Assembly: GCF_037076425.1 (NCBI RefSeq)
Contig: NZ_AP028127.1
Coordinates: 2,312,001-2,376,000, forward strand
Direction: 5' to 3'
DNA length: 64,000 nucleotides
From: Turicibacter faecis
GTDB lineage: Bacteria > Bacillota_I > Bacilli_A > MOL361 > Turicibacteraceae
The position numbers and the translations under genes were made by a program. Below the pieces are notes generated by a model, which saw only the letters and a program-made list of their open reading frames with translations, did no database searches and had not been told where the DNA came from. Positions 1 to 64,000 of the stretch are shown here, one piece after another. Within the stretch, counting starts at the first letter, position 1, and the number at the start of each line of letters is the position of its first letter.

Positions 1-400
1 TATAAATTACAAATATTTCTTCGTCCGCATTCAGAATCAAAAGATTATACAGCCGTCTAATTCCGTCCCTCTTTAATCGATGGATTTGTCGTTCACTATA
101 ACTTAATGAAAGACTTAACCTAATACCTGCTCCTGATTTTAGGCTATCCCCCATATAAAATTCCTGCAAAATAGTCTGTATCGTCTCGGGCAATAGATTC
201 CACGATTTTTCAAACTCCTTTAAATAATAATCAATCTCCTTATCTCTTAAAACTTTATCTTTAGATATTTCTCGCTCCCTATTACTTGAAATTAATTTTA
301 TTCCTTTTAAATCTTTATATAATCGAAGCATACCTATTACAACTTCTTTCGCCCCCTTATCCATCCTTACTAAGCGAGTAACATCTAGCATAACAATCAT
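1..400 (-). CDS. ArpU/sigma-region-4-like regulator (partial, runs off left edge)
   Basis: An open frame of 133 codons starts at the ATG at 398-400 and reaches the window edge with no stop, so the C-terminus is missing. Residues about 101-117 read YSERQIHRLKRDGIRRL, a helix-turn-helix of the sigma-70 region 4 / ArpU type that is typical of small phage-like transcription regulators. The N-terminal 90 residues are charged and probably helical. Only weak ribosome-site sequence precedes the ATG; a start at Met13 is possible. It lies 155 bp downstream of another sigma-like gene on the same strand, suggesting a regulator pair. Family assignment is by motif only. Confidence 0.6.
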   Translation of the reverse strand, partial: MIVMLDVTRLVRMDKGAKEVVIGMLRLYKDLKGIKLISSNREREISKDKVLRDKEIDYYLKEFEKSWNLLPETIQTILQEFYMGDSLKSGAGIRLSLSLSYSERQIHRLKRDGIRRLYNLLILNADEEIFVIY

Positions 401-554
401 CCATTCATGTTCATTTTTTAAATTTACTTATAAAATTGACTTCTTATCATCTGAAACTAAATATTTAAAATAATGACTAACTACCTACATTTACAAAATT
501 AACCACTTCTTTGTTACCCAATGATACCCGTTATCGCCACTTTATCAATATCTC

Positions 555-908
555 TTAATTATTTCCAAAAAGGAGTTTATATGTACTAGCAAAATTAATT
601 GTGGCGTTTCGTTTATAGGTCGCCACTGTTCTTTCTGAAACATTTAGTGCCTCCGCTAGCTTATAATTAGTTAGTCCTTCAACATAAGATAAAATAATGA
701 TTTTTCGATCCTGTTTTTCTAATGCTGAAAAGCAGTCTTCAATATTAGATTCTAATTGCCTATGCTTTTCGATAATAGCAGTATGATTTTTTTCTAACCT
801 TCTGTTTCCATCTTTTTTTATAATAGGAACCTTCCTATCTAACTCCTGTTTTTCATCGAAAATTCCCTTCACTAACTCCTTCTCTTCTTTCCACTCCAAA
901 CGTATCAT
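555..908 (-). CDS. Small sigma-70 region 4-like / ArpU-like regulator
   Basis: This 117-residue protein has a basic, charged N-terminal half that is probably coiled-coil. Its C-terminal helix-turn-helix (about residues 68-103, core LAEALNVSERTVATYKRNA) resembles sigma factor region 4 and phage ArpU-like regulators. No region 2 is present, so it is not a full sigma factor. The start is supported by AAGGTGAGG just upstream. It is divergent from the DUF1906 hydrolase gene and upstream of a second sigma-like gene, so control of the hydrolase is plausible but inferred. The pair could be a prophage remnant. Confidence 0.65.
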   Translation of the reverse strand: MIRLEWKEEKELVKGIFDEKQELDRKVPIIKKDGNRRLEKNHTAIIEKHRQLESNIEDCFSALEKQDRKIIILSYVEGLTNYKLAEALNVSERTVATYKRNATINFASTYKLLFGNN

Positions 909-1184
909 CTCCTCACCTTAAAGATTACTCTTTCATTAAAAGCCTAAATCAACGCAATCACTGTGCAATTAGACTGCAAATAGCCGCCGCTATTTTATCA
1001 TTAAAGAGTTTTCTCGACTATTTTCTCAAAAATAACACAAAGAGTTGTGAAAAAATAGTGATAAAAATCACCCTATCAGAAGAAAGAATTTGCATTTTTT
1101 TTACACTCCAGCTGCACAACCTATCTGATTAAATTAATTTGTCGATAACGACGAAAATCCAATTTAACTTAAAGGAGTGTACCT
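909..1184. promoter_or_regulatory. Divergent intergenic region with small dyads
   Basis: This 276-bp region separates the sigma-like regulator from the hydrolase and is AT-rich. It carries a short inverted repeat, GTGAT-AAAA-ATCAC, at 1058-1071. The ribosome site AAAGGAG precedes the hydrolase ATG. I see no convincing sigma-A -35/-10 pair, which fits use of an alternative sigma factor. Confidence 0.3.
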
Positions 1185-3656
1185 ATGGAAACCAAAAGAG
1201 ATGAAAGAGTAGCAGAAGTTCAACAATGGTTGAACGATACATACGGAAAATATGAACCCTCTGGTCGATTCAATACGATTGAAGTCAATGGTAAAACTGG
1301 ATGGCCAACTATTTATGCCCTACGACGTGCGTTACAAATTGAGTTGGGGATTACACAAACTAGCGATGCTTTTGGACCGACCACCTATAGGCAATGTCCA
1401 GCTATTAACCAAGGAAGTGAAGGTAATCTTGTTTATATTGTTCAGGGAGGTTTATGGTGCAAAGGATACAATCCTGGTGGATTCACAGGTTACTATGGAA
1501 ATGGAACATATGATGCTGTTAAAAAACTAAAAGCAGACATGGGATTTCCCACTGCGTCAGGAAATATGAATCGAGATATCATGCGCGGATTATTAGATAT
1601 GAGTGCATTTACTTTATTACCTGGTGGGAGAGAAGAAATTCGTGAAATTCAACAAAAACTAAATTATGAATACTATGATTTTTATCAAATTTGTCCATGT
1701 AACGGTTTATATGATCGAGACATGAATAAAATGCTAATGTATGCTTTACAAAAAGAAGAAGGAATTTCAGCATCTGATGCAACGGGAGCATGGGGTCCAA
1801 CAACAATTGAGAGATGTCCAACAGTATCATTAGGAGATTCTAATGTTTTTGTTACTTTAGTTAAATATGCTGTGGTTTGTAATGGATATTCAATTAATAC
1901 GTCTTCAAGTGTTTATGACGCTGAATTAGAAGCGACAACGAAAGATTTTGCTAATTCATTATTAATTGAAAAAACGCCAAATAAAATTGGTTATTCAATT
2001 ATTCGATCTTTATTGAGTAGTAACGGAGATACTTCACGTTCTGCAAAAGGTTGTGATACCTCTACACGATTAGATCAAAATAAAATTGAAACACTAAAAA
2101 ATCATGGATATGAAATCGTTGGGCGATATTTAACAAATGTAGAAAATGGAACTTTAGATAAAAAGATGACTAAATCAGAAGTTGAGCTTATCTTAAAAAA
2201 TGGATTATCTATTTTCCCAATCTTTCAAGAATACGGGGCCGCGAATTCTGCCTTTAATCAACAACAAGGATATACCCATGCTCAAAAGGCGGTTCAGGCA
2301 GCTTATGACTTATGTATTCCAAGCGGAACAACGATCTATTTTGCGGTAGATTACGATCCACAAGAGGCTGAAATCACCAATTACGTCTATCCTTATTTTA
2401 AAGGAATTAACCAATACTTTTCCCAAATTGACTCTCCCTACAATATTGGAGTTTATGGAACACGGAATGTATGTAGACTATTAAGAAAATATGAAAATGC
2501 CACATTCAGAATTGATAATCTTTTTGTTTCAGATGCTTCCTATGGATTTAGTGGAAATTTAGGATTTACAATGCCAGAGTTATGGGCATTTGATCAATTC
2601 GCAACTGATATCACCATTGGTGAGGGAAATGGAAGAATTAGCATTGATAAGGTAGCTATATCTAGACTTGATAAGGGATTTAATTTATTAAGTAAGCCTA
2701 CACAAATTGGGCAAGTCTATAATTCATTAATAAAAATTGAAAGGGTTGCGCGTACTTATTTAGAAAATAAGGGTACAAGCGCAACAGCACAAAATATCAA
2801 TTCATTAACTTTACAGTACTTAAGAAAATTAGGAGGCTACGGTGAAGAGTATACACCAACTCAAATAGCAGATTTTACTGCTACACTTGAAAAAATCAAT
2901 CTCAAAATCTCTTATGTACAAACAGAAGAAGAAAAATATGAACTTTTAAACAAATTTATTACGCAATATAATCTCAAACGAAGTAGTATGAACACTTTGT
3001 TATGGTATTGTACTGCTGGTCCAATTGATGGTGATTTCTGTAAATTAGTTGACAGTGAGCTAACAGACTTAACACTTAATTTTATTGATCCTGTCACTTC
3101 TTTAAATTATGACTTCTATCATATGGCAGCAACCGCGCATGGAATAGACTATATGCACCCTCTTCTTTCTTTTATTGAAGAACAAATTAATTTGTTTTCA
3201 GGATGGGGAGGAGATTTAACAACCTTTGCAAAAGATGTTTATAACGGAACTGAAGGAAGTAAAGATATAAACTTTTTAAATCAATTTGCAAAATCACATA
3301 TTTGTAATCCACAATACGATACTTTATTCAGTCTTGAAGATTATATTAGTGACATTGATGCCGTAAACATTGGACTCTTGTTAAAAAGAGATTATTTTTC
3401 AGCTTTATTTCAAGAGTATTTTATTACTAATGCCAAAACAAATTGTTTTAAGCGATCAACACTATATATTAAAAATAATTTTTCTGGGGATATTAAGCAA
3501 TTTTATAACCTCTGCGATGAAATAAATAAAGGAGATGGGATATACTGGGGATTTAGATTTGTGCTAAACGGGCCCTTTCTAGACACAATATATTATGATG
3601 CTGCAAACGAAGCCTTTAAAAATTTTGTTACAAATGAGGTAAGTAATAGTCGTTAA
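1185..3656 (+). CDS. Peptidoglycan-binding / DUF1906 glycoside-hydrolase-like protein
   Basis: The protein has 823 residues. The N-terminal ~280 residues contain two peptidoglycan-binding-like units, each ending in a GPTTxxxCP block (about residues 65 and 205). A DUF1906 (Rv2525c-like glycoside hydrolase) domain follows at about 287-500, starting GCDTSTRLDQNKIETLKNHG and including an FAVDYDP strand. The last ~320 residues match nothing I recognise. No signal peptide or membrane segment is visible, so export must be non-classical or by lysis. The start is supported by AAAGGAG. The predicted role is cell-wall binding and hydrolysis; the substrate is unproven. A terminator follows. Confidence 0.8.
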   Translation: METKRDERVAEVQQWLNDTYGKYEPSGRFNTIEVNGKTGWPTIYALRRALQIELGITQTSDAFGPTTYRQCPAINQGSEGNLVYIVQGGLWCKGYNPGGFTGYYGNGTYDAVKKLKADMGFPTASGNMNRDIMRGLLDMSAFTLLPGGREEIREIQQKLNYEYYDFYQICPCNGLYDRDMNKMLMYALQKEEGISASDATGAWGPTTIERCPTVSLGDSNVFVTLVKYAVVCNGYSINTSSSVYDAELEATTKDFANSLLIEKTPNKIGYSIIRSLLSSNGDTSRSAKGCDTSTRLDQNKIETLKNHGYEIVGRYLTNVENGTLDKKMTKSEVELILKNGLSIFPIFQEYGAANSAFNQQQGYTHAQKAVQAAYDLCIPSGTTIYFAVDYDPQEAEITNYVYPYFKGINQYFSQIDSPYNIGVYGTRNVCRLLRKYENATFRIDNLFVSDASYGFSGNLGFTMPELWAFDQFATDITIGEGNGRISIDKVAISRLDKGFNLLSKPTQIGQVYNSLIKIERVARTYLENKGTSATAQNINSLTLQYLRKLGGYGEEYTPTQIADFTATLEKINLKISYVQTEEEKYELLNKFITQYNLKRSSMNTLLWYCTAGPIDGDFCKLVDSELTDLTLNFIDPVTSLNYDFYHMAATAHGIDYMHPLLSFIEEQINLFSGWGGDLTTFAKDVYNGTEGSKDINFLNQFAKSHICNPQYDTLFSLEDYISDIDAVNIGLLLKRDYFSALFQEYFITNAKTNCFKRSTLYIKNNFSGDIKQFYNLCDEINKGDGIYWGFRFVLNGPFLDTIYYDAANEAFKNFVTNEVSNSR

Positions 3657-3670
3657 TTGTTAAAAATAAA

Positions 3671-3714
3671 AAAAGGAACCTAATAACCTATTTATGGTCT
3701 ATTAGGTTCCTTTT
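3671..3714 (+). terminator. Bidirectional intrinsic terminator
   Basis: A 15-bp perfect stem (AAAAGGAACCTAATA and its complement) with a 14-nt loop ends in a T run. It serves the hydrolase gene and, read backwards, the membrane-protein gene ending at 3801. The loop, 3' arm and the following bases recur at 5750-5790 without the 5' arm. Confidence 0.85.
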
Positions 3715-3800
3715 TCGCTTAATATCTTGGCTCTTTGGTACTATAACACTTATAGAGAAGTACTAGTTCTATAATTTTTTGGGGGGTGAAATTACCTGGA

Positions 3801-4565
3801 TCAAAAATTATATAACCAATACAGTGCGACGTTAATATAAGCACTAATAAAAGTCATAAGTGGAATACCAATGAAGAGTACGAGTAGTGATTTTTTCCAT
3901 CCAATCCATTTATCGGCGAGATATGATTTGTCTAAAATCCGTTTTATCAACAATATTTCGCAAAAAAATATCGCATACCATACTAATTGAAGTTGGATGA
4001 GGAAATAATCTCCGTGAACGTAATCTCCGTTATTGACGACCAACGTCGATGCTAGAAGTCCCCCAATTATCATTATAAAAATTAAAAACAACCAAGCGAT
4101 TAATTTATCGTTTTTTAAAATTTTAGTAGAACAACACCATCCAGTAATCAATAAGAAAATAACATAAATCGGGTTAGAAATAAAAGCATAACCGTTCCAA
4201 CCTAAGCTAGCACTTATCTCCTTCATAATGTATACACTGATGTAAAAGATAGATAGCTTACCACACAAAAAAGCATTAACCATCCAAAAAGCAACAGAGA
4301 GCGGCTCTCTTTTTCTTACCGATTTTAAATACCGATAAGCTAAATAAATCAAACAAAGACCATATTGAAATACATCTACAAACCAGGTTACGTATAACAG
4401 TAATACACCCAGTGCTAAAAAACTAAAATCAGTATCCTTAAAAATAAAATACGCTAACGTGGGAAACAGAATATGTACGATAAGCATAAGTGCTGGAATA
4501 GATGCTATGACTGGTAATAGATGATATTTTTCTATAAATTTTAATCGTTGATATTTACTCCTCAT
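3801..4565 (-). CDS. Multi-pass membrane protein, paralog 1 of 3 (unknown function)
   Basis: The protein has 254 residues and about six to seven hydrophobic segments. I place the start at 4565 because GGGAGGGGATGAACAT precedes that ATG and paralogs 2 and 3 start at the equivalent point. A longer reading (to 4673) would cross the predicted promoter. The N-terminus MRSKYQRLKFIEKYHLL is identical to paralog 2, and the rest is very similar to paralog 3, with a shared WCCSTKILK-like motif. No family is recognised. A promoter (4597-4625) and leader shared with paralog 2 suggest parallel regulation. Confidence 0.7.
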   Translation of the reverse strand: MRSKYQRLKFIEKYHLLPVIASIPALMLIVHILFPTLAYFIFKDTDFSFLALGVLLLYVTWFVDVFQYGLCLIYLAYRYLKSVRKREPLSVAFWMVNAFLCGKLSIFYISVYIMKEISASLGWNGYAFISNPIYVIFLLITGWCCSTKILKNDKLIAWLFLIFIMIIGGLLASTLVVNNGDYVHGDYFLIQLQLVWYAIFFCEILLIKRILDKSYLADKWIGWKKSLLVLFIGIPLMTFISAYINVALYWLYNF

Positions 4566-4596
4566 ATGTTCATCCCCTCCCTTTTTAATAATCATA

Positions 4597-4625
4597 AGTA
4601 TAGCACTAAATAAACGAAACTTGAA
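4597..4625 (-). promoter_or_regulatory. Sigma-A-like promoter of paralog 1
   Basis: On the minus strand TTCAAG (4625-4620), a 17-bp spacer and TATACT (4602-4597) lie just upstream of the ribosome site. The same arrangement is copied upstream of paralog 2. Confidence 0.55.
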
Positions 4626-4745
4626 GGACCGTCCATTAATTATCCAAGCATAATCAACAAAAATCATTCCCATCTGTTGTATTCAAACGGATGGGGATGA
4701 AACAACTTTTTACCTTGACCAAAAATTATTCAAGACAATTATAAA

Positions 4746-4798
4746 TAAAAAGCAAGATTCAGTGCACCTTTAGTGTACAGCAAATCTTGCTTTTTTTC
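4746..4798 (-). terminator. Terminator of paralog 2
   Basis: Stem AAAAGCAAGATT/AATCTTGCTTTT flanked by A and T runs, with an inner GTGCAC/GTACAC-like extension. It lies downstream of the gene ending at 4879. Confidence 0.8.
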
Positions 4799-4878
4799 GA
4801 TACGTGTTATAATTACCCACTTACAATTAAAGTATGGATTGCTAGTTTCTATTTTTAAGTTCATTATCAAGTTTTATC

Positions 4879-5499
4879 TCAAAGAGAGTTTTTATTTAAC
4901 ACTTCCTTAAATAAAAATATTTCAGCAAAAAATGAAATGTTTGCAAATAAAAACATAATTGTCTGATGCAATTCAATACCATAAAAAAATGCATTCAAAA
5001 AATGATATATAATAAAAATAAATATTAGATTAATTATACGGGTTTTATTTTTAAATCTTGTTACCGAACACCCCCACCCTATGCTCAATAAAAGAAGACC
5101 ATAAATAAACTTATTAAAAAAGCATGTATCATACTGAACAGGAAAAATATATCTATTATAATCAGCAGTTATTATAAAAATAATTAATAATATACTAATA
5201 AAAACTCTATTAATTAACCTAAAAGTAGGAGATAAGGGAAGTTTCCTCCTTAAAGTGCTAAAATACATATATATTAGATAAGGAAAAAATACAAATAAAT
5301 TTACCAAATATAAACACCCAATAGTTGGAATCACCAATATAAAAATAAGTAAAGCCGCCTCATGTGATACATCAAAATTTAACACCGAGAAATCAGGTAA
5401 TAATTGGTATAAGATAAATGTGATTGCTGGAATAGATGCTATGACTGGTAATAGATGATATTTTTCTATAAATTTTAATCGTTGATATTTACTCCTCAT
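4879..5499 (-). CDS. Multi-pass membrane protein, paralog 2 of 3 (divergent body)
   Basis: The protein has 206 residues with about six hydrophobic segments. Its first ~25 residues are identical to paralog 1, but the rest has diverged strongly and is notably AT-rich with many Ile, Phe and Lys codons. This suggests a mosaic gene: a conserved 5' end joined to a different body. The ribosome site AAAGGAGG supports the start. No known family is recognised. Its copied promoter lies at 5532-5560. Confidence 0.7.
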   Translation of the reverse strand: MRSKYQRLKFIEKYHLLPVIASIPAITFILYQLLPDFSVLNFDVSHEAALLIFILVIPTIGCLYLVNLFVFFPYLIYMYFSTLRRKLPLSPTFRLINRVFISILLIIFIITADYNRYIFPVQYDTCFFNKFIYGLLLLSIGWGCSVTRFKNKTRIINLIFIFIIYHFLNAFFYGIELHQTIMFLFANISFFAEIFLFKEVLNKNSL

Positions 5500-5531
5500 A
5501 TGTTAATCCCTTCCTCCTTTTAATAATCATA

Positions 5532-5560
5532 AGTATAGCACTGAATAAACGAAACTTGAA
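5532..5560 (-). promoter_or_regulatory. Sigma-A-like promoter of paralog 2
   Basis: TTCAAG (5560-5555), 17-bp spacer, TATACT (5537-5532), minus strand; a copy of the paralog 1 promoter. Confidence 0.55.
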
Positions 5561-5681
5561 GGACCGTCCATTAATTATCCAAGCATAATCAACAAAAATC
5601 ATTCCCATCTGTTGTATTCAAACAGATGGGGATGAAATAACTTTTTACCTTTGTCAAAAATAATTCCAGAAAATCGTAAAT

Positions 5682-5721
5682 AAAAAGCAAGATTCAGCGT
5701 ACAGCGAATCTTGCTTTTTTT
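5682..5721 (-). terminator. Terminator of paralog 3
   Basis: Stem AAAAAGCAAGATTC/GAATCTTGCTTTTT with a short loop and T run, downstream of the gene ending at 5781. It is a copy of the hairpin at 4746-4798. Confidence 0.8.
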
Positions 5722-5780
5722 CGATACGTGTTAATTACCTGCTTATGTCCTATTTATGGTCTATTAGGTTCTTTTTTCGC

Positions 5781-6521
5781 TTAATATCTTGCTAGCCCGA
5801 ATAGGATATAAAAACTAATAAAAGTCATAAGCGGAATACAAATGAAGAGTACGAGTAGTGTTTTTTTCCATCCAATCCATTTATCGGCGAGATATGGTTT
5901 GTCTAAAATCCGTTTTATCAACAATATTTCGCAAAAAAATATCGCATACCATACTAATTGAAGTTGGATGCAGAAATAATCCATATTAAATGCGACCAAC
6001 GTCGATGCTAGAAGTCCCCCGATTATCATTATAAAAATTAAAAATAACCAAGCGATTAATTTATCGCTTTTTAAAATTCTAGTAGAACAACACCATCCAG
6101 TAATCCATAAGAAAATAACATAAATCGGGTTAGAAATCAACTGATAACCTTCGTTACCTATAGTAATCCTCGTCCCCTCCATAATGTATATACCGATGTA
6201 GAGGATAGATAACTTACCACACAAAAAGGCATTAACAATCCAAAAAGCAACAGGTAAAGGTTCTCTTTTTCTGACCGACTTTAAATACCGATACGCTAAA
6301 TAAATCAAACAAAGACCATATTGACATACATCTACAAACCAGGTTGCGAATACCAACAATACCCCCAGTGCTAAAAACCTAAAAGCAATATACTTAAAAA
6401 TAAAACCCTCTACTGTAGGAAACAGAATATGTACGATAAGCATAAGTGCTGGAATAGATGCTATGACTGGTAATAGATGATGCCTCTTGATAAACCTCAA
6501 TCCCTTATTTTTACTCTCCAT
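5781..6521 (-). CDS. Multi-pass membrane protein, paralog 3 of 3
   Basis: The protein has 246 residues and about seven hydrophobic segments, with high identity to paralog 1 over most of its length (shared RYLKSVRKREPL and ITGWCCST blocks). The first residues differ (MESKNKGLRFIKRHH), but HLLPVIASIPA is retained in all three. A GGGGGAGAAAAGG ribosome site precedes the ATG. It lies 22 bp downstream of the broken YcxB-like gene, so the two probably formed an operon; the other two paralogs lack a YcxB neighbour. Function is unknown. Confidence 0.72.
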   Translation of the reverse strand: MESKNKGLRFIKRHHLLPVIASIPALMLIVHILFPTVEGFIFKYIAFRFLALGVLLVFATWFVDVCQYGLCLIYLAYRYLKSVRKREPLPVAFWIVNAFLCGKLSILYIGIYIMEGTRITIGNEGYQLISNPIYVIFLWITGWCCSTRILKSDKLIAWLFLIFIMIIGGLLASTLVAFNMDYFCIQLQLVWYAIFFCEILLIKRILDKPYLADKWIGWKKTLLVLFICIPLMTFISFYILFGLARY

Positions 6522-6543
6522 CCGCCTTTTCTCCCCCTCAACT

Positions 6544-6912
6544 TTATTCTTTCACCGATTCTACAGGCAAATCTAACTCCTCTAAAAATAAGTTTTCCTC
6601 TTCCTCTGATTTAAAAAGATACTGTGGAACAACCGCAATGCCCTGATGATATTGATCATACAAATAATACTTATCGTTAAACTTGATCAGGCGTTAGGCC
6701 TCAATCCCGAGGGTTCGCTCCTCATAATAAGCCGTCACTCTTCGTCCCTTGATTTCAACGACCTTATCTTTTAATAATCCAGGATAAGTACGCACCGCCC
6801 GTTTAATCCTCCCCTTAATCAAGAACCGTCGCCAACACTTACTCATCCCCTTTACGAGAACGTGCATCTCGATTAATTCATCCATTGTCGTTCGATATTC
6901 TAATCTGATCAT
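6544..6912 (-). pseudogene. YcxB-like protein with an in-frame stop
   Basis: The first 72 codons encode a YcxB-like N-terminal part ending EERTLGIEA. A TAA at 6694-6696 then interrupts the frame. Reading on in the same frame gives 49 more codons (RLIKFNDKYYLYDQYHQGIA, then VVPQYLF and an acidic tail), the conserved C-terminal part of YcxB-like domains, before the true TAA at 6544-6546. A single base change explains the break. Either the gene is inactive, the stop is read through, or there is a sequencing error. It lies upstream of membrane paralog 3. Confidence 0.7.
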
Positions 6913-7132
6913 CCACTCGCACTCCCTATTCCTTTTAATTATTTATATTATAACATTCTTTTCTCTTTTTTATGATTCATCTTTTCCTAACCATCTGCCA
7001 CGACTTTACAAACATCCCCCCTCCCTCTTCTTAAGATTTAGATTTTTTCTCGTTCAAGACCTCTTCTGTTATGAGTGAAATCTTTCTCTGTTATAGGGGC
7101 ACACTCTCTCTTTTTCTCATGAGAAATTTGTC
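6913..7132. other. Intergenic region, nothing recognised
   Basis: About 220 bp of pyrimidine-rich sequence between the YcxB-like gene and the cotJ promoter. I see no ORF with a ribosome site and no clear hairpin. Confidence 0.4.
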
Positions 7133-7159
7133 ACTCCTTAAAAATCTTGTCATATATTA
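7133..7159 (+). promoter_or_regulatory. Sigma-K-like promoter of the cotJ operon
   Basis: CAC at 7132-7134, a 16-bp gap after the AC, then CATATATTA at 7151-7159 fit the mother-cell sigma-K pattern (AC, 16-17 bp, CATANNNTA). The -10 would also partly suit sigma-E. Transcription would begin near 7166, leaving an ~80-nt leader before the intron. Mother-cell expression is what is known for cotJ. Confidence 0.5.
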
Positions 7160-7244
7160 AGATTAGGCAAGTTGATGATGCCTACAAGTTTAAAGAATTT
7201 GAGAACTTTGGAGGAGGTTCACACATTTTTTAAACTTTCTAAAT

Positions 7245-7250
7245 GGAGGT
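7245..7250 (+). promoter_or_regulatory. Shine-Dalgarno sequence completed by splicing
   Basis: GGAGGT ends the 5' exon and is paired inside intron P1 in the precursor. Splicing to G7655 would place it 8 nt before the GTG start of cotJA; splicing to A7650 would place it 13 nt before. In the unspliced RNA the GTG has only a weak TAGGTG upstream. A second GGAGGT at 7213-7218 could pair with the same guide sequence. Confidence 0.7.
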
Positions 7251-7654
7251 AATGCCTCCCATGTTTGGAAACAAGCATGGAGTGAGAGTCGTACTCTTCA
7301 ACATCCTTTGAATTGCTGGAATCTCCTAAAGCTCATTCAACCACAACGTAAAAGCGAATAGTTTTAAGCGTGAAGGTGACGAAAGTAGAAAAAATGAATG
7401 AGATGGCATATGGTTAAATCCTAAGTGTTCGTGCAATGGACGATCAGCAGGTAAGCCTCGAATAGAGGAAACTTCAACGACTATCCCGAGAGGGAGTAGG
7501 TCATAAGCGATGGATGACCGAAGTGGAGGATCCCCCTTTTAGATGGGGAATGATATAGTCTGCACTCATATGAAAATATGAGACGTTCTTATGAGAACTG
7601 CACGAGCGTAGCGCCCTCGTGTGAACATCATCAAAACGAAATTGTTTTGATTAG
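7251..7654 (+). ncRNA. Group I self-splicing intron in the cotJA leader
   Basis: The complete catalytic core can be folded by eye. P1 is GGAGGT (7245-7250, exon) with GCCTCC (7254-7259), leaving a U-G pair at the splice site. P2 is CATGTTTG-GAAA-CAAGCATG. P3 is ATCCTTT (7303-7309) with GGAGGAT (7525-7531). P4 lies in GAATTGCTGG (from 7310) with CAGCAG, and P5 is a CTCATTCA/TGAATGAG stem. P7 is GACTAT (7479-7484) with ATAGTC (7555-7560). P7.1 is CCC-GAGA-GGG, P7.2 is GGTCAT/ATGACC, P8 is CCCC/GGGG and P9 is CTCATAT-GAAA-ATATGAG. P7.1/P7.2 point to subgroup IA. No homing-endonuclease ORF is present. The terminal G is either 7649 or 7654. Confidence 0.92.
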
Positions 7655-7662
7655 GTGTAAAT

Positions 7663-8598
7663 GTGATTTATAATCCTTATAATACAACGGTTCAAACTCC
7701 CGGTGTTGCCCAACCTGGTATGATTGGACAACCCACACCAGCATTAGGAGCTTATCCAACAACTCCGGTTCAAGCTGGTTTCCCTATGATGCAACAATCA
7801 GTAATGCCTGTGGATACTTATCAACAGGTGATGACTCAACAACCCGTTACTGCCACTACCTATCAGCAAGTAACGACTCAACAACCTGTGGCTTCTGCCC
7901 CTTACCAACCAGTAACGACTCAACAACCTGTCGTACCAACAACTTATCCACAAGTTGTCGCTCCTGCACCTATGTGTCAGGCACCTGCGCCTGTCCCTGC
8001 TCCTGCACCCGTTTGTAAAGCACAGCCCTATGTGGCTCCAGTCCAACAACCGGTGATGCCTGTAGATGTTCAACCTAAACCAGTTGCTCCAGTGGCACAA
8101 CCTGTTCAAAAAACAGAACCACAAGTCGCTAGTACCCAAACAACAACAGCTAAACATAAAAAAACAACCTATGTTGAAGCTTACTTAGAACCTGTAGATG
8201 CAAAAGTTCCATTAATGCAACCAACCGTTTCAAAACAAGTTGTGGATAAAAAACAATATCCTGTCAGTGATGAATTAGTTTACGTTGATCAACAACCACT
8301 CAAAAGTTCAACCCAACAAGATTATAACTTATACTTAATGCAAAATGAGTACTACGCAAATAGTCAAATGGGTTACCAAGCAACTGTTGCTTCACAACCA
8401 AGAGCTGACCAAGTAGGAATGACTTGCGAAACTCTTCCGTTAGCAACAACTTATGTTAAATCTCAAACTTATCAAGGATACAACACGCCTGCACAAACGA
8501 TGCAACAAGGAACAGGATTCAATGAACTTTATTCTCCTTATACCCCTAAAAAAGTTTCGGCACCAGCGGTTTTCATTTTTAAAGGAGGTCAACACTAA
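7663..8598 (+). CDS. cotJA: CotJA-like spore coat protein with long Pro/Gln/Thr-rich repeat region
   Basis: The protein has 311 residues and a GTG start. The C-terminus carries the CotJA signature: LPLATTYV near residue 264, then QGTGFNELYSPYTPK near the end. Classical CotJA is under 100 residues. Here ~200 extra N-terminal residues consist of imperfect repeats of the QPVxxTTYQQVTTQ type and an APAPVPAPAP stretch, low-complexity sequence typical of cross-linked or surface coat proteins. Two Cys residues lie in the repeat area. It overlaps cotJB by one base. Translation should depend on splicing of the upstream intron. The role is assembly into the spore coat. Confidence 0.85.
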   Translation: MIYNPYNTTVQTPGVAQPGMIGQPTPALGAYPTTPVQAGFPMMQQSVMPVDTYQQVMTQQPVTATTYQQVTTQQPVASAPYQPVTTQQPVVPTTYPQVVAPAPMCQAPAPVPAPAPVCKAQPYVAPVQQPVMPVDVQPKPVAPVAQPVQKTEPQVASTQTTTAKHKKTTYVEAYLEPVDAKVPLMQPTVSKQVVDKKQYPVSDELVYVDQQPLKSSTQQDYNLYLMQNEYYANSQMGYQATVASQPRADQVGMTCETLPLATTYVKSQTYQGYNTPAQTMQQGTGFNELYSPYTPKKVSAPAVFIFKGGQH

Positions 8599-8846
8599 TG
8601 ACTAAAGATCAATTATTAACACAAATTTCAGCGATTAGTTTAATCGTGCACGACATTCACCTATTTCTTGATACACATCCCGGTGATGCTAAAGCATTAA
8701 AAGACCACAAAAAACTTTCAGAAGAACTTCAAAAGTTAGTCCGAGAATATGAAAAAAAATATGGGCCTCTTATGAACTTTGGTCACCAAACTGTTGACGC
8801 AGAAGGCAATTGGATTCAAGGACCTTGGCCTTGGCAAAATAAATAA
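8598..8846 (+). CDS. cotJB: Spore coat protein CotJB
   Basis: 82 residues, a normal CotJB length, with the family pattern of an N-terminal helix (LLTQISAISLIVHDIHLFLDTH), a YEKKYGPL block and a C-terminal W-x-PWPW-like end (GPWPWQNK). The start overlaps the cotJA stop (TAATG), so translation is coupled; AAAGGAGG lies 11 bp upstream. The protein is required with CotJA and CotJC for coat assembly in the mother cell. It lies 15 bp upstream of cotJC. Confidence 0.93.
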   Translation: MTKDQLLTQISAISLIVHDIHLFLDTHPGDAKALKDHKKLSEELQKLVREYEKKYGPLMNFGHQTVDAEGNWIQGPWPWQNK

Positions 8847-8861
8847 GGGGGAAAGAAAAAC

Positions 8862-9452
8862 ATGTGGATTTATGAAAAAAGACTACAAATGCCAGTCGAT
8901 ATTAAAAAACGCGACCCAAAAATGGCACAAAATATTTTCAGTGCGCTCGGTGGAGCAGACGGAGAATTATCAGCCTCTATGGAATATCTCCAACAACGTT
9001 ACACCATGCCAACTGATCAATCAATTGCAACATTAACCGACATTGGGACAGAAGAACTTGCACATCTTGAAATGGTATCAGCTTTAATTTACCAGTTAAC
9101 AGATGGAGCTTCCATAGAAGAATTAAAAAAAGCGGGATTTGATCCAACTTACTCCGTTCACGGAACAGGAATCTTTTTAGCCGATCCAAACGGAGTCCCT
9201 TGGAAAGCTAGCTACATTTCAGTCACTTCCGATCCAGTTGCCGATTTAACTGCCAACATGGCAGCCGAACAAAAAGCACGTGCCGGATACGAACACTTAC
9301 TCGATATCGCAACTGATGAAGATGTACGATCTGTCTTACGCTATCTTCGCGAACGAGAAATCGTCCATTTCCAACGCTTTGGTGAAACATTAATGGATGT
9401 TCAAGACCACTTCAGTACCAATCGTTATTTCTTCATGAAAGACGAAGATTAA
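8862..9452 (+). CDS. cotJC: Spore coat protein CotJC (manganese-catalase family)
   Basis: 196 residues starting MWIYEKRLQMPV, as CotJC proteins do. Di-manganese ligand positions are visible: Glu35 (DGELSA), Glu65 and His68 (EELAHLEM), a second Glu in AAEQKARAGYEHLL and His in REREIVHFQRF. The family has manganese catalase activity and packs into the coat. GGGGGAAAG precedes the start. It is the last gene of the operon, followed by a strong terminator. Confidence 0.95.
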   Translation: MWIYEKRLQMPVDIKKRDPKMAQNIFSALGGADGELSASMEYLQQRYTMPTDQSIATLTDIGTEELAHLEMVSALIYQLTDGASIEELKKAGFDPTYSVHGTGIFLADPNGVPWKASYISVTSDPVADLTANMAAEQKARAGYEHLLDIATDEDVRSVLRYLREREIVHFQRFGETLMDVQDHFSTNRYFFMKDED

Positions 9453-9461
9453 TAATAAAAT

Positions 9462-9495
9462 AAGGGGCTATCTCCGAAGAGACAGCCCCTTTTTC
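9462..9495 (+). terminator. cotJ operon terminator
   Basis: AAGGGGCT-a-TCTC / GAGA-c-AGCCCCTT stem with CGAA loop and T run. Confidence 0.9.
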
Positions 9496-9522
9496 TGATG
9501 CGATTTAAAATCACCCTATTAA

Positions 9523-9930
9523 TTATAACGTTTTTCTCATCACGACGTACTCTTTTCCACCCTTTACAAATCGGTTTTCCGTCCTAATCAGCCCAAATTT
9601 AGCATAAAATGAACACTTCGTCACTCGGGCATTGCAAAAAATAGCTTTCGCTCCTCGCCCCTTGGCGTAATCCATCGTATATTGTAACAATTCACTCCCA
9701 TAACCCCTATTTTGAAAGTTTGTCTGTGTACAAAACTTTCGAAACTGCGCCTCATCTCCATCGATAAATAACGAAATGACACTTACAAGACTATCCTCAA
9801 CAAACAATCCTAAATGAATTCCTTGATCATCATTCGGTAATTGAATATATTCAATCGATTGATCCGGCCACATCACCTCGTGGCGCATCTTCCAAACCTC
9901 ATCCAATGAAATTCGTCTAATTCTTTTCAT
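9523..9930 (-). CDS. GNAT family N-acetyltransferase
   Basis: 135 residues from the ATG at 9930, chosen because AGGAGGATATC precedes it; a longer reading overlaps the upstream SulP gene. The acetyl-CoA-binding motif A is seen as FQNRGYGSELLQYTMDYAK, followed by SFYAKFGL, typical of GNAT enzymes. A small substrate is likely but cannot be named. The gene lies just downstream of sulP on the same strand and may be cotranscribed. Confidence 0.85.
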   Translation of the reverse strand: MKRIRRISLDEVWKMRHEVMWPDQSIEYIQLPNDDQGIHLGLFVEDSLVSVISLFIDGDEAQFRKFCTQTNFQNRGYGSELLQYTMDYAKGRGAKAIFCNARVTKCSFYAKFGLIRTENRFVKGGKEYVVMRKTL

Positions 9931-9968
9931 GATATCCTCCTGCTGCCATCCCCTATTCTCATAACTTC

Positions 9969-11627
9969 TTACCGACACACCAGCTGTTTCGCACGTTCAA
10001 CCGCCTGATCAAAATAACGACACACTTGCTCACGACCAATCTCCCTCACCAATCCAACACGCTTAACCACCTGATAAGGTTTATCGTTAATTTCACTCAA
10101 GATAAGGGTTGTGTTCGAACGACGACAAGTATCCTGTAACAACTCCAGTGCATGAACCGCTGTGGCATCAATCACCGGAACATTTCGAAGTCGAATGATT
10201 AAAACTTTAGACGGTCCTTGTAAAGATTGAATCGAATCTAAAAACTTATCCGCGGCTCCAAAGAAAAATGGACCATTCACTTCATAAATTAAAATTTCAT
10301 CGGACAAGACCTCCTTTAACTCTTCATCTAAAAGTTGGCCTTCCTCCTCCTCATCGTGCAACTCAAATCCTTGAACATTCGTCACATCCGTCATCCGTTT
10401 CATAAATAAGAACGACGTTAAAACCATTCCCACACTAATCGCAAGCGTCAAATCAAATAATACCGTTAAGAAAAACGTCACAAGTAAAACTGACACATCA
10501 CTTTTAGGTGCACTTAACAACCTTTTAAACATTCGCCACTCACTCATATTGTAAGAAACCATAATTAACACGGCCGCCAACGTTGCTAATGGAATCATTT
10601 TCACTAATGGCATTAAAAATAACAAGATAAATAATAACGTCACCGCATGAACTACCCCTGCAATTGGAGTGCGTCCACCATTTTTTATATTAGCCACCGT
10701 TCGAGCAATCGCCCCTGTTGCCGGCATCCCCCCGAACACTCCCGACGCAATATTCGCAACACCTTCAGCGACCAACTCCATATTCGAACGATGCTTACTT
10801 CCAATCATTCCATCTGATACAACCGCCGAAAGCAGCGACTCGAGTGAACATAAAAAAGCAATTGTAAACGCCGGGGAAATCAACATCTCAATCTTATTCC
10901 ACGTCACCTCTGGGAACGAGGGCCTTGGAAAGGTGGATGAAAGATGAGTATACTGTGTTCCAATCGTTGGCACATCTAAATTCAAGAGTGCTACTAGTAC
11001 CGTCGTCACAACAATCGAAACTAAAGAGGCTGGAATTTTTTTATTTATTCTTGGCCAGATCATTAAAATGATCAATGCAATCAAACCGATAATAAACGGC
11101 ATCCAATGAATTTGATTGGCCGATGAGAAATAAAGTTTCCACTTATCAATAAATCCCGTCGGAACATTTTCAAGCGTCATCCCAAAAAAGTCCTTAATTT
11201 GTGAACTAAAAATCGTCAAGGCAATCCCACTCGTAAACCCGACAGTAATAGGATATGGAATATACTTAATCATACTCCCTAATCGTAACAATCCAAATAA
11301 TATTAAAATAATTCCAGCTAATATCGTAGTAAGTAGCAATCCTTCTACACCATGACTAGCAACAACCCCATAAACAACTACCATAAATGTAGCGCTTGGT
11401 CCCCCGATTTGAACTCGACTTCCACCAAGTAATGAAATGAAAAAACCAGCAATAATCGCGGTATATAATCCTTGCTCAGGTGAAACACCTGATGAAATAG
11501 CTAAAGCAATCGATAACGGGAGTGCAATTACTGCAACAATCACTCCCGCTATGGCGTCTTTAACGAACTGCTCTTTTGTGTAAGTTTTCATAACTGATAA
11601 TAATTTAGGCTTTAACCGCGTTGACAC
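9969..11627 (-). CDS. SulP family inorganic anion transporter with STAS domain
   Basis: 552 residues from a GTG start preceded by AAGGGAG. The N-terminal ~400 residues have about 10-12 membrane segments with the SulP signatures LPLSIALAISSGVSPEQGLY and GGMPATGAIARTVAN. The C-terminal ~110 residues form a STAS domain (LIIRLRNVPVIDATAVHALE). The family moves sulfate, bicarbonate or dicarboxylates; the substrate is not evident. It lies downstream of the helicase gene but separated by a terminator. Confidence 0.93.
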   Translation of the reverse strand: MSTRLKPKLLSVMKTYTKEQFVKDAIAGVIVAVIALPLSIALAISSGVSPEQGLYTAIIAGFFISLLGGSRVQIGGPSATFMVVVYGVVASHGVEGLLLTTILAGIILILFGLLRLGSMIKYIPYPITVGFTSGIALTIFSSQIKDFFGMTLENVPTGFIDKWKLYFSSANQIHWMPFIIGLIALIILMIWPRINKKIPASLVSIVVTTVLVALLNLDVPTIGTQYTHLSSTFPRPSFPEVTWNKIEMLISPAFTIAFLCSLESLLSAVVSDGMIGSKHRSNMELVAEGVANIASGVFGGMPATGAIARTVANIKNGGRTPIAGVVHAVTLLFILLFLMPLVKMIPLATLAAVLIMVSYNMSEWRMFKRLLSAPKSDVSVLLVTFFLTVLFDLTLAISVGMVLTSFLFMKRMTDVTNVQGFELHDEEEEGQLLDEELKEVLSDEILIYEVNGPFFFGAADKFLDSIQSLQGPSKVLIIRLRNVPVIDATAVHALELLQDTCRRSNTTLILSEINDKPYQVVKRVGLVREIGREQVCRYFDQAVERAKQLVCR

Positions 11628-11665
11628 TCTTCATACTCCCTTTCATATGATTCTTAATCAAAAGA

Positions 11666-11698
11666 AAAAGCCTTCATAATTATATTATGAAGGCTTTT
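11666..11698 (-). terminator. Terminator downstream of the helicase gene
   Basis: Perfect AAAAGCCTTCATAAT/ATTATGAAGGCTTTT stem with a 3-nt loop. Confidence 0.85.
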
Positions 11699-11701
11699 GA
11701 A

Positions 11702-13315
11702 TTACTTCCCTTTTGGCATTGACGCTCCAGGTGCTGTTTTTTCAGCACGAACTGGTTTTCCATTAATTAATTTCGAATTTAATTTACGGATAATTGCGTT
11801 TGCATGTGCTTTATCAACATTGATGAATGAGAATTTTTTATAAACATCAATATCACCAATCGCACGTGCTGGAATATCTGATTTTTTCGTTAACATTCCA
11901 ACGAAGTCTTTCGCTTTAACTTTTTGTTTAGAACCAACATTTACGAATAAACGAACTTCGTTTTTACGCATTCCTTTAGACTTCGTATTAGCTGATACCT
12001 CTTGAATTGGTGCATAATCTTTTGTTGATTGCCCAATGTTCATACGTAATAATCCAGCTGCTACTTGTTCTAAGCTATATCCTTTTTCTAAAATCGCTGC
12101 AATTAACTCGTTTTCTTTTGTGAAGTCTTGTCCCTCAAGGTTAGAAATAACATCTTCAATCACATGATTTGAACGTTTCTCTTGAATTTGTTCTACGGTT
12201 GGAATTGGCATCTTAGACATTTTTGTTTTTGTATATTCTTCAATACGACGAATACGGAACATATCTTTTCCGAATACAAATGTAATTGATAATCCCGTCA
12301 TTCCTGCACGACCTGTACGTCCGATACGGTGTACATAATTTTCTTCATTTAATGGGATATCATAGTTAAAAACAGCTTCAACGTTGCTAACATCAATTCC
12401 GCGAGCCGCGATATCTGTTGCAACTAAGATATTAACATTTTTACGACGGAAACTATTCATAACACGGTCACGTTGTGCTTGTTTTAAATCTCCATGTAAT
12501 CCTTCTGTTACATATCCTTCTTCTTGTAACTTAGAAACTAACTCATCAACTTCACGTTTTGTATTTGTGAAGACAATTGATGATGTTAATCCCATCATGT
12601 CGATGCAACGAATCATTGCATGAACACGATCTTGACGACGTACTTCTACGAAGTATTGGTCGATTTTTTTATTTGATAACTCTTCTGAAACTACTTTAAC
12701 GATTTCAGGAGATTTTTGATAAGTTTTCGCAATGTTCATGATTTCACGAGCCATTGTTGCTGAGAACATAACTGTTTGACGAGATTCCGGTGTTTTTTCT
12801 AAAATCTCTTCGATATCATCTTTGAATCCCATGTTTAACATTTCATCGGCTTCATCTAAAACTAACATTTTTAAGTTATCTAACTTTAACGTTCCGCGGC
12901 GCATATGGTCCATGACACGACCTGGTGTTCCGACAACGATTTGTACCCCTTTCTTTAAGGCACGAATTTGAGGATCATATGATTGCCCTCCATAGATTGA
13001 TAAAATGTGTACGTCACGCATATTACGTGCGAACTTTTTAGATTCTTCATGAACCTGAACCGCTAATTCACGTGTTGGACATAATACTAAGGCTTGCACG
13101 TGACGGCTTTTGTGGTCAATTTTCTCTAAAATTGGTAACATAAACGCAGCCGTTTTCCCTGTTCCGGTTTGGGCTTGTCCGATAATATCTTTTCCAGATA
13201 ATACAACTGGGATAGCTTCTGCTTGAATTGGTGATGGATTTACATATCCGATTTCTTCAATTGCCTTTAAAATCGCAGGCGATAAAGCAAGATCATTAAA
13301 TTTAATTTGAGTCAT
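11702..13315 (-). CDS. DEAD-box RNA helicase with DbpA-type RNA-binding domain
   Basis: 537 residues. Helicase motifs appear in order: Q motif FNDLALSP, motif I AQTGTGKT (48-55), PTRELA, TPGRV, DEAD (154-157), SAT, ARGID and HRIGRTGRAG. After ~residue 370 comes a linker and a C-terminal DbpA-like RNA-binding domain (RLFVNVGSKQKVKAKDFVGM through KLINGKPVRAEK). This fits the CshA/YxiN group acting on rRNA or mRNA structure. The ~460-bp upstream region may hold a long 5' UTR, as in cold-induced helicases; that is inference. Confidence 0.93.
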   Translation of the reverse strand: MTQIKFNDLALSPAILKAIEEIGYVNPSPIQAEAIPVVLSGKDIIGQAQTGTGKTAAFMLPILEKIDHKSRHVQALVLCPTRELAVQVHEESKKFARNMRDVHILSIYGGQSYDPQIRALKKGVQIVVGTPGRVMDHMRRGTLKLDNLKMLVLDEADEMLNMGFKDDIEEILEKTPESRQTVMFSATMAREIMNIAKTYQKSPEIVKVVSEELSNKKIDQYFVEVRRQDRVHAMIRCIDMMGLTSSIVFTNTKREVDELVSKLQEEGYVTEGLHGDLKQAQRDRVMNSFRRKNVNILVATDIAARGIDVSNVEAVFNYDIPLNEENYVHRIGRTGRAGMTGLSITFVFGKDMFRIRRIEEYTKTKMSKMPIPTVEQIQEKRSNHVIEDVISNLEGQDFTKENELIAAILEKGYSLEQVAAGLLRMNIGQSTKDYAPIQEVSANTKSKGMRKNEVRLFVNVGSKQKVKAKDFVGMLTKKSDIPARAIGDIDVYKKFSFINVDKAHANAIIRKLNSKLINGKPVRAEKTAPGASMPKGK

Positions 13316-13773
13316 TCTTTGCTTCCTTTCTATCTAAAACACAAAAAAACGTAAATGAATCGATGATCACTTACGATAGTGCATGTTTTTACGAAGTGTC
13401 CACTTATTATACAATATTTTTTAAAAAGTTGCAAGATAGGTCTTTTGATGATATCGTTTCCCCTACGTAATTTCTGTGTTACGATTTAACCATTCTAATC
13501 TTCCTTATTATGTGCCACTTCCTCGATTCTCTTTCATATTTTTTTTATTTTCACAAAATATCTAAATCTCTCACAACAACTATATATTAAGGATAGCATT
13601 TTTTCTATTCCTCTTTTTTATGTTCTTTATCAGAAGAAACGGTTCCTCTTAACAACTTGTCCAAACTTCTAACCTTTTCTCTATCTTTTTTAACCTCGCA
13701 CACGGCTTTTTCGACGACACTTGCAAAAGTATGATATAATGTTTCAAGATAAATTACACGGAGGTGTTGTTAC
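13316..13773. promoter_or_regulatory. Divergent region between helicase and ABC-F genes
   Basis: A 458-bp AT-rich region. Near the right end an extended -10 (TGATATAAT, hexamer 13735-13740) drives the ABC-F gene, although its -35 is weak. A copy of a recurring motif, TATATATTAAGGATAG plus CATTTTTT, lies at 13581-13604. No ORF with a ribosome site was found. Confidence 0.5.
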
Positions 13774-15354
13774 ATGCTTACAGTATCTAATGTCGGTTTA
13801 CGATATGGTGATAAAAAATTATTCGAAGAAGTTAACTTGAAATTTACACCAGGAAATTGCTACGGAGTAATCGGGGCAAATGGGGCTGGAAAATCAACTT
13901 TTTTAAAAATTTTAGCTGGGGAAATCGAACCTAATACAGGTCACGTGAGCTACCCTAAAGATTTACGTATGTCAGTTTTAAAGCAGGACCACTATCAATA
14001 CGATGAATTACCTGTTTTAGAGACTGTTATCCGTGGAAATGAACGTTTATTCCAAATCACTGAAGAGAAAAATGCGTTATACATGAAACCTGATTTTAAT
14101 GAAGAAGATGGGATTCGTGCAGCAGAGCTTGAAGGTGAGTTTGCGGAATTAAATGGATGGGAAGCTGAATCAGATGCTGCGTCTTTATTACAAGGATTAG
14201 GAATTGGAGCAGAATTACACGATAAATTAATGAAAGATTTAACAGGGGCCGAAAAGGTTAAAGTTTTATTAGCACAAGCTTTATTTGGAAATCCTGATAT
14301 TCTCGTTCTCGATGAGCCGACCAACCACTTAGACATCAAGTCAATTAACTGGTTAGAGGAATTTTTAATTAACTTTGAAGGAACAGTGATCGTTGTATCC
14401 CATGACCGCCACTTCTTAAACAAAGTCTGTACGCATATTTGTGACGTGGACTTCGGAAAAATTAAGTTATTCGTTGGAAACTATGACTTCTGGTATGAGT
14501 CAAGTCAGCTTTTAAACCGCATGGCAAAAGAAGCGAATAAGAAAAAAGAAGAACAAATTAAAGAATTACAGGATTTCATCGCTCGTTTCTCGGCTAACGC
14601 CTCAAAATCAAAACAAGCGACTTCTCGTAAAAAATTATTAGATAAAATCAAATTAGAAGACTTAGAACCATCAAGCCGTCGCTATCCATACGTTGGATTC
14701 AAGCCAGAACGTGAAGTAGGAAACGATATCTTAATGGTTGAAGGACTAACAAAAACAATTGATGGCGTTAAAGTTCTTGATAACGTTAGCTTCATGGTCC
14801 GCAAAGACGATAAAATCGCCTTTATCGGAGATGAAATTGCCGTGACTACTTTATTCAAAATCTTAAATGGAGAAATGGAAGCAGATAGTGGAACCTTCAA
14901 ATTTGGAGTTACAATCAAAACTGCTTACTTCCCGAAAGACAACTCAGAGTTCTTTAATGAGTCAGAACTTTCATTAGTCGATTGGTTACGTCAATACTCT
15001 GACGATCAAACAGAAAGCTATGTTCGTGGATTCTTAGGACGTATGTTATTCTCAGGAGAAGAAGCTTTAAAACAGGCTTCAGTTTTATCTGGAGGAGAAA
15101 AGGTCCGTTGTATGTTATCACGCATGATGTTAGCAAACGCCAACTTATTAATGCTTGATCAACCAACCAACCACCTTGACCTTGAGTCAATCACCGCATT
15201 AAACAATGGATTAAAAGACTTCTCAAGTAACGTCTTATTCGCTTCACATGACCACCAATTCATCCAAACCATCGCTAACCGCATCATCGACATCAAAGAG
15301 GATGGATCAATCGTCGACAAACAAACAACATACGACGAATACCTAGCCCTTTAA
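13774..15354 (+). CDS. ABC-F ATPase (YkpA/YbiT-like), second ATP site degenerate
   Basis: 526 residues with two nucleotide-binding domains and no membrane segments. NBD1 is intact: Walker A GANGAGKST (34-42), signature-like LTGAEKVK, Walker B LVLDEPTNHLD. A lysine-rich linker lies near residues 250-290. In NBD2 the Walker A reads GDEIAVTT (352-359), with Val357 in place of the invariant Lys, and the Walker B region reads LDQPTNHLD, with Gln463 replacing the catalytic Glu. The signature LSGGEK is kept. ABC-F proteins act on ribosomes. GGAGGTG supports the start. Confidence 0.9.
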   Translation: MLTVSNVGLRYGDKKLFEEVNLKFTPGNCYGVIGANGAGKSTFLKILAGEIEPNTGHVSYPKDLRMSVLKQDHYQYDELPVLETVIRGNERLFQITEEKNALYMKPDFNEEDGIRAAELEGEFAELNGWEAESDAASLLQGLGIGAELHDKLMKDLTGAEKVKVLLAQALFGNPDILVLDEPTNHLDIKSINWLEEFLINFEGTVIVVSHDRHFLNKVCTHICDVDFGKIKLFVGNYDFWYESSQLLNRMAKEANKKKEEQIKELQDFIARFSANASKSKQATSRKKLLDKIKLEDLEPSSRRYPYVGFKPEREVGNDILMVEGLTKTIDGVKVLDNVSFMVRKDDKIAFIGDEIAVTTLFKILNGEMEADSGTFKFGVTIKTAYFPKDNSEFFNESELSLVDWLRQYSDDQTESYVRGFLGRMLFSGEEALKQASVLSGGEKVRCMLSRMMLANANLLMLDQPTNHLDLESITALNNGLKDFSSNVLFASHDHQFIQTIANRIIDIKEDGSIVDKQTTYDEYLAL

Positions 15355-15684
15355 TATAATATAAAAAGTTGAAGGTCTCGCTTTGTTTACTCGCATAAGT
15401 CTAAGCGAGGGAACAAAATTCACTAAAAGAATTTTGTAACACTCGAAGACTTAGAGGAGAAACTGAGGCCTGAAACTAGATTATATAAAAAATTGAAAAT
15501 CCCGCCTAGTTTGATTGGGGGTTCCCTGTCATTTACGAAGTAAATGTATCCTCCTTTAATAGGGTAGGGTCTCCTTTGCTAAGTGGGGTGTGAAACGATA
15601 CCCTTAGCTTTCCTCAACTAATAGGACTTTAAAGTGGGGAAGTAATCTCGCAAAATATTTATAGTTAAATTTTAAATCGCACAC
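15355..15684. other. Non-coding stretch after the ABC-F gene
   Basis: About 330 bp with no ORF having a ribosome site. It contains short arrays of partly complementary pieces (CTCGCTTTG..., AAGCGAGGG) and GGGGTTCCC/AGGGTAGGG blocks. It may be decayed coding or repeat DNA. Confidence 0.3.
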
Positions 15685-15716
15685 AAAAAAGCATTGGCGT
15701 TGCCAATGCTTTTTCT
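15685..15716 (+). terminator. Intrinsic terminator
   Basis: AAAAAAGCATTGGC / GCCAATGCTTTTT, three-base loop, T run. Confidence 0.85.
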
Positions 15717-15947
15717 TTTATAAACGAAGTTTTCCTAATCAAGCTTTCATAATCTGCCACGGTCATTTTTACTGAATGTTTTTTGTTCTTAGCCGTCCAG
15801 TAAATCAGTTATCTCAAAATTTATTTTGAGCGTTGTTAGGACCTTTATATTTTTCATAAGAAAATCTTCTTCCGCTTTGATGGATACTCCAATTATAGTA
15901 GAGAGATAAAGTAACGATTCTATTTATTTTTGAAAACGGAGACTAAC

Positions 15948-15975
15948 TTGAAAAAAACTGAAAAATAGTTATAAT
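15948..15975 (+). promoter_or_regulatory. Promoter of antisense (antitoxin-like) RNA
   Basis: TTGAAA (15948-15953), 16-bp spacer, TATAAT (15970-15975). Confidence 0.75.
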
Positions 15976-15981
15976 ATAACT

Positions 15982-16110
15982 ATAAAGTACATAGTATAAA
16001 AAAAGAGCCATAGATTGTCCATGCGACTTTCTGCTCTCACTTAAATGTTTCATATGAAAAGTAAAAGCTATTCTAGTCCGGCAAGACAATTAGGTGCTTT
16101 TACTTTTTTT
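15982..16110 (+). ncRNA. Antisense RNA, candidate type I antitoxin
   Basis: A ~129-nt transcript is predicted from a consensus promoter to the terminator GTAAAAGC (16061-16068) / GCTTTTAC (16096-16103) plus eight Ts. It contains no ORF with a ribosome site. It is antisense to the 3' part of the small toxin-like mRNA on the minus strand, overlapping by ~110 nt. Convergent, 3'-overlapping small RNAs of this kind are the layout of txpA/ratA and bsrG/SR4 type I systems. Confidence 0.65.
15997..16037 (-). terminator. Terminator of toxin-like mRNA
   Basis: Minus strand AGAGC...GCTCT stem followed by seven Us. Confidence 0.6.
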
Positions 16111-16195
16111 TATTATCACGAACATTTTTAACTAATTGAAAAATTCCATTAGCTACATTAACTACTAATCATACAAATGTTAATAAAGCGTTCAT
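16100..16195 (-). pseudogene. Type I toxin-like micropeptide gene with in-frame TGA
   Basis: The frame reads MNALLTFV, then TGA (16171-16169), then LVVNVANGIFQLVKNVRDNKKK and TAA. Without the TGA it is a 31-residue peptide with one hydrophobic helix and a basic tail, as in Fst/TxpA-class toxins. AGCGGGGTGAT lies at good distance before the ATG. A near-perfect promoter drives it. Its own terminator is at 15997-16037 (AGAGC/GCTCT, T run). The TGA may be an inactivating mutation, recoding, or a sequence error. Confidence 0.6.
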
Positions 16196-16257
16196 GAGAT
16201 CACCCCGCTTTTGAGAGCGAGATTAAAAGTCGCACCATATCTATGACTCCCTTTATT

Positions 16258-16286
16258 ATTATACATGAAAAAAAGAAAATTGTAAA
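16258..16286 (-). promoter_or_regulatory. Promoter of toxin-like mRNA
   Basis: Minus strand TTTACA (16286-16281), 17-bp spacer, TATAAT (16263-16258). Confidence 0.75.
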
Positions 16287-16334
16287 AAATCCTCGATAAT
16301 ATGTTGACGTTTAATTATTCAATCCTCTATATCC

Positions 16335-16355
16335 AAAAAAAAAAAAAAAAAAAAA
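16335..16355. repeat. Homopolymer of 21 adenines
   Basis: An uninterrupted A tract between the toxin-like promoter and a terminator; prone to slippage. Confidence 0.95.
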
Positions 16356-16391
16356 TCTTTCCCCTATTCAACTGAACCATTCATTTAGTCA

Positions 16392-16420
16392 AAAAAATCC
16401 CTTTTTTAAAAGGGATTTTT
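16392..16420 (-). terminator. Terminator after the 43-residue micropeptide gene
   Basis: AAAAATCCCTTTT/AAAAGGGATTTTT stem. It is part of a ~58-bp direct repeat shared with 17581-17651. Confidence 0.8.
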
Positions 16421-16551
16421 TAATTTAATTTCTCCAACAATAATAAAATTCCTATTTTCAAGACTCGGCAAATGACGATTAGCAATACGGTTGCTAACAA
16501 AATCACGCAGATACTGCTTAATAGATTATAACAATATGCAATAAAATTCAT
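16420..16551 (-). CDS. 43-residue membrane micropeptide
   Basis: The frame from the ATG at 16551 to the TAA at 16420-16422 encodes MNFIAYCYNLLSSICVILLA followed by a long hydrophobic stretch and the tail LLEKLN. One strong membrane helix spans nearly the whole peptide, with three Cys. CGGAG with an 8-nt spacer precedes the ATG. It lies 58 bp downstream of the secreted-protein gene and directly before a terminator. Function is unknown; immunity or accessory peptide to the secreted protein is one possibility. Confidence 0.6.
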   Translation of the reverse strand: MNFIAYCYNLLSSICVILLATVLLIVICRVLKIGILLLLEKLN

Positions 16552-16609
16552 ATAAAAATTCTCCGTTTTTTTGAAAAAACTCATCCTCAGCCATCAAAAT
16601 AATAACTAT

Positions 16610-17089
16610 TTACCACTGTAAGTGGAATTTATATTTCCCTGAGACTGACGGATTAGCTCTTACATGGTGTGATTTTCCCCATCCTCCACCACTTTTCGCA
16701 CTCCAAGATGAACCTTTACCGTATTGTGTTCCCTTAGAACTAGCAATCGTTTTACCGTCGCTACCCACAATTTCAAAAGACGCCTTTGCTCCACCCTCTG
16801 GAACTTCCTTTACCGTAATGACAATACAATCGCTATCCCATTTATTAATAGAATAGATTTTATCAAATCTATCTTGCGTCAAAGAAACTAAACTTGTCGT
16901 CGTGCTTGTTCGAGTAATCCCTTCTTCATCAGTATATTCATATACCACCTGACCATTATCATCAAGCGTCATCTCTACCTCCACACTATGCTCGGTACCG
17001 GCTTGATCATCGGCAAATATGCTTGTCCCAAAAGAGCTACACGCTAAAATAGCCGTCCCCCCTGCAACTAACAATTTCTTTTTAATCAT
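16610..17089 (-). CDS. Small secreted protein, unknown family
   Basis: 159 residues from the ATG at 17089, chosen because GGAGGATGTGT gives normal spacing, whereas the earlier ATG touches the ribosome site. A typical signal peptide (MIKKKLLVAGGTAILACSSF) ends near TSIFADDQ. The mature part is acidic at first, then glycine/serine-rich (SSWSAKSGGGWGKSHH) and ends in aromatic residues (KYKFHLQW). That ending faintly recalls lactococcin-972-type peptides, but no firm match is claimed. Neighbours are two membrane micropeptides and a LytTR two-component system, a context often seen for regulated bacteriocin-like products. Confidence 0.75.
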   Translation of the reverse strand: MIKKKLLVAGGTAILACSSFGTSIFADDQAGTEHSVEVEMTLDDNGQVVYEYTDEEGITRTSTTTSLVSLTQDRFDKIYSINKWDSDCIVITVKEVPEGGAKASFEIVGSDGKTIASSKGTQYGKGSSWSAKSGGGWGKSHHVRANPSVSGKYKFHLQW

Positions 17090-17234
17090 ACACATCCTCC
17101 TCCCACTTTAAGTCTAATCATATCATAAATGGAAATATTTACATAGAAAATGGTTTTATATTGCATACAACTTTCTTATTCAACAGACTAAAGTCTCCAA
17201 TAAAAATACGCTATTTAAAATTAAGAAGTAGGGG

Positions 17235-17393
17235 TTATAACATAAGCATAGGAATGCTAATCATTAAAAAGGTGATTAGAAAGATTATTTTATAGCTAAT
17301 TTCTCTATGCGTATTGGTTTTTTTCTTTTTGAAATAAATGAGCACATAAGATAAAGAAGATATGATTAACGCTATAGCTAAAAAAGTTTTCAT
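17235..17393 (-). CDS. 52-residue two-helix membrane micropeptide
   Basis: MKTFLAIALIISSLSYVLIY begins the peptide. A basic loop (KKKKTNTHR) and a second helix ending IPMLML follow. AAAGGAG with a 7-nt spacer precedes the ATG, an excellent start. It lies upstream of the secreted-protein gene on the same strand. Function is unknown. Confidence 0.7.
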   Translation of the reverse strand: MKTFLAIALIISSLSYVLIYFKKKKTNTHREISYKIIFLITFLMISIPMLML

Positions 17394-17621
17394 ATAAAAT
17401 CTCCTTTCTTTTATATAGGCTCTACATCAAAAACAAGAGCCTAAGTAACACCTACCTAAACGCCTTTCCCTTTGTTAGTTGCTGCTACTCGAACTGCTAG
17501 TAAAGTTCAATCCCCACACATTCCCTTAATCTGTTGCTCCCTCATCATAACAAATCAGTTCGCAAACAAGAATAACGATTCCCTATTCGGTCATTGAAAA
17601 TGCCTGAACGGTTCATTTATA

Positions 17622-17651
17622 CAAAAAAATCCCTTTTTTAAAGGGATTTTT
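17622..17651 (-). terminator. Terminator overlapping the 3' end of the LytTR gene
   Basis: AAAAATCCCTTT/AAAGGGATTTTT; second copy of the hairpin at 16392-16420. Confidence 0.75.
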
Positions 17652-18387
17652 CTGCCGCATTGAGTAGTAATCGTTCCAATTCTTTGACGAGCCGTCGTGA
17701 GACGAAGCATGATTCTCCATTCTCAAAATAGACCTTTTTTTCTTTTTTATCAATTCTCACCACATTTTGAAGGTTAACGACATAAGATTTATGGCATTGA
17801 AACAACCGTTCATGAAGAGGTTCCACCTCACGTAACTTCCCATAAAATTGCGTACTCGCCTTTTTAGTCACTAAATGTAGTTTATGGGACCCGGTCAACG
17901 TCTCAATATATAAAACATCCGCTAAGGGAACACTCAAAGTCGTAAATTTATTCTTGATCACAAGTTCCTCTTTTTCACCCTGTCTTCCCTCGTATTCCTT
18001 CGCTAGCTTTAAACAGGCCTCCACTTGCTGAGAAAAGGCTTCATTCGGTTGATCTTTTTCAATAAAATCAAGTGCCGACACTTTGTAAGCATACGTTTTT
18101 GGCGCCAACTCAGAATGGGTCGTCACAAAAATAACCATTCCATGAGGATCTTTTTTCCGAATTTCCTGTGCAACCTCTAATCCCATTCGTACCTCATGAT
18201 TTATTTCAAGGTCGAGAAAATACACGTGATGGCTATCAATAACATCTAACTTGCTTAACAGCACCTCTGGGTCATGAGTTGCAATTAGTTGTTCACAAAA
18301 GATTTGGAGTGTGTCTTGTAACTTGGTGATTATGGTTTCCAAGCGTTCCCTTTGAACGGGGTCATCCTCTAAAATAAATAGTTTCAT
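17638..18387 (-). CDS. LytTR-family response regulator (AgrA/ComE-like)
   Basis: 249 residues. Receiver domain ~1-125: acidic pocket LEDD near the N-terminus, phospho-acceptor Asp59 in YFLDLEI, and TTHSEL switch region. LytTR DNA-binding domain ~145-245, with VLYIETLTGSHKLHL and CHKSYVVNLQNV. Such regulators pair with HPK10 kinases that sense peptides and bind direct repeats upstream of target promoters. It lies 4 bp downstream of the kinase gene. The adjacent secreted-protein cassette is a plausible target. Confidence 0.9.
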   Translation of the reverse strand: MKLFILEDDPVQRERLETIITKLQDTLQIFCEQLIATHDPEVLLSKLDVIDSHHVYFLDLEINHEVRMGLEVAQEIRKKDPHGMVIFVTTHSELAPKTYAYKVSALDFIEKDQPNEAFSQQVEACLKLAKEYEGRQGEKEELVIKNKFTTLSVPLADVLYIETLTGSHKLHLVTKKASTQFYGKLREVEPLHERLFQCHKSYVVNLQNVVRIDKKEKKVYFENGESCFVSRRLVKELERLLLNAAEKSL

Positions 18388-18391
18388 CTTC

Positions 18392-19693
18392 TCATCCCTG
18401 CCTTTTTAAAATTAAAACTTGTCTAAAAACACCTGCATCATAAAACGTTTGAAGGGTTATATAATGATCCGCCTCCATCAGTTGTTGAACCGTCGCCAAC
18501 CCGATTCCGCGATTCTCTCCTTTCGAGGAATACCCCGGTTGATAAATCTTTGTTAAAGAAATCTCTTCCTCTTTGCATGAGTTTTCAATTTCAATTTGTT
18601 GAATCCCTTCCCCTTGCAAAAATGAAATGGATAGATAGGGGATTGTTGCCTCTTTTGCTCCCTCAATCGCGTTATCCAATAGAATAGCCAACACCCGATA
18701 AACAGGAAAGACATCGACATAGAGGGTATCAATTAGCTCTTCTAGCTCCAACCTCACGTCTATTTGCTCTGTTTGTGCCCGAACCATTTTCTCAAAAAGT
18801 AAACTTTTAATTTCGAGAACGCCCATCTGATAGAGCTTTCCAAAAATATAATCACGACCCTTCACCAGTTTTTCAGTGGGTTGAATGACTCGGTCATAAA
18901 TCCCTTTAATCCCATCTAAATCCTCTTGGCGAATGCTCTCACCTAGGCTCACTAAAATATTTAGATAATCATGTCGAAAATGATGGAGTTCTTGATATAG
19001 TTGCTCAAGTTTATAAGCGTAGTCATAGATTTGCTGATTCGCCATCCGCTCCTGTTCTAGCTTGGCGTGTTTAATAACGACCAATAATAAGTTTCCAGCA
19101 CTCCAAATTAGTAGTCCTCCATATGCAATAAATAAAAGGCTCGTTAATTGAATGTGCTGCGAACTAAAACCTTGCTTCTCCCCCGCGTAAATATTCGCAT
19201 ACAATAAAAGGATTAATAAACTGACTTGCACTAAGACTAAGCGTTGATAACGTTTTTCTAGTGCTGGAAAGCGATTCATTTTTTTAAATAAACTTTTTAA
19301 AAAATAACAACAACTTAAGGTGAATCCCCCCATCATTAATGTTTCAAGAACAACTGACTGCTCCCACGTTAAAGATAAAGACGAGGATTGTCCTGAAATT
19401 CCAAGGATCAATTGCGATAAATAATCCCCGATGACCATCGTAATCAATGGTAACCCCGACGCAATCACGCTGAAAAAAAATTTCTTTGTTTTAAATAGTC
19501 GGTAAATCAAGAGATAAAGCACGACGAAAAATATCGCAAAAAATTTAATCGTTGGATAAAGCCCTTGACCTATTAGATTGATGATGAGCAACTGAACCCA
19601 AAATTCACGTCGCCCCATTTTTTCATTCAATAGCCATTGGCCCCCTAAAAACAATACAACTAATTGAAAAAAAGGTATAAAAAAAGAAACCAT
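18392..19693 (-). CDS. HPK10/AgrC-like sensor histidine kinase
   Basis: 433 residues from the ATG at 19693 (GGAGGATGATTTG upstream). The N-terminal ~200 residues have six or seven membrane helices. A coiled-coil leads to the phospho-accepting His in HHFRHDYLNILVSL near residue 240. A GHKL ATPase follows: N box LLDNAIEGA, G box SSKGENRGIGLATV. This architecture is that of AgrC-type kinases, which respond to secreted peptides. It is translationally close to the LytTR regulator. No AgrB/D or obvious pheromone gene was found. Confidence 0.9.
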   Translation of the reverse strand: MVSFFIPFFQLVVLFLGGQWLLNEKMGRREFWVQLLIINLIGQGLYPTIKFFAIFFVVLYLLIYRLFKTKKFFFSVIASGLPLITMVIGDYLSQLILGISGQSSSLSLTWEQSVVLETLMMGGFTLSCCYFLKSLFKKMNRFPALEKRYQRLVLVQVSLLILLLYANIYAGEKQGFSSQHIQLTSLLFIAYGGLLIWSAGNLLLVVIKHAKLEQERMANQQIYDYAYKLEQLYQELHHFRHDYLNILVSLGESIRQEDLDGIKGIYDRVIQPTEKLVKGRDYIFGKLYQMGVLEIKSLLFEKMVRAQTEQIDVRLELEELIDTLYVDVFPVYRVLAILLDNAIEGAKEATIPYLSISFLQGEGIQQIEIENSCKEEEISLTKIYQPGYSSKGENRGIGLATVQQLMEADHYITLQTFYDAGVFRQVLILKRQG

Positions 19694-19722
19694 CAAATCA
19701 TCCTCCCCGACTTAATGATTCC

Positions 19723-19750
19723 ATTATATCAAATTATCGTTTTTTGTAAA
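19723..19750 (-). promoter_or_regulatory. Promoter of the two-component operon
   Basis: Minus strand TTTACA (19750-19745), 16-bp spacer, TATAAT (19728-19723). Confidence 0.7.
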
Positions 19751-19993
19751 ATTATTAACTATTTCCCTTAATTTCGTCTGTTTATCCTTTTTATCAATCA
19801 TTTTAATGAGGTAGATTATTTCTTTTATTAAATTCCCTATATAATAAGGATAGCATTTTTTATATTAAATGAACCCATGGCAGATTGCGTCAAATGTTTA
19901 AAGTTTATCACTACTTTTGCGATGCTGTATAAACGGCCACTTACGTGATTATAATGAATATACAACGCTAATCGTTTTATAGGGGGAATCAAA

Positions 19994-20428
19994 ATGATTA
20001 CATTACGACCGATTTCAAAAGATAATCTTTGGGAATGTCTCGATTTAAGCGTACATCCCAATCAACAACAATACGTCGCTTCCAATGCGATTTCCATCTC
20101 ACAATCTAAGGTCCAACCAGAATGTATCCCGCTTGCCATTTACCATGATGAGATGATGGTCGGATTTTTAATGTATTGCCTAGACTCGGAGGATGATGAA
20201 TACTGGATTTATCGCTTAATGATCGATCACCACTTTCAAAATCAAGGGTTTGGAACAGAGGCCCTTCACCAAGTCATCGAACTCATTAAGGGAGATAAAA
20301 CACGCCACCAAATTTTTCTTGGTGTAAATCCAGAAAGTGCACCCGCTATTCATTTATATGAAGAAGCCGGTTTTGAATTTAACGGTCAAATCTTTGGACA
20401 AGAGCACGTCATGGTTCTGACTTATTAG
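19994..20428 (+). CDS. GNAT N-acetyltransferase (polyamine-type)
   Basis: 144 residues. Motifs YWIYRLMIDHHFQNQGFGTE (acetyl-CoA site) and LYEEAGFEFNGQ fit the spermidine/diamine acetyltransferase-like group (BltD/PaiA relatives), but the exact substrate is inferred. AGGGGGAATC precedes the start. A copy of the recurring TATATAATAAGGATAG motif lies ~130 bp upstream (19838-19861). Confidence 0.8.
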   Translation: MITLRPISKDNLWECLDLSVHPNQQQYVASNAISISQSKVQPECIPLAIYHDEMMVGFLMYCLDSEDDEYWIYRLMIDHHFQNQGFGTEALHQVIELIKGDKTRHQIFLGVNPESAPAIHLYEEAGFEFNGQIFGQEHVMVLTY

Positions 20429-20525
20429 CCCTTATTTCGGCAGAACATGAAGACGTTAGACTGAAATCATGCAAATGAGTAATAATTTTTTCACCCTTTT
20501 TAAATTATTTAAAAAAAATAGCTCG

Positions 20526-20556
20526 AAGAAGTCATATCTTTTATGACTTCTTTTTT
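20526..20556 (+). terminator. Intrinsic terminator
   Basis: AAGAAGTCATA/TATGACTTCTT stem and T run, about 100 bp after the GNAT gene. Confidence 0.85.
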
Positions 20557-20695
20557 AGTTATATTGTAATTTCCCTCTATTTCCTCTAAAATAAAAAGTA
20601 TACAAAAAGTGGTAGGGGAGTCTACAAAATTACATGATTTTGAGACAAAACAACAACAAACTTATGATTGATATTGAGGAATTTGGAGGAGTCTT

Positions 20696-21388
20696 ATGAA
20701 GCGCAATATTTCAAAAAAACCGGTCATTGTACTTGGAACATTACTAACCCTTTTAGTCACCGTCACGGTTGTCTACGGTGTCTCTCATCTAGAACCAAAG
20801 GATGTAGAACTTAATCAACTAATTGAATCTCCTTACGAAATCTTAGACGTTCGTCGACACAAAAAGGAGAAAAAATATGAAGTCGATATTAAAGCCGACC
20901 TCAACTATGCTGATAACATTTTATTAGCGAATAAATTACTTTCTGAGCTACAAAAAAATGATTCAAAAAATGTGACGCAAGTGCACATGAATGTCTATGA
21001 AAACAAGACAGACCAACAAACCGTTGATTTTACAGATCCCAATTATCGTTATACCATCGAGACAAATGGATCATATACTTATCAATACGAACCCATTTAT
21101 ACAGAAAATTTCAGTGAAAACTTATTATTTACAGCCGAATGGAAGATTGAAGACTCAAAATTAACCAAAAAGAACCTTTCATTTAATACCATCGTCCCTG
21201 ATCATTTATCAACAGACGAAATCAATTCCCTGCTAAATGAACTATCGGACGAAATGATTCGCTACAATTTTGAAAATAGGGAAGGGGCAACAACAACCAT
21301 CCAAGCTAAAGTTAACACCTCAGATACTTATTATCATCTATCAGAAAATAAAAATTATCTTATCCATAAAACACGTTTAATTGGTTAG
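20696..21388 (+). CDS. Membrane-anchored extracytoplasmic protein, unknown
   Basis: 230 residues. A single N-terminal membrane anchor (about residues 10-30, VIVLGTLLTLLVTVTVVYGV) is followed by an acidic/polar domain with no Cys and no recognised family. The ribosome site is TTTGGAGGAG. The next gene starts 13 bp after its stop and encodes a secreted Pro-rich protein, so the two probably work together at the cell surface. Confidence 0.75.
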   Translation: MKRNISKKPVIVLGTLLTLLVTVTVVYGVSHLEPKDVELNQLIESPYEILDVRRHKKEKKYEVDIKADLNYADNILLANKLLSELQKNDSKNVTQVHMNVYENKTDQQTVDFTDPNYRYTIETNGSYTYQYEPIYTENFSENLLFTAEWKIEDSKLTKKNLSFNTIVPDHLSTDEINSLLNELSDEMIRYNFENREGATTTIQAKVNTSDTYYHLSENKNYLIHKTRLIG

Positions 21389-21401
21389 GGGGACCAGTAT
21401 C

Positions 21402-22283
21402 ATGAAACATTCATTTCTTTTTTTACTATCATTTTTTCCTTCCTTTTTAATGGGGGGACAAGATCCAATTACATTAACAACCATAACACCTGATATTCAT
21501 GAGAACCTTGCTTCTATCGATGACGTTATGTCTTCCTTCGAGGGTTCAGTGGCCTTTGATGAAGAAACAGGTACCTATACTTACACAATCAATGATCAAG
21601 AAATCATTTTAAATCTTAACTGCGGATATAGTCTCATCAACGGTGAAAAGGAAGCCCTATTCCTTGAACGAAACGATGAAACGGCGTTAATGACGATCAA
21701 ATGGGTAACCCCAAAATTGATTGACGATGAAGTGTTCGTTCCCGTTCAATACATTGAGCGCATCTTTAATGCTACATACTCAGAAGAGGGCTTTACATTA
21801 AACGGCGATGCTTCGAACACGATGACCGTCTTTGAAGATAAGGAAGACTCGGGGGATTCTGCTATTGGAAAACGATTAACGGTTGAAGAGACAGAAGGTG
21901 AAAAAGAGGTAAGTCAAACGACGAATAAAAAGCCGTCCACATCAAAACCAACTCCATCTATCACCCAAAAGCCAGAAGTATCGAAGCCGACTCAAAAACC
22001 ATCAACGTCTAAACCAAATCAGAATACGACGCAAAAGCCATCCACTTCTACGCCGGTGAAGCCACAAGAACCAACGGATTCACCTCAACCGCCGGTGGGG
22101 GATAAGCCAGAAGAGATTGTCCCACCGACACCAGAACCGGAACCGACTCCAAAACCTGAACCACCAGTAGAGGATCAACCCTCTGATGTCACACCACCGA
22201 CACCGGAAGGACCCTCTCCACTTCCACCAAGTGATTCTGAAACTGGGGATAACTCAAATTCACCTGAATCCGAAACATTTTAA
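21402..22283 (+). CDS. Secreted protein: copper-amine-oxidase-N-like domain plus Pro-rich tail
   Basis: 293 residues from the ATG at 21402 (TTAGGGGGACCAG upstream). The signal peptide (MKHSFLFLLSFFPSFLMGG) is followed by a domain at ~45-150 of the Cu-amine-oxidase N-terminal type (INGEKEALFLE, DDEVFVPVQYIERIFNATYS), common in surface proteins that bind the cell wall. A ~110-residue low-complexity tail (TQKPSTSKP and PPTPEPEPTP repeats) resembles a wall-spanning linker, but no LPXTG motif follows. It is second in a probable operon. Confidence 0.8.
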   Translation: MKHSFLFLLSFFPSFLMGGQDPITLTTITPDIHENLASIDDVMSSFEGSVAFDEETGTYTYTINDQEIILNLNCGYSLINGEKEALFLERNDETALMTIKWVTPKLIDDEVFVPVQYIERIFNATYSEEGFTLNGDASNTMTVFEDKEDSGDSAIGKRLTVEETEGEKEVSQTTNKKPSTSKPTPSITQKPEVSKPTQKPSTSKPNQNTTQKPSTSTPVKPQEPTDSPQPPVGDKPEEIVPPTPEPEPTPKPEPPVEDQPSDVTPPTPEGPSPLPPSDSETGDNSNSPESETF

Positions 22284-22344
22284 CTGAGTCACTGGGATTG
22301 TCAATCAATCCCAGTTATTTTATTAATCTGAAAGGGGAGTACTT

Positions 22345-22530
22345 ATGAATAAATCGGCACTTCATTATACGTTAAAATCCAGTTCGTTCTTTATCATCGC
22401 CTCAATCGTTATGTGCCTTATCATTAACGAACGCGTCAATCCATCCTTAATCCTCATGTGGATAAGCTATTTTATGATTTGCTATCTCATGATGCATCTT
22501 AAACAACACCAAAAGAATCAATCCAAATAG
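22345..22530 (+). CDS. 61-residue two-helix membrane protein
   Basis: Two hydrophobic segments (FFIIASIVMCLIIN and LILMWISYFMICYLMM) and a basic tail. AAAGGGGAG precedes the ATG. It lies 61 bp after the Pro-rich protein gene and directly before a terminator, so it is probably the last gene of that operon. No family recognised. Confidence 0.65.
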   Translation: MNKSALHYTLKSSSFFIIASIVMCLIINERVNPSLILMWISYFMICYLMMHLKQHQKNQSK

Positions 22531-22547
22531 ATTGATTCTTTTTTTAT
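22511..22547 (+). terminator. Intrinsic terminator
   Basis: AAAAGAATCAAT/ATTGATTCTTTT with T run; overlaps the end of the 61-residue gene. Confidence 0.85.
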
Positions 22548-22561
22548 CTCTTCCGCTCATT

Positions 22562-23059
22562 CTACCCCAATGTCTTTTCCCGTAAGTTCCCTCTATACAA
22601 ACCCTCTTCGCATTGACCACACCATAAAAAGCCTTGCTCTTCATAATATTGATTCAGCCTCTCGTTATCCATTGCACAATCTAACCTTAAACAGTGCTTC
22701 TTATGTTTCCGTGCCACCCCTTCTATCTCCTTTAACAAAATGTGTCCAACCCCTTTTTCACGGTAATCCGTCACCAAATGATGCAGATAATAAGCAGACA
22801 CTTCCTTCGTATCACACCATCGCTCGTCTTGATCAAAGCAAGCAACAGCCCCTATGACTCGATGTGTTTGATTTGATTTTAAAACATATAGGCGACCTTG
22901 TCTCATCAATCGTTCATAATAAGTTTTAGGATACACCTCACAATAATTCGTTTCATTCCATTGCTTAATTCCTACTCGATTCATCCACTCGATCCTTTGT
23001 TCAATCAGTTGAAAAACAATCTCAAGATCAGATTTACTGGCAACCATCAGTTGATACAT
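22562..23059 (-). CDS. GNAT family N-acetyltransferase
   Basis: 165 residues. Motif A is YREKGVGHILLKEIEGVARK, followed by LRLDCAMDNERLNQYYEEQG, typical of a GNAT fold. The N-terminal QLIEQRIEWMNRVGIKQWN block is characteristic of a Firmicutes GNAT subgroup. AAAGGAGAG supports the start. Substrate unknown. Confidence 0.85.
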   Translation of the reverse strand: MYQLMVASKSDLEIVFQLIEQRIEWMNRVGIKQWNETNYCEVYPKTYYERLMRQGRLYVLKSNQTHRVIGAVACFDQDERWCDTKEVSAYYLHHLVTDYREKGVGHILLKEIEGVARKHKKHCLRLDCAMDNERLNQYYEEQGFLWCGQCEEGLYRGNLREKTLG

Positions 23060-23080
23060 CGTAAAAACTCTCCTTTAGCA

Positions 23081-23118
23081 AAAAATGAAAACCCAAAATG
23101 CTCGGTTTTCATTTTTTT
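23081..23118 (-). terminator. Bidirectional terminator
   Basis: AAAAATGAAAACC/GGTTTTCATTTTT stem, downstream of the 38-residue gene. Confidence 0.85.
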
Positions 23119-23123
23119 ATTTT

Positions 23124-23240
23124 TTAATCGTGATGCCGTCTTGTGATTTTTGCTATGAGTAAGCCAGCTACATCCAATATACCGCTTAAATAAACGATTA
23201 ACACTGTACAAATAACCATGTTTACCCATATTGCTTTCAT
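23124..23240 (-). CDS. 38-residue membrane micropeptide coupled to ybjQ-like gene
   Basis: The frame from the ATG at 23240 encodes MKAIWVNMVICTVLIVYLSG and a short basic/histidine tail (RRHHD), one membrane helix. Its GGTGAG ribosome site lies inside the end of the ybjQ-like gene, whose stop is 2 bp before the ATG, so translation is probably coupled. A terminator follows. Unknown function. Confidence 0.6.
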   Translation of the reverse strand: MKAIWVNMVICTVLIVYLSGILDVAGLLIAKITRRHHD

Positions 23241-23242
23241 TT

Positions 23243-23557
23243 TTATCTCACCACCACCGCTGTGCCGTATGCCACCATTTCCGCTGCCCCCGCCATCACA
23301 GCAGATGACATCAATCGAACACCAACAACCGCATTAGCACCTAACCGTGTTGCATCATCTGCCATGCGACCTAATGCAATTTGACGAGCCTCAATCAGCA
23401 TTTCATTATAGCCATTTAACTCTCCACCAACAATCGTTTTTAAGGAAGCCCCAATATCCTTTCCAATATGTTTTGACCGAACCGTGCTTCCTTTCACAAG
23501 CCCTTTCACCTCTACAATTTCTTTCCCCACAATCGAATCTGTTGTCACCATTAACAT
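23243..23557 (-). CDS. YbjQ/UPF0145 family protein
   Basis: 104 residues, the usual size for the family. Characteristic blocks: TTDSIVGKEIVEVKGLVKGS, GGELNGYNEML and DATRLGANAVVGVRL. These proteins form small oligomeric barrels of unclear function, sometimes next to stress genes. Ribosome site GGAGGGAGG. Confidence 0.9.
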   Translation of the reverse strand: MLMVTTDSIVGKEIVEVKGLVKGSTVRSKHIGKDIGASLKTIVGGELNGYNEMLIEARQIALGRMADDATRLGANAVVGVRLMSSAVMAGAAEMVAYGTAVVVR

Positions 23558-23739
23558 GAAACTTCCTCCCTCCGTAACCTACTACATCATATGACAAATC
23601 CAATAAATATATGTCAATCTATTGCTTCTATTCATCGGTTATTCCTCTCCAATCGTTAAATCTATCTTCATGAATAAGAAAATTCGCTTCCCATTATCCA
23701 AACCAAAAAGAAAACTCATTTTAGTTTTGCTCCTTTCTA

Positions 23740-24030
23740 ATATTTCAGACCTCTTCCATGGAAAGTCCGGTTTTTAACGCAATCGTAGGTTATCTAAAAC
23801 ATCCGCTAAATTTTTTGCAATTTCAATCTTTTCATGCTTAACCCCTTTTTCTGAAACAATATCTTCCCTCAATTCCCATCCTTGCCTCAATATACGTCAC
23901 AAAATGAGCATGAAAGAAGCTTCCCCTTTTTTTAAAGAGCACTATCTCCTCATAAAAATCTTGCATCTCTCTTGTTTGAACCTCATTTTTCATATAAAAT
24001 GGGACTATATCTAATAAAAGGGGAGGCATT
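23740..24030 (-). pseudogene. Decayed Rpn/PD-(D/E)XK transposase-like C-terminus
   Basis: Pieces in different frames resemble the C-terminal tail of Rpn (PD-(D/E)XK) proteins: GVKHEKIEIAKNLADVLDN, then after a one-base shift TIALKTGLSMEEV, a stop, and NIRKEQN. No single intact frame exists. The pattern KxEIAKNL...TGLSxEEI is typical of that family. This is probably an old remnant. Confidence 0.45.
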
Positions 24031-24033
24031 CAC

Positions 24034-24213
24034 ATGGATTTAAATAAAAAAATCTGCTACTGCTTCAACGTAACAGTAGGGGACATCAAAAAAGAAGTTG
24101 AAACAGGATCAACAACACTTGCTGAAATTCAAACAGAAACAAAAGCTGGAACAGCTTGCAAAGGTTGTGTGAAACGAATTCAAGAAACAATCGATGCTTT
24201 ATTAGCTGAATAA
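24034..24213 (+). CDS. BFD-like (2Fe-2S)-binding protein
   Basis: 59 residues: ICYCFNVTVGDIKKEV at the N-terminus and GTACKGCVKRIQETIDALL at the C-terminus. The Cys pairs CxC and CxxC form the bacterioferritin-associated-ferredoxin-type [2Fe-2S] site. Stand-alone BFD-like domains are thought to carry electrons or Fe-S clusters. AAAAGGGGAGG precedes the ATG and a terminator follows, so this is a single-gene unit. Confidence 0.9.
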   Translation: MDLNKKICYCFNVTVGDIKKEVETGSTTLAEIQTETKAGTACKGCVKRIQETIDALLAE

Positions 24214-24227
24214 TCTACTCCTATAAC

Positions 24228-24263
24228 CAAAAAGAACCGAGCAATCCTGCCCGGTTCTTTTTA
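24228..24263 (+). terminator. Intrinsic terminator
   Basis: AAAAAGAACCGaGCA/TGCcCGGTTCTTTTT. Confidence 0.88.
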
Positions 24264-24289
24264 TATCCATTCAAAGAATTCTTTCCTTC

Positions 24290-24502
24290 TTAACCACCAA
24301 TTAAAAAGTCAAAAATATTTTCCAAATCACTCGTTGATCCTTTATAGATCTCTGTATATTTACACTTGGTGCACGTAATCGTTGTAAACTTCTTATTTTG
24401 GACATCAAACAACTTCGAAAATCCGGTTCCTGTCGCGCAAAATTCATCTACTTCATAGTGATGATTTCCACACTTCATACAGGTATAATTTTTAATCTCC
24501 AT
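24290..24502 (-). CDS. Small zinc-ribbon protein (DUF2082-like)
   Basis: 70 residues. Two CxxC knuckles (CMKCGNHHYE near residue 8 and CTKCKYTE near 44) frame a central GTGFSKLFDVQNKKFTTITC stretch, which is the pattern of the nucleic-acid-binding zinc ribbon family PF09855. Ribosome site AGGAGATG. Role unknown. Confidence 0.85.
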   Translation of the reverse strand: MEIKNYTCMKCGNHHYEVDEFCATGTGFSKLFDVQNKKFTTITCTKCKYTEIYKGSTSDLENIFDFLIGG

Positions 24503-24617
24503 CTAATCATCTCCTGTGACCTAGTTTTCTGTTCAAACTTAGGTTACCAAATTAACCCACTTGTGTCAAATACTCTTTCTTTTTTTCACCCCTAGACGAC
24601 CATAATAAGGATAAAAC

Positions 24618-24647
24618 TTGAAAAGATAGGAGAAAGGGGGGTATAAT
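24618..24647 (+). promoter_or_regulatory. Promoter of yebC
   Basis: TTGAAA (24618-24623), 18-bp spacer, TATAAT (24642-24647). CATAATAAGGATA, a partial copy of the recurring motif, lies just upstream at 24601. Confidence 0.7.
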
Positions 24648-24694
24648 AAAGAGAGGTAGATAACAATAAAATTAAATATTAGGAGTGATACCCC

Positions 24695-25423
24695 ATGGGT
24701 CGTAAGTGGAATAATATTAAATACGGTAAAGCGGCTAAAGATGCTGCCCGTTCAAAAGTTTTAGCGCGTTTCGGAAAAGAAATTTATATGGCTGCCAAAA
24801 ATGGTGATCCAGATCCAAGTTTAAATCGTAACTTAGCTTCTGTTATTGACCGTGCAAAGGTTGCTGGGGTTAACCGCGAAATCATTGACCGTGCAATCAA
24901 CAAAGCAAAAGGTGGATCAGACGAAAACTACGATTTCATCCGTTATGAAGGATACGGTCCGAACGGGGCTGCAGTTATTGTTGATACATTAACAGATAAC
25001 GTAAACCGTACAGTTGCAGAAGTTCGTTCCGCATTTAATAAAAATGGTGGAAAAATCGGGGTTAGTGGTGCCGTGGCTTTCATGTTTGAAGCAACAGCTT
25101 TATTCGGATTCAACGGAAACTCTGCCGATGAAATCTTAGAAGGATTAATGGAAGCAGATGTAGACGTTCGCGATGTTGAAGAAGAAGATGGAGAAATCAC
25201 TGTATACGCGGACCAAGACCAATTCCATGCCGTTCAAACAGCATTAAATGCAATGGGAATTAACGAATTTGAAGTGGCAGAATTAACAATGCTTCCAACG
25301 TCAACTGTTTCATTAGAGGGAGATGCCCTTACTAAATTCTTAAAATTAATTGACGTATTAGAAGACTTAGATGACGTTCAACAAGTCCACCATAACGTTG
25401 ACTTACCAGAAGAGGAAGAATAA
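24695..25423 (+). CDS. yebC: YebC/PmpR family regulator / translation factor
   Basis: 242 residues, the family length. N-terminal [20 protein letters not shown], then [20 protein letters not shown] and the three-domain YebC layout ending in an acidic tail. YebC proteins are DNA-binding regulators in some bacteria and have been linked to relief of ribosome stalling at proline runs. It has its own promoter and terminator. Confidence 0.95.
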
Positions 25424-25463
25424 GACTAGGCTTCCACTTCTCACAATTACGTGATCAAAAGCG

Positions 25464-25497
25464 AACACCTCCTCTTTTGTTGGAGGTGTTTTATTTT
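25464..25497 (+). terminator. yebC terminator
   Basis: AACACCTCC/GGAGGTGTT stem with T-rich tail. Confidence 0.88.
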
Positions 25498-25579
25498 AAG
25501 AAATTATTTTACATATTAAGCAAAAATTGGTCGATACTAACACTAGTTCTTCTGTTTTTCACGAAAGGATGTTGAACCT

Positions 25580-25957
25580 ATGGAAATTAAAACAAAACAC
25601 AAAAAATTTAAAACCTTTTCCGATCTATATCAATTTATGTGCGAGAGCCACCTCGATGAAATTAACGTTACCATTAAATACCCTGATAAAAGCAAAAACA
25701 ACGGAACAATGCCAATCGAAATGGTTCTTTCCCTCAAATGCATTGAAGAAGTTAAAACGATTGATCAAGACTTAAAAGCACTTGCTTCGTCACACCAAAT
25801 TGATATCGAAATCGCTCGTGAAATCGCGGAAACCTATCACGAACTAAACCACTTCGATGACGAGGATGGCACGCTTTCAGCCCAACTCGAAGAAATCGAT
25901 GCCACATCGGAAATCAAAGAAGAGATTCAACAATTAGTGGCGAGCCGTCTTCAATAA
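25580..25957 (+). CDS. Hypothetical acidic protein
   Basis: 125 residues, charged, no membrane segment and no recognised family. The N-terminal half looks alpha/beta (FSDLYQFMCESHLDEINVTI); the second half is helical and acidic (EIAREIAETYHELNHFDDED). GAAAGGATG precedes the start. A terminator lies ~100 bp downstream. Likely a small cytosolic protein of unknown role. Confidence 0.65.
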   Translation: MEIKTKHKKFKTFSDLYQFMCESHLDEINVTIKYPDKSKNNGTMPIEMVLSLKCIEEVKTIDQDLKALASSHQIDIEIAREIAETYHELNHFDDEDGTLSAQLEEIDATSEIKEEIQQLVASRLQ

Positions 25958-26053
25958 TAAAAAAACAAAATTCTTTGTATAATTTTTTACCTTTATCAAA
26001 TACTATTTATTGAGTCTAGGTGGGACTCTTCTCAAACTAGTTTCACTATCAAG

Positions 26054-26091
26054 AAAAAACGTCTATCCCTTCCCGGAATAGACGTTTTTTT
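26054..26091. terminator. Bidirectional terminator
   Basis: AAAAAACGTCTAT/ATAGACGTTTTTT between convergent genes. Confidence 0.88.
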
Positions 26092-26692
26092 ATGCGATGA
26101 GACGCCAATTAAAGAGTAAAAACTCCCCTAAAATAGATAATACAACATATACTATGGGCTCATATTTAGCAAGTAAAATTGATTTTTCCCCAACCTGTGG
26201 AAAAATCTTTTTCAATCCTACAAACATTAAATACCCAAATAATGCACCCAATGTATTCATTAATAAATCATCAATATCTGTTGTCCGATAATTAAACAAC
26301 TGAAAAAACTCAATTAAACCTGAAAACAATAACCCTATCCCCATCACCTTGATGCCATTTCTATACGAACGCCAAATCAGTGGGACTAAAAAACCAAGTG
26401 GCATAAACATAATAATATTAAGCACCGTGGTTAGCCCGATTCCCTCTGAGAATGGAAGAAGGTGAATCTCATCCCCGCGAATGATGGTCTTAAATGATCC
26501 AATATCCCAAACACTTCCGATTCCCGCTACGTCTATCGCCAAGTAAAGATAAAGAACACATACATTAACCCAAAACAAATGATAACCTAAATGGGCTGTT
26601 CGCCCCTCTTTTTTTAATAGCCATCCTTGATAAATCAAGCAAGGAATAAACACGCATAAAAAGCCGTAAAATCTTTCAATCAAAATCCCCAT
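26090..26692 (-). CDS. VanZ family membrane protein
   Basis: 200 residues, about five helices. VanZ hallmarks: NIIMFMPLGFLVPLIW and the acidic loop RTTDIDDLLMNTLGALFGY. VanZ-like proteins are implicated in low-level teicoplanin resistance and envelope functions, with unknown mechanism. The ATG at 26692 follows AAGGATGATTG. It is the second of two tandem VanZ genes (20-bp gap), probably one operon. Confidence 0.88.
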   Translation of the reverse strand: MGILIERFYGFLCVFIPCLIYQGWLLKKEGRTAHLGYHLFWVNVCVLYLYLAIDVAGIGSVWDIGSFKTIIRGDEIHLLPFSEGIGLTTVLNIIMFMPLGFLVPLIWRSYRNGIKVMGIGLLFSGLIEFFQLFNYRTTDIDDLLMNTLGALFGYLMFVGLKKIFPQVGEKSILLAKYEPIVYVVLSILGEFLLFNWRLIA

Positions 26693-26712
26693 CAATCATC
26701 CTTCTTTCTTCT

Positions 26713-27309
26713 TCACTCATTTTCTTCCAACTCAGTGTCCTCGCCTGTTTCAGGAATTGCACACTTTTCTTGACTATTCAACTTCCTAAATAACCACTTA
26801 TCGGTCATCAAATAAACGCCAAAACCAAGCATGCCGCCTAATGTATTTAAAATTAAATCATCAATATCCGCTGAACGTCCAATAAAATATTGAATAAATT
26901 CAATCGAAAAAGAAAAAGTAGCCACCCCCATCAATGTTTTGTACGGGGATTTACATGATTTAAATACGAAGGGAAGTAAAAATCCTAACGGTACAAACAT
27001 AAGGATATTTCCAATCACCTGAGAAATCATCGCTAAAAATCCCATGGCCCACGTTTCCCTCACCCAACTAAATGGAACTAAATTCAGAAAATGATAGGGG
27101 GGATTGAACGCGTATCTTCCTCCAAGAAGGAGATCAAACAATCCCGTAGCTACTAAAATAACAAAAATAATTCCCACAAAACAAACCCAGCTCATCTGTT
27201 TTAAAAGCGGAATATTTTTCTTTCTTAATAAAAAGAAAATTGGAATATAAAAAAGAAAAACAACAAGCATTAACAATGATCCAGTCACTACGTAATCAAT
27301 GACTTTCAT
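26713..27309 (-). CDS. VanZ family membrane protein (tandem paralog)
   Basis: 198 residues from the ATG at 27309. It shares the VanZ pattern with its neighbour: GNILMFVPLGFLLPFVF and GRSADIDDLILNTLGGMLGF. An acidic C-terminal tail (ETGEDTELEEN) is distinct. The pair probably arose by tandem duplication and then diverged. Confidence 0.88.
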   Translation of the reverse strand: MKVIDYVVTGSLLMLVVFLFYIPIFFLLRKKNIPLLKQMSWVCFVGIIFVILVATGLFDLLLGGRYAFNPPYHFLNLVPFSWVRETWAMGFLAMISQVIGNILMFVPLGFLLPFVFKSCKSPYKTLMGVATFSFSIEFIQYFIGRSADIDDLILNTLGGMLGFGVYLMTDKWLFRKLNSQEKCAIPETGEDTELEENE

Positions 27310-27424
27310 CACTCCCACTTCCTCTCATTAAATGACTCATACAGTTAGTATACCCTATAGATATTAAGAAAAGGGTCACTAATTTATGAAGATTTTATTA
27401 AAATTTGACCTTTTCGGACAACAA

Positions 27425-27458
27425 AAAAAAATCATGGATTATTCATCCATGATTTTTT
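27425..27458 (-). terminator. Intrinsic terminator downstream of uppP
   Basis: AAAAAATCATGGAT/ATCCATGATTTTTT. Confidence 0.85.
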
Positions 27459-27504
27459 ATCTTTATCTATTAGCCTCTTTAGTAAATTGGCTTACTCTTA
27501 TCTA

Positions 27505-28332
27505 TTACACATTAAAAAAGAAAAAATAAGCAAGCACGATAATTCCTAGAATAATACGATACCATCCAAACACTTTAAAATCGTGCTTTTTAATATATCC
27601 CATTAAGAATTTAATCGCTAAAATAGAAACAAAGAAGGCAACTAATGTTCCAGTTCCCAGAACCACTGCTTCAGACGCTGTAAAAACTAAACCGAACTTT
27701 AGAATTTTTAATAGACTCGCACCAAGCATAACTGGGATAGCTAAGAAAAATGTAAACTCTGATGCAACATAACGTGAAGCACCAATTAAAATTGCACCTA
27801 CAATCGTTGCCCCTGAACGTGATGTTCCTGGAACAAGTGCTAATAATTGAAAGATACCAACCATTAAGGCAAATTTATAAGTGATTTGTGATAAATCATT
27901 AACCATTGGACGGCGTCCCTTATTTCGGTTTTCAATCACAATAAATAATACCCCATAAAGGATTAACATTAAGGCAACTGTCACTGGATTGAATAAATAT
28001 TCATCAATCACGTCGTCAAATAATAAACCAATAATCGCTGCAGGCACACAAGCTACTGCAATTTTAAACCATAAATTCATCGTATCCGTCTTAACTTTGA
28101 AGCCACCTTTAAATTCAAACGGAAATAATTTATCCCAGAATAAACAAACGACCGCCATAATAGCACCTAATTGGATAACGACGAAAAACATCTCCATAAA
28201 TGCTGGTGTCATGTTTAATTTAATAAATTCGTCAACTAAAATCATATGCCCCGTACTACTTACAGGTAACCATTCCGTAATCCCCTCTACAATCCCAAGG
28301 AAAATTACCTTCAATAATTCAATAAAATCCAC
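27505..28332 (-). CDS. uppP: Undecaprenyl-diphosphatase UppP (BacA)
   Basis: 275 residues from a GTG at 28332, chosen because AGGAGGG lies 6 nt upstream and the family begins at this point ([20 protein letters not shown]). Both catalytic blocks are present: [15 protein letters not shown] near the N-terminus and [14 protein letters not shown] in the second half. The enzyme recycles undecaprenyl pyrophosphate for wall synthesis. Multi-pass membrane protein. Confidence 0.96.
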
Positions 28333-28461
28333 AACTAACCCTCCTAAGTAAAAATCTTTAATCAATCCCAAAACGTATTGATTTCTTCCATAACCCTTTT
28401 ATCATACTACGGATTGAGGATGAATAAAATACTAAATTTGTATAAACTATACACAAAACGA

Positions 28462-28498
28462 AAAAAGTGATGGGAAAATGTCCTCCCATCACTTTTTA
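28462..28498 (-). terminator. Terminator of the M3 peptidase gene
   Basis: AAAAAGTGATGGGA/TCCCATCACTTTTT. Confidence 0.88.
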
Positions 28499-28520
28499 AC
28501 ATCCGTGGATAATCATTTTA

Positions 28521-30215
28521 TTATAATTTTTTATCCTCTACTTGCTCTAACCACGCCTGGATATCAGAAATAATTGAACTTACACATCCTTCTTCAAATG
28601 GCGATTTCAAATGGGCATATTCAACAAGTCCTAAGAAAGATTTCGTTCCTCCGGCCTCACATAATCGAACATAATCCTTCCATGCATCTTCTCGATCATC
28701 ATGCATTCGTTTCCAAAATTGTAAGGCACAAATTTGGGCAAGTGTGTAATCAATATAGTAGAATGGACTATTAAAAATATGAGCTTGTTGGAACCACCAA
28801 CCTCCTCGCTCTAAGAAGTCACACCCTTCATAATCTTTATGCGGTAAATACTGTTTTTCTAATTCACGCCAAGCAGCTTTACGTTCTGCCGGTGTTGCCT
28901 CTGGATGTTCATAAACGAAATGTTGGAAAGCATCTACAGTGATTCCATAAGGAATAAATTTAATCGCACTACCTAAATGAACAAATTTATATTTTTCTGT
29001 ATCTTCTTTAAAGAAGAGATTCATCCATGGCCATGTAAAGAATTCCATACTCATTGAGTGAATTTCACAACTTTCGTAAGTTGGAAAGTTTAATTCAGGA
29101 ATTTCAATCCAACGTGATGAATACACTTGAAAAGCATGACCTGCTTCATGGGTTAACACATCGATATCTCCCGATGTTCCGTTAAAATTTGAAAAGATGA
29201 ATGGAGATTTATAATCCGGTATATATGTACAATAACCTCCACCCGCTTTACCTGGCTTATTAACTAAATCCAACAACTCAGTCTCTACCATATAATCAAA
29301 AAATTCTTTTGTTTGTGGTGAAAGTTCATGATACATCTTAACACCATTTTCTAGAATCCAGTCTGGTTCACCTTTCGGTGTCGCATTTCCTGTGGTAAAC
29401 TCAAACTTTTCATCAAAATATCTAAGTTCTCCATATCCTAAACGTTCTTTTTGACGTTTATATAATGAAGATGCAACGGGCACAATATAATCAAGAACTT
29501 GTTGACGGAATTTTTTTACCATCTCCGGTGTATAGTCACTGCGAATCATCCGAATGTATCCAAGCTCCACGAAATTTTCAAATCCTAACTTTTTAGCAAT
29601 ACGGGTACGCACCTTAACGAGTTGATCATAAATTTCATCAATCTCCTGCTCATGTGCTTCAAAGAATCCATACTTCGCATTCGAAGCCGCTTCACGAACA
29701 TTTCGATCTTCACTTAATAAATATTTTCCCATTCCGGGAATTGTTCGTTCTTCACCATCAAACATAATTTTAGCCGAGGCGATTAATTTCGTATAATCAC
29801 TAGATAATTTATTTTCTTCTTGTAAATCCGAAATAATCTCCGGAGAAAAAGATTTTAAGCGATAATCTAAAATCGTAAAAAACTGTTTACTAAACTTGTC
29901 CTCTAAAGTTTTACGATAAGGTGAATGAACAATCGCTCCATAAAAACTAGAGTTAACTTCTTCATACAGTGGACTATATTCATCCCAATAAGTTTGTTCC
30001 TCATCATAAAATTTATCGCGCGTATCAATACTATGACGAATAGAAGCTAATGTCGCCATCGTTTCAACATGACTACGCACCTTATTAATTTTTGCTACAA
30101 GTTCTAACTGAGCGTCTGCATCAGATGCTTGTTTAAATTGATTCGTTAATTCATCCATAGTTTTCTTATACTGATCAAAATCTGGTCTGGTGTATTTAAA
30201 TTCCGAAAATTTCAT
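28521..30215 (-). CDS. M3 family oligoendopeptidase (PepF-like)
   Basis: 564 residues from the ATG at 30215 (TTAGGAGTGAGTG upstream). The zinc-binding HExxH is seen in DVLTHEAGHAFQVYSSR, with the third ligand in YESCEIHSMSMEFF, the M3 signature. No signal peptide, so cytosolic; it degrades small peptides. The domain order (N-terminal helical region, central catalytic block, long C-terminal helical part) and length fit the family. Confidence 0.94.
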   Translation of the reverse strand: MKFSEFKYTRPDFDQYKKTMDELTNQFKQASDADAQLELVAKINKVRSHVETMATLASIRHSIDTRDKFYDEEQTYWDEYSPLYEEVNSSFYGAIVHSPYRKTLEDKFSKQFFTILDYRLKSFSPEIISDLQEENKLSSDYTKLIASAKIMFDGEERTIPGMGKYLLSEDRNVREAASNAKYGFFEAHEQEIDEIYDQLVKVRTRIAKKLGFENFVELGYIRMIRSDYTPEMVKKFRQQVLDYIVPVASSLYKRQKERLGYGELRYFDEKFEFTTGNATPKGEPDWILENGVKMYHELSPQTKEFFDYMVETELLDLVNKPGKAGGGYCTYIPDYKSPFIFSNFNGTSGDIDVLTHEAGHAFQVYSSRWIEIPELNFPTYESCEIHSMSMEFFTWPWMNLFFKEDTEKYKFVHLGSAIKFIPYGITVDAFQHFVYEHPEATPAERKAAWRELEKQYLPHKDYEGCDFLERGGWWFQQAHIFNSPFYYIDYTLAQICALQFWKRMHDDREDAWKDYVRLCEAGGTKSFLGLVEYAHLKSPFEEGCVSSIISDIQAWLEQVEDKKL

Positions 30216-30438
30216 ATCACTCACTCCTAACTTTAACAAAAAATTCTGTTTAACTTATAAATAGTATGTTCTTTATCAAACAAATCATGCTTAGGTTCTT
30301 TAAAGCCTCCCCATTTCCTAAGATGATATTTCTATTATATGCCATTTAAAATTGTTTTGTAAGTTTTTGCCATGAATTTTTTGAAATTTTCTAGGCTATC
30401 GTACAAAAGTGTAAGGTTCTAGAACGATCTTAGTCTCC

Positions 30439-31185
30439 TCAGTCCCACAGAACGCTCATTTGTTTCATCACATTAAGCACGTAGTCCTCAAGAATTAATT
30501 GATCATTATAAATAGAGGTCGCCGCCTCAGTTCCTACATAACGAAGATGCCAAGGCTCATACTGATACCCGGTCTCATCAACGCGATTCTCAGGGTACCT
30601 GATAATAAAACCAAATCGATGGGCATTTTCGGCCACCCACTTTCCTTCATCAGTTTCACCAAATGTTTCAGTTAATCCCCCATGAACGGAGTCGGATGTA
30701 ATATCAATCGTCAATCCTGTTTGATGCTCGCTATGCCCAGGTCTCGCACTATAAGTATCAGCTGCCTCTACCCCATCTTCTTTAACGTAACGGTCGTAAA
30801 GCATCACCTGTGTGTCATACGAACGATAGCCGCTTCGCGCGATTAATTCATACCCCTTCTCATTATAAGCGGCTTCAAATAAATTCTTTAAGGCACGTGC
30901 AGCCTCTTTTCTTAAATAGTTTGCCTCATTATTCTTATCCTTATTATAAAGGGGCACGTCTAAAAGAACTAAATCCGATGGTTCATAATCAGCAGGTAAA
31001 CGATAATTTTTATTAACTAATGCACGGAAACTAGCCGGATTTTCTATCTCCACAACATCCTGATAAAAGGTGGGAATGTCTGTTTCCTTCTCCTTCAGTT
31101 GCGTTTGAAATAAAAACACGGTAATCATCCCTATCGTTAAAAATAGTCCACTCATTGCAATTAAAAACATTCGCATTCGATTCAT
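30439..31185 (-). CDS. M15 (VanY-type) D-alanyl-D-alanine carboxypeptidase
   Basis: 248 residues from the ATG at 31185 (GAGGAGGCGCGTGATA upstream). One N-terminal anchor helix (~5-27) places the enzyme outside the membrane. Catalytic motifs: ARSGYRSYDTQ, SARPGHSEHQTGLTIDI (zinc His and Asp) and YEPWHLRYVG (general base Glu and zinc His). It trims the terminal D-Ala from peptidoglycan stem peptides. Confidence 0.93.
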   Translation of the reverse strand: MNRMRMFLIAMSGLFLTIGMITVFLFQTQLKEKETDIPTFYQDVVEIENPASFRALVNKNYRLPADYEPSDLVLLDVPLYNKDKNNEANYLRKEAARALKNLFEAAYNEKGYELIARSGYRSYDTQVMLYDRYVKEDGVEAADTYSARPGHSEHQTGLTIDITSDSVHGGLTETFGETDEGKWVAENAHRFGFIIRYPENRVDETGYQYEPWHLRYVGTEAATSIYNDQLILEDYVLNVMKQMSVLWD

Positions 31186-31532
31186 TATCACGCGCCTCCT
31201 CTTCAATTCACTAGTTTCTTTATTATTGAGCATCTTTTTTTAATTTTAAACATTCCCTTCACTCAAAAATAACGATTCGTTTTTTCTTACACAGATGAAT
31301 TGAAGGATTAGTTAATAAATGACAAATTCCCTCCTAATTTAAAGACAGCAATATTTTTAACCACAAATTAAAAAATAATTTTAAAAGCAAAATTTTATAA
31401 AATTTCTAATTATTATCTAGTCGACCTAATTTCTGCTTGAACTATCCAACTATTTCGCCGTATAGTTACCCAAGACAAACTGATACTAGTAATAGGCAAC
31501 CGCCTAAATTTTCAGGAGATGGAGTGATTCAC

Positions 31533-32246
31533 ATGCTTAGAAAACTCGATCATCAATCAATGGGTGGCGCTGAATTTGACTGGTTATCAACAGTCTATCA
31601 CTTTTCATTTGCAGACTATTTTGATGAGACAAAAATTAACTTTGGCGTATTACGTGTTTTAAATGACAACCTTATCTCTCCTCATTCCGTCTATAAGACA
31701 ACAACTAATAACAATATCGAGACACTTACCTACGTTGTTGACGGCGAACTAACCTATACCGATCAACACGGACACAATTGCGTTCTCAAACGCGGACAAA
31801 TGCACTACATGAGCGCAGCATCAGATGTTGAACAAATCCGATCGAACAACACGGCTCAACCCACTCGGGTTTTAGAGATTGGGATTTCCCCACAACCCCA
31901 TCATCGTCACCAAACACACGGGGATTACCACTTTGACTTCGAGGCACGTCACAACCAATGGCTCCACATGGTTTCTGATATTCATGGGGATGCGCCCATC
32001 ACCATAAACCAGGACGTGAACATCTATACTATTATTCTCGATGAGAAAAATACAGCAACCATTAACGTCCCTTTAGGTCGACAGGCCTACCTCATGCAAA
32101 TTGAAGGTTTTTCCGAAGCGAACGGAATTGCCCTCAAAGAACAGGATGCCCTTGAAATTATCGAAGATGAAATTCATATAGAGGCAACCCATACTTCCCA
32201 CTTTATCGTCATCGAGATGCCTAAATCAAGCCATCCTTATATGTAA
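31533..32246 (+). CDS. Pirin family protein
   Basis: 237 residues from the ATG at 31533 (CAGGAGATGGAGTGATTC upstream); a longer upstream reading lacks a ribosome site. Pirin-type cupin features: FDWLSTVYHFSFADYFD, FGVLRVLNDN, ETLTYVVDGELTYTD, LEIGISPQPHHRHQ. Bacterial pirins (YhhW-like) bind a metal and some have quercetinase activity; the role here is unknown. Confidence 0.92.
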   Translation: MLRKLDHQSMGGAEFDWLSTVYHFSFADYFDETKINFGVLRVLNDNLISPHSVYKTTTNNNIETLTYVVDGELTYTDQHGHNCVLKRGQMHYMSAASDVEQIRSNNTAQPTRVLEIGISPQPHHRHQTHGDYHFDFEARHNQWLHMVSDIHGDAPITINQDVNIYTIILDEKNTATINVPLGRQAYLMQIEGFSEANGIALKEQDALEIIEDEIHIEATHTSHFIVIEMPKSSHPYM

Positions 32247-32277
32247 AAAAAGAGCGATTTAATCGCTCTTTTTTTAT
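32244..32277 (+). terminator. Terminator of the pirin gene
   Basis: AAAAAAAGAGCGATT/AATCGCTCTTTTTTT. Confidence 0.9.
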
Positions 32278-32452
32278 CTGTTGATTCTTATTATCTTTTG
32301 TCAAATCTCAACCGTTTATTAATTTTTTAGATTTAAAAAGCTAAAGGAAATGATGCCAAGCGACTATCGATTGCTTCATAAAAAGTAGGATATTTTCCCC
32401 CTTTCGAATCACATCTAGACATGGTATGTTAATTCGTGAAGGGGGAATTTTT

Positions 32453-32920
32453 ATGAAACCATTTCAACTCGTTATCGGAAGTGTTTTAATCCTTATCGGG
32501 GGACTATCACTCCTTACTTACGCCTTCCATTTAGATACCGTCATCCTCGATAATCTTTGGTTTTTATTTGTTTTAATTCCGGGGCTCTATTTTGAAATCA
32601 ATTATTTTCAAACGAGAAAAAACCCCGGTCAACTTGTACCCGGGGGGATTTTATCTGCCATTGGATTAATCTCTCTTTTTGAAATTTTAACCAAGTGGCA
32701 ATATTCAGATTTTACCGCACCACTTTATTTATTAACTGTTGCTTTTGGTCTTTATCAGCTCTATTACTTTGATGTCAAGGATAAAGGTCTACTCATTCCT
32801 ATTACAATCCTTTGCACCATCGCCCTATTCCTCTACTTAAATTTTTTCGTTTCTTATCTATTTTTATTTTCAATTTTTCTTATTGGTTTGGGACTTTATA
32901 TTTTATTCAAGAAGAGATAA
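32453..32920 (+). CDS. Six-helix membrane protein, unknown
   Basis: 155 residues from the ATG at 32453 (GAAGGGGGAATTT upstream). About six hydrophobic helices in pairs; the layout resembles the N-terminal membrane part of LiaF/DUF5668-type proteins, but no signature residue proves it. Single-gene unit followed by a terminator. Confidence 0.7.
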   Translation: MKPFQLVIGSVLILIGGLSLLTYAFHLDTVILDNLWFLFVLIPGLYFEINYFQTRKNPGQLVPGGILSAIGLISLFEILTKWQYSDFTAPLYLLTVAFGLYQLYYFDVKDKGLLIPITILCTIALFLYLNFFVSYLFLFSIFLIGLGLYILFKKR

Positions 32921-32956
32921 TCGTCTCAAACTCGATAGGAGATTTTTAAATGACAC

Positions 32957-32992
32957 AAAAAAAGACTTAAGCAAGTGCTTAAGTCTTTTTCA
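32957..32992. terminator. Bidirectional terminator
   Basis: AAAAAAAGACTTAAGC/GCTTAAGTCTTTTT between convergent genes. Confidence 0.9.
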
Positions 32993-32997
32993 TTTAA

Positions 32998-34554
32998 TTA
33001 AAATCCTGGTAAGAAAATTTCAATACCTGGCCCTAATGGTAAACGTAGTACAAACCAAACAACTAATAAAATCGTCCATCCAATTAATAAGGCAATTGAA
33101 TACGGCACCATCGTTGAAACCAATGTACCAATTCCAGATTTTTTATCGTACTTCGCTGCAAATGTTACGATTAAGGCGAAGTAACTCATTAATGGTGAAA
33201 TTAAGTTTGTTGTTGAATCACCAATACGGTAAGCCATCTGAGTGAATTCTGGCGTGAATCCGACCTTCATTAACATTGGCACAAAAACTGGTGCTAGGAT
33301 TGCCCATTTAGCTGAAGCTGATCCCATGAAGATATTAATGAATGCCACCACTAAGATAAATAAGATAACAAGTGGAATTCCTTGTAATCCAATCGCCGTT
33401 AACAAGTCAGCCCCTTTAACAGCAATAATTGTTCCTAAATTTGAATAATTGAAGTAAGCAACGAATTGAGCGGCAAAGAAGACTAAGACAATGTATGATC
33501 CCATTGATGCCATACTTTTACCCATCAAATTCATTACATCTTTATCATTTTTTACAACTTTAGCTCCAAATCCATAAGCGATTCCGGCCACTGCAAATAC
33601 TAACGCAATCACAACAACCATTGAATTCATAAATGGAGAATTTAAAACCCCTTGAACTCCTGCTTCCGTTCCGCGTAAGAAACCATTCGCTGGAACAACT
33701 AATACAGCAAATAATATAATCATTAACAGTGTCGCAATTCCAGCAAAACGTAATCCACGTTGCTCCTCTGTTGAAACCTTCATTTCATGGTCTTCAACTT
33801 TTGCGTCACCTGTATATTTTCCTAAACGAGGCTCAACAATTTTTTCAGTAATAACCGTTCCGATGATTGTAATTAATACTGTTGAAGCAATTAAGAACCA
33901 CCAGTTAGCTTGAATACCAACAACATAATTTGGATCCACTAATTTCGCACCTTCTGTTGTTAATCCAGCCAGTAATGAATCTGTTGGCCCGACCATCACG
34001 TTAGCACTAAATCCACCAGATACCCCGGCGAACGCTGCTGCTAATCCGGCCAATGGATGACGTCCCATACTTAAGAAAATGATCGCTCCTAACGGAATTA
34101 AAACAACATATCCTGCATCAGATGCAATACTTGATAAAACACCGGCAAGCACCACAACAACCGTAATTAAACGTTTTGGCGTACTCATTACTAATTTTTT
34201 TAATAATGTTCCAATTAATCCTGTTCCTTCGGCAAGTCCAACTCCGAGTAACGCGACTAAGACTGTCCCCAGTGGTGCAAACCCAGTGAAGTTCGTTACT
34301 GCAGAACTAAATAAATACTGAACCCCTTCTTTTGAAAGTAAACTGTTAACCGTTACTGTCATCATTTCAACCGCATTATTATTCGCACGATTAATCCCCT
34401 CATACGTAACTGATAACCCGGTTGCTGATAAGATCGCTGATAACACAACGATAACAACTGATAAAATTAAGAAAATTGTTGCCGGATGCGGCAGGGCATT
34501 CCCAATCCTCTCCACCCGATCTAAAATACCAATCTTTTTCCTTTGCTCACTCAT
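32998..34554 (-). CDS. AbgT family transporter
   Basis: 518 residues, about 11-13 helices. Starts LDRVERIGNALPHPATIFLI, as AbgT proteins do, with FAGVSGGFSANVMVGPTDSL and MGSASAKWAILAPVFVPML. Members take up p-aminobenzoyl-glutamate or export p-aminobenzoate/sulfonamides. AAGGAGGAAT precedes the start. Monocistronic and divergent from the GntP gene. Confidence 0.94.
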   Translation of the reverse strand: MSEQRKKIGILDRVERIGNALPHPATIFLILSVVIVVLSAILSATGLSVTYEGINRANNNAVEMMTVTVNSLLSKEGVQYLFSSAVTNFTGFAPLGTVLVALLGVGLAEGTGLIGTLLKKLVMSTPKRLITVVVVLAGVLSSIASDAGYVVLIPLGAIIFLSMGRHPLAGLAAAFAGVSGGFSANVMVGPTDSLLAGLTTEGAKLVDPNYVVGIQANWWFLIASTVLITIIGTVITEKIVEPRLGKYTGDAKVEDHEMKVSTEEQRGLRFAGIATLLMIILFAVLVVPANGFLRGTEAGVQGVLNSPFMNSMVVVIALVFAVAGIAYGFGAKVVKNDKDVMNLMGKSMASMGSYIVLVFFAAQFVAYFNYSNLGTIIAVKGADLLTAIGLQGIPLVILFILVVAFINIFMGSASAKWAILAPVFVPMLMKVGFTPEFTQMAYRIGDSTTNLISPLMSYFALIVTFAAKYDKKSGIGTLVSTMVPYSIALLIGWTILLVVWFVLRLPLGPGIEIFLPGF

Positions 34555-34905
34555 ATTATTCCTCCTTGATTCCCTTTCCCATTATTTGGGATTCCCGTTT
34601 AAATAGTTAAACATAATTAATTATATCCCCTTAAAACGCTTTCTGAAAAGAAAATTCTGATTGTACTTGTAATATTTTTTCATTATTTTATAAAATGAGG
34701 TAAAAAATTGCATATTATTTGTGAAATACCTTTGTTTCTCCTATAATAATCACGCCAAACTTATTTATACAACTTTCTTTTTTCTTCCTACTCCCCTACC
34801 TATTTTTTTGAAGGCTCGTTTGGATTTATCAAATAGATAGGCAATAAAAGTAAGGCTCGTGCTCTTTTAACTCGGAAAAAAAACTTCAAGGAGGGTTTTA
34901 TCATC
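34555..34905. promoter_or_regulatory. Divergent region between AbgT and GntP genes
   Basis: A 351-bp AT-rich region. It contains AAATAGTTAAACATAATTAATTATA near the AbgT side. No ORF with a ribosome site. Promoters for both genes must lie here but no consensus pair stands out. Confidence 0.35.
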
Positions 34906-36276
34906 ATGCATTTAATTATTTTAATTTTATCGTTAGGAACCATTATGTTTCTTGCATATAAGGGGTACTCGACGATTATCACGGCGCCGATCGTCGCCCT
35001 CGTCACGCTGCTTTTAACGTTTGGGTTTGATAGTCATCTCATGGCAAACTATACGCTTGTATATATGGATGGATTTGCTGGATTCGTTAAAAATTACTTT
35101 CCACTTTTCTTAACCGGAGCCATTTTTGCAAAACTGATGGAGGAAACGGGATATGCCCATGCGATCGCCCACACGATTATTCGGTGGTTAAAGCCTGAAC
35201 GTGCGATTTTAGCTGTTGTTCTGTCTGGTGCCTTACTGACCTACGGGGGTGTCTCACTCTTTGTCGTCGCCTTCGTTCTTTACCCTATCGCCACCTTATT
35301 ATTTAAAGAGGCGGACATTCCCAAACGTTTAATCCCTGGAACCATTGCACTCGGAGCCTTCACCTTTACGATGACTGCCCTTCCAGGAACGCCCGAAATT
35401 CAAAACGTTATTCCTATGACCTACTTCAAAACTGACACCTTTGCCGCTCCAGGAATTGGACTCCTTGCGAGCGCCCTCATCTTCGGATTAGGGATGCTTT
35501 ACCTCAACAATCAAGCAGCCCGTGCGAAAAAAGTTAACGAAGGTTATGGGGAGAGTATGGAGCAAAAGACAAAAATTCCATCAAAAACTCCGTCTATTTG
35601 GTTAGCCCTCGCACCCATCGTTGTTATTTTTAGCGCCAATCTCTTCTTTTCAAAATTTTACTATCCTTATATAGATGGAAGTTATTTAGAAAAATACAAC
35701 ACGACACTCGATAGCCAGTCTGGAACATGGAGCGTCATTATTTCCATCGTGATTGCTATTGTATTAATTCTCCTCTTGAATATTGGGAAAATAAAAAATC
35801 TTCAATCCGTTCTCGACCAAGGGGTCAAAAATTCCTTTGTTCCCCTACTTAATTCAAGTGCTATCGTCGGATATGGTAGCATCATCAAAACTCTTCCCAT
35901 TTTCGCCAGTATTCAAACGATGATTTTAAATCTTTCTCCTAATCCTATTATTACTGAGGCCCTCTCAGTTAATATCATTTGTGGATTAACGGCTTCAGCC
36001 TCTGGCGGACTCGGCATTACCTTAAATGCCCTTGCCCCTACCTTTTTACAAATGAGTGAACCTCTTGGTATTTCTCCTGAACTTCTTCACCGAATCGCCG
36101 CTCTAGCTTCCGGTGGACTCGATACCCTTCCTCATAACGGTGCCGTCATTACGACACTCGCCATCTTCGGCCTCACCCACAAACAATCTTATAAAGATAT
36201 TTTCTTCACATCCGTCATCATTCCAATTACAGTGACAGCACTCATCGTTATACTGACCTCATTCGTCTATCGATAA
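34906..36276 (+). CDS. GntP family permease
   Basis: 456 residues, about 12 helices. Family features: YFPLFLTGAIFAKLMEETGY near the N-terminus, LTYGGVSLFVVAFVLYPIA, and ASGGLDTLPHNGAVITTLAI near the C-terminus. GntP members carry gluconate, 3-hydroxybutyrate or other small organic acids. CAAGGAGGG precedes the ATG. Substrate not predictable from context. Confidence 0.92.
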   Translation: MHLIILILSLGTIMFLAYKGYSTIITAPIVALVTLLLTFGFDSHLMANYTLVYMDGFAGFVKNYFPLFLTGAIFAKLMEETGYAHAIAHTIIRWLKPERAILAVVLSGALLTYGGVSLFVVAFVLYPIATLLFKEADIPKRLIPGTIALGAFTFTMTALPGTPEIQNVIPMTYFKTDTFAAPGIGLLASALIFGLGMLYLNNQAARAKKVNEGYGESMEQKTKIPSKTPSIWLALAPIVVIFSANLFFSKFYYPYIDGSYLEKYNTTLDSQSGTWSVIISIVIAIVLILLLNIGKIKNLQSVLDQGVKNSFVPLLNSSAIVGYGSIIKTLPIFASIQTMILNLSPNPIITEALSVNIICGLTASASGGLGITLNALAPTFLQMSEPLGISPELLHRIAALASGGLDTLPHNGAVITTLAIFGLTHKQSYKDIFFTSVIIPITVTALIVILTSFVYR

Positions 36277-36294
36277 AGCCAACGAACTTCAAAT

Positions 36295-36346
36295 AAAAAA
36301 TTCCTAGTGCTTAGACAAAACCAAGTCTTCGCGCTAGGAATTTTTT
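36295..36346 (+). terminator. Terminator of the GntP gene
   Basis: AAAAAATTCCTAG/CTAGGAATTTTTT with a long loop. Confidence 0.85.
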
Positions 36347-36533
36347 ATGCCCTATCTTTTTCATGAATTAAAACTCACCTTCTGAGCAAGGGATGCCACA
36401 ACTCTCCCGACAAAATCACGTCAGATGAAATAATAAGGGATGTTATTGTCTATTTTTGTACTTTTCTTCTCTCCTTTGAATAAAATATGTTATGATTTTC
36501 CTATAAACTTATGATAGTTGGAGAGGATATAGG

Positions 36534-36953
36534 ATGAAAAAGGGATTCGTAGTTAGTTTCACATGTTTAACATTATTAGGAGTAGGATGGCATGCAAATT
36601 CTATCACCGCTTCAACACCCGATGAAATTGTGATTAAACAGAGAGAACAAAACTCGAAAGCTTGGTTAAACTGGAGTGGATCAACGTATTTAACTGCAGG
36701 ACAATGGTGTAATGTCATAGGAGATAATAATCTTTTTAAAGCAGACGTTAACGTAACCAATAATGGAGGAAACCCAGGGAGCATTAAAGTTCAAATATTA
36801 AATAATAAAGGGGAAATCAAGGGGAAACCCCAGACGATTAAGCCGGGAAAAACAGTTACTTTTGCAGAAATTCCAGCAAATAGCGGAACATTTGTTGTTC
36901 AAGCCAAAGCAGAAACTTCTGGAACCTATACCCTAAAAGTAACGAGCCGTTAA
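36534..36953 (+). CDS. Small secreted protein, beta-rich
   Basis: 139 residues. Signal peptide MKKGFVVSFTCLTLLGVGWHANSITA, then a ~110-residue domain rich in beta-forming residues (FKADVNVTNNGGNPGSIKVQ, TIKPGKTVTFAEIPANSGTF), an Ig-like/CARDB-like appearance. AGTTGGAGAGG upstream. No anchor. Unknown role. Confidence 0.75.
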   Translation: MKKGFVVSFTCLTLLGVGWHANSITASTPDEIVIKQREQNSKAWLNWSGSTYLTAGQWCNVIGDNNLFKADVNVTNNGGNPGSIKVQILNNKGEIKGKPQTIKPGKTVTFAEIPANSGTFVVQAKAETSGTYTLKVTSR

Positions 36954-36987
36954 ACGTCAGTAGTTCACAATCCGATTAATAACGCGT

Positions 36988-37029
36988 AAACAAAAGGAGG
37001 TCTTTCCACTGGAAGACCTCCTTTTGTTT
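36988..37029. terminator. Bidirectional terminator
   Basis: AAACAAAAGGAGGTCTT/AAGACCTCCTTTTGTTT, very stable. Confidence 0.9.
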
Positions 37030-37068
37030 AGGTGCTATATTCTTCTTTAAAAAAATTTCGCCAACCTT

Positions 37069-37677
37069 TTAGTCTAATGAATACGTGTGATCGATACTCG
37101 TCCAAATATTTGAATCCGAACCTTTTTTCATCTTAACTGTCCCAAACATGCGCGCCTTTGTCCCTACACCTTGATCATTTTTATCTGAAATATACGAAGT
37201 GTATTCACATTCTAAAATTGATCCTGAAACTGCAATCCATTTTGTAGATTTAATTTTATTGATTTGACGATGATTACTATCCTGATAGCACTCTAAAACC
37301 ATTTGTAATTTAGCTTCTGCCCCATTTGAAGAAGTAATCTTTGAAACAGTTTTCGTATATGCTCCACGGGCATTCGGGTTTGTCCCCTCTTCCTCAAACC
37401 CAAATAAATAAGTTTGACTCTCTTTATCAAAAACAGATACCACTGTTTTTTCACCTAAGACTTCCCTTGTCACATAAACTGAATCACTAGGAACACCTAA
37501 CGTTGTATACACTTCATCAATTCTAATTTTTCCATCGATAACCTCAACGAATTCGACCTTTTGCGTCATCTCCTGATTGTCTTCTTCCTCATGACGGAAA
37601 TCAACATGGATTGAAAGAATCAAAACTCCAGTTAAAAAGACTATGACTGCTCCAATCATAAATACTATTTTCTTCAT
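37069..37677 (-). CDS. Membrane-anchored extracytoplasmic protein, unknown
   Basis: 202 residues from the ATG at 37677 (AGGGAG with 8-nt spacing). One N-terminal anchor (MKKIVFMIGAVIVFLTGVLI), then an acidic linker and a soluble domain (DEVYTTLGVPSDSVYVTRE, FGTVKMKKGS). No family recognised. Confidence 0.7.
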   Translation of the reverse strand: MKKIVFMIGAVIVFLTGVLILSIHVDFRHEEEDNQEMTQKVEFVEVIDGKIRIDEVYTTLGVPSDSVYVTREVLGEKTVVSVFDKESQTYLFGFEEEGTNPNARGAYTKTVSKITSSNGAEAKLQMVLECYQDSNHRQINKIKSTKWIAVSGSILECEYTSYISDKNDQGVGTKARMFGTVKMKKGSDSNIWTSIDHTYSLD

Positions 37678-37911
37678 CTTACTCACTCCCTATTATTAAA
37701 ACTCGCTACTTTATTCCCTATTCCGAAGATAATCCTCCTTTCTACCTATTGGTTGAAGTTAATTCCACCTATTATAATTCCTAACAAGTGAACATCCATC
37801 CAATAAATAGAAGTATATCGTAGTTGTTGACAACTTCATACCCTTTGATGCTAACTAGACAATAACTATTGCAGTTTGGACAAATTTGTCTTATTTTTTC
37901 AATAGATAAAT

Positions 37912-37953
37912 AAAAAAAGCAAGCTCCTCATTAAACAAGGAGCTTGCCTTTTT
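37912..37953 (-). terminator. Intrinsic terminator
   Basis: AAAAAAAGCAAGCTCCT/AGGAGCTTGCcTTTTTT, downstream of the XRE gene. Confidence 0.88.
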
Positions 37954-37962
37954 TATGTTTGA

Positions 37963-38364
37963 TTATCTTTGTTTTTTCAAACGAATCCCATAGTATATCC
38001 CGGTTCCTAAAAGACCAAATATAGCACCTATTAAAAAGTGATTAAAAATAAAGCTCATGATCATCAGCATCATGCCTACAATTAAAATAAGATTTTCAAG
38101 AAAATCGTTTTGAACAAGCTCTTCTTCCTGCTCAAAAAATCCCAACCGATTTAGTGTATCCAAGTGAATGCGATCACGCAGTAATTCGTCCAAACTCACG
38201 TTAAACCAATCCGAAATTGCCATTAAGTTATGCATATCTGGCAACTCTTTTCCTGCTTCCCAATCGACCACTAATTTCTTCGGTACCCCAATTTCTTCTG
38301 CTAACATTTCCTGGGAAATCCCTTTTGTTTGCCGTAGTAGTTGTAGTTTTTCGTTAAATTCCAT
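37963..38364 (-). CDS. XRE-family HTH protein with C-terminal membrane hairpin
   Basis: 133 residues from the ATG at 38364 (AAGGGGGAAATATAAG upstream). HTH at ~5-60 (LRQTKGISQEMLAEEIGVPK), then two hydrophobic helices at the C-terminus. Membrane-tethered XRE regulators of this size are common in Firmicutes. Divergent from the M28-like gene; may control it (inference). Confidence 0.85.
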   Translation of the reverse strand: MEFNEKLQLLRQTKGISQEMLAEEIGVPKKLVVDWEAGKELPDMHNLMAISDWFNVSLDELLRDRIHLDTLNRLGFFEQEEELVQNDFLENLILIVGMMLMIMSFIFNHFLIGAIFGLLGTGIYYGIRLKKQR

Positions 38365-38498
38365 CTTATATTTCCCCCTTTGTACTTCTATCTTATTCAC
38401 GAAGTGAAATAGATATACATTTCTCCTTTAGGATTGGAACCTATTTCTACCTTTTTTACTATGATATAGAAGGAAAGAATCAAAGGAGGAGTCATGCT

Positions 38499-40475
38499 AT
38501 GACTTATCAAGAAGAATTAAATCATTTTTATGATGCAATTAATGTTGATTACGCCACTTATGTAGCCGGTACTCTCTCTCAATCAGGATCAAACGAAACG
38601 CTCGGATTTCGTACGGCTGGATCACCGTCAGAAAAGTCATCTGGCCAATTTTTATATCATCAGTTTCAAAAAATCGGTTTATCCGATGTTCGCAAAGAAG
38701 AAATCACCATCGATTCCTGGGAGTTCAAGACAAGCACCCTTCACTACCTTGATCGCAAAAAAAGACTCCATCAACTCACCCTTTGCGCCTACGCAACGCA
38801 CTGTATTGAAGAAAACCTAACCCTCGATCTCGTTTACGTTGGAAAAGGGACTAAAAATGAATATAAAAACATAGACGTCAAGAACAAGCTAGTTCTCGTT
38901 GACTTAGACACCTATATCGGATGCCAGATTGGGATTTGTGCCCTACAAGCAAGACAAAAAGGTGCTTATGGAATCATCGCCGCTCCAATGCGGGACGATC
39001 AGCAGCTTCCTGCTGATGCACTCACTTACGAAAATTTCAATGCACCCGTTGATATTCCAGCCTTTGCCGTTAGTTTGCAAGATGCTTGTATGTTGAAAAA
39101 ACAATTATCCAACTCTAAAAATCAAACCCTACCTGTTGTTCTTAATTGCTATAGCCATATTTTAAAAGACCAGCCATCTTACAATATCATCGGTGAAATT
39201 CCAGGGAAAAATCAACATGAGCGCATCCTTATTATGTCCCACTATGACGGACTCTTTTATAATTTCCACAGCGGAGCCTGTGGGTGCGGCTTATTACTAG
39301 GATTAGCCCGAGCACTTATCAAGAGTCATTACGTTCCCGATAAAACCTTGGTCTTTATCGCCCATGGCGCTAAAGAATGGGGACTAAGTGAGTCTTCTTT
39401 TAATTGGTCCATTGGCGGTTATCAACAAATTACTAAAAATCATCCTGAGTGGGCAAAAGAGGCGATGGTGGCAATTAATCTTGAAGGGTTTGTTGCCTAT
39501 GATGACTTTCAATCCCATCATATTAAAACGACAGAAGGGTATCAGGATTTTATTCGATCCATTTCCAAACTCGTACCTGGATGTCCCTATCCAGATGGCT
39601 GTGTCATCGATGCACCAACTACTATTGTAAGTGACGATTTTTCGTATTCACAAAGTGGAATTCCAACCATCATTAGCTACCGCCCCACTCACGAACAGGA
39701 TTTCATCCTTCGTCAAACATCCTATGATGAAATCACTCATCATTTTAGTTATCCCGCATTTGAGTATTGCCACAAACTTTATGGAACATTCATCATCTTA
39801 TTTGATCAGATGAAAATTATGCCGCTTAAATTTGAGAAGTTCTTCGAAGCATTTGAAGAGAGTCTTGATTTTCAATCGTATCATTCCCATAAAGAACTCT
39901 ATTTTCTTCTTCAAATGTCAAAACATTTAGCACGTCATCTTTATACATTCACTCAATTTGCCCCCCTTTCACCTCGGAAGAGTCACCTCATGAATATTCA
40001 ACTTCACGAGCTGTATTTAAAAATTCAACAGTCGTTCGTTCGATTAACTTGGGATGGAACAACTATTTTTCCGCATGAAGCTTATCAAAAAAATATGGTT
40101 CACTTGAAAGAGGCGCTCCGGTTGTTAAAACAAGAAAAATTAAAATCCGCTGTTGAACAACTTTGCCGTGTTGACCTCAATCTCTATGCTTTCTACTATG
40201 ACCAAGACACTTATGAGTATTTTCTCAAACAATCTACTAGCCAAGACGACAAACATATGACATGGGGAAAAAACCTAATCGTCAGCCAGATTAACTTATA
40301 TGAACTTATCGATTCCCTCCTCCATAAACACGCCAACGACGATCTTTGTCATGAAATTAGCCAATTAAAATCTCTCCTCGCCTATGAAAAAATCCAAGAA
40401 GATCAAGTAATGGTGGAAGAAATAAGAAACCTCAAACAAATCATCCGAAAAATGCGTCGTCTTTTAACTCTATAA
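38499..40475 (+). CDS. M28-like peptidase with PA domain and altered metal-site motifs
   Basis: 658 residues, no signal peptide. A PA-like insert (~110-225) precedes an M28 fold at ~228-440. The first ligand motif is kept (MSHYDGL). The usual ADN motif is GACGCG (Asp replaced by Cys), the EE pair is KE (HGAKEWGL), the NLD strand is NLE and the SDH motif is SDD (VSDDFSYSQSGIP). The remaining ~210 residues are helical and unfamiliar. Enzyme activity, if any, would need a changed metal site; a pseudoenzyme is possible. AAAGGAGGAG precedes the start. Confidence 0.75.
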   Translation: MTYQEELNHFYDAINVDYATYVAGTLSQSGSNETLGFRTAGSPSEKSSGQFLYHQFQKIGLSDVRKEEITIDSWEFKTSTLHYLDRKKRLHQLTLCAYATHCIEENLTLDLVYVGKGTKNEYKNIDVKNKLVLVDLDTYIGCQIGICALQARQKGAYGIIAAPMRDDQQLPADALTYENFNAPVDIPAFAVSLQDACMLKKQLSNSKNQTLPVVLNCYSHILKDQPSYNIIGEIPGKNQHERILIMSHYDGLFYNFHSGACGCGLLLGLARALIKSHYVPDKTLVFIAHGAKEWGLSESSFNWSIGGYQQITKNHPEWAKEAMVAINLEGFVAYDDFQSHHIKTTEGYQDFIRSISKLVPGCPYPDGCVIDAPTTIVSDDFSYSQSGIPTIISYRPTHEQDFILRQTSYDEITHHFSYPAFEYCHKLYGTFIILFDQMKIMPLKFEKFFEAFEESLDFQSYHSHKELYFLLQMSKHLARHLYTFTQFAPLSPRKSHLMNIQLHELYLKIQQSFVRLTWDGTTIFPHEAYQKNMVHLKEALRLLKQEKLKSAVEQLCRVDLNLYAFYYDQDTYEYFLKQSTSQDDKHMTWGKNLIVSQINLYELIDSLLHKHANDDLCHEISQLKSLLAYEKIQEDQVMVEEIRNLKQIIRKMRRLLTL

Positions 40476-40528
40476 CTAACCCCCCCCCCTTTTGTCACTC
40501 AAGGATGAAGACAGTAGGGGGTTTTTAG

Positions 40529-40738
40529 TTACGCTTGATGTTTACCTTTCAGATTTAAGACTAATAACTTGAATGAAAGGTAGCATAGTATTCCTGATGC
40601 AACCACATACGCCAAACGAAAAATGAACACAACATATGGACCAAATGGCCATAGAATATCCATCAGCTCTTTTGAAGAAATTATTAATCCTAAACACCCA
40701 ATCATCGCACCTATTAGTGATAAACTTCCCTGCTTCAT
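40529..40738 (-). CDS. 69-residue two-helix membrane protein
   Basis: Two hydrophobic helices (LIGAMIGCLGLII and YVVFIFRLAYVVASGILCYL) and a basic tail ending NLKGKHQA. GGTGAG sits directly before the ATG, so the ribosome site is tight. Unknown function. Confidence 0.55.
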   Translation of the reverse strand: MKQGSLSLIGAMIGCLGLIISSKELMDILWPFGPYVVFIFRLAYVVASGILCYLSFKLLVLNLKGKHQA

Positions 40739-41052
40739 CTCACCACTCCCGATCTATTTCTCCTACCATTATAGCATATCCTCCTCTTGTCATTAACTTC
40801 CGTCTTTCTTCTTTTCCCTAATTAGTCGTATAATAAACCTATGAGATGAGGGGGTGATGCTCGTGACTGTTTTAAAGACTTTCATTTTTAAATCAGTTTG
40901 CTCCACGCAAGGAACGTCAAAGTCAGCTATGCTTTGTTTGGAGCCTCGTTCACTTAATAGCTGAGAAAAAATCATAACTAGGTTCTTTTAAACAAAGCAA
41001 TATGGCGTTCTTTGCTCTTACGACTGTATAAATTTAGCCGTAAAGGAGCAAA
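40739..41052. other. Intergenic region with 8-bp inverted repeat
   Basis: A 314-bp gap. TCAGCTAT (40923-40930) and ATAGCTGA (40957-40964) form an inverted repeat around a 26-nt loop, followed by GAAAAAAATC. A GAGGGGGTGATG sequence at ~40850 looks like a ribosome site but leads only to a 33-codon non-hydrophobic frame. Could be a leader or decayed element. Confidence 0.35.
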
Positions 41053-41358
41053 ATGATGAAGTACACGAACGCAAAATCTATCTTACCTGAAGAACTTTTA
41101 ACTTTAATTCAAGATTATATCGATGGCGAATATCTTTATATCCCACGAAAACAAGAAAATCAAAAATCATGGGGTGAAAAAAATGGAGCTAAAAAAGGCC
41201 TACTCGAACGAAATCGGGACATTTACGAACATTATCTCGCGGGAATCCCAATTTCTGAATTGGCCCACCTCCACTTTCTATCAGAAAAAAGTATTCGGCG
41301 CATTATTGCCCAACAAAAAAAGGGCCCCATCGTTGATACAGAATCAAAGATGAGCTAG
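41053..41358 (+). CDS. CD3324-family (Mor-like HTH) protein
   Basis: 101 residues. N-terminal KYTNAKSILPEELLTLIQDY and GEYLYIPRK are the family hallmark; the C-terminal half has a basic loop and a helix-turn-helix (ISELAHLHFLSEKSIRRII). Related to the Mor transcription-activator fold. AAAGGAGC precedes two adjacent ATGs (41053 or 41056). Probably a small DNA-binding protein. Confidence 0.88.
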   Translation: MMKYTNAKSILPEELLTLIQDYIDGEYLYIPRKQENQKSWGEKNGAKKGLLERNRDIYEHYLAGIPISELAHLHFLSEKSIRRIIAQQKKGPIVDTESKMS

Positions 41359-41390
41359 CGCCTCTCTCACCCTCCTGTTATACTAATTAT

Positions 41391-41422
41391 AAAAGAGCTG
41401 ATGATCATCGCATCAGCTTTTT
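41391..41422 (+). terminator. Intrinsic terminator
   Basis: AAAAGAGCTGATG/CATCAGCTTTTT. Confidence 0.85.
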
Positions 41423-41447
41423 ATCTAGGAAAAGGAGTGATTTCTTC

Positions 41448-42095
41448 ATGGAAGCCTTCTTAAAAAAAGAAGAGTATAACTACATAAAAAAACGATTAAA
41501 AGACTTAAATAATGCCTTGCGAACGTGTAACGATTATCGGACACGAGATGCAAGTCGTGATTACATTCAAGATAAAATTCTTTCGCACCTCAGTCATCTC
41601 CTTCCTGAACAAAAAAAATTACTCGATATCACGGCTCTCAAAGATTCCCACGACATCGATGTCTTTTTAAACCAATTACAACCTTACATTTTTACAAACC
41701 CACCGATTACAGCGAGTGAAATTTCTAAACTCTTTAAGAAAGAAAAAAAATTGAAACTCCCTTCGAGTGAGGTATTGGAACGTCCGTGTGTTTATCTCGG
41801 TTGGTTTGATTTAGCGACGAAAAAACTCTTTATCGTCCACCGCTATCACCAACAATTACTGGGGATGGCTTGCCGACTCACGGAAGCCAAAAATAAACAG
41901 ACAAACGTGTGCGCCCTCTGTCATCATATGGGGCCTAAAAGTGAAGTTGCTTTTGTCTCCCCTCTTTGTAAGGGAAATAAAAATTATCGTTCCATCGGTT
42001 TTTTCGCTTGTTTAGATAGTGCAGCCTGCAATGAGCGTATCACATCTACTGAAAAATTAGAGGGGCTTCTTAAAGAGGTTAATAATATTAAATAA
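41448..42095 (+). CDS. FusB/FusC-family elongation factor G-binding protein
   Basis: 215 residues. Helical N-terminal half and a C-terminal treble-clef zinc finger with VCALCHHMG and later CNERI/CLDSAAC cysteines, as in FusB/FBP. These proteins bind EF-G and free it from stalled ribosomes, giving fusidic acid tolerance. AAAAGGAGTG upstream; terminator follows. Confidence 0.9.
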   Translation: MEAFLKKEEYNYIKKRLKDLNNALRTCNDYRTRDASRDYIQDKILSHLSHLLPEQKKLLDITALKDSHDIDVFLNQLQPYIFTNPPITASEISKLFKKEKKLKLPSSEVLERPCVYLGWFDLATKKLFIVHRYHQQLLGMACRLTEAKNKQTNVCALCHHMGPKSEVAFVSPLCKGNKNYRSIGFFACLDSAACNERITSTEKLEGLLKEVNNIK

Positions 42096-42123
42096 AAAAG
42101 TCTAGAGTTTCTAGACTTTTTTT
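42094..42123. terminator. Bidirectional terminator
   Basis: AAAAAAGTCTAGA/TCTAGACTTTTTTT between convergent genes. Confidence 0.88.
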
Positions 42124-42125
42124 CA

Positions 42126-42956
42126 TTATTCTCTTGCTTTTAATTCAAACACGGTCACCTGCGGCACATTAAATAGACGAAACGGTACCTTCGTATTTCC
42201 GATTCCTGTATTCACATAAAGCGAAATTTGATTTCCAACTTCATAAAAGCCACGAACATACTGTTGGCCGAGTGCCGTTGTCATCAAAGGACCCACAAAT
42301 GGAAGATAAACCTGTCCCCCATGACTATGCCCAGCTAACGCTAGATCAATGGGATAACCAACAAACTCGTTGACTAGGTCTGGCTCATGTAACATGAGCA
42401 GATTTAAATTCGTTTCCTCCATCCCCTGCACCGTTTGATTGAGATTATAATACCCTATCAAAGCATCATCGGCGCCATATAAATTTAAGGTCGTTCCCTT
42501 AATTGTTAGCGCCTCATGCTCATTCAGTAAAACTTTAAATCCCGCTGCTTCCATTAACTCTTCATAAAATTTTTCGGCTCCGCCACCATAATCGCGATTT
42601 CCAAAGACAGCATACTTCCCATCTGTCGCTTCTATGGTAGACAGGATTCTTTGAACTTCCTCTAAACTTCCCTCATACTTAGCTGCGTTATCCATCAAGT
42701 CCCCTGTAAATAACACTAAGTCGGCGGACTGCTCATTAATCTTGTTCACAACCTTCTTAAGATCCTCCGTTGAAAAAAATTCACCGATATGTGTATCCGA
42801 AAACTGAACAACTTTAATCGTTTCACCCTTCACCTTTTCACTCACGATTTCGTGGGAAACAACATGTAACAACTTTGGCTCAATAAATGTTGCGTAAAGA
42901 CCGACTCCTATTCCAATCGCTATCAACCAACCTAAACACTTCAGTAATACCTTCAT
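42126..42956 (-). CDS. YkuE/YaeI-type metallophosphoesterase
   Basis: 276 residues. One N-terminal anchor helix, then calcineurin-fold motifs in order: FSDTHIGE, FTGDLMDN, FGNRDYG, and LAGHSHGGQVYLP. These membrane-tethered phosphoesterases act outside the cytosol on unknown phosphoesters. Two copies of the recurring CTATCCTTATTATATA motif lie upstream (43083-43235). Confidence 0.93.
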   Translation of the reverse strand: MKVLLKCLGWLIAIGIGVGLYATFIEPKLLHVVSHEIVSEKVKGETIKVVQFSDTHIGEFFSTEDLKKVVNKINEQSADLVLFTGDLMDNAAKYEGSLEEVQRILSTIEATDGKYAVFGNRDYGGGAEKFYEELMEAAGFKVLLNEHEALTIKGTTLNLYGADDALIGYYNLNQTVQGMEETNLNLLMLHEPDLVNEFVGYPIDLALAGHSHGGQVYLPFVGPLMTTALGQQYVRGFYEVGNQISLYVNTGIGNTKVPFRLFNVPQVTVFELKARE

Positions 42957-43261
42957 CGCCTCATCCTCTATACTCTCACGTTATCTTTACAAGATTATAT
43001 TGTACTCTCATTAAAAATAAATCACAAACTCTTTTTTTAGAATTTATTCCGATAATATGTCGAAGGCGATTTTTTTCAAAATTTTTTCTATCCTTATTAT
43101 ATAGGGGATTTGTTTCATTGAAAAAACCCACCTCGGTTCATAAAGCGTGATAGGTTAAATTGCTCATCTTTGAATCCAATCAAGGAACTTTCTCCCGATT
43201 TAACAGCAGTTTTTCTATCCTTATTATATAAGGAATTTTTTTCAAGGAAACAACTGCCTAA
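42957..43261. promoter_or_regulatory. Intergenic region with two copies of a ~40-bp repeat
   Basis: TTTTCTATCCTTATTATATAG (43084 onward) and TTTTTCTATCCTTATTATAT (43210 onward), each followed by a GGAATTT/TTTCAxxGAAA block, are direct repeats 127 bp apart. The second contains TCCTTA-TTATA-TAAGGA, a near-perfect dyad. No ORF with a ribosome site. Confidence 0.55.
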
Positions 43262-44329
43262 TTAATCTGCTTGAAGGATACCCTCCAGTCTTTTAATCAA
43301 CTCCGGGTACTCTTTTCGCGAACGAATCCCCTCAAATGTAGGATCCGTTACGATTAACTGGAGCAACAGTCCCGGAAACCTTTCTGACTGAAGACTTTCA
43401 TTCAACTCTAGTTCACCGAATAAAGGCGTCGGCATTTTCATAGTTGTGTGTTCAAGTTGATCGATTATTTTTGTTAATTGACTCATGACCTCTTCTTCAC
43501 GATGTTGACGACTAAAAAAAATAATTTTTTCTAATGTATAACTAACCCTAAATAATGCTTCCAACTCAAAAAGTTCGATTAACGCCCCCTCTATCTGCAA
43601 CAACCGCTCCGTCATCAAAGACTGATTTTGCTTCACACAAAATTGACGATAATGTCCTAAGGTGATGCGAATAGATGACAGATGGTTAAACAATCTTCGT
43701 TGAATTCGTTGTTTAACCTCCTTATTTTCTTTGCGCTGAAGATAAATAGCAATTAATAAATCATCCGGATGAAAGGTCAAGCGTGGCATTTGAAGTAAAA
43801 TCTTTTCTGCCTTTTCATCCTCTTGATTTTGAATATAGATTCCCGCTAATAAATAGTTTGCTTGATTCATTAAAGAGGCATCTGTTCCACTTGCGACCTC
43901 TTCAAGTAATGAAATGACCTGTTTTGACAAGTCGTCTAAAATATCCTTTGGCGCAAACCCTTTTTCCATTAAGTAAAACGAGGCAATAGCCAATTTCAAC
44001 TCATTACTTTTTGGATACTGTCTCAAATAGCCCGTACATTTTTCAATCATTTCACCAAATAAACGTTTGTTCGCTAGTTCTTTACATTCTACGACCCACT
44101 GATTAATTTGCTGAGGCGTCAATTTTTGTTCGTACGCCATCAGTTCATCGATGCTACATTCAAAAAACTGAGCAATCTTTGGCAATAACGTAATATCCGG
44201 ATATGTTGTCCCCGTTTCCCATTTAGAAACAGCGGGAACCGATACACCAATTGCCTGTGCTAACTGTTCCTGCGTCAAGTGATGTTCCTTTCTCAAACGA
44301 TAAATAACCTCACCAATTTTTAAGTTCAT
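43262..44329 (-). CDS. XRE-family HTH regulator with C-terminal helical-repeat domain
   Basis: 355 residues from the ATG at 44329. HTH at ~5-58 (RLRKEHHLTQEQLAQAIGVS, PAVSKWETGTTYPD). The remaining ~290 residues are helical and TPR-like, as in peptide-sensing Rgg/PlcR-type and other Firmicutes regulators; no ligand can be named. Confidence 0.85.
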   Translation of the reverse strand: MNLKIGEVIYRLRKEHHLTQEQLAQAIGVSVPAVSKWETGTTYPDITLLPKIAQFFECSIDELMAYEQKLTPQQINQWVVECKELANKRLFGEMIEKCTGYLRQYPKSNELKLAIASFYLMEKGFAPKDILDDLSKQVISLLEEVASGTDASLMNQANYLLAGIYIQNQEDEKAEKILLQMPRLTFHPDDLLIAIYLQRKENKEVKQRIQRRLFNHLSSIRITLGHYRQFCVKQNQSLMTERLLQIEGALIELFELEALFRVSYTLEKIIFFSRQHREEEVMSQLTKIIDQLEHTTMKMPTPLFGELELNESLQSERFPGLLLQLIVTDPTFEGIRSRKEYPELIKRLEGILQAD

Positions 44330-44436
44330 CCTTTCATCCCTTCCTACAAACAATCTATACTCCTATTATAAACGTTCCTCAAGCTGACCCACCATAACCC
44401 AACTGTTAAACATTTGATAACTTTTTTAACCATGAG

Positions 44437-45240
44437 TTAATCTTTGATCTTGATTTGAATCTTTAATAAATAATTTTCGTATCCTTTCACTGATACCTCA
44501 TCGAGTATAAACTCTTCATACGCATAGCCCTCAAATTCAAGGTGATTAGCTTTTGCGAATGCCTTTATGCGATCATATGTTTGATAGGATAGTTCGTAAT
44601 CCCCCTGGTGATACGCCATTAAATACGTCCCTCTTGGTTTTAAAAATAATGGTGCTCTTTCCTTCCTCTTATCAGATTTTGAATATAAATAACTATAATG
44701 ACCATACTCTGAAGAATTCAAATGCTCTTCGTCAATCATACAACCGATGGCTGATAAATAATTCAATCCCCTTTCCTGCATAAATTCAGCCAGGTGATTA
44801 AAAAAACCATGATGGCTCGTATAATCTAAAGGTGGACTCAACGTTAAATACTCTTCTTCTAGGTGTAAACACTCAATGGCATCCTTATTTATTGTGATGG
44901 CCTGCTCTGTTATTTCTATTTTTTCTTTCATAAAGTGCTTTATTTTTTTCAAATATTCAATTTCTCGATCAATATCCTCTATCTTTTGTAAAAAGAGTTG
45001 TGATAAATTTTCTGGACTCCGACTATCTAAATAAGCTTTAATCTCTTTCAGAGACATTCCTAACTCTTTTAATGCCGTAATCACTCCGAAAACTTCAAAC
45101 TGTTGATAACTGTAATAACGGTACCCGTTCTCCTGCTTGATTATCGGTTGAAAGATGCCGATGTCATCATAATGAAAAAGCGTTTGTTTTTTGATGCCCC
45201 ACAGTTTAGCGAATTCACCAGTTGTAATATATTGTTTCAT
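44437..45240 (-). CDS. MerR-family regulator with GyrI-like ligand domain (BltR/BmrR type)
   Basis: 267 residues. Winged helix at ~1-75 (YITTGEFAKLWGIKKQTLFH, GMSLKEIKAYLDSRSP), then a coiled-coil and a C-terminal effector domain (PRGTYLMAYHQGDYELSYQT) as in BmrR/BltR drug sensors. It is divergent from a MATE efflux gene, whose promoter has the MerR-type 19-bp spacer. GAGGAGG upstream. Confidence 0.92.
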   Translation of the reverse strand: MKQYITTGEFAKLWGIKKQTLFHYDDIGIFQPIIKQENGYRYYSYQQFEVFGVITALKELGMSLKEIKAYLDSRSPENLSQLFLQKIEDIDREIEYLKKIKHFMKEKIEITEQAITINKDAIECLHLEEEYLTLSPPLDYTSHHGFFNHLAEFMQERGLNYLSAIGCMIDEEHLNSSEYGHYSYLYSKSDKRKERAPLFLKPRGTYLMAYHQGDYELSYQTYDRIKAFAKANHLEFEGYAYEEFILDEVSVKGYENYLLKIQIKIKD

Positions 45241-45254
45241 TTACTGTCCTCCTC

Positions 45255-45285
45255 TTGACTATACGGTTACCGTATACTATATGAT
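45255..45285 (+). promoter_or_regulatory. MerR-controlled promoter with dyad operator
   Basis: TTGACT (45255-45260) and TATGAT (45280-45285) are separated by 19 bp, longer than the sigma-A optimum. The spacer holds the perfect dyad ATACGGT-T-ACCGTAT (45261-45275), which is the classic MerR operator arrangement. Confidence 0.88.
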
Positions 45286-45311
45286 AGTACCGAAAGGTGG
45301 GATTTATTAAG

Positions 45312-46637
45312 ATGTCTTTAACAAATAAGCAGTTAACACTCAAATCATTTTTGGTTTTTACATTCCCAACGATGATTATGATGATTTTTTTATCACTTTA
45401 TACGATTATCGACGGGGTCTTTGTCTCACGAGTTGTCGGACAAAATGCCCTATCCGCGATTAATATCTTTTTACCCTTATGGGTTGCCCTCAACGGGATT
45501 GCTGTCATGTTCGCCACGGGGGGAAGTGCCATTGTGGCGAAAAACTTTGGGGAAGGGAAACCTGAACAAGCTAAGCAACATTTTTCATTAATCGTAGCTG
45601 TTACCCTTGCAATTGGTCTCTTTTTAATGCTTCTTCAGTTACTCTTTCTCCCAAAACTTTTACGATTATTAGGAGCTACTGACAATATTTACGAACATGC
45701 TTATGCTTATGGAACGATTTTAACTATTTTTATGCCGACTACTATGTTGAAATCACTCTTTGATTACTTCATGGTTACTGCTAATCAACCGAAACGTGGT
45801 CTCTTTTATACGGTAATCGGTGGTGTGACAAACATTATTTTAGACTACCTTTTTATCGTTGTCTTTAAGATAGGAATTGCAGGGGCCGCCCTAGCTACCG
45901 CCATTGGTCTATTAGTTCCTGCAATCTTAGGTTTCATTTATTTTATGAATCAAACAAACTACCTCCACTTCACTAAACCGAAGTTAGAGTGGTCGATTAT
46001 CTTAAAAAGTATGGGAAATGGTTCTTCTGAAATGGTCACGAATCTTTCAAGTTCTGTCACAACCTTACTTTTCAATTTAGCCATGCTTCATTATCTTGGC
46101 GAGAAAGGGGTAGCTGCGATTACCATTGTTTTATACGCTCAATTTTTCTTAATGTCCGCTTACCTTGGATTTTCATCTGGTGCTGCCCCACTCATTAGTT
46201 TCAACTACGGTGAAAATAACCATGAAAATCTAAGAAAACTGATTCGTTATAGTTACCGAATTCTAATGGTTGCCTCCGTAGCAACGTTTGCCCTTGCCCT
46301 CATTCTTGCTTCGCCACTGATTAAACTATTTACGGGCGGAAAGAATGAACTTTATCACTTAACCTTGATCGGATTCAATTTATTTGCGATTAGTTTTCTA
46401 CCCGTTGGTTTAAATATCTTTACCTCTGCCATGTTTACTGCCTTTTCAAATGGGAAAATCTCAGCCTTTATTTCTATTTTAAGAACCTTAATTCTTGTCT
46501 TAGTTGGAATCATCCTGCTTCCAACCCTCCTAGGGGTTTACGGTGTATGGCTCACCATTCCATTTTCAGAGGCTGTGACCCTTATTTTTTCACTTTTATT
46601 AATGAAGCGCTATGGGAACTATTATCACTATGCTTAA
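45312..46637 (+). CDS. MATE family efflux transporter
   Basis: 441 residues from the ATG at 45312 (AGGTGGGATTTATTAAG upstream). Twelve predicted helices, with MATE-type repeats (GVFVSRVVGQNALSAINIFL; GFSSGAAPLISFNYGENNHE). It expels cationic drugs or dyes using a sodium or proton gradient. Paired with a MerR drug-sensing regulator. Confidence 0.93.
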   Translation: MSLTNKQLTLKSFLVFTFPTMIMMIFLSLYTIIDGVFVSRVVGQNALSAINIFLPLWVALNGIAVMFATGGSAIVAKNFGEGKPEQAKQHFSLIVAVTLAIGLFLMLLQLLFLPKLLRLLGATDNIYEHAYAYGTILTIFMPTTMLKSLFDYFMVTANQPKRGLFYTVIGGVTNIILDYLFIVVFKIGIAGAALATAIGLLVPAILGFIYFMNQTNYLHFTKPKLEWSIILKSMGNGSSEMVTNLSSSVTTLLFNLAMLHYLGEKGVAAITIVLYAQFFLMSAYLGFSSGAAPLISFNYGENNHENLRKLIRYSYRILMVASVATFALALILASPLIKLFTGGKNELYHLTLIGFNLFAISFLPVGLNIFTSAMFTAFSNGKISAFISILRTLILVLVGIILLPTLLGVYGVWLTIPFSEAVTLIFSLLLMKRYGNYYHYA

Positions 46638-46638
46638 A

Positions 46639-46676
46639 AGAAAGGTCATCTCCAACCGGAGATGACCCTTTTTTAT
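46639..46676. terminator. Bidirectional terminator
   Basis: AAAGGTCATCTC/GAGATGACCcTTTTTT between convergent genes. Confidence 0.88.
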
Positions 46677-46678
46677 CA

Positions 46679-47158
46679 TTATTCAAAATCTAAATACTCC
46701 ACGTACACATACCCAGTTTGTCCTTCAAAAGAGATTTGTACCCATTCATCATTATAATATCGATTTAAGACGGTTACTTCATCTCCCGCATCAAGATTTC
46801 CGATAATGTCGGTCCCTGTTGCCGCTTCACTACGGACGTTAACGCCGTCAATATTACAATAAGCAACGGAATGATCTGTTTCTTTATCTTCAGTTGGCGT
46901 AGCAGGCGTTTCACCTTCAGAATTTGCTGCCGAATTTTGATCCGATGATTCTTGGTTTACCTGATTTTTATCTTGGCCCTCATCATAAACAATAAATTCA
47001 TTCTCAGCCTCTGGTTGCTCATACGTTGCCGCCATTACCCCGGTATACATAATAAGTCCAGCCCCTAGTGCCGTTAATAACCCAATAAATGAGACCCCAA
47101 TTCGTTGCGTCCATGAAATGACTTGTTCATTCGATTTTGATTTTTTCTTTGGTTGCAT
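46679..47158 (-). CDS. Membrane-anchored SH3-domain protein
   Basis: 159 residues from the ATG at 47158 (GAGGAGGGTTATC upstream). Cytoplasmic basic N-terminus, one helix (GVSFIGLLTALGAGLIMYTG), an acidic Gln/Asn/Ser linker, then a bacterial SH3 domain (VNVRSEAATGTDIIGNLDAG through GYVYVEYL). SH3b domains usually bind peptidoglycan. It follows the ECF-sigma gene group on the same strand. Confidence 0.88.
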   Translation of the reverse strand: MQPKKKSKSNEQVISWTQRIGVSFIGLLTALGAGLIMYTGVMAATYEQPEAENEFIVYDEGQDKNQVNQESSDQNSAANSEGETPATPTEDKETDHSVAYCNIDGVNVRSEAATGTDIIGNLDAGDEVTVLNRYYNDEWVQISFEGQTGYVYVEYLDFE

Positions 47159-47283
47159 GATAACCCTCCTCATTAACACTTGTAAAAATATCACTAAATC
47201 GATCGAGAATTATATTATTATAACTAATCATATCATATTTTTGTAGAATAATGATGTAATTTCAGCTGACATTATCAGCCATT

Positions 47284-47327
47284 AAAAAATCTCTTCACCG
47301 CTTAACGCAAGGAGAAGAGATTTTTTT
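47284..47327 (-). terminator. Intrinsic terminator
   Basis: AAAAAATCTCTTC/GAAGAGATTTTTTT. Confidence 0.85.
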
Positions 47328-47332
47328 CTTGA

Positions 47333-48124
47333 TTAATAAGCCGAAAAATACTCCGTCGCCGGACGATTACCTACGCCATCTGCCGTTAAAATATGTTCGA
47401 AACGGCCATTTGGTGCCTCAACAACGATTTTTAAATTAGGAATTCCACCCGAAATATAACATTTTAAAGACACCACATCATGCTCATCTGCTATATATTT
47501 TTCAAAGACGATGCCATCTTCTACTAAATCACCCTCTTCAAATTTCAGTTGATAAATCTTAACTCGTGAACCTACCTCGTTTGGAACAATAATCACATGT
47601 TCTTCGACAAGATTTTCGCGATATTCAGCTACATTTAACTGTTGAAGTGCTGATAACTGTGCCGAAGAAGGTCGATGAATAATCGCACCTAGGTGATTTG
47701 CGTTCATTTGTAGTCCTAATAAGTGAGCAGCTGATGGGTCGCTCACAGTAGGCGTCTCTTCTACTGTCGCTTCAGGTTCTTTTACCTCATTTATCTGTGG
47801 GGGTGTCTGCTCTTCAACCGTTGGTTGTGGGATTACTTGTTCCGTTGACGGTTCAACAACCCCCGATTCCATGGACTGATTTTCCTCATTAACATTAGCC
47901 TCATCTTCCTCTGGCTTAACGTCTAACGTCGCGCGTTGAAGAACTTTAAACTCTTTGGCCTCTAGTAACACCGGTTCTACGGACTGATCCTTTGCCTTGG
48001 CTTGCGCAGACTCTATTTTTACCGTCAATAACGACGCACAAAGTGCGACAGCTGTTACACCTGCTAGTGATAATCCAATTTGAAGCCCCCTTGATTTAAC
48101 AACTTGATACATCTTTCTTCCCAT
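47333..48124 (-). CDS. Anchored exported protein with unnamed ~130-residue domain
   Basis: 263 residues from the ATG at 48124 (GGGAGGAATGTGAAG upstream). One helix (~12-32), a ~90-residue acidic Glu/Pro/Val linker, and a C-terminal domain starting LLGLQMNANHLGAIIHRPS and containing VIIVPNEVGSRVKIY and GGIPNLKIVVE. The same domain is in the lipoprotein at 51264-51884. The family is not recognised. It lies downstream of the ECF sigma/DUF4179 pair and is a possible regulon member. Confidence 0.75.
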   Translation of the reverse strand: MGRKMYQVVKSRGLQIGLSLAGVTAVALCASLLTVKIESAQAKAKDQSVEPVLLEAKEFKVLQRATLDVKPEEDEANVNEENQSMESGVVEPSTEQVIPQPTVEEQTPPQINEVKEPEATVEETPTVSDPSAAHLLGLQMNANHLGAIIHRPSSAQLSALQQLNVAEYRENLVEEHVIIVPNEVGSRVKIYQLKFEEGDLVEDGIVFEKYIADEHDVVSLKCYISGGIPNLKIVVEAPNGRFEHILTADGVGNRPATEYFSAY

Positions 48125-48236
48125 CTTCACATTCCTCCCATATCGTTCATTTAAAATCATCTCGTGCCCCATGATTTAACTTTCGATTAATTATAACAAA
48201 TTTCTTTAACTTTTTTAACTGACATTATCCCCCAGA

Positions 48237-48268
48237 AAAAAAAGACCCCTAACAATCAGGAGTCCTAT
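48237..48268 (-). terminator. Terminator of the sigma/DUF4179 operon
   Basis: Minus strand GACTCCT/AGGGGTC hairpin followed by eight Ts. Confidence 0.7.
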
Positions 48269-48281
48269 CAGATTTCACTTT

Positions 48282-49733
48282 TTATTTTAAGGGTACTCTT
48301 AAACACCATGGTGCCACCTCTTCATTTGTTTCGGGCATCAGAGGCAGAGCTATTGTATACATTTTGTTAGTGTCAATGGCGTCTAATTTAATTTGATAAA
48401 TTCCTTGTGATTCGTCTTTGGGGGCAACAATTAATTGTCCTTCGCGCGCTGCATAATCGTTCATTGTTTCATCAAATAAGACAAGACGCGCTAAATTACG
48501 TTCCGAATAAGTCGATGGTATTTTTACAGTGACAACAACCTCATCATTTTGTAATTCCACATTTTCAATCGTGACCTTCTCTGTTGAATTAACCCAAACT
48601 TCATCAGAGATGTATTCCGTTAACGGTTTAAATTCTGTCGGTAATTGACCGTTAATATAATACGTCACGTCATCCAATCCATATCCTGCTGCTAGTTCTT
48701 GTTCGTTTGGTAAACGTGTAACTTTCTCATATTCATCCGAAAAGATAGGCTTATTCGGTGTCTGATATATTTCATACGTCCAACCATCGACCTGAACATG
48801 GCGAGCAATTTCCTCTCTTGGATAAAGTTCTAGCCATTCCAGTCCATCCATATCTGAATCTACCCTTAAGCGCCCTGAATATTCTTTGGATTTCTCATCG
48901 AAATTTTCTGAAATAAATGTAGGCTCGTAAATATATCCGTTTGATCCCCTTACAACTAATTGATCTAACTGATAGCGAACCTCGTTAACAGTTTGCCCTT
49001 TAACCTCCAATTCAAATGTTGTAGCAAGCGAACTTTTCATCAATCGATTAAGTGAGATAGATGTATCCTCATACGCTGTCTTGACATTAGGGTGAAACTC
49101 TTCCGTTCCTTCCAATTTTGCAACCTTAAATTTAAAGTCCCATTTCCCTTCTATAAAGTTATATCCACGCGCAATTCGATTGACTCCTAATTCAATCATC
49201 ACTTCATCCTTTAAATTAATAGTTGAAAGATCCGCCTCAATAATAATTGCTCCCGTTTTTTCATCAATTTTTCGTACCCGGAAGGCATTCATTGCCTCAG
49301 GAATCCTATGATTCACACGTAAACGATAATCTAAATTGAAAAAATCATTCTCATTTAATCCCTCATACCCCTTCAAAAACTCACTTTCTACCGTTAACGC
49401 CATAAGAAGAAGATTATCGTCTAATACAACTTCTTCTACCGTAATCACCAAATCTTTATCTGTCATTGACTCGCCAATCTCCGTTGCTACCTTTTGAAAT
49501 TTTTCGGTTGTCCCCCCAAATAAATACCCTGAAAATTCATTAAAAGACTCGCCAATTTCTTTTAAAGCATTAATAATCGGTGGTTGGTTAAGCCCAACTC
49601 CTCCAACTAAACAAAGACTCGCCACTATTGGGACCACTTTCTTAGACTTTATCCCTCCCTTATTTTTCTTCATCTCCTGGTTAGCCCGTTCTATTCCTTT
49701 AATCACTGCTTCTTCATACATTTTTGAATTCAT
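48282..49733 (-). CDS. DUF4179-domain protein, likely anti-sigma partner
   Basis: 483 residues from the ATG at 49733; an ATG at 49742 touches the ribosome site and is less likely. A short cytosolic N-terminus (~40 residues) and one helix (VVPIVASLCLVGGVGLN) precede a DUF4179-like extracellular domain and a large C-terminal beta-rich part. DUF4179 proteins sit beside ECF sigma factors and act as membrane anti-sigma or sensor partners. It starts right at the sigma-gene stop. Confidence 0.85.
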   Translation of the reverse strand: MNSKMYEEAVIKGIERANQEMKKNKGGIKSKKVVPIVASLCLVGGVGLNQPPIINALKEIGESFNEFSGYLFGGTTEKFQKVATEIGESMTDKDLVITVEEVVLDDNLLLMALTVESEFLKGYEGLNENDFFNLDYRLRVNHRIPEAMNAFRVRKIDEKTGAIIIEADLSTINLKDEVMIELGVNRIARGYNFIEGKWDFKFKVAKLEGTEEFHPNVKTAYEDTSISLNRLMKSSLATTFELEVKGQTVNEVRYQLDQLVVRGSNGYIYEPTFISENFDEKSKEYSGRLRVDSDMDGLEWLELYPREEIARHVQVDGWTYEIYQTPNKPIFSDEYEKVTRLPNEQELAAGYGLDDVTYYINGQLPTEFKPLTEYISDEVWVNSTEKVTIENVELQNDEVVVTVKIPSTYSERNLARLVLFDETMNDYAAREGQLIVAPKDESQGIYQIKLDAIDTNKMYTIALPLMPETNEEVAPWCLRVPLK

Positions 49734-49734
49734 C

Positions 49735-50277
49735 TTAGACATCCTCCTTCAACATCGTCTCAAGTGCTTTTTTCCCTCTTCTTAAATGACTTTTTACTGT
49801 ATTCGGCTTTAGTTGAAGCCGAATAGAAATATCCTCAATACTTAAGTCTTCAAAATAATGCATCTTAATCACTGACTGATAATCTGGACGTAATTTTTGA
49901 ATGGCTCGATTCAAATCCATCCGTTCTTCAATTAGGCATCCCTTAGAGGGGGCCTCAAGGTCCTCACCCAACTCATTTAACTCCACCTTGTGCCAAAGAT
50001 TCATCGCTAAATTAATTAAAATCCTTGTCATCCATGTTTTAAAATACTTCGGTTCCTTTAATTGATGGATATTCAAAAGCCCTCGATAGGCTAACTCCTG
50101 AATTAAATCCATCACATCTTGCTCATTTTTCACATATCGATAAGCCATCTGAATGAAATAGTTCTCGTAACGTCTCATTAACTCCAAAAAAGCCAAATCG
50201 TCCTTTTTCATCGCGCGCTTAACTAATTGAACCTCTGATAATTGACTGTACCGTTGCTCCCACCTAAAAATCTTCAT
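49735..50277 (-). CDS. ECF-type RNA polymerase sigma factor
   Basis: 180 residues. Region 2 at ~25-90 (YFIQMAYRYVKNEQDVMDLI, KYFKTWMTRILINLAMN) and region 4 at ~118-175 (LRPDYQSVIKMHYFEDLSIE, RLQLKPNTVKSHLRRGKKAL). AAGGAGGATGAA precedes the ATG. The operon with a DUF4179 anti-sigma candidate implies an envelope-stress regulon. Confidence 0.93.
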   Translation of the reverse strand: MKIFRWEQRYSQLSEVQLVKRAMKKDDLAFLELMRRYENYFIQMAYRYVKNEQDVMDLIQELAYRGLLNIHQLKEPKYFKTWMTRILINLAMNLWHKVELNELGEDLEAPSKGCLIEERMDLNRAIQKLRPDYQSVIKMHYFEDLSIEDISIRLQLKPNTVKSHLRRGKKALETMLKEDV

Positions 50278-50467
50278 TTCATCCTCCTTATCTTCCGACC
50301 TTTGTCCTCACTCTCTTAGAGTCTATCTCCCTCTAAAAGGTTGCAAAAATATTGTTCTTCATCGAAAATTTATCCTCATGAATATAAATTTTTTAAAATC
50401 AAATCCTATTAAGGGTTATTCTATCAATCAAGCACCCTATTTTTCCATAACTTAAGGAGATTATCTT

Positions 50468-50944
50468 ATGAATTATTCAATTGTTTACAGTAGCGTCACA
50501 GGTAACACCGCAAAATTGGCTGAGGCAATCAACAATCACCTAGGAGCGAGTTATGTTGGAAAGCCCTCGAATGAGGCATTAAATGCAGACGTCATCTTTG
50601 TTGGATTTTGGGCAACTAAAAATTCATGTTCAGCTGATATCCAGGCCTTTATCGAAAAGCTTACTAACAAAAAAGTATTCATCTTTGGAACCGTAGGTTA
50701 TGATAATACCGACGCTTATTTTGAAGAAATTTTAAATAATGTAAAAGCACTTGTTCCCGCTTCTAATACCATTATCGGTGCCTATGCTTGCCAAGGAAAA
50801 GTTTCAGAAAAAAAACAAGAACAGCTCCGAGAAGCCGTCCCTGAAAAATACGAGGCGATTAAAAATAATTTAGCCGAATCCGTCCATCACCCTAACGAAA
50901 AAGATATCGACGGACTCTTATCTGCGGTAAAAGCGGCGATTTAA
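50468..50944 (+). CDS. Flavodoxin family protein
   Basis: 158 residues. FMN phosphate loop YSSVTGNTAKLAEAI at the N-terminus and VFIFGTVGYDNTDAYFEE near the centre define a flavodoxin-like fold of the FldA-like/BilS type. It transfers electrons by FMN. TTAAGGAGATT precedes the ATG; single-gene unit with its own terminator. Confidence 0.9.
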   Translation: MNYSIVYSSVTGNTAKLAEAINNHLGASYVGKPSNEALNADVIFVGFWATKNSCSADIQAFIEKLTNKKVFIFGTVGYDNTDAYFEEILNNVKALVPASNTIIGAYACQGKVSEKKQEQLREAVPEKYEAIKNNLAESVHHPNEKDIDGLLSAVKAAI

Positions 50945-50948
50945 AACC

Positions 50949-50996
50949 AATGAAAAAAGAGGTTATTGTTTTAAAATAATAACCTCTTTTTTCATT
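50949..50996 (+). terminator. Flavodoxin gene terminator
   Basis: AATGAAAAAAGAGGTTATT and its complement with a short loop. Confidence 0.9.
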
Positions 50997-51263
50997 GATA
51001 CACCTTTTTAAACGTTAAAGCTATGAACAAAGGTCTATAATAGGCAAACTCCCTATTAAAAAATTAGTTGGACCGGTTTCCTAAACGCTCATTTTATCCC
51101 CATACATGTTCTGGATTTAAAGCATGTCGTTCAAATAAGTAAATAAGTGAGAATAATAAATGAAATCCATCCGTTCAATTAGTCCCTGCAAACGGTCTTT
51201 ATCCATTAACTCATCACATGCTCCCTCACCCTATGAGGAATTTTTTTATACAAGCACCGAAGT
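50997..51263. other. Intergenic region, possible decayed fragment
   Basis: About 270 bp. On the minus strand a short frame (LMDKDRLQGLIERMDFIYYS, ending DML) lacks a good ribosome site. Nothing else is recognised. Confidence 0.3.
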
Positions 51264-51884
51264 CTATTCCCCACTTACCTCTAAATATTCAACCTGTGCT
51301 CGGTCTCCCCGACCATCATAAGTCATCAAATACTCCACCTTTTTCTCTTTATATTCCATCACGACTTTTAGATTAGGAATCCCTTCTGGAACTCGGCTTC
51401 GAACATCTATCACCTGAAACTGTTCAATTACCATTTCATTAAAAACTGGCTCCTCATCAATAAAACGCTCTCCATCATACCAAGTCGAGTAAATCGCAAC
51501 CGTTGTTCCAACTTCTTTTGGTATAATTAAAAGACGATCACTCCATCCTTCTTCTTCATAGAGCAACACTTCTAATGAATCAAGTTGGGCTAATTGCTCT
51601 ACTGTTGGCTCATGAATAATGGCTCCGAGTTGATCCTCTGACATCGTCAGGTGGAAAGCATCGACGGCAGAATTAATCGTTGCCTCTACCGGACATTCAA
51701 TCGATAATTTGATATCCTCTTTTTCGACAAAAACTCCATCTGTTTCAATCGGTGATTGGTTAGAATCATAGGCCACACTCTCCTCCGGTGTCAAAGGAGT
51801 TTCTATGATTTCCTCATTCCCATCCACCGAATGACAACCTACCAATAGTGTCATTAAAAACAAAAGCGCTCCCCACTTTTTCAT
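51264..51884 (-). CDS. Lipoprotein with the same unnamed domain as the 47.3 kb protein
   Basis: 206 residues from the ATG at 51884 (GGGAGGGAGAGGC upstream). Lipobox LLVGC at ~15-19. After an acidic linker comes the C-terminal domain MSEDQLGAIIHEPTVEQLAQ, LLIIPKEVGTTVAIY, EGIPNLKVVMEYK, and DGRGDRAQVEYLE, clearly homologous to the C-terminal part of the 47333-48124 product. Outer surface of the membrane; function unknown. Confidence 0.8.
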   Translation of the reverse strand: MKKWGALLFLMTLLVGCHSVDGNEEIIETPLTPEESVAYDSNQSPIETDGVFVEKEDIKLSIECPVEATINSAVDAFHLTMSEDQLGAIIHEPTVEQLAQLDSLEVLLYEEEGWSDRLLIIPKEVGTTVAIYSTWYDGERFIDEEPVFNEMVIEQFQVIDVRSRVPEGIPNLKVVMEYKEKKVEYLMTYDGRGDRAQVEYLEVSGE

Positions 51885-52273
51885 GCCTCTCCCTCCCAAA
51901 AAAACATGGTCTCTACTACTATACGCACCTCACTCAAAAATGCGACTAAATTTTTTAAAATTTCTTGATCCTTTCGATTAAAATGATTTCAACTGATTTA
52001 AACTATAAGTAAACGATAAGTTATCGCTTAAAACATAGTCTTTGGTTTTGAGTCATTGAATAAAAAAAGGACTCCCTAACCTCATGTTAAATCGGTCAAT
52101 GATGGACCAACTAATTCTTATTTCCCCTAAAAATTTAATGGACACGTTTATCTTTTCAATGAATTTTCACGTTTTTTATATATTAATACTACCGAGATTT
52201 AACCCTATTTATGCTATTCTTTAACTAGAGAATTGTGTGCTAAAAATGTTGTGATAGAATGGAGTTTTTATAT
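51885..52273. promoter_or_regulatory. Divergent region, nothing specific
   Basis: About 390 bp, AT-rich, between the lipoprotein and the ComEC-like gene. It must hold both promoters, but I cannot assign one. TAAACGATAAGTTATCGCTTA (around 52011) is a small dyad. Confidence 0.3.
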
Positions 52274-53182
52274 ATGAGAAAAACCTCTTCCTTAAAACTA
52301 GCTTTTACCTCACTGATTTCTACTTTATTAATCTGCCTATCTGGTTGTGAGGGGACGACGTCAACAAACGGGCCCCAATTAAATACAAAAGCTAATTTAA
52401 GTCCTGCTCCATTAACCATTGACATACTTGCAACAGGAAAATCCGATTGCATCATCATTCAAATACAAGATAAAACAGTAATGATTGATACAGGACTAGA
52501 TGAAAATGGAGAAACAATTACCGATTTTTTAAAAAAAGAAAACATTGATACGATTGATTACCTTATTATCTCTCATCTCGATAAAGATCACATCGGAGGT
52601 GCAGATATTATCTTAGATGAAGGCATCGAGGTGCAAAACGTCATTCAACCGAACTATTCGCGGGATACAAAACAACATAAAGAATACGTAAAGGCCCTTG
52701 AAAAACACGACATTAAGCCGACCCTTCTAACAAGTGATACAGTACTTGAAGTAAATGGCGCAACCATTATTGTTTCCGCTCCGCTAAGAGAGGAATACGA
52801 ACAATCAAACGACTATTCTTTAATTACCTCTCTCTCATATAAAAATCAGAGTTTTTTATTTGCTGGAGACGCTGAGGCCATTCGAATAAGTGAATTCCTT
52901 GCTTCTAATCCTCATGCTTACACCTTATTAAAGGTGCCTCATCACGGAAAATACAGTGACAATCTAGAAGAACTATTACAAATGACAACTCCTGATTATG
53001 GCATCATTACGTGCTCAGAAGATGAATATCCGGATCAAAAGGTCCTTGATCTTTTAACAAAATATCAAGTTCAAACATTACTCACAAGTGATGGTCCAAT
53101 TATTATACGAAGTGATGGTCAACAAATTACGGTTAATCAACAACTCACTTCAACACTTTCCCTTAAACAAAAAGGAGACTAA
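52274..53182 (+). CDS. ComEC/Rec2-like metallo-beta-lactamase lipoprotein
   Basis: 302 residues from the ATG at 52274 (TGGAGTTTTTAT upstream). Signal with lipobox LICLSGC (~20-26). Metallo-beta-lactamase motifs follow: VMIDTGLDENG, the zinc site ISHLDKDHIGGAD, GDAEAIR and VPHHGKYSD. This is the soluble MBL domain related to ComEC but with no channel part, so it is probably an extracellular phosphodiesterase or nuclease. Confidence 0.9.
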   Translation: MRKTSSLKLAFTSLISTLLICLSGCEGTTSTNGPQLNTKANLSPAPLTIDILATGKSDCIIIQIQDKTVMIDTGLDENGETITDFLKKENIDTIDYLIISHLDKDHIGGADIILDEGIEVQNVIQPNYSRDTKQHKEYVKALEKHDIKPTLLTSDTVLEVNGATIIVSAPLREEYEQSNDYSLITSLSYKNQSFLFAGDAEAIRISEFLASNPHAYTLLKVPHHGKYSDNLEELLQMTTPDYGIITCSEDEYPDQKVLDLLTKYQVQTLLTSDGPIIIRSDGQQITVNQQLTSTLSLKQKGD

Positions 53183-53200
53183 CTTTAGTCTCCTTTTTTC
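53168..53200. terminator. Bidirectional terminator shared by convergent genes
   Basis: AAAAAGGAGACTAA/TTAGTCTCCTTTTTT, overlapping the stops of both genes. Confidence 0.88.
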
Positions 53201-53850
53201 TGTTCAATTTTTTCAATAAGCTGAGAAACATCATTTTTTATCTTTTTAGAAGATTCTAATAACTCATTGGCTACAGACTTAACCTCTTCATTATCCGTTT
53301 GCGTTAAAACATTATTAATTAAAATCATCCAAACATCGCATTGTTGCATCACACGATGCAAGTAATCCTCATCTACACTCTTACCTATTAAGGTAGTCGG
53401 CTGTTCTGCACCTTCCGATTTAAGCGCAACTAAAATTTGTTGATAAACTTCCTCATAACTAGATAGGTAGGTAGCTTCCTTCTTCTCATCATAAACTAAC
53501 TGTTGATGAACCTTTTTTTGAGTTTGATTAATTTTATTAATATTAGATTTCAATTCGTGAGTGATGTCATTCACGGATTTTTTTATTTTATTTCGTTCTC
53601 CATGTTCTAACTGATTTTTTGATAATGCAATGAGTCCACGTTGATGATTCAACATCTGATTTAAAAAATCGGCGTTTAAATCACCCATTTTTTCCTTGGC
53701 GCTTAAGCTATTTTGCATCTGTAAGTAAATAAGATCGACCTTTTTCAAATAATCTTGCTGTTTTAAACTTACGCCATCATTAGCAAACACGGTTATGGAT
53801 AAAAAGAAAAATGAGAAACACACCAATAACGAATATTTAAACCATTTCAT
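53185..53850 (-). CDS. Exported coiled-coil protein, unknown
   Basis: 221 residues from the ATG at 53850 (GGTGGTGATAAG upstream). Signal peptide MKWFKYSLLVCFSFFFLSIT ending near VFAND. The mature protein is almost wholly helical and polar (KIKKSVNDITHELKSNINK; ELLESSKKIKNDVSQLIEKI), so it is a secreted coiled-coil. No family recognised. Confidence 0.75.
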   Translation of the reverse strand: MKWFKYSLLVCFSFFFLSITVFANDGVSLKQQDYLKKVDLIYLQMQNSLSAKEKMGDLNADFLNQMLNHQRGLIALSKNQLEHGERNKIKKSVNDITHELKSNINKINQTQKKVHQQLVYDEKKEATYLSSYEEVYQQILVALKSEGAEQPTTLIGKSVDEDYLHRVMQQCDVWMILINNVLTQTDNEEVKSVANELLESSKKIKNDVSQLIEKIEQKKGD

Positions 53851-54517
53851 CTTATCACCACCTTCTTCATGATTCATTTCTTCCTTAGTATTCGGTTTTT
53901 AATCATTCTTTATGTAACGGTTTTAAAGAGGAAAAGTTGTCGAACTCCACTTGTATAATTTAACATTTTTCTCATTAAAAGTTAGCTATACTTAAACTAC
54001 TGCAAAATCGAATCTTTTTAATTTCCCAACAACTTCAATACAACATATAGACAAGTTAAATTTTAATCGATAGTTTTATTCTATAAATATAATCTATTGA
54101 TAGAATAATTTTATAAATTACCTATTGGAAAAAAGTATTTTTTAAGTTTAATAATAAAATATTATAAAATTAGTATTATTGTTTTTTTAAAATAGTCATA
54201 CCATTTTCATGAAAATGGATCATCCAATGAGTTAAAAAAAGGTTAAAAGAAGATAAATAAATTCAATTTAGCGCGGAACTATTTAAAAAGAGAGCACAAA
54301 TAGAGGAAAGAAGAAGTAAAAAAAAGCAGAGTAACTCCGAAAATCGTCTCTTTTGAATAACGTTAAAAGAACATCTGGAGAAATCACGATTAAAAAGTGT
54401 TTAAATTAATCTTCTCGTCCAATTTAGAAAGAGGAAATAAGGAAAGACTATTCAAAAAAAAGAAGATATTTTATAATAAGACTTAGAAAAACAAAACCTA
54501 TTAGGAGTTGAAAGATA
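53851..54517. promoter_or_regulatory. AT-rich gap with dyad
   Basis: About 670 bp, one of the most AT-rich parts of the window. ATTCTAT (54078-54084) and ATAGAAT (54100-54106) form a dyad, and there are several short runs of A and T. No ORF with a ribosome site until the micropeptide at 54518. Confidence 0.35.
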
Positions 54518-54694
54518 ATGAAAAAAATAAATAAGCCAAAACTATCTACTGTTTTAATGGCAGGATCCGCTTTAGCTGCAGGGGTTGGAATTACACTTCT
54601 AACAAAAACAATGGTTAAATACAAAGAAAAAAAGGAAGAAGAAAAACAATTAAAAAGTTTAGAAGATGAAGAGTTCAATGATTTATTTGAATAA
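54518..54694 (+). CDS. 58-residue exported or membrane micropeptide
   Basis: MKKINKPKLSTVLMAGSALA begins the peptide; a hydrophobic stretch runs to ~TLLTKTMV, then a highly charged Lys/Glu helix (YKEKKEEEKQLKSLEDEEFN). One membrane helix with a charged cytosolic tail is likely. TTAGGAGTTGAAAGATA gives a good start, and a terminator follows immediately. Unknown function. Confidence 0.7.
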   Translation: MKKINKPKLSTVLMAGSALAAGVGITLLTKTMVKYKEKKEEEKQLKSLEDEEFNDLFE

Positions 54695-54696
54695 TT

Positions 54697-54728
54697 AAAA
54701 GCACACCTACGAAGGTGTGCTTTTTTTG
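54697..54728 (+). terminator. Micropeptide gene terminator
   Basis: AAAAGCACACCT-ACGA-AGGTGTGCTTTTTTT. Confidence 0.88.
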
Positions 54729-55559
54729 TCCACAAATTTATTTTGTTGTTTTTATTCTCTTCATTAAATTATCCTCAATTTAAAAAATTTTAAATTGGGG
54801 ATAAAAAAATTTGCGCCTTATTAGCAACTGTGGATACTAAAAAAGCGATCGATATAAAAATTTAATATCCTCTATTCCAATTTTAATAGATGATTTATAC
54901 ACAGGAAAAAAGATTCCATCCTGAAGAAGAGAAATCTCCATCAACTTTTAATCTTATTAAACCGACTCACAATCTATTAAATTCAAAAAAACAAAGCTTT
55001 TTTATCCGTTGATTGTATCCATTATAAAAAATACGACAATCGATACATCAAGTATTTTTTATAAAAATAAAATCTGGGGATAATTATCCCCAGATTAACC
55101 TCTATCGTCTACCAAGAAGAGAATCGTTAAGTCCTTCTTTCTTGCGAATAAAAAGATGAGGCACGAATGACCTTTCAATTAAAGGAATCCCCAATTTCAT
55201 TTTTTCTAAACTGAGGATAACCTGATGATCTTTCAATAGCAGACTTAATTTAACGATTCCCACTTCTTTTTTTATCTTCTCTCTTCTAGAAATGTCCCTA
55301 TCTTCTCATTTTTTCTCTTTTCCTACATAATTTGTTTATAGAGAAACTGAAAAATGCTTCAATAAAGAATCCTAGATCTTTCACACCTAAAAATGGAGGT
55401 CATGAATGAAGTAATCCCGTATAACAGTAGACGATAAAAAGGTAAAAGACCTCTTCCTCTTTCCCTCCCCTTCACCATTCATTTTCATAATGGCTCCTAG
55501 CCATTTGCGAACTTCGGTGTATTGTTTCGGTTCTCAATAAAAATTTGTGAGGTGATTTT
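54729..55559. other. 830-bp gap with a perfect palindrome
   Basis: A perfect 26-bp palindrome sits at 55071-55096 (half-site AATCTGGGGATAA). The flanks are AT-rich. On the minus strand at ~55105-55290 a 58-codon open frame (VGIVKLSLLLKDHQ onward) has no convincing start. Nothing else is recognised. Confidence 0.4.
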
Positions 55560-56579
55560 ATGACCCTATTTTATATCAATTTGACGGCCCTTTTTGTTTT
55601 CCTTTTAAGCTATAAACTCGAACCACGAAGACTATTAAATGGTTTTCTCTTTAATATCCTTTTTTTAATAAATGCTTTAAACGTTGTCTATCTGGCAATA
55701 CAGATTCCTAATCTCTTTATTATCTTCCTCCTCGGATTACTGCTTCTTAACCTTCTATTTTTTCTATTCTTCGGCATCTATATCCTAATTATCGCCCTCC
55801 TGATTAACGCTAAAATAGTCATGAAACGGGAGCGTAAAACCTTTGCGAACCTCCTCACGCTATTTCTAGCCCTTGGTCTCATCACCTTACTAGGATGCAT
55901 TTTTATCTGCCTAATCTATCCGATTCCCCGAAAACTTCTTATTTTTCTCAGCGGGTTCGGCCTCGTTGCCTTCTACTATCTCTGCAATCTCCTAAGCTTC
56001 CTGAGTATTTCATTCCTCTTTTCAATCAGAAAACCTACTTACCATTATGATTACATTATTGTATTAGGCAGTGGTTTAATCAACAATAAAGTGCCCCCAC
56101 TACTCGCTAGTCGTATCGATAAAGCTATCCAAATCTATCAGCACCAAAAAAGAAGTTCAACGCCTCCTATGCTCCTCTTTTCTGGAGGACAAGGCCCAAA
56201 CGAAGAGATCCCCGAAGCGATTGCCATGCAACAATACGCCCTGAATCACAATATTCCCCTTGAACACACACTCGTCGAAACAAACTCCAAAAATACCTAC
56301 CAAAACATGCAATTCTCTAAACAACTCATGGAAAAAAACCATCCTAACGGCTACCAGACCACCTTCGTAACCAACAATTATCATACCTTCCGTGCTAGCC
56401 TGTATGCCAAAGCCATTGGACTAAAAACAGCGGGAATTGGCTCTAAAACAGCAGCCTATTTTTTACCCAATGCTATGATTCGAGAATACATGGCACTCCT
56501 CATTATGAACAAAAAACGTCATCTTACCATTACACTCCTCTTTCTAATCTTCGGACTCCTACTAACCCTTTTTATCTAA
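55560..56579 (+). CDS. YdcF/DUF218 family membrane protein
   Basis: 339 residues. Five to six N-terminal helices, then a DUF218 domain at ~165-320: YDYIIVLGSGLINNKVPPLL, LLFSGGQGPNEEIPEA, VETNSKNTYQNM, FVTNNYHTFRASLYAKAIGL, and one C-terminal helix. Such proteins (YdcF, SanA) are envelope-related, with unknown substrates. GTGAGGTGATTTT precedes the ATG. Confidence 0.9.
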   Translation: MTLFYINLTALFVFLLSYKLEPRRLLNGFLFNILFLINALNVVYLAIQIPNLFIIFLLGLLLLNLLFFLFFGIYILIIALLINAKIVMKRERKTFANLLTLFLALGLITLLGCIFICLIYPIPRKLLIFLSGFGLVAFYYLCNLLSFLSISFLFSIRKPTYHYDYIIVLGSGLINNKVPPLLASRIDKAIQIYQHQKRSSTPPMLLFSGGQGPNEEIPEAIAMQQYALNHNIPLEHTLVETNSKNTYQNMQFSKQLMEKNHPNGYQTTFVTNNYHTFRASLYAKAIGLKTAGIGSKTAAYFLPNAMIREYMALLIMNKKRHLTITLLFLIFGLLLTLFI

Positions 56580-56621
56580 CAACATCCTATTCCTTTTCCA
56601 ACCTCTCACCCTTTCCCCCAT

Positions 56622-56870
56622 AAAAAAAGCACCCTACCTTATCACGGTGCTCCTTTTAATCCCTATAATTACTACCTACCAAACACCAACTTGGTTAATA
56701 ATCCTCATCATTGTCTCGCTAAAAAAGGCCACCTACCTTATCACGGTGCCTCTTTTAATCCCTATAATTATTACCTACCAAACACCAATTTTGTTGATAA
56801 TCCTCATCGTTGTCTCGCTAAAAAAGGCTGTCTACTTCATCGTGACGCCTTTTTTATCCGTGGAATCATT
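56622..56870. repeat. Tandem ~99-bp direct repeats, about 2.5 copies
   Basis: Units begin near 56622, 56721 and 56820 (the last truncated). Each contains a GGCACC.../GGTGCC hairpin next to an A/T run, then CCCTATAATTAxTACCTACC, ACACCAA and CCTCATCxTTGTCTCGCT. Units 1 and 2 differ at only a few bases; the third is diverged. Read on the minus strand the hairpins end in T runs like terminators. Confidence 0.85.
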
Positions 56871-56990
56871 CCCTATCATCCTTTGACTTTGTGGACAACA
56901 TGTCAACCATCTTCCATTAAAACAGCTAACCATATCCTTAATTGAAAATAAGAGGAGTAAATTTCAACTGATATTAACATCCCCAATCAT

Positions 56991-57038
56991 AAAAAGGATT
57001 TAATTCATGTTCCACGTGGAACAAAAATTAAATCCTTT
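56991..57038 (-). terminator. Terminator of the glycerol-3-phosphate operon
   Basis: Minus strand AAAGGATTTAATT/AATTAAATCCTTT stem followed by a T run; the loop is itself the palindrome at 57008-57023. Confidence 0.8.
57008..57023. other. parS-like palindrome
   Basis: TGTTCCACGTGGAACA is a perfect 16-bp palindrome. It matches the ParB/Spo0J site consensus TGTTTCACGTGAAACA at 14 of 16 positions; TGTTCCACGTG half-sites occur among known parS sites. It could also simply extend the terminator stem. Confidence 0.5.
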
Positions 57039-57043
57039 ATTTT

Positions 57044-58171
57044 TTACATCGTCTGCTCACTATGTTTAGTTATAATCATTCGCTCTTCTGTTTCCCTATC
57101 AAAGAGATGGATTTGATCTGGATTTAAATAAATATCAATGATTTCTCCACCCGTCTTAGTTGTTGTTCCGTTAATACGTACCACCAGCATTTCTTCTGCT
57201 ATTTTCACGTAAATATAACTTTCTGCCCCCATTAATTCAACCATGTCGATAACACCTGTAAGTTTAGTATCCCTTGTCGTCTTAGGCACTAAACTAATGT
57301 TCTCTGGTCGGACGCCTAAAATAACTTCCCTTCCAAAATATCCACTATTCATTAAATATTTCGCCTGTTCTGGTAATAAGGTTATCTTTTCGTTGCCGCC
57401 TAACATTGCAACAGTATTTTGATTCTTGATGACAATTCCATTAAAAAAATTCATTTGTGGACTTCCTATAAAACTTGCAACAAATTTATTTTTAGGATAA
57501 TTATAAATATTTTGAGGTGTGTCTACCTGTTGAAGAATTCCCTTATTCATGACAACAATCCGCGTTCCCATCGTCATCGCCTCAGTCTGATCATGGGTCA
57601 CATAAATAAATGTTGTTCCTAGTCTTTTATGTAACTTTGTAATCTCTGCTCTCATTTGGACACGTAGTTTAGCATCTAAATTCGATAACGGTTCATCCAT
57701 CAAAAAAACCTTAGGTTGACGAACGATAGCACGCCCTAATGCGACCCGCTGCCTTTGTCCCCCTGATAAAGCCTTTGGCTTACGATCTAAAAGTGCCTCA
57801 ATATCTAAAATTTTAGCTACCTCTCTGATCTTTTCATCAATCTCCTTCTTTGGAAACTTTCTCAATTTTAAGGCAAATGCCATATTATCATAAATGGACA
57901 TATGAGGATATAAAGCATAATTTTGAAATACCATCGCAATATCTCTATCCTTCGGTTCAACATCAGTCACCAATTGATCCCCAATAAATAAATCCCCTTT
58001 AGAAATTTCCTCTAATCCCGCAATCATTCTTAACGTTGTTGACTTCCCACATCCAGATGGACCAACAAAAACAATAAACTCCTTATCCTTAATCTCTAAA
58101 TTAAAATTACTAACCGCTGTTACCTCATCTTCGTATATTTTATAAATATTTTTTAGTGCTAATGTTGCCAT
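57044..58171 (-). CDS. ugpC: ABC transporter ATPase (UgpC/MsmX type)
   Basis: 375 residues. Walker A GPSGCGKST (~38-46), Q-loop QNYALYPHMS, signature LSGGQRQRVALGRAI, Walker B VFLMDEPLSNLD and a C-terminal TOBE/MalK-like domain (EVILGVRPENISLV). It energises the two permeases encoded upstream for sn-glycerol-3-phosphate or a related substrate. It is the last gene of the operon; an MsmX-like role with other sugars is possible. Confidence 0.92.
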   Translation of the reverse strand: MATLALKNIYKIYEDEVTAVSNFNLEIKDKEFIVFVGPSGCGKSTTLRMIAGLEEISKGDLFIGDQLVTDVEPKDRDIAMVFQNYALYPHMSIYDNMAFALKLRKFPKKEIDEKIREVAKILDIEALLDRKPKALSGGQRQRVALGRAIVRQPKVFLMDEPLSNLDAKLRVQMRAEITKLHKRLGTTFIYVTHDQTEAMTMGTRIVVMNKGILQQVDTPQNIYNYPKNKFVASFIGSPQMNFFNGIVIKNQNTVAMLGGNEKITLLPEQAKYLMNSGYFGREVILGVRPENISLVPKTTRDTKLTGVIDMVELMGAESYIYVKIAEEMLVVRINGTTTKTGGEIIDIYLNPDQIHLFDRETEERMIITKHSEQTM

Positions 58172-58182
58172 CCTAACCTCTC

Positions 58183-58923
58183 CTAAACCAATGATTTCAA
58201 TTTATTCTCTTCAATTATTTCATTCAATAAACTTGGATAGTCCGTAAAAATACCATCAACTTCCGCCCTAATTAACTCTCTCATATGAATTGGCGAGTTA
58301 ACCGTATATACATTTACATCTAATTGATTTTGGTGGGCCTTTTCAATTAAATCCTTCGTTACCAATTTTAAATGGGGATGAATCGCATCAACCCGCAACG
58401 TTTTTGCATACTCAATGATTTGCTCCATCGGTTGATGATATAAGAATCCCGTCTTTATTGTTGCATCTATTTCTTTACATTTTTTTAAAGATTGAGGATT
58501 AAAACTCGAAAGTAATACTTTATGTTTAACCCCGTAACGTTGAATTAATTCAATGACCTCCTCTTCCATTCCAAAGTAAGAAATCACGTCTGTCTTTAAC
58601 TCAATATTTATCGTGATTTCTTGTTCCTTCACCAACTCTAACACTTCCTCAAGTTTAGGAACATAACACTCCTCATGGTCAACAAAGCGTGCTTTTCTAC
58701 ATTTGAATGCCCTAATTTCATCTAATGTTAGGTCTTTAATTAAGCCTTTACCCTGCATCGTTCGTTCAACATCCTCGTCATGAATAACGACCAATTCACC
58801 ATCTTTTGTCTGATGCACGTCAAATTCAAGTCCAGTCCCTCCACATCTAATTCCTTCCTTAAACGCGATTAATGTATTCTCCGGATAATCCCCGCTAGCC
58901 CCGCGGTGAGCAAAATTAATCAT
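58183..58923 (-). CDS. ugpQ: Glycerophosphodiester phosphodiesterase
   Basis: 246 residues. GDPD motifs: INFAHRGASGDYPENTLIAF at the N-terminus, LEFDVHQTKDGELVVIHDE, INIELKTD and VDGIFTDYPSLL. It hydrolyses glycerophosphodiesters to glycerol-3-phosphate. It starts 1 bp after the HAD stop, so translation is coupled; AGGGGGAATAGG overlaps the upstream gene. Confidence 0.94.
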   Translation of the reverse strand: MINFAHRGASGDYPENTLIAFKEGIRCGGTGLEFDVHQTKDGELVVIHDEDVERTMQGKGLIKDLTLDEIRAFKCRKARFVDHEECYVPKLEEVLELVKEQEITINIELKTDVISYFGMEEEVIELIQRYGVKHKVLLSSFNPQSLKKCKEIDATIKTGFLYHQPMEQIIEYAKTLRVDAIHPHLKLVTKDLIEKAHQNQLDVNVYTVNSPIHMRELIRAEVDGIFTDYPSLLNEIIEENKLKSLV

Positions 58924-58924
58924 C

Positions 58925-59722
58925 CTATTCCCCCTTAATCAAATTCAATTTCCTCAATGCCTTATAAATTCCATTCAGATGGACCGAATCCGTAATATAC
59001 GTTGCACGTGCTTTCAATGGATCACAACTATTCCCCATGGCAATCGAGTAATCTACTTCATCAAATATCTCCAAATCATTAAATCCATCTCCAAATGCAT
59101 AATACATCATATTCTTCATTGTATTTCTTTCCTTCAAAAACTTTATAGCACTCCCTTTAGTGCAACATTTATTGAAAATATCATAGCCTTCCTCCACATC
59201 GATAAGTTTTACGAAGTTCAAGAGGGGGTAATTCTTTTTAAATTTCTCAATATCCTCCTGTTTAATATGGGCGTTGATTTGAAAAATTTCATATTCGTCT
59301 AACCGATTTAATACATCGTCTTCTAACAGGCTTATTGTCATATTATATTTTTGTGAAAAATGCCGCACCCAATCGTATTCTAACTTCCCCTTACTTTCCG
59401 TTAATAAATGAATACAATACGGCGTTTGAGTCTCCTCAAAATAACGTATTAATTGTCTACCTACCCCACAATCTATCGGTTTTTTATAAATGACCTCATC
59501 TCGCCTTGTAATCAGTGATCCGTTAGCTGAAATAATGGTTTCGAACATCTGATGAAAATTCTCCTGTTTGACCATTGCCAATGATCTACCTGTTGCAATT
59601 GCTAAGTCGATCTTATTATCCCGACTAAGCTTCTCAATTGCATTTAATGTTCCCTCACACATCTTGTTCTCACGTCGACAAACAAGGGTATTATCGACAT
59701 CAAAAAATATCATCTTATTCAT
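58925..59722 (-). CDS. Cof-type HAD-IIB phosphatase
   Basis: 265 residues. HAD motifs: FFDVDNTLVC (nucleophile Asp), AIATGRSLAM, and AFGDGFNDLEIFDEVDYSIA. Cof-type enzymes dephosphorylate small sugar phosphates. Its place in a glycerol-3-phosphate uptake operon suggests a glycerol-phosphate or related substrate, but this is inference. Confidence 0.92.
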   Translation of the reverse strand: MNKMIFFDVDNTLVCRRENKMCEGTLNAIEKLSRDNKIDLAIATGRSLAMVKQENFHQMFETIISANGSLITRRDEVIYKKPIDCGVGRQLIRYFEETQTPYCIHLLTESKGKLEYDWVRHFSQKYNMTISLLEDDVLNRLDEYEIFQINAHIKQEDIEKFKKNYPLLNFVKLIDVEEGYDIFNKCCTKGSAIKFLKERNTMKNMMYYAFGDGFNDLEIFDEVDYSIAMGNSCDPLKARATYITDSVHLNGIYKALRKLNLIKGE

Positions 59723-59737
59723 CTTTTCCTCCGGTAA

Positions 59738-61042
59738 TTATCGATTGGCCTTATTGTATTTATCCAATGCCGTATTAATTGTTTTAGCTATATTTTCTAT
59801 CGCCTTTTTCGTTGTTAATTCATTATTTAAAACTTTTTCAATGTTTTCCTCAATAGTTGCACGTGCTTCAGTTAAAACCCCGAGTAATGCTCCTGATTGA
59901 TTGTTAGCTTCACGTAATTGGTTAATCGCTGTTTGAAATTCTTTATTATTATTCAAATGCTCAACCATACTTGGGATCTCATAAGCATCTTTTGTTACTG
60001 AAAAATATCCCGTTGCTTGTGCCCATTTCGCTTGGCTCTCCGGTGAAACCATGAATTTAATAAACTCAAAAGCAGCCTTGGATTTTTCATCATCACCATT
60101 ATCCATCACCCATAAAGAAGCTCCACCAATTGAAACACCACCCGTATCTTGGCTATTTACTGAAGGAAAATAGGCCGTCCCTAATTCAAAGGAGTCATCA
60201 ATTTTACTTTTAATATCAGTCAGGGAAGCCGTTGAGGCAATCATCATTGCTACTTTACCTGATGCAAAAGCATCCTTTATTGCATCCCCATCACGACCAA
60301 AACTAATAGCTGCCCCCGAGTCAATTAACTTCTTCCACCCGTCAATAATCGTCGCGGCCCCACCATTCTCATCAAATACAACCTCTGTTGCATTGCCGTC
60401 TCGTCCATTTCCTTCGTTCGCATAATCTAATCCCTGTTTCAATAAAAACTGTTCGAAGAACCATCCATAGATTTGCATCGCATATCCATAACGACCGTCT
60501 TCCGATAACTTGTTTGAGAATTCAATAATTTGATTAAAATCGGTAGGAGCTATTTCTGGATTGAGACCTACCTCCTCAAAGGCCGTTTTATTATAATAAA
60601 GAATCGGAGTTGATGTATTGAATGGCATTGAATATAGCTCACCATCAACGGTGTAATAGTCTATAATATTTTCCTCTAAATGAGAGATATCATATCCATC
60701 TTCATCAATTAACGCTTGCATCGGAATCGCATATCCACTATCCATCATCCATTTTGTCCCGATTTCATAAACCTGCATGATATCAGGGCCTGAATGACTA
60801 AGCGCTGAACTTTTTAATTTATTAATGGCATCATCATATTCCCCCTGAAACTCTGCAACCACCTGGATATCATCCTGTGAATCATTAAACTCTTTGACTA
60901 ACTTATTAATAGCCTCTCCGCCTTTTCCCCCCATCGAATGCCAGAAGGTAATCTCTGTCCCTGATGCCTGGTTGCCCCCACTGCACCCGGTTAATAGGGT
61001 TATTCCTAAAATACCTGCTACTGCTAATACCTTTTTCTTCAT
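59738..61042 (-). CDS. ugpB: Extracellular solute-binding lipoprotein (UgpB type)
   Basis: 434 residues. Lipobox LLTGCSGG at ~17-24. Family 1 binding-protein features: ITFWHSMGGKGGEAINKLVK, VYEIGTKWMMDSGYAIPMQA, GGVSIGGASLWVMDN. The WHSMGG start is typical of glycerol-3-phosphate-binding UgpB proteins. Lies between permease and HAD genes. Confidence 0.93.
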   Translation of the reverse strand: MKKKVLAVAGILGITLLTGCSGGNQASGTEITFWHSMGGKGGEAINKLVKEFNDSQDDIQVVAEFQGEYDDAINKLKSSALSHSGPDIMQVYEIGTKWMMDSGYAIPMQALIDEDGYDISHLEENIIDYYTVDGELYSMPFNTSTPILYYNKTAFEEVGLNPEIAPTDFNQIIEFSNKLSEDGRYGYAMQIYGWFFEQFLLKQGLDYANEGNGRDGNATEVVFDENGGAATIIDGWKKLIDSGAAISFGRDGDAIKDAFASGKVAMMIASTASLTDIKSKIDDSFELGTAYFPSVNSQDTGGVSIGGASLWVMDNGDDEKSKAAFEFIKFMVSPESQAKWAQATGYFSVTKDAYEIPSMVEHLNNNKEFQTAINQLREANNQSGALLGVLTEARATIEENIEKVLNNELTTKKAIENIAKTINTALDKYNKANR

Positions 61043-61058
61043 TTTTATTCCTCCTTTT

Positions 61059-61883
61059 TTATCCCTTCACTGATCCTGCCGTCATTCCAGCGACCAGTGA
61101 CTTTTGTCCAATCATAAACACTAATATAGATGGGATTAACACTAAAATTGCACCTGCCAATACCACTCCATAATTACTCCCTTCTGCAAATTGAAGCATG
61201 CTAATTCCAATCTGAACTGTTCGATTATTCCCATTATTTATAGTTAGTAATGGCCATAGATATTGATTCCAAGTTCCGATAAACGTATAAATAGATAATG
61301 AAGCAATCGCCGGTTTAGAAATTGGAATCAATATATTGATTAAAAATTTAAAATGATTACAACCATCAATCTTAGCCGCCTCCAGTAATTCCTTTGGAAT
61401 TGTTAAATAGAATTGACGAATTAAAAAAATTCCCATAGCAGACGTTAGAAATGGAATAATTAATACATATAAGTGATCCGTCCACCCTAATGAACTAACA
61501 GTTAGAAAGTTAGAAATAATAGTTGTTTCCGCTGGAATCATCATCGTCGACAAAACCAATAAAAACAATAACCTCTTATATTTAAATTCATAAAAAGCAA
61601 AGGCATAGGCTGCTAGACTCGAAGTAATGACTTGGCCAATAGTTACCAAAATAGAAACCACTAAACTATTTATCAAAAATCGAAGTAACGGCACCGGATT
61701 TAAAGCCTCTTTATAATTCTCTACATTTAAATGACTTGGAAATAATTTAATTGGATATTGAGCCATTTCCCCTTGGGACATAAAACTTAACGAGAGTGCA
61801 TACAGCAAGGGAGAAATAATCAATAAACCACAAATAATATTTAATCCGGTTAGGATGATACGATTTCTCTTATACATTTTCAT
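61059..61883 (-). CDS. ugpE: ABC transporter permease (UgpE type)
   Basis: 274 residues, six helices. EAA loop EAAKIDGCNHFKFLINILIP near residue 180. Pairs with the next permease as a carbohydrate-type importer. The start at 61883 shares a base with the stop of ugpA, so the two are translationally coupled. Confidence 0.93.
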   Translation of the reverse strand: MKMYKRNRIILTGLNIICGLLIISPLLYALSLSFMSQGEMAQYPIKLFPSHLNVENYKEALNPVPLLRFLINSLVVSILVTIGQVITSSLAAYAFAFYEFKYKRLLFLLVLSTMMIPAETTIISNFLTVSSLGWTDHLYVLIIPFLTSAMGIFLIRQFYLTIPKELLEAAKIDGCNHFKFLINILIPISKPAIASLSIYTFIGTWNQYLWPLLTINNGNNRTVQIGISMLQFAEGSNYGVVLAGAILVLIPSILVFMIGQKSLVAGMTAGSVKG

Positions 61884-62812
61884 TATTGGTAATGAACCCC
61901 CTTCTTCTCAAACTTAAACTGGACAAGTGTCACAATCAACATCATGACAAATAAAACAAGCGCCTGTGTACAAGCCGTTTCAAACCGTCCATTAAAGAAG
62001 GCTTCACGATAAATAGAATGGACAAGAACATTGGTTGAATCTCCGGGTCCACCTTGCGTTAACAACTTTATTTGCCCAAAAGCTTGAAAACTATTAATCA
62101 GATTCATAAAAATAACTAAAAACAGTTGGGGAGATATCATTGGAATAATAATATGCTTCAATTTGTGAAAGAAGCGTGCCCCATCAATTGCCGAACTTTC
62201 TAATAACTCACTTGGAATATTACGAAGACCTGTAGTTAAAAAAATAAAATTAATCCCTAAATTTAACCAAATCGTTACAATAGAAATAGAAAACAGTGCA
62301 TAGTTAGGATCCGTTAACCAACCAATTTCCTTTCCCAAAATAAAATTTAAAACTCCATTCGTTGGATGAAAAATCATGGTCCAAATAGCGGCTGCGGGTG
62401 CAGAAGCAATGGCCATAGGTACCGAAAACATTAACTCATATACCCGATTTCCTTTTAATTTGTTGTTTGCTAATAAGGCTAAAATTAAACCGATGACTAC
62501 TGATGGAATGGAAACTAACAATACAAATTGAAATGTCACCACCATTGAGCGGTAAAAATCCGGACTAGTAAATAATTCATTAAAGTTATCTAAACCTACA
62601 AATGCCTGGATTTCCCCACGTAAATTCGTTCGGGATAAACTTAGAATAATTGTTTTAATAAATGGATAAAACACAAAAACCGCAAATACCGAAAATGCAG
62701 GTATTAAATAAAAAACAGGCTCTAGTTTCCCTAATCCCAATCTTTTCTTTTTTTTCACGTTGTCCTCTTCCATAGGCATTATTCCCATTGAATACATTGC
62801 CCGTTTTTCCAT
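61883..62812 (-). CDS. ugpA: ABC transporter permease (UgpA type)
   Basis: 309 residues. A ~30-residue cytosolic N-terminus is followed by six helices. EAA-like loop LLESSAIDGARFFHKLKHII and family end LTQGGPGDSTNVLVHSIYRE. First gene of the operon; AGGAGGGGCTTGT precedes the ATG. Perfect tandem 10-bp repeats lie ~75 bp upstream. Confidence 0.93.
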   Translation of the reverse strand: MEKRAMYSMGIMPMEEDNVKKKKRLGLGKLEPVFYLIPAFSVFAVFVFYPFIKTIILSLSRTNLRGEIQAFVGLDNFNELFTSPDFYRSMVVTFQFVLLVSIPSVVIGLILALLANNKLKGNRVYELMFSVPMAIASAPAAAIWTMIFHPTNGVLNFILGKEIGWLTDPNYALFSISIVTIWLNLGINFIFLTTGLRNIPSELLESSAIDGARFFHKLKHIIIPMISPQLFLVIFMNLINSFQAFGQIKLLTQGGPGDSTNVLVHSIYREAFFNGRFETACTQALVLFVMMLIVTLVQFKFEKKGVHYQ

Positions 62813-62885
62813 ACAAGCCCCTCCTAATTAAAATAAATATTACATTATTAACTATATCACCCGTATTTTAACTGTTCATGAATAA

Positions 62886-62905
62886 ATTGTTAATTATTGT
62901 TAATT
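62886..62905. repeat. Tandem 10-bp repeat upstream of the ugp operon
   Basis: ATTGTTAATT occurs twice in perfect tandem, one helical turn apart, in the ugp promoter region. An operator for a repressor or activator is likely. Confidence 0.5.
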
Positions 62906-62959
62906 TACATTAATTATTTGATAACATTATTAATTAAACGTCGCTCCTGTATGAAAGAA

Positions 62960-62997
62960 AAAAAGCCAAACGATCCTCATCATCGTTTGGCTTTCCT
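62960..62997 (-). terminator. Terminator of xpt
   Basis: AAAAAGCCAAACGAT/ATCGTTTGGCTTT hairpin. Confidence 0.85.
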
Positions 62998-62998
62998 A

Positions 62999-63574
62999 TT
63001 ATTCTTCTACAAACTCAATTATCCCTTTTCCTAATTTATTAATACGAGCGAGGGAATAAACCTCATATCCTTTATCCATTAACAATTGGCGTCCAGGTTG
63101 GAATGACTTTTCAATCACAATTCCAATCCCCGCTACTTGTGCCCCCGCTTCCTCAACCAAACGGATGGCTCCAAGTGCCGCTTCTCCATTTGCTAAAAAA
63201 TCATCAATAATTAAAACTTTATCTTCGTTAGAAATATATTTCTTTGACAGTGTCAATTCATAATCCGTTGCCTTTGTAAAAGAATGAACTGTTGTTTGGT
63301 ACACATCATCCTTTAATACTTTAGAGGCCTGCTTCTTTAATGTCACCATCGGTAAATCCATTTGGATCGCCGTCATGACAGTTGGAGCAATACCTGAACT
63401 TTCAATTGTAAAAATTTTCGTTACCCCATGGTCCATAAAATAATTTTTAAATTCTGTCCCAACCTCATACATTAACTGGGCATCCACCCCATGATTTAAG
63501 AAAGAATCAACCTTTAATACTGTTTCATTTAATGCCATTCCATCCTTTAAAATTCTATCTTTCAAACTCTTCAT
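62999..63574 (-). CDS. xpt: Xanthine phosphoribosyltransferase
   Basis: 191 residues, the family length. Begins [20 protein letters not shown], with [11 protein letters not shown], the PRPP loop [16 protein letters not shown] and VEKSFQPGR-like block [12 protein letters not shown]. Converts xanthine and PRPP to XMP in purine salvage. It directly follows the permease gene, with no gap, so the two form one operon; any purine riboswitch would lie beyond the window. Confidence 0.95.
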
Positions 63575-64000
63575 CTAAGCAACCTCAACTTTCTTAATCT
63601 GCACTTTTTTGGGTTTCATATCTTTTAAAACTAAATTTAACACAAGCGCCACAATCGTTCCCGTTGAAATTCCTGACGCAAAAATCATCTGCAAAGCCTC
63701 TGGTAATCCTGAAATAACTTCCGGTCTAAATGTCACTCCAAGACCTAATGCTAAAGAAGCGGCGATAATTAACAGATTACGATCGGTTAACTCTACACGA
63801 CTCAATGTCTTAATCCCCGCAGCAGCTACCATACCAAACATCACTAATCCTACTCCACCAAGAACAGGTTGTGGAATACCATTGATAAGTCCCGCTAACT
63901 TAGGAAATAATCCTAGGCAGACTAATAAAATTCCCGCCATTAAGGCCACATGCTTACTCGCAACTTTTGTTAACGAAATTAATCCTACATTTTGACTAAA
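63575..64000 (-). CDS. pbuX: Xanthine permease, NCS2 family (partial, N-terminus beyond window)
   Basis: The frame is open to the window edge, so only the last ~141 residues are seen: FSQNVGLISLTKVASKHVAL, then GIPQPVLGGVGLVMFGMVAA and the C-terminal helices of an NCS2 purine permease with a Lys-rich end. The FSQNVG signature and the adjacent xpt gene support xanthine uptake. Confidence 0.92.
   Translation of the reverse strand, partial: FSQNVGLISLTKVASKHVALMAGILLVCLGLFPKLAGLINGIPQPVLGGVGLVMFGMVAAAGIKTLSRVELTDRNLLIIAASLALGLGVTFRPEVISGLPEALQMIFASGISTGTIVALVLNLVLKDMKPKKVQIKKVEVA

Follow-up and report, generated by a model that had tools for sequence, protein, structure and literature searches.

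The cotJ operon of Turicibacter faecis raises the question of how a spore-coat message is translated when a group I intron lies inside its ribosome-binding site. We analysed a stretch of 64,000 nucleotides (hereafter the window, whose positions are used throughout) of this genome, which consists of one contig of 2,431,147 bases.

The coat operon and its leader

The operon downstream of the intron had been named cotJ in a preliminary description made from the sequence alone, and Pfam searches agree for cotJB and cotJC, the CotJA match being sub-threshold. The genes and leader elements are as follows.

7663..8598, + strand: cotJA, 311 aa, with a CotJA domain at residues 259-293 (20.7 bits, below the cut-off of 25)
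8598..8846, + strand: cotJB (Pfam PF12652, 2.8e-27)
8862..9452, + strand: cotJC, Mn-catalase family (Pfam PF05067, Mn_catalase, 2e-51)
7133..7159, + strand: putative sigma-K/E-like promoter, AC (7133-7134), 16 nt, CATATATTA (7151-7159)
7165..7237, + strand: conserved two-hairpin leader (folding z -3.8), with the second hairpin at 7186-7237

The T. faecis CotJA has a long Pro/Gln-rich N-terminal region and its CotJA domain is solely C-terminal, whereas relatives encode a short form of 100-116 aa (genomes G006 and G005). Additional cotJC paralogues occur in T. bilis and T. sanguinis (L025 82-705; L028), and in T. bilis one of them immediately precedes the operon with the intron.

Four Turicibacter cotJ leaders share a -10 element, CATANNNTA, in the same position, and CATAAATTA precedes the CotZ-family genes of T. 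sanguinis, T. bilis and Turicibacter sp. TJ11. We take these elements to match a sigma-K-like consensus. Together with the coat function that comes with the identity of cotJ, the -10 elements would thus fit expression late in the mother cell.

Equivalent hairpins are predicted in intron-bearing and intronless cotJ leaders, and we therefore regard the two-hairpin leader as a separate, unexplained element, possibly a ribosome standby site. Its second hairpin presents a GGAGG-containing loop of the TTGGAGGA type on a stem whose sequence varies among species (L025, L026, L027). Elsewhere in the window, on the minus strand at 3801-6521, three similar predicted membrane proteins (290, 206 and 246 aa) lie in a row, none of which has a Pfam match.

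A complete group I intron

The preliminary description had reported a complete group I core with an exact P7. The Rfam model RF00028 accepts this fold, aligning its positions 1-253 to 7255-7582 with 68.8 bits (E 2.3e-15) against a curated cut-off of 50, and this is the single RF00028 match in the whole T. faecis genome. The ORF listing contains no reading frame of at least 50 aa within the intron, and a homing endonuclease or other internal ORF was rejected on this basis. The intron, whose outer boundaries rest on two empty sites, the terminal-G rule and the precedent of group-B IStrons, and its elements are given below.

7250..7655, + strand: ORF-less group I intron, IA2-like, 406 nt, TAATG...TTAGG (RF00028 and boundaries)
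7254..7259, + strand: internal guide sequence GCCTCC, the 3' strand of P1, pairing with GGAGG
7260..7279, + strand: P2 hairpin, treated as P1 by the Rfam model; this stretch is missing from the empty allele
7303..7310, + strand: P3 5' strand (partner 7524-7531)
7314..7319, + strand: P4 5' strand (partner 7444-7449)
7479..7484, + strand: P7 5' strand GACTAT (exact partner ATAGTC at 7555-7560), invariant in four copies
7485..7519, + strand: P7.1 and P7.2, a hairpin pair typical of subgroup IA (compensatory changes in 6 of 9 pairs)
7565..7622, + strand: P9, P9.1 and P9.2 (compensatory changes in 9 of 18 pairs)

A hand-written model of P1 to P9.2 (85 pairs in 16 helices) was tested on four intron copies, the one in T. 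faecis and three from relatives. Across the modelled pairs 99.1% of cells are paired, and 24 of the 85 pairs show changes on both sides, compared with a mean of 7.7 in shuffles, none of 500 of which reached 24; with just four sequences, all related, the shuffle control does not take out this relatedness. When the pair model is slid along the alignment, a control in which relatedness is kept, the double changes fall to 0-2. The P1 pairs themselves (GGAGG with CCTCC) are invariant in all four copies, so P1 draws its support from IStron relatives in which the guide matches a different exon: reading by eye, we found ACGG/T with GCCGC (L008) and AGGGG/T with GCCCT (L009), a slash marking the splice site. 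The P1 loop of the cotJ copies is unusually tight, at 3-4 nt. The P7.1 and P7.2 hairpins with their compensatory changes, together with the assignment of the Turicibacter intron to IA2 in PMC4227781, place the intron in subgroup IA2.

Predicted splice boundaries from empty alleles

The exon sequences that meet at the predicted junction are the following.

7245..7249, + strand: 5' exon end GGAGG, the upstream part of the Shine-Dalgarno sequence, paired in P1 (from empty alleles)
7656..7665, + strand: 3' exon start TGTAAAT and the GTG start codon of cotJA at 7663-7665 (predicted ligation)

Empty alleles read GGAGGTGCAAAC (L027, T. sanguinis cotJ) and CTAGGAGGTGAGGATATG (L166, L167). The empty cotJ leader of T. 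sanguinis is ATGGAGGTGCAAACCGTTG, which gives ATGGAGGTGCAAACCG-TTG up to the start codon, and the intronless cotJA of G005 is GGAGGTCAAAACGTG, which gives TTGGAGGTCAAAAC-GTG. The empty CotZ-family gene of TJ11 (G004) has GTACCTAGGAGGTGAGGATATG and reads GTACCTAGGAGGTGAGGAT-ATG, nearly the same as that of T. bilis (G001; GTATCTAGGAGGTGAGGAT-ATG). Occupied alleles read GGAGG/T...GG/TGCAAAC-GTG and CTAGGAGG/T...GG/TGAGCTT-ATG, and the intron-bearing CotZ-family gene of T. sanguinis has GTACCTAGGAGG/T...AAGG/TGAGCTTATG.

With GGT on either side, cuts at any of four positions yield the empty sequence, and two of the four leave an intron that ends in G. A terminal G is present at G7655, and GG stands before TG at the 3' boundary in all four copies. 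One of the G-ending options begins with T after GG, matching the group-B IStron BcISt1, in which, by RT-PCR, splicing follows a G and the intron opens with U (PMC4227781). Based on the empty sites, the terminal G and this precedent, we infer an intron from T7250 to G7655, with a 5' splice site that probably follows G7249 rather than a U, departing from the usual U rule. Thus, GGAGG most likely closes the 5' exon and T7250 is the first intron base, not the last exon base as in the preliminary description, which had ended the exon in GGAGGT and started the 3' exon 9-14 nt before GTG; T7656 lies 7 nt before it. The intron had also been said to part the Shine-Dalgarno sequence from the start codon. 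The two are indeed separated, but the intron splits the Shine-Dalgarno sequence itself (GGAGG/TG).

The predicted T. faecis ligation is GGAGG/TGTAAATGTG. Every predicted spliced form places GGAGG 7 nt from the start codon, as do the intronless G005 allele and the CotZ forms; T. sanguinis cotJ is the exception, having a TTG start at a distance of 9 nt. The usual U-ending 5' site (GGAGGT/CAAAC; junction TGGAGGT/TAAATGTG) was rejected as less parsimonious, since its products would be one base shorter than the empty alleles and a one-base loss would be needed at both loci.

The preliminary description had GGAGG as the P1 strand, and the empty sites and relatives favour this choice over the Rfam alignment. 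That alignment, although top-scoring and marked by an invariant U-G pair in the helix concerned, makes P1 from the CATGT-GCATG helix, which would extend the 5' exon to T7264 and keep GGAGGTAATGCCTCCCATGT in the mRNA; we consider this extremely improbable. The empty cotJ allele lacks AATGCCTCCCATGT, the empty cotZ alleles lack its counterpart, and IStron relatives have the helix within the intron, past the GG target. The empty sites thus contradict a model in which P1 is put onto P2.

In T. faecis only, a hairpin loop at 7213-7218 (GGAGGAGG/T) lies 32 nt upstream and could serve as an additional 5' splice site. A Shine-Dalgarno sequence (GGAGGAGGTG) would likewise result from ligation at this loop.

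Recurrence in coat genes of Turicibacter

DNA and Rfam searches of the family identified an intron at the same position before cotJA in T. bilis and TJ11, and a cotJ leader without intron in T. sanguinis. In the latter species an intron with 74-76% identity precedes a gene of 173 aa that belongs to the Spore-coat_CotZ family (Pfam, 57.3 bits), and this copy, too, splits the ribosome site of its gene. Sister copies score 82.7-89 bits (RF00028). We consider the identity of 7250-7655 as a complete group I intron, its position inside a Shine-Dalgarno sequence and its recurrence at two coat loci to be solid.

The three cotJ introns are 87.6-89.1% identical, whereas fourfold sites of the adjacent cotJC genes are 41-47% identical. 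The ribozyme must therefore be strongly constrained or have been re-acquired. A tree of CotJC left gain versus loss of the intron undecided, and the G003 assembly has no cotJA match. T. faecis has been placed outside the cluster of other Turicibacter strains (PMC11165905), and since it carries the intron, a history in which T. sanguinis lost the element is simpler than one with several gains; that T. bilis and TJ11 carry it along with T. faecis likewise points to an old acquisition followed by this loss. T. sanguinis MOL361 is described as non-sporulating, and T. bilis and T. faecis form spores, a parallel between spore formation and carriage of the cotJ intron that, with four species, is no more than suggestive. 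As T. sanguinis lives without it, the cotJ intron is dispensable.

A probable ribosome site made by splicing

Pairing with the genome's own 16S tail changes from -6.3 kcal/mol in the unspliced T. faecis RNA to -13.2 in the predicted spliced form; the 16S-type tail GGAUCACCUCCUUUCU occurs 12 times in this genome. The corresponding values (kcal/mol) are -5.2 or -5.4 and -13.0 for T. bilis and TJ11, and -8.7 and -16.3 for the cotZ copy. In a simple fold of the unspliced RNA, the P1-bound GGAGG is about 10% unpaired, and it lies about 410 nt from GTG. On these duplex energies, splicing should strengthen initiation strongly.

We propose that a group IA2 intron, related to the ribozyme of group-B IStrons and without transposase genes, sits inside the Shine-Dalgarno sequence of cotJABC. 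In the precursor RNA its guide GCCUCC, close to the ribosomal anti-Shine-Dalgarno sequence, would pair with GGAGG to form P1, burying the main ribosome-binding sequence some 410 nt from the start codon. Splicing initiated by GTP, after G7249 and G7655, would join GGAGG to UGUAAAU-GUG and thereby restore the seven-base Shine-Dalgarno sequence GGAGGUG, leaving 7 nt between GGAGG and the cotJA start and leading to more translation. That splicing would both make and position the ribosome site had been suggested in the preliminary description, and this is strongly supported by the two independent empty-site comparisons, the almost constant 7-nt spacing and the duplex energies. We regard a coat-gene ribosome site made by splicing as the best explanation of the locus and as quite probably correct; splicing in vivo, the dependence of translation on it and the mother-cell setting are presumed.

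The stronger statement, that coat-protein translation would require splicing, goes too far. The unspliced T. faecis RNA retains AGGTG 5 nt before GTG, the site of the -6.3 kcal/mol pairing, and the two sister copies retain GGTG, so some translation may occur even from unspliced RNA, and the residual AGGTG may allow weak, leaky initiation. In a simple fold of the predicted spliced leader GGAGGTG is about 26% unpaired; being largely paired, it may not be fully exposed by splicing.

Comparison with known elements

Tourasse et al. 2014 devote a few lines to a Turicibacter intron, which has GGAGG as its homing site and is akin to group-B IStrons (PMC4227781). The ORF-less IA2 intron recorded there for T. 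sanguinis PC909 and Turicibacter sp. HGF1 shares the genus, the GGAGG site and the lack of a transposase with the intron studied here; it very probably belongs to the same element family and is likely the cotZ copy. The words "spore", "start codon" and "ribosome binding" do not occur in the main text of that paper, and what we add to its account is the link of GGAGG to coat-gene Shine-Dalgarno sequences, as well as the cotJ copies.

Group-B IStrons (BcISt1, CbISt1/4) resemble the Turicibacter intron in having a target that ends in GG and U as first intron base (PMC4227781). They differ in carrying ORFs for IS607/IS605-type transposases in their 3' part, whereas the coat-gene intron has neither tnpA nor tnpB, and their long P1 loop corresponds to just 3-4 nt in the cotJ copies. 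An IStron in Acetoanaerobium noterae (L240), with TnpB downstream, has a ribozyme that matches 86% of the query at 73% identity, and it has the identical guide GCCTCC. In contrast to the coat-gene copies, it lies not in a ribosome site but in a coding sequence, after GAAGAGG in a flavin-reductase-like gene. Another relative with TnpB downstream is found in G003 contig 19 (L008). Both are group-B-type IStrons inside coding sequences after GG and share their ribozyme with the coat-gene introns. An isolated related group I intron (L009, 54.9 bits; T. sanguinis, 789 kb) is intergenic, upstream of a galU-like gene, with the target AGGGG/T and no transposase seen; it is perhaps an IStron remnant.

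Ribosome sites made by splicing are already known from C. difficile, where splicing of the 5' leader by a c-di-GMP-II riboswitch and allosteric ribozyme positions the ribosome site (Lee et al. 2010, per PMC3984707; PMC8987985), and the ligation predicted here, which would restore GGAGGTG 7 nt from the start codon, would be comparable. Unlike in that system, we found neither an aptamer nor an alternative splice-site switch: upstream of the intron there is no c-di-GMP-II aptamer, no riboswitch was detected at the gathering score, and matches at a relaxed E-value were at chance level, so an upstream aptamer was rejected. It further differs in that the split falls within a Shine-Dalgarno sequence that is paired in P1, and in the host being a spore-coat operon.

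Elements of the sigK skin type interrupt a mother-cell sporulation gene and have to be removed for its expression. Skin, known in C. difficile (PMC5025042), is excised from DNA by a recombinase, whereas the coat-gene intron would be removed from RNA by its ribozyme and stays in the genome.

The preliminary description knew of no comparable case in a cotJ operon, and our literature search found no paper on a coat gene whose Shine-Dalgarno sequence holds a group I intron, most subscription journals and supplements lying outside the search. The intron and its GGAGG homing site had, however, been mentioned in 2014 (PMC4227781, main text). What is new is the placement in Shine-Dalgarno sequences of coat genes, the recurrence and the conservation, the intron family itself being known. 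The locus is a natural example, from a genus common in the gut, of a Shine-Dalgarno sequence that is itself the exon junction, so that translation and ribozyme activity should be coupled without a sensor domain.

What the intron may be for

Two readings concern purpose, and both are compatible with a ribosome site made by splicing. There is about an even chance that the intron is a neutral passenger, splicing fast and constitutively, whose location reflects only the specificity of its guide for GGAGG. This motif is common at ribosome sites: in the window, 26 of 95 GGAGG sites (about 27%, from a crude ORF set) lie at Shine-Dalgarno distance from a start codon. As the guide matches the Shine-Dalgarno sequence, landing there needs no special explanation; long persistence might. 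A passenger also fits the finding of no aptamer or other regulatory RNA and the presence of the leader hairpins in the intronless allele. It sits less easily with an intron kept at the same coat operon in three species while changing far more slowly than synonymous sites, and with recurrence at a second coat gene, yet the identity could reflect ribozyme constraint alone. By default we view the intron as well tolerated and no longer mobile, an element on which its host gene has been made to depend; a role in regulation is possible, though unsupported.

Such a role would be that of a domesticated developmental delay or checkpoint, with the splicing rate, GTP or Mg2+ in the mother cell setting the time or amount of coat-protein synthesis. 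Sigma-K-like -10 elements stand at both coat genes whose Shine-Dalgarno sequence holds a copy, the cotJ copies without the long P1 loop of their IStron relatives look immobile yet are kept, and shared carriage by T. faecis, T. bilis and TJ11 points to an acquisition long ago. The lack of a ligand-binding domain, the mere two independent insertion sites and the intronless cotJ of T. sanguinis make such a checkpoint rather unlikely. We similarly rate as doubtful the broader idea that a lineage whose guide mimics the anti-Shine-Dalgarno sequence settles in ribosome sites and is kept in coat genes as an RNA counterpart of skin; if true, coat translation in the mother cell waits for a ribozyme.

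A dead intron, with cotJA translated from AGGTG-GTG of the unspliced RNA, would account for the AGGTG or GGTG beside the start codon in all copies, but is very improbable given the intact core with its invariant P7, the 24 compensatory pair changes and splice-site bases unchanged in three species.

The intron has settled independently at two coat genes, and sister species with empty alleles provide ready-made controls. Two ideas become testable: that self-splicing introns can become required parts of a developmental programme, and that guides complementary to the Shine-Dalgarno sequence are a niche for bacterial introns.

Group I introns in other Bacilli

RF00028 matches occur in 16 of 395 Bacilli genomes, and among the loci inspected (three weak matches, L189-L191, were left out) none outside Turicibacter is a group I intron in a ribosome site. 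These other loci are phage-like coding regions, nrdD, positions beside tRNA genes, and IStrons. In a search for the same intron class in viruses, none of 39 IMG/VR pattern matches has a group I core by a simple motif check. Several group I introns lie in nrdD-like genes for anaerobic ribonucleotide reductase (L010-L013, L035, L036; T. sanguinis 0.415 Mb, TJ11 1.63 Mb); they adjoin GIY-YIG-like endonuclease ORFs, named by eye, and are unrelated to the cotJ question.
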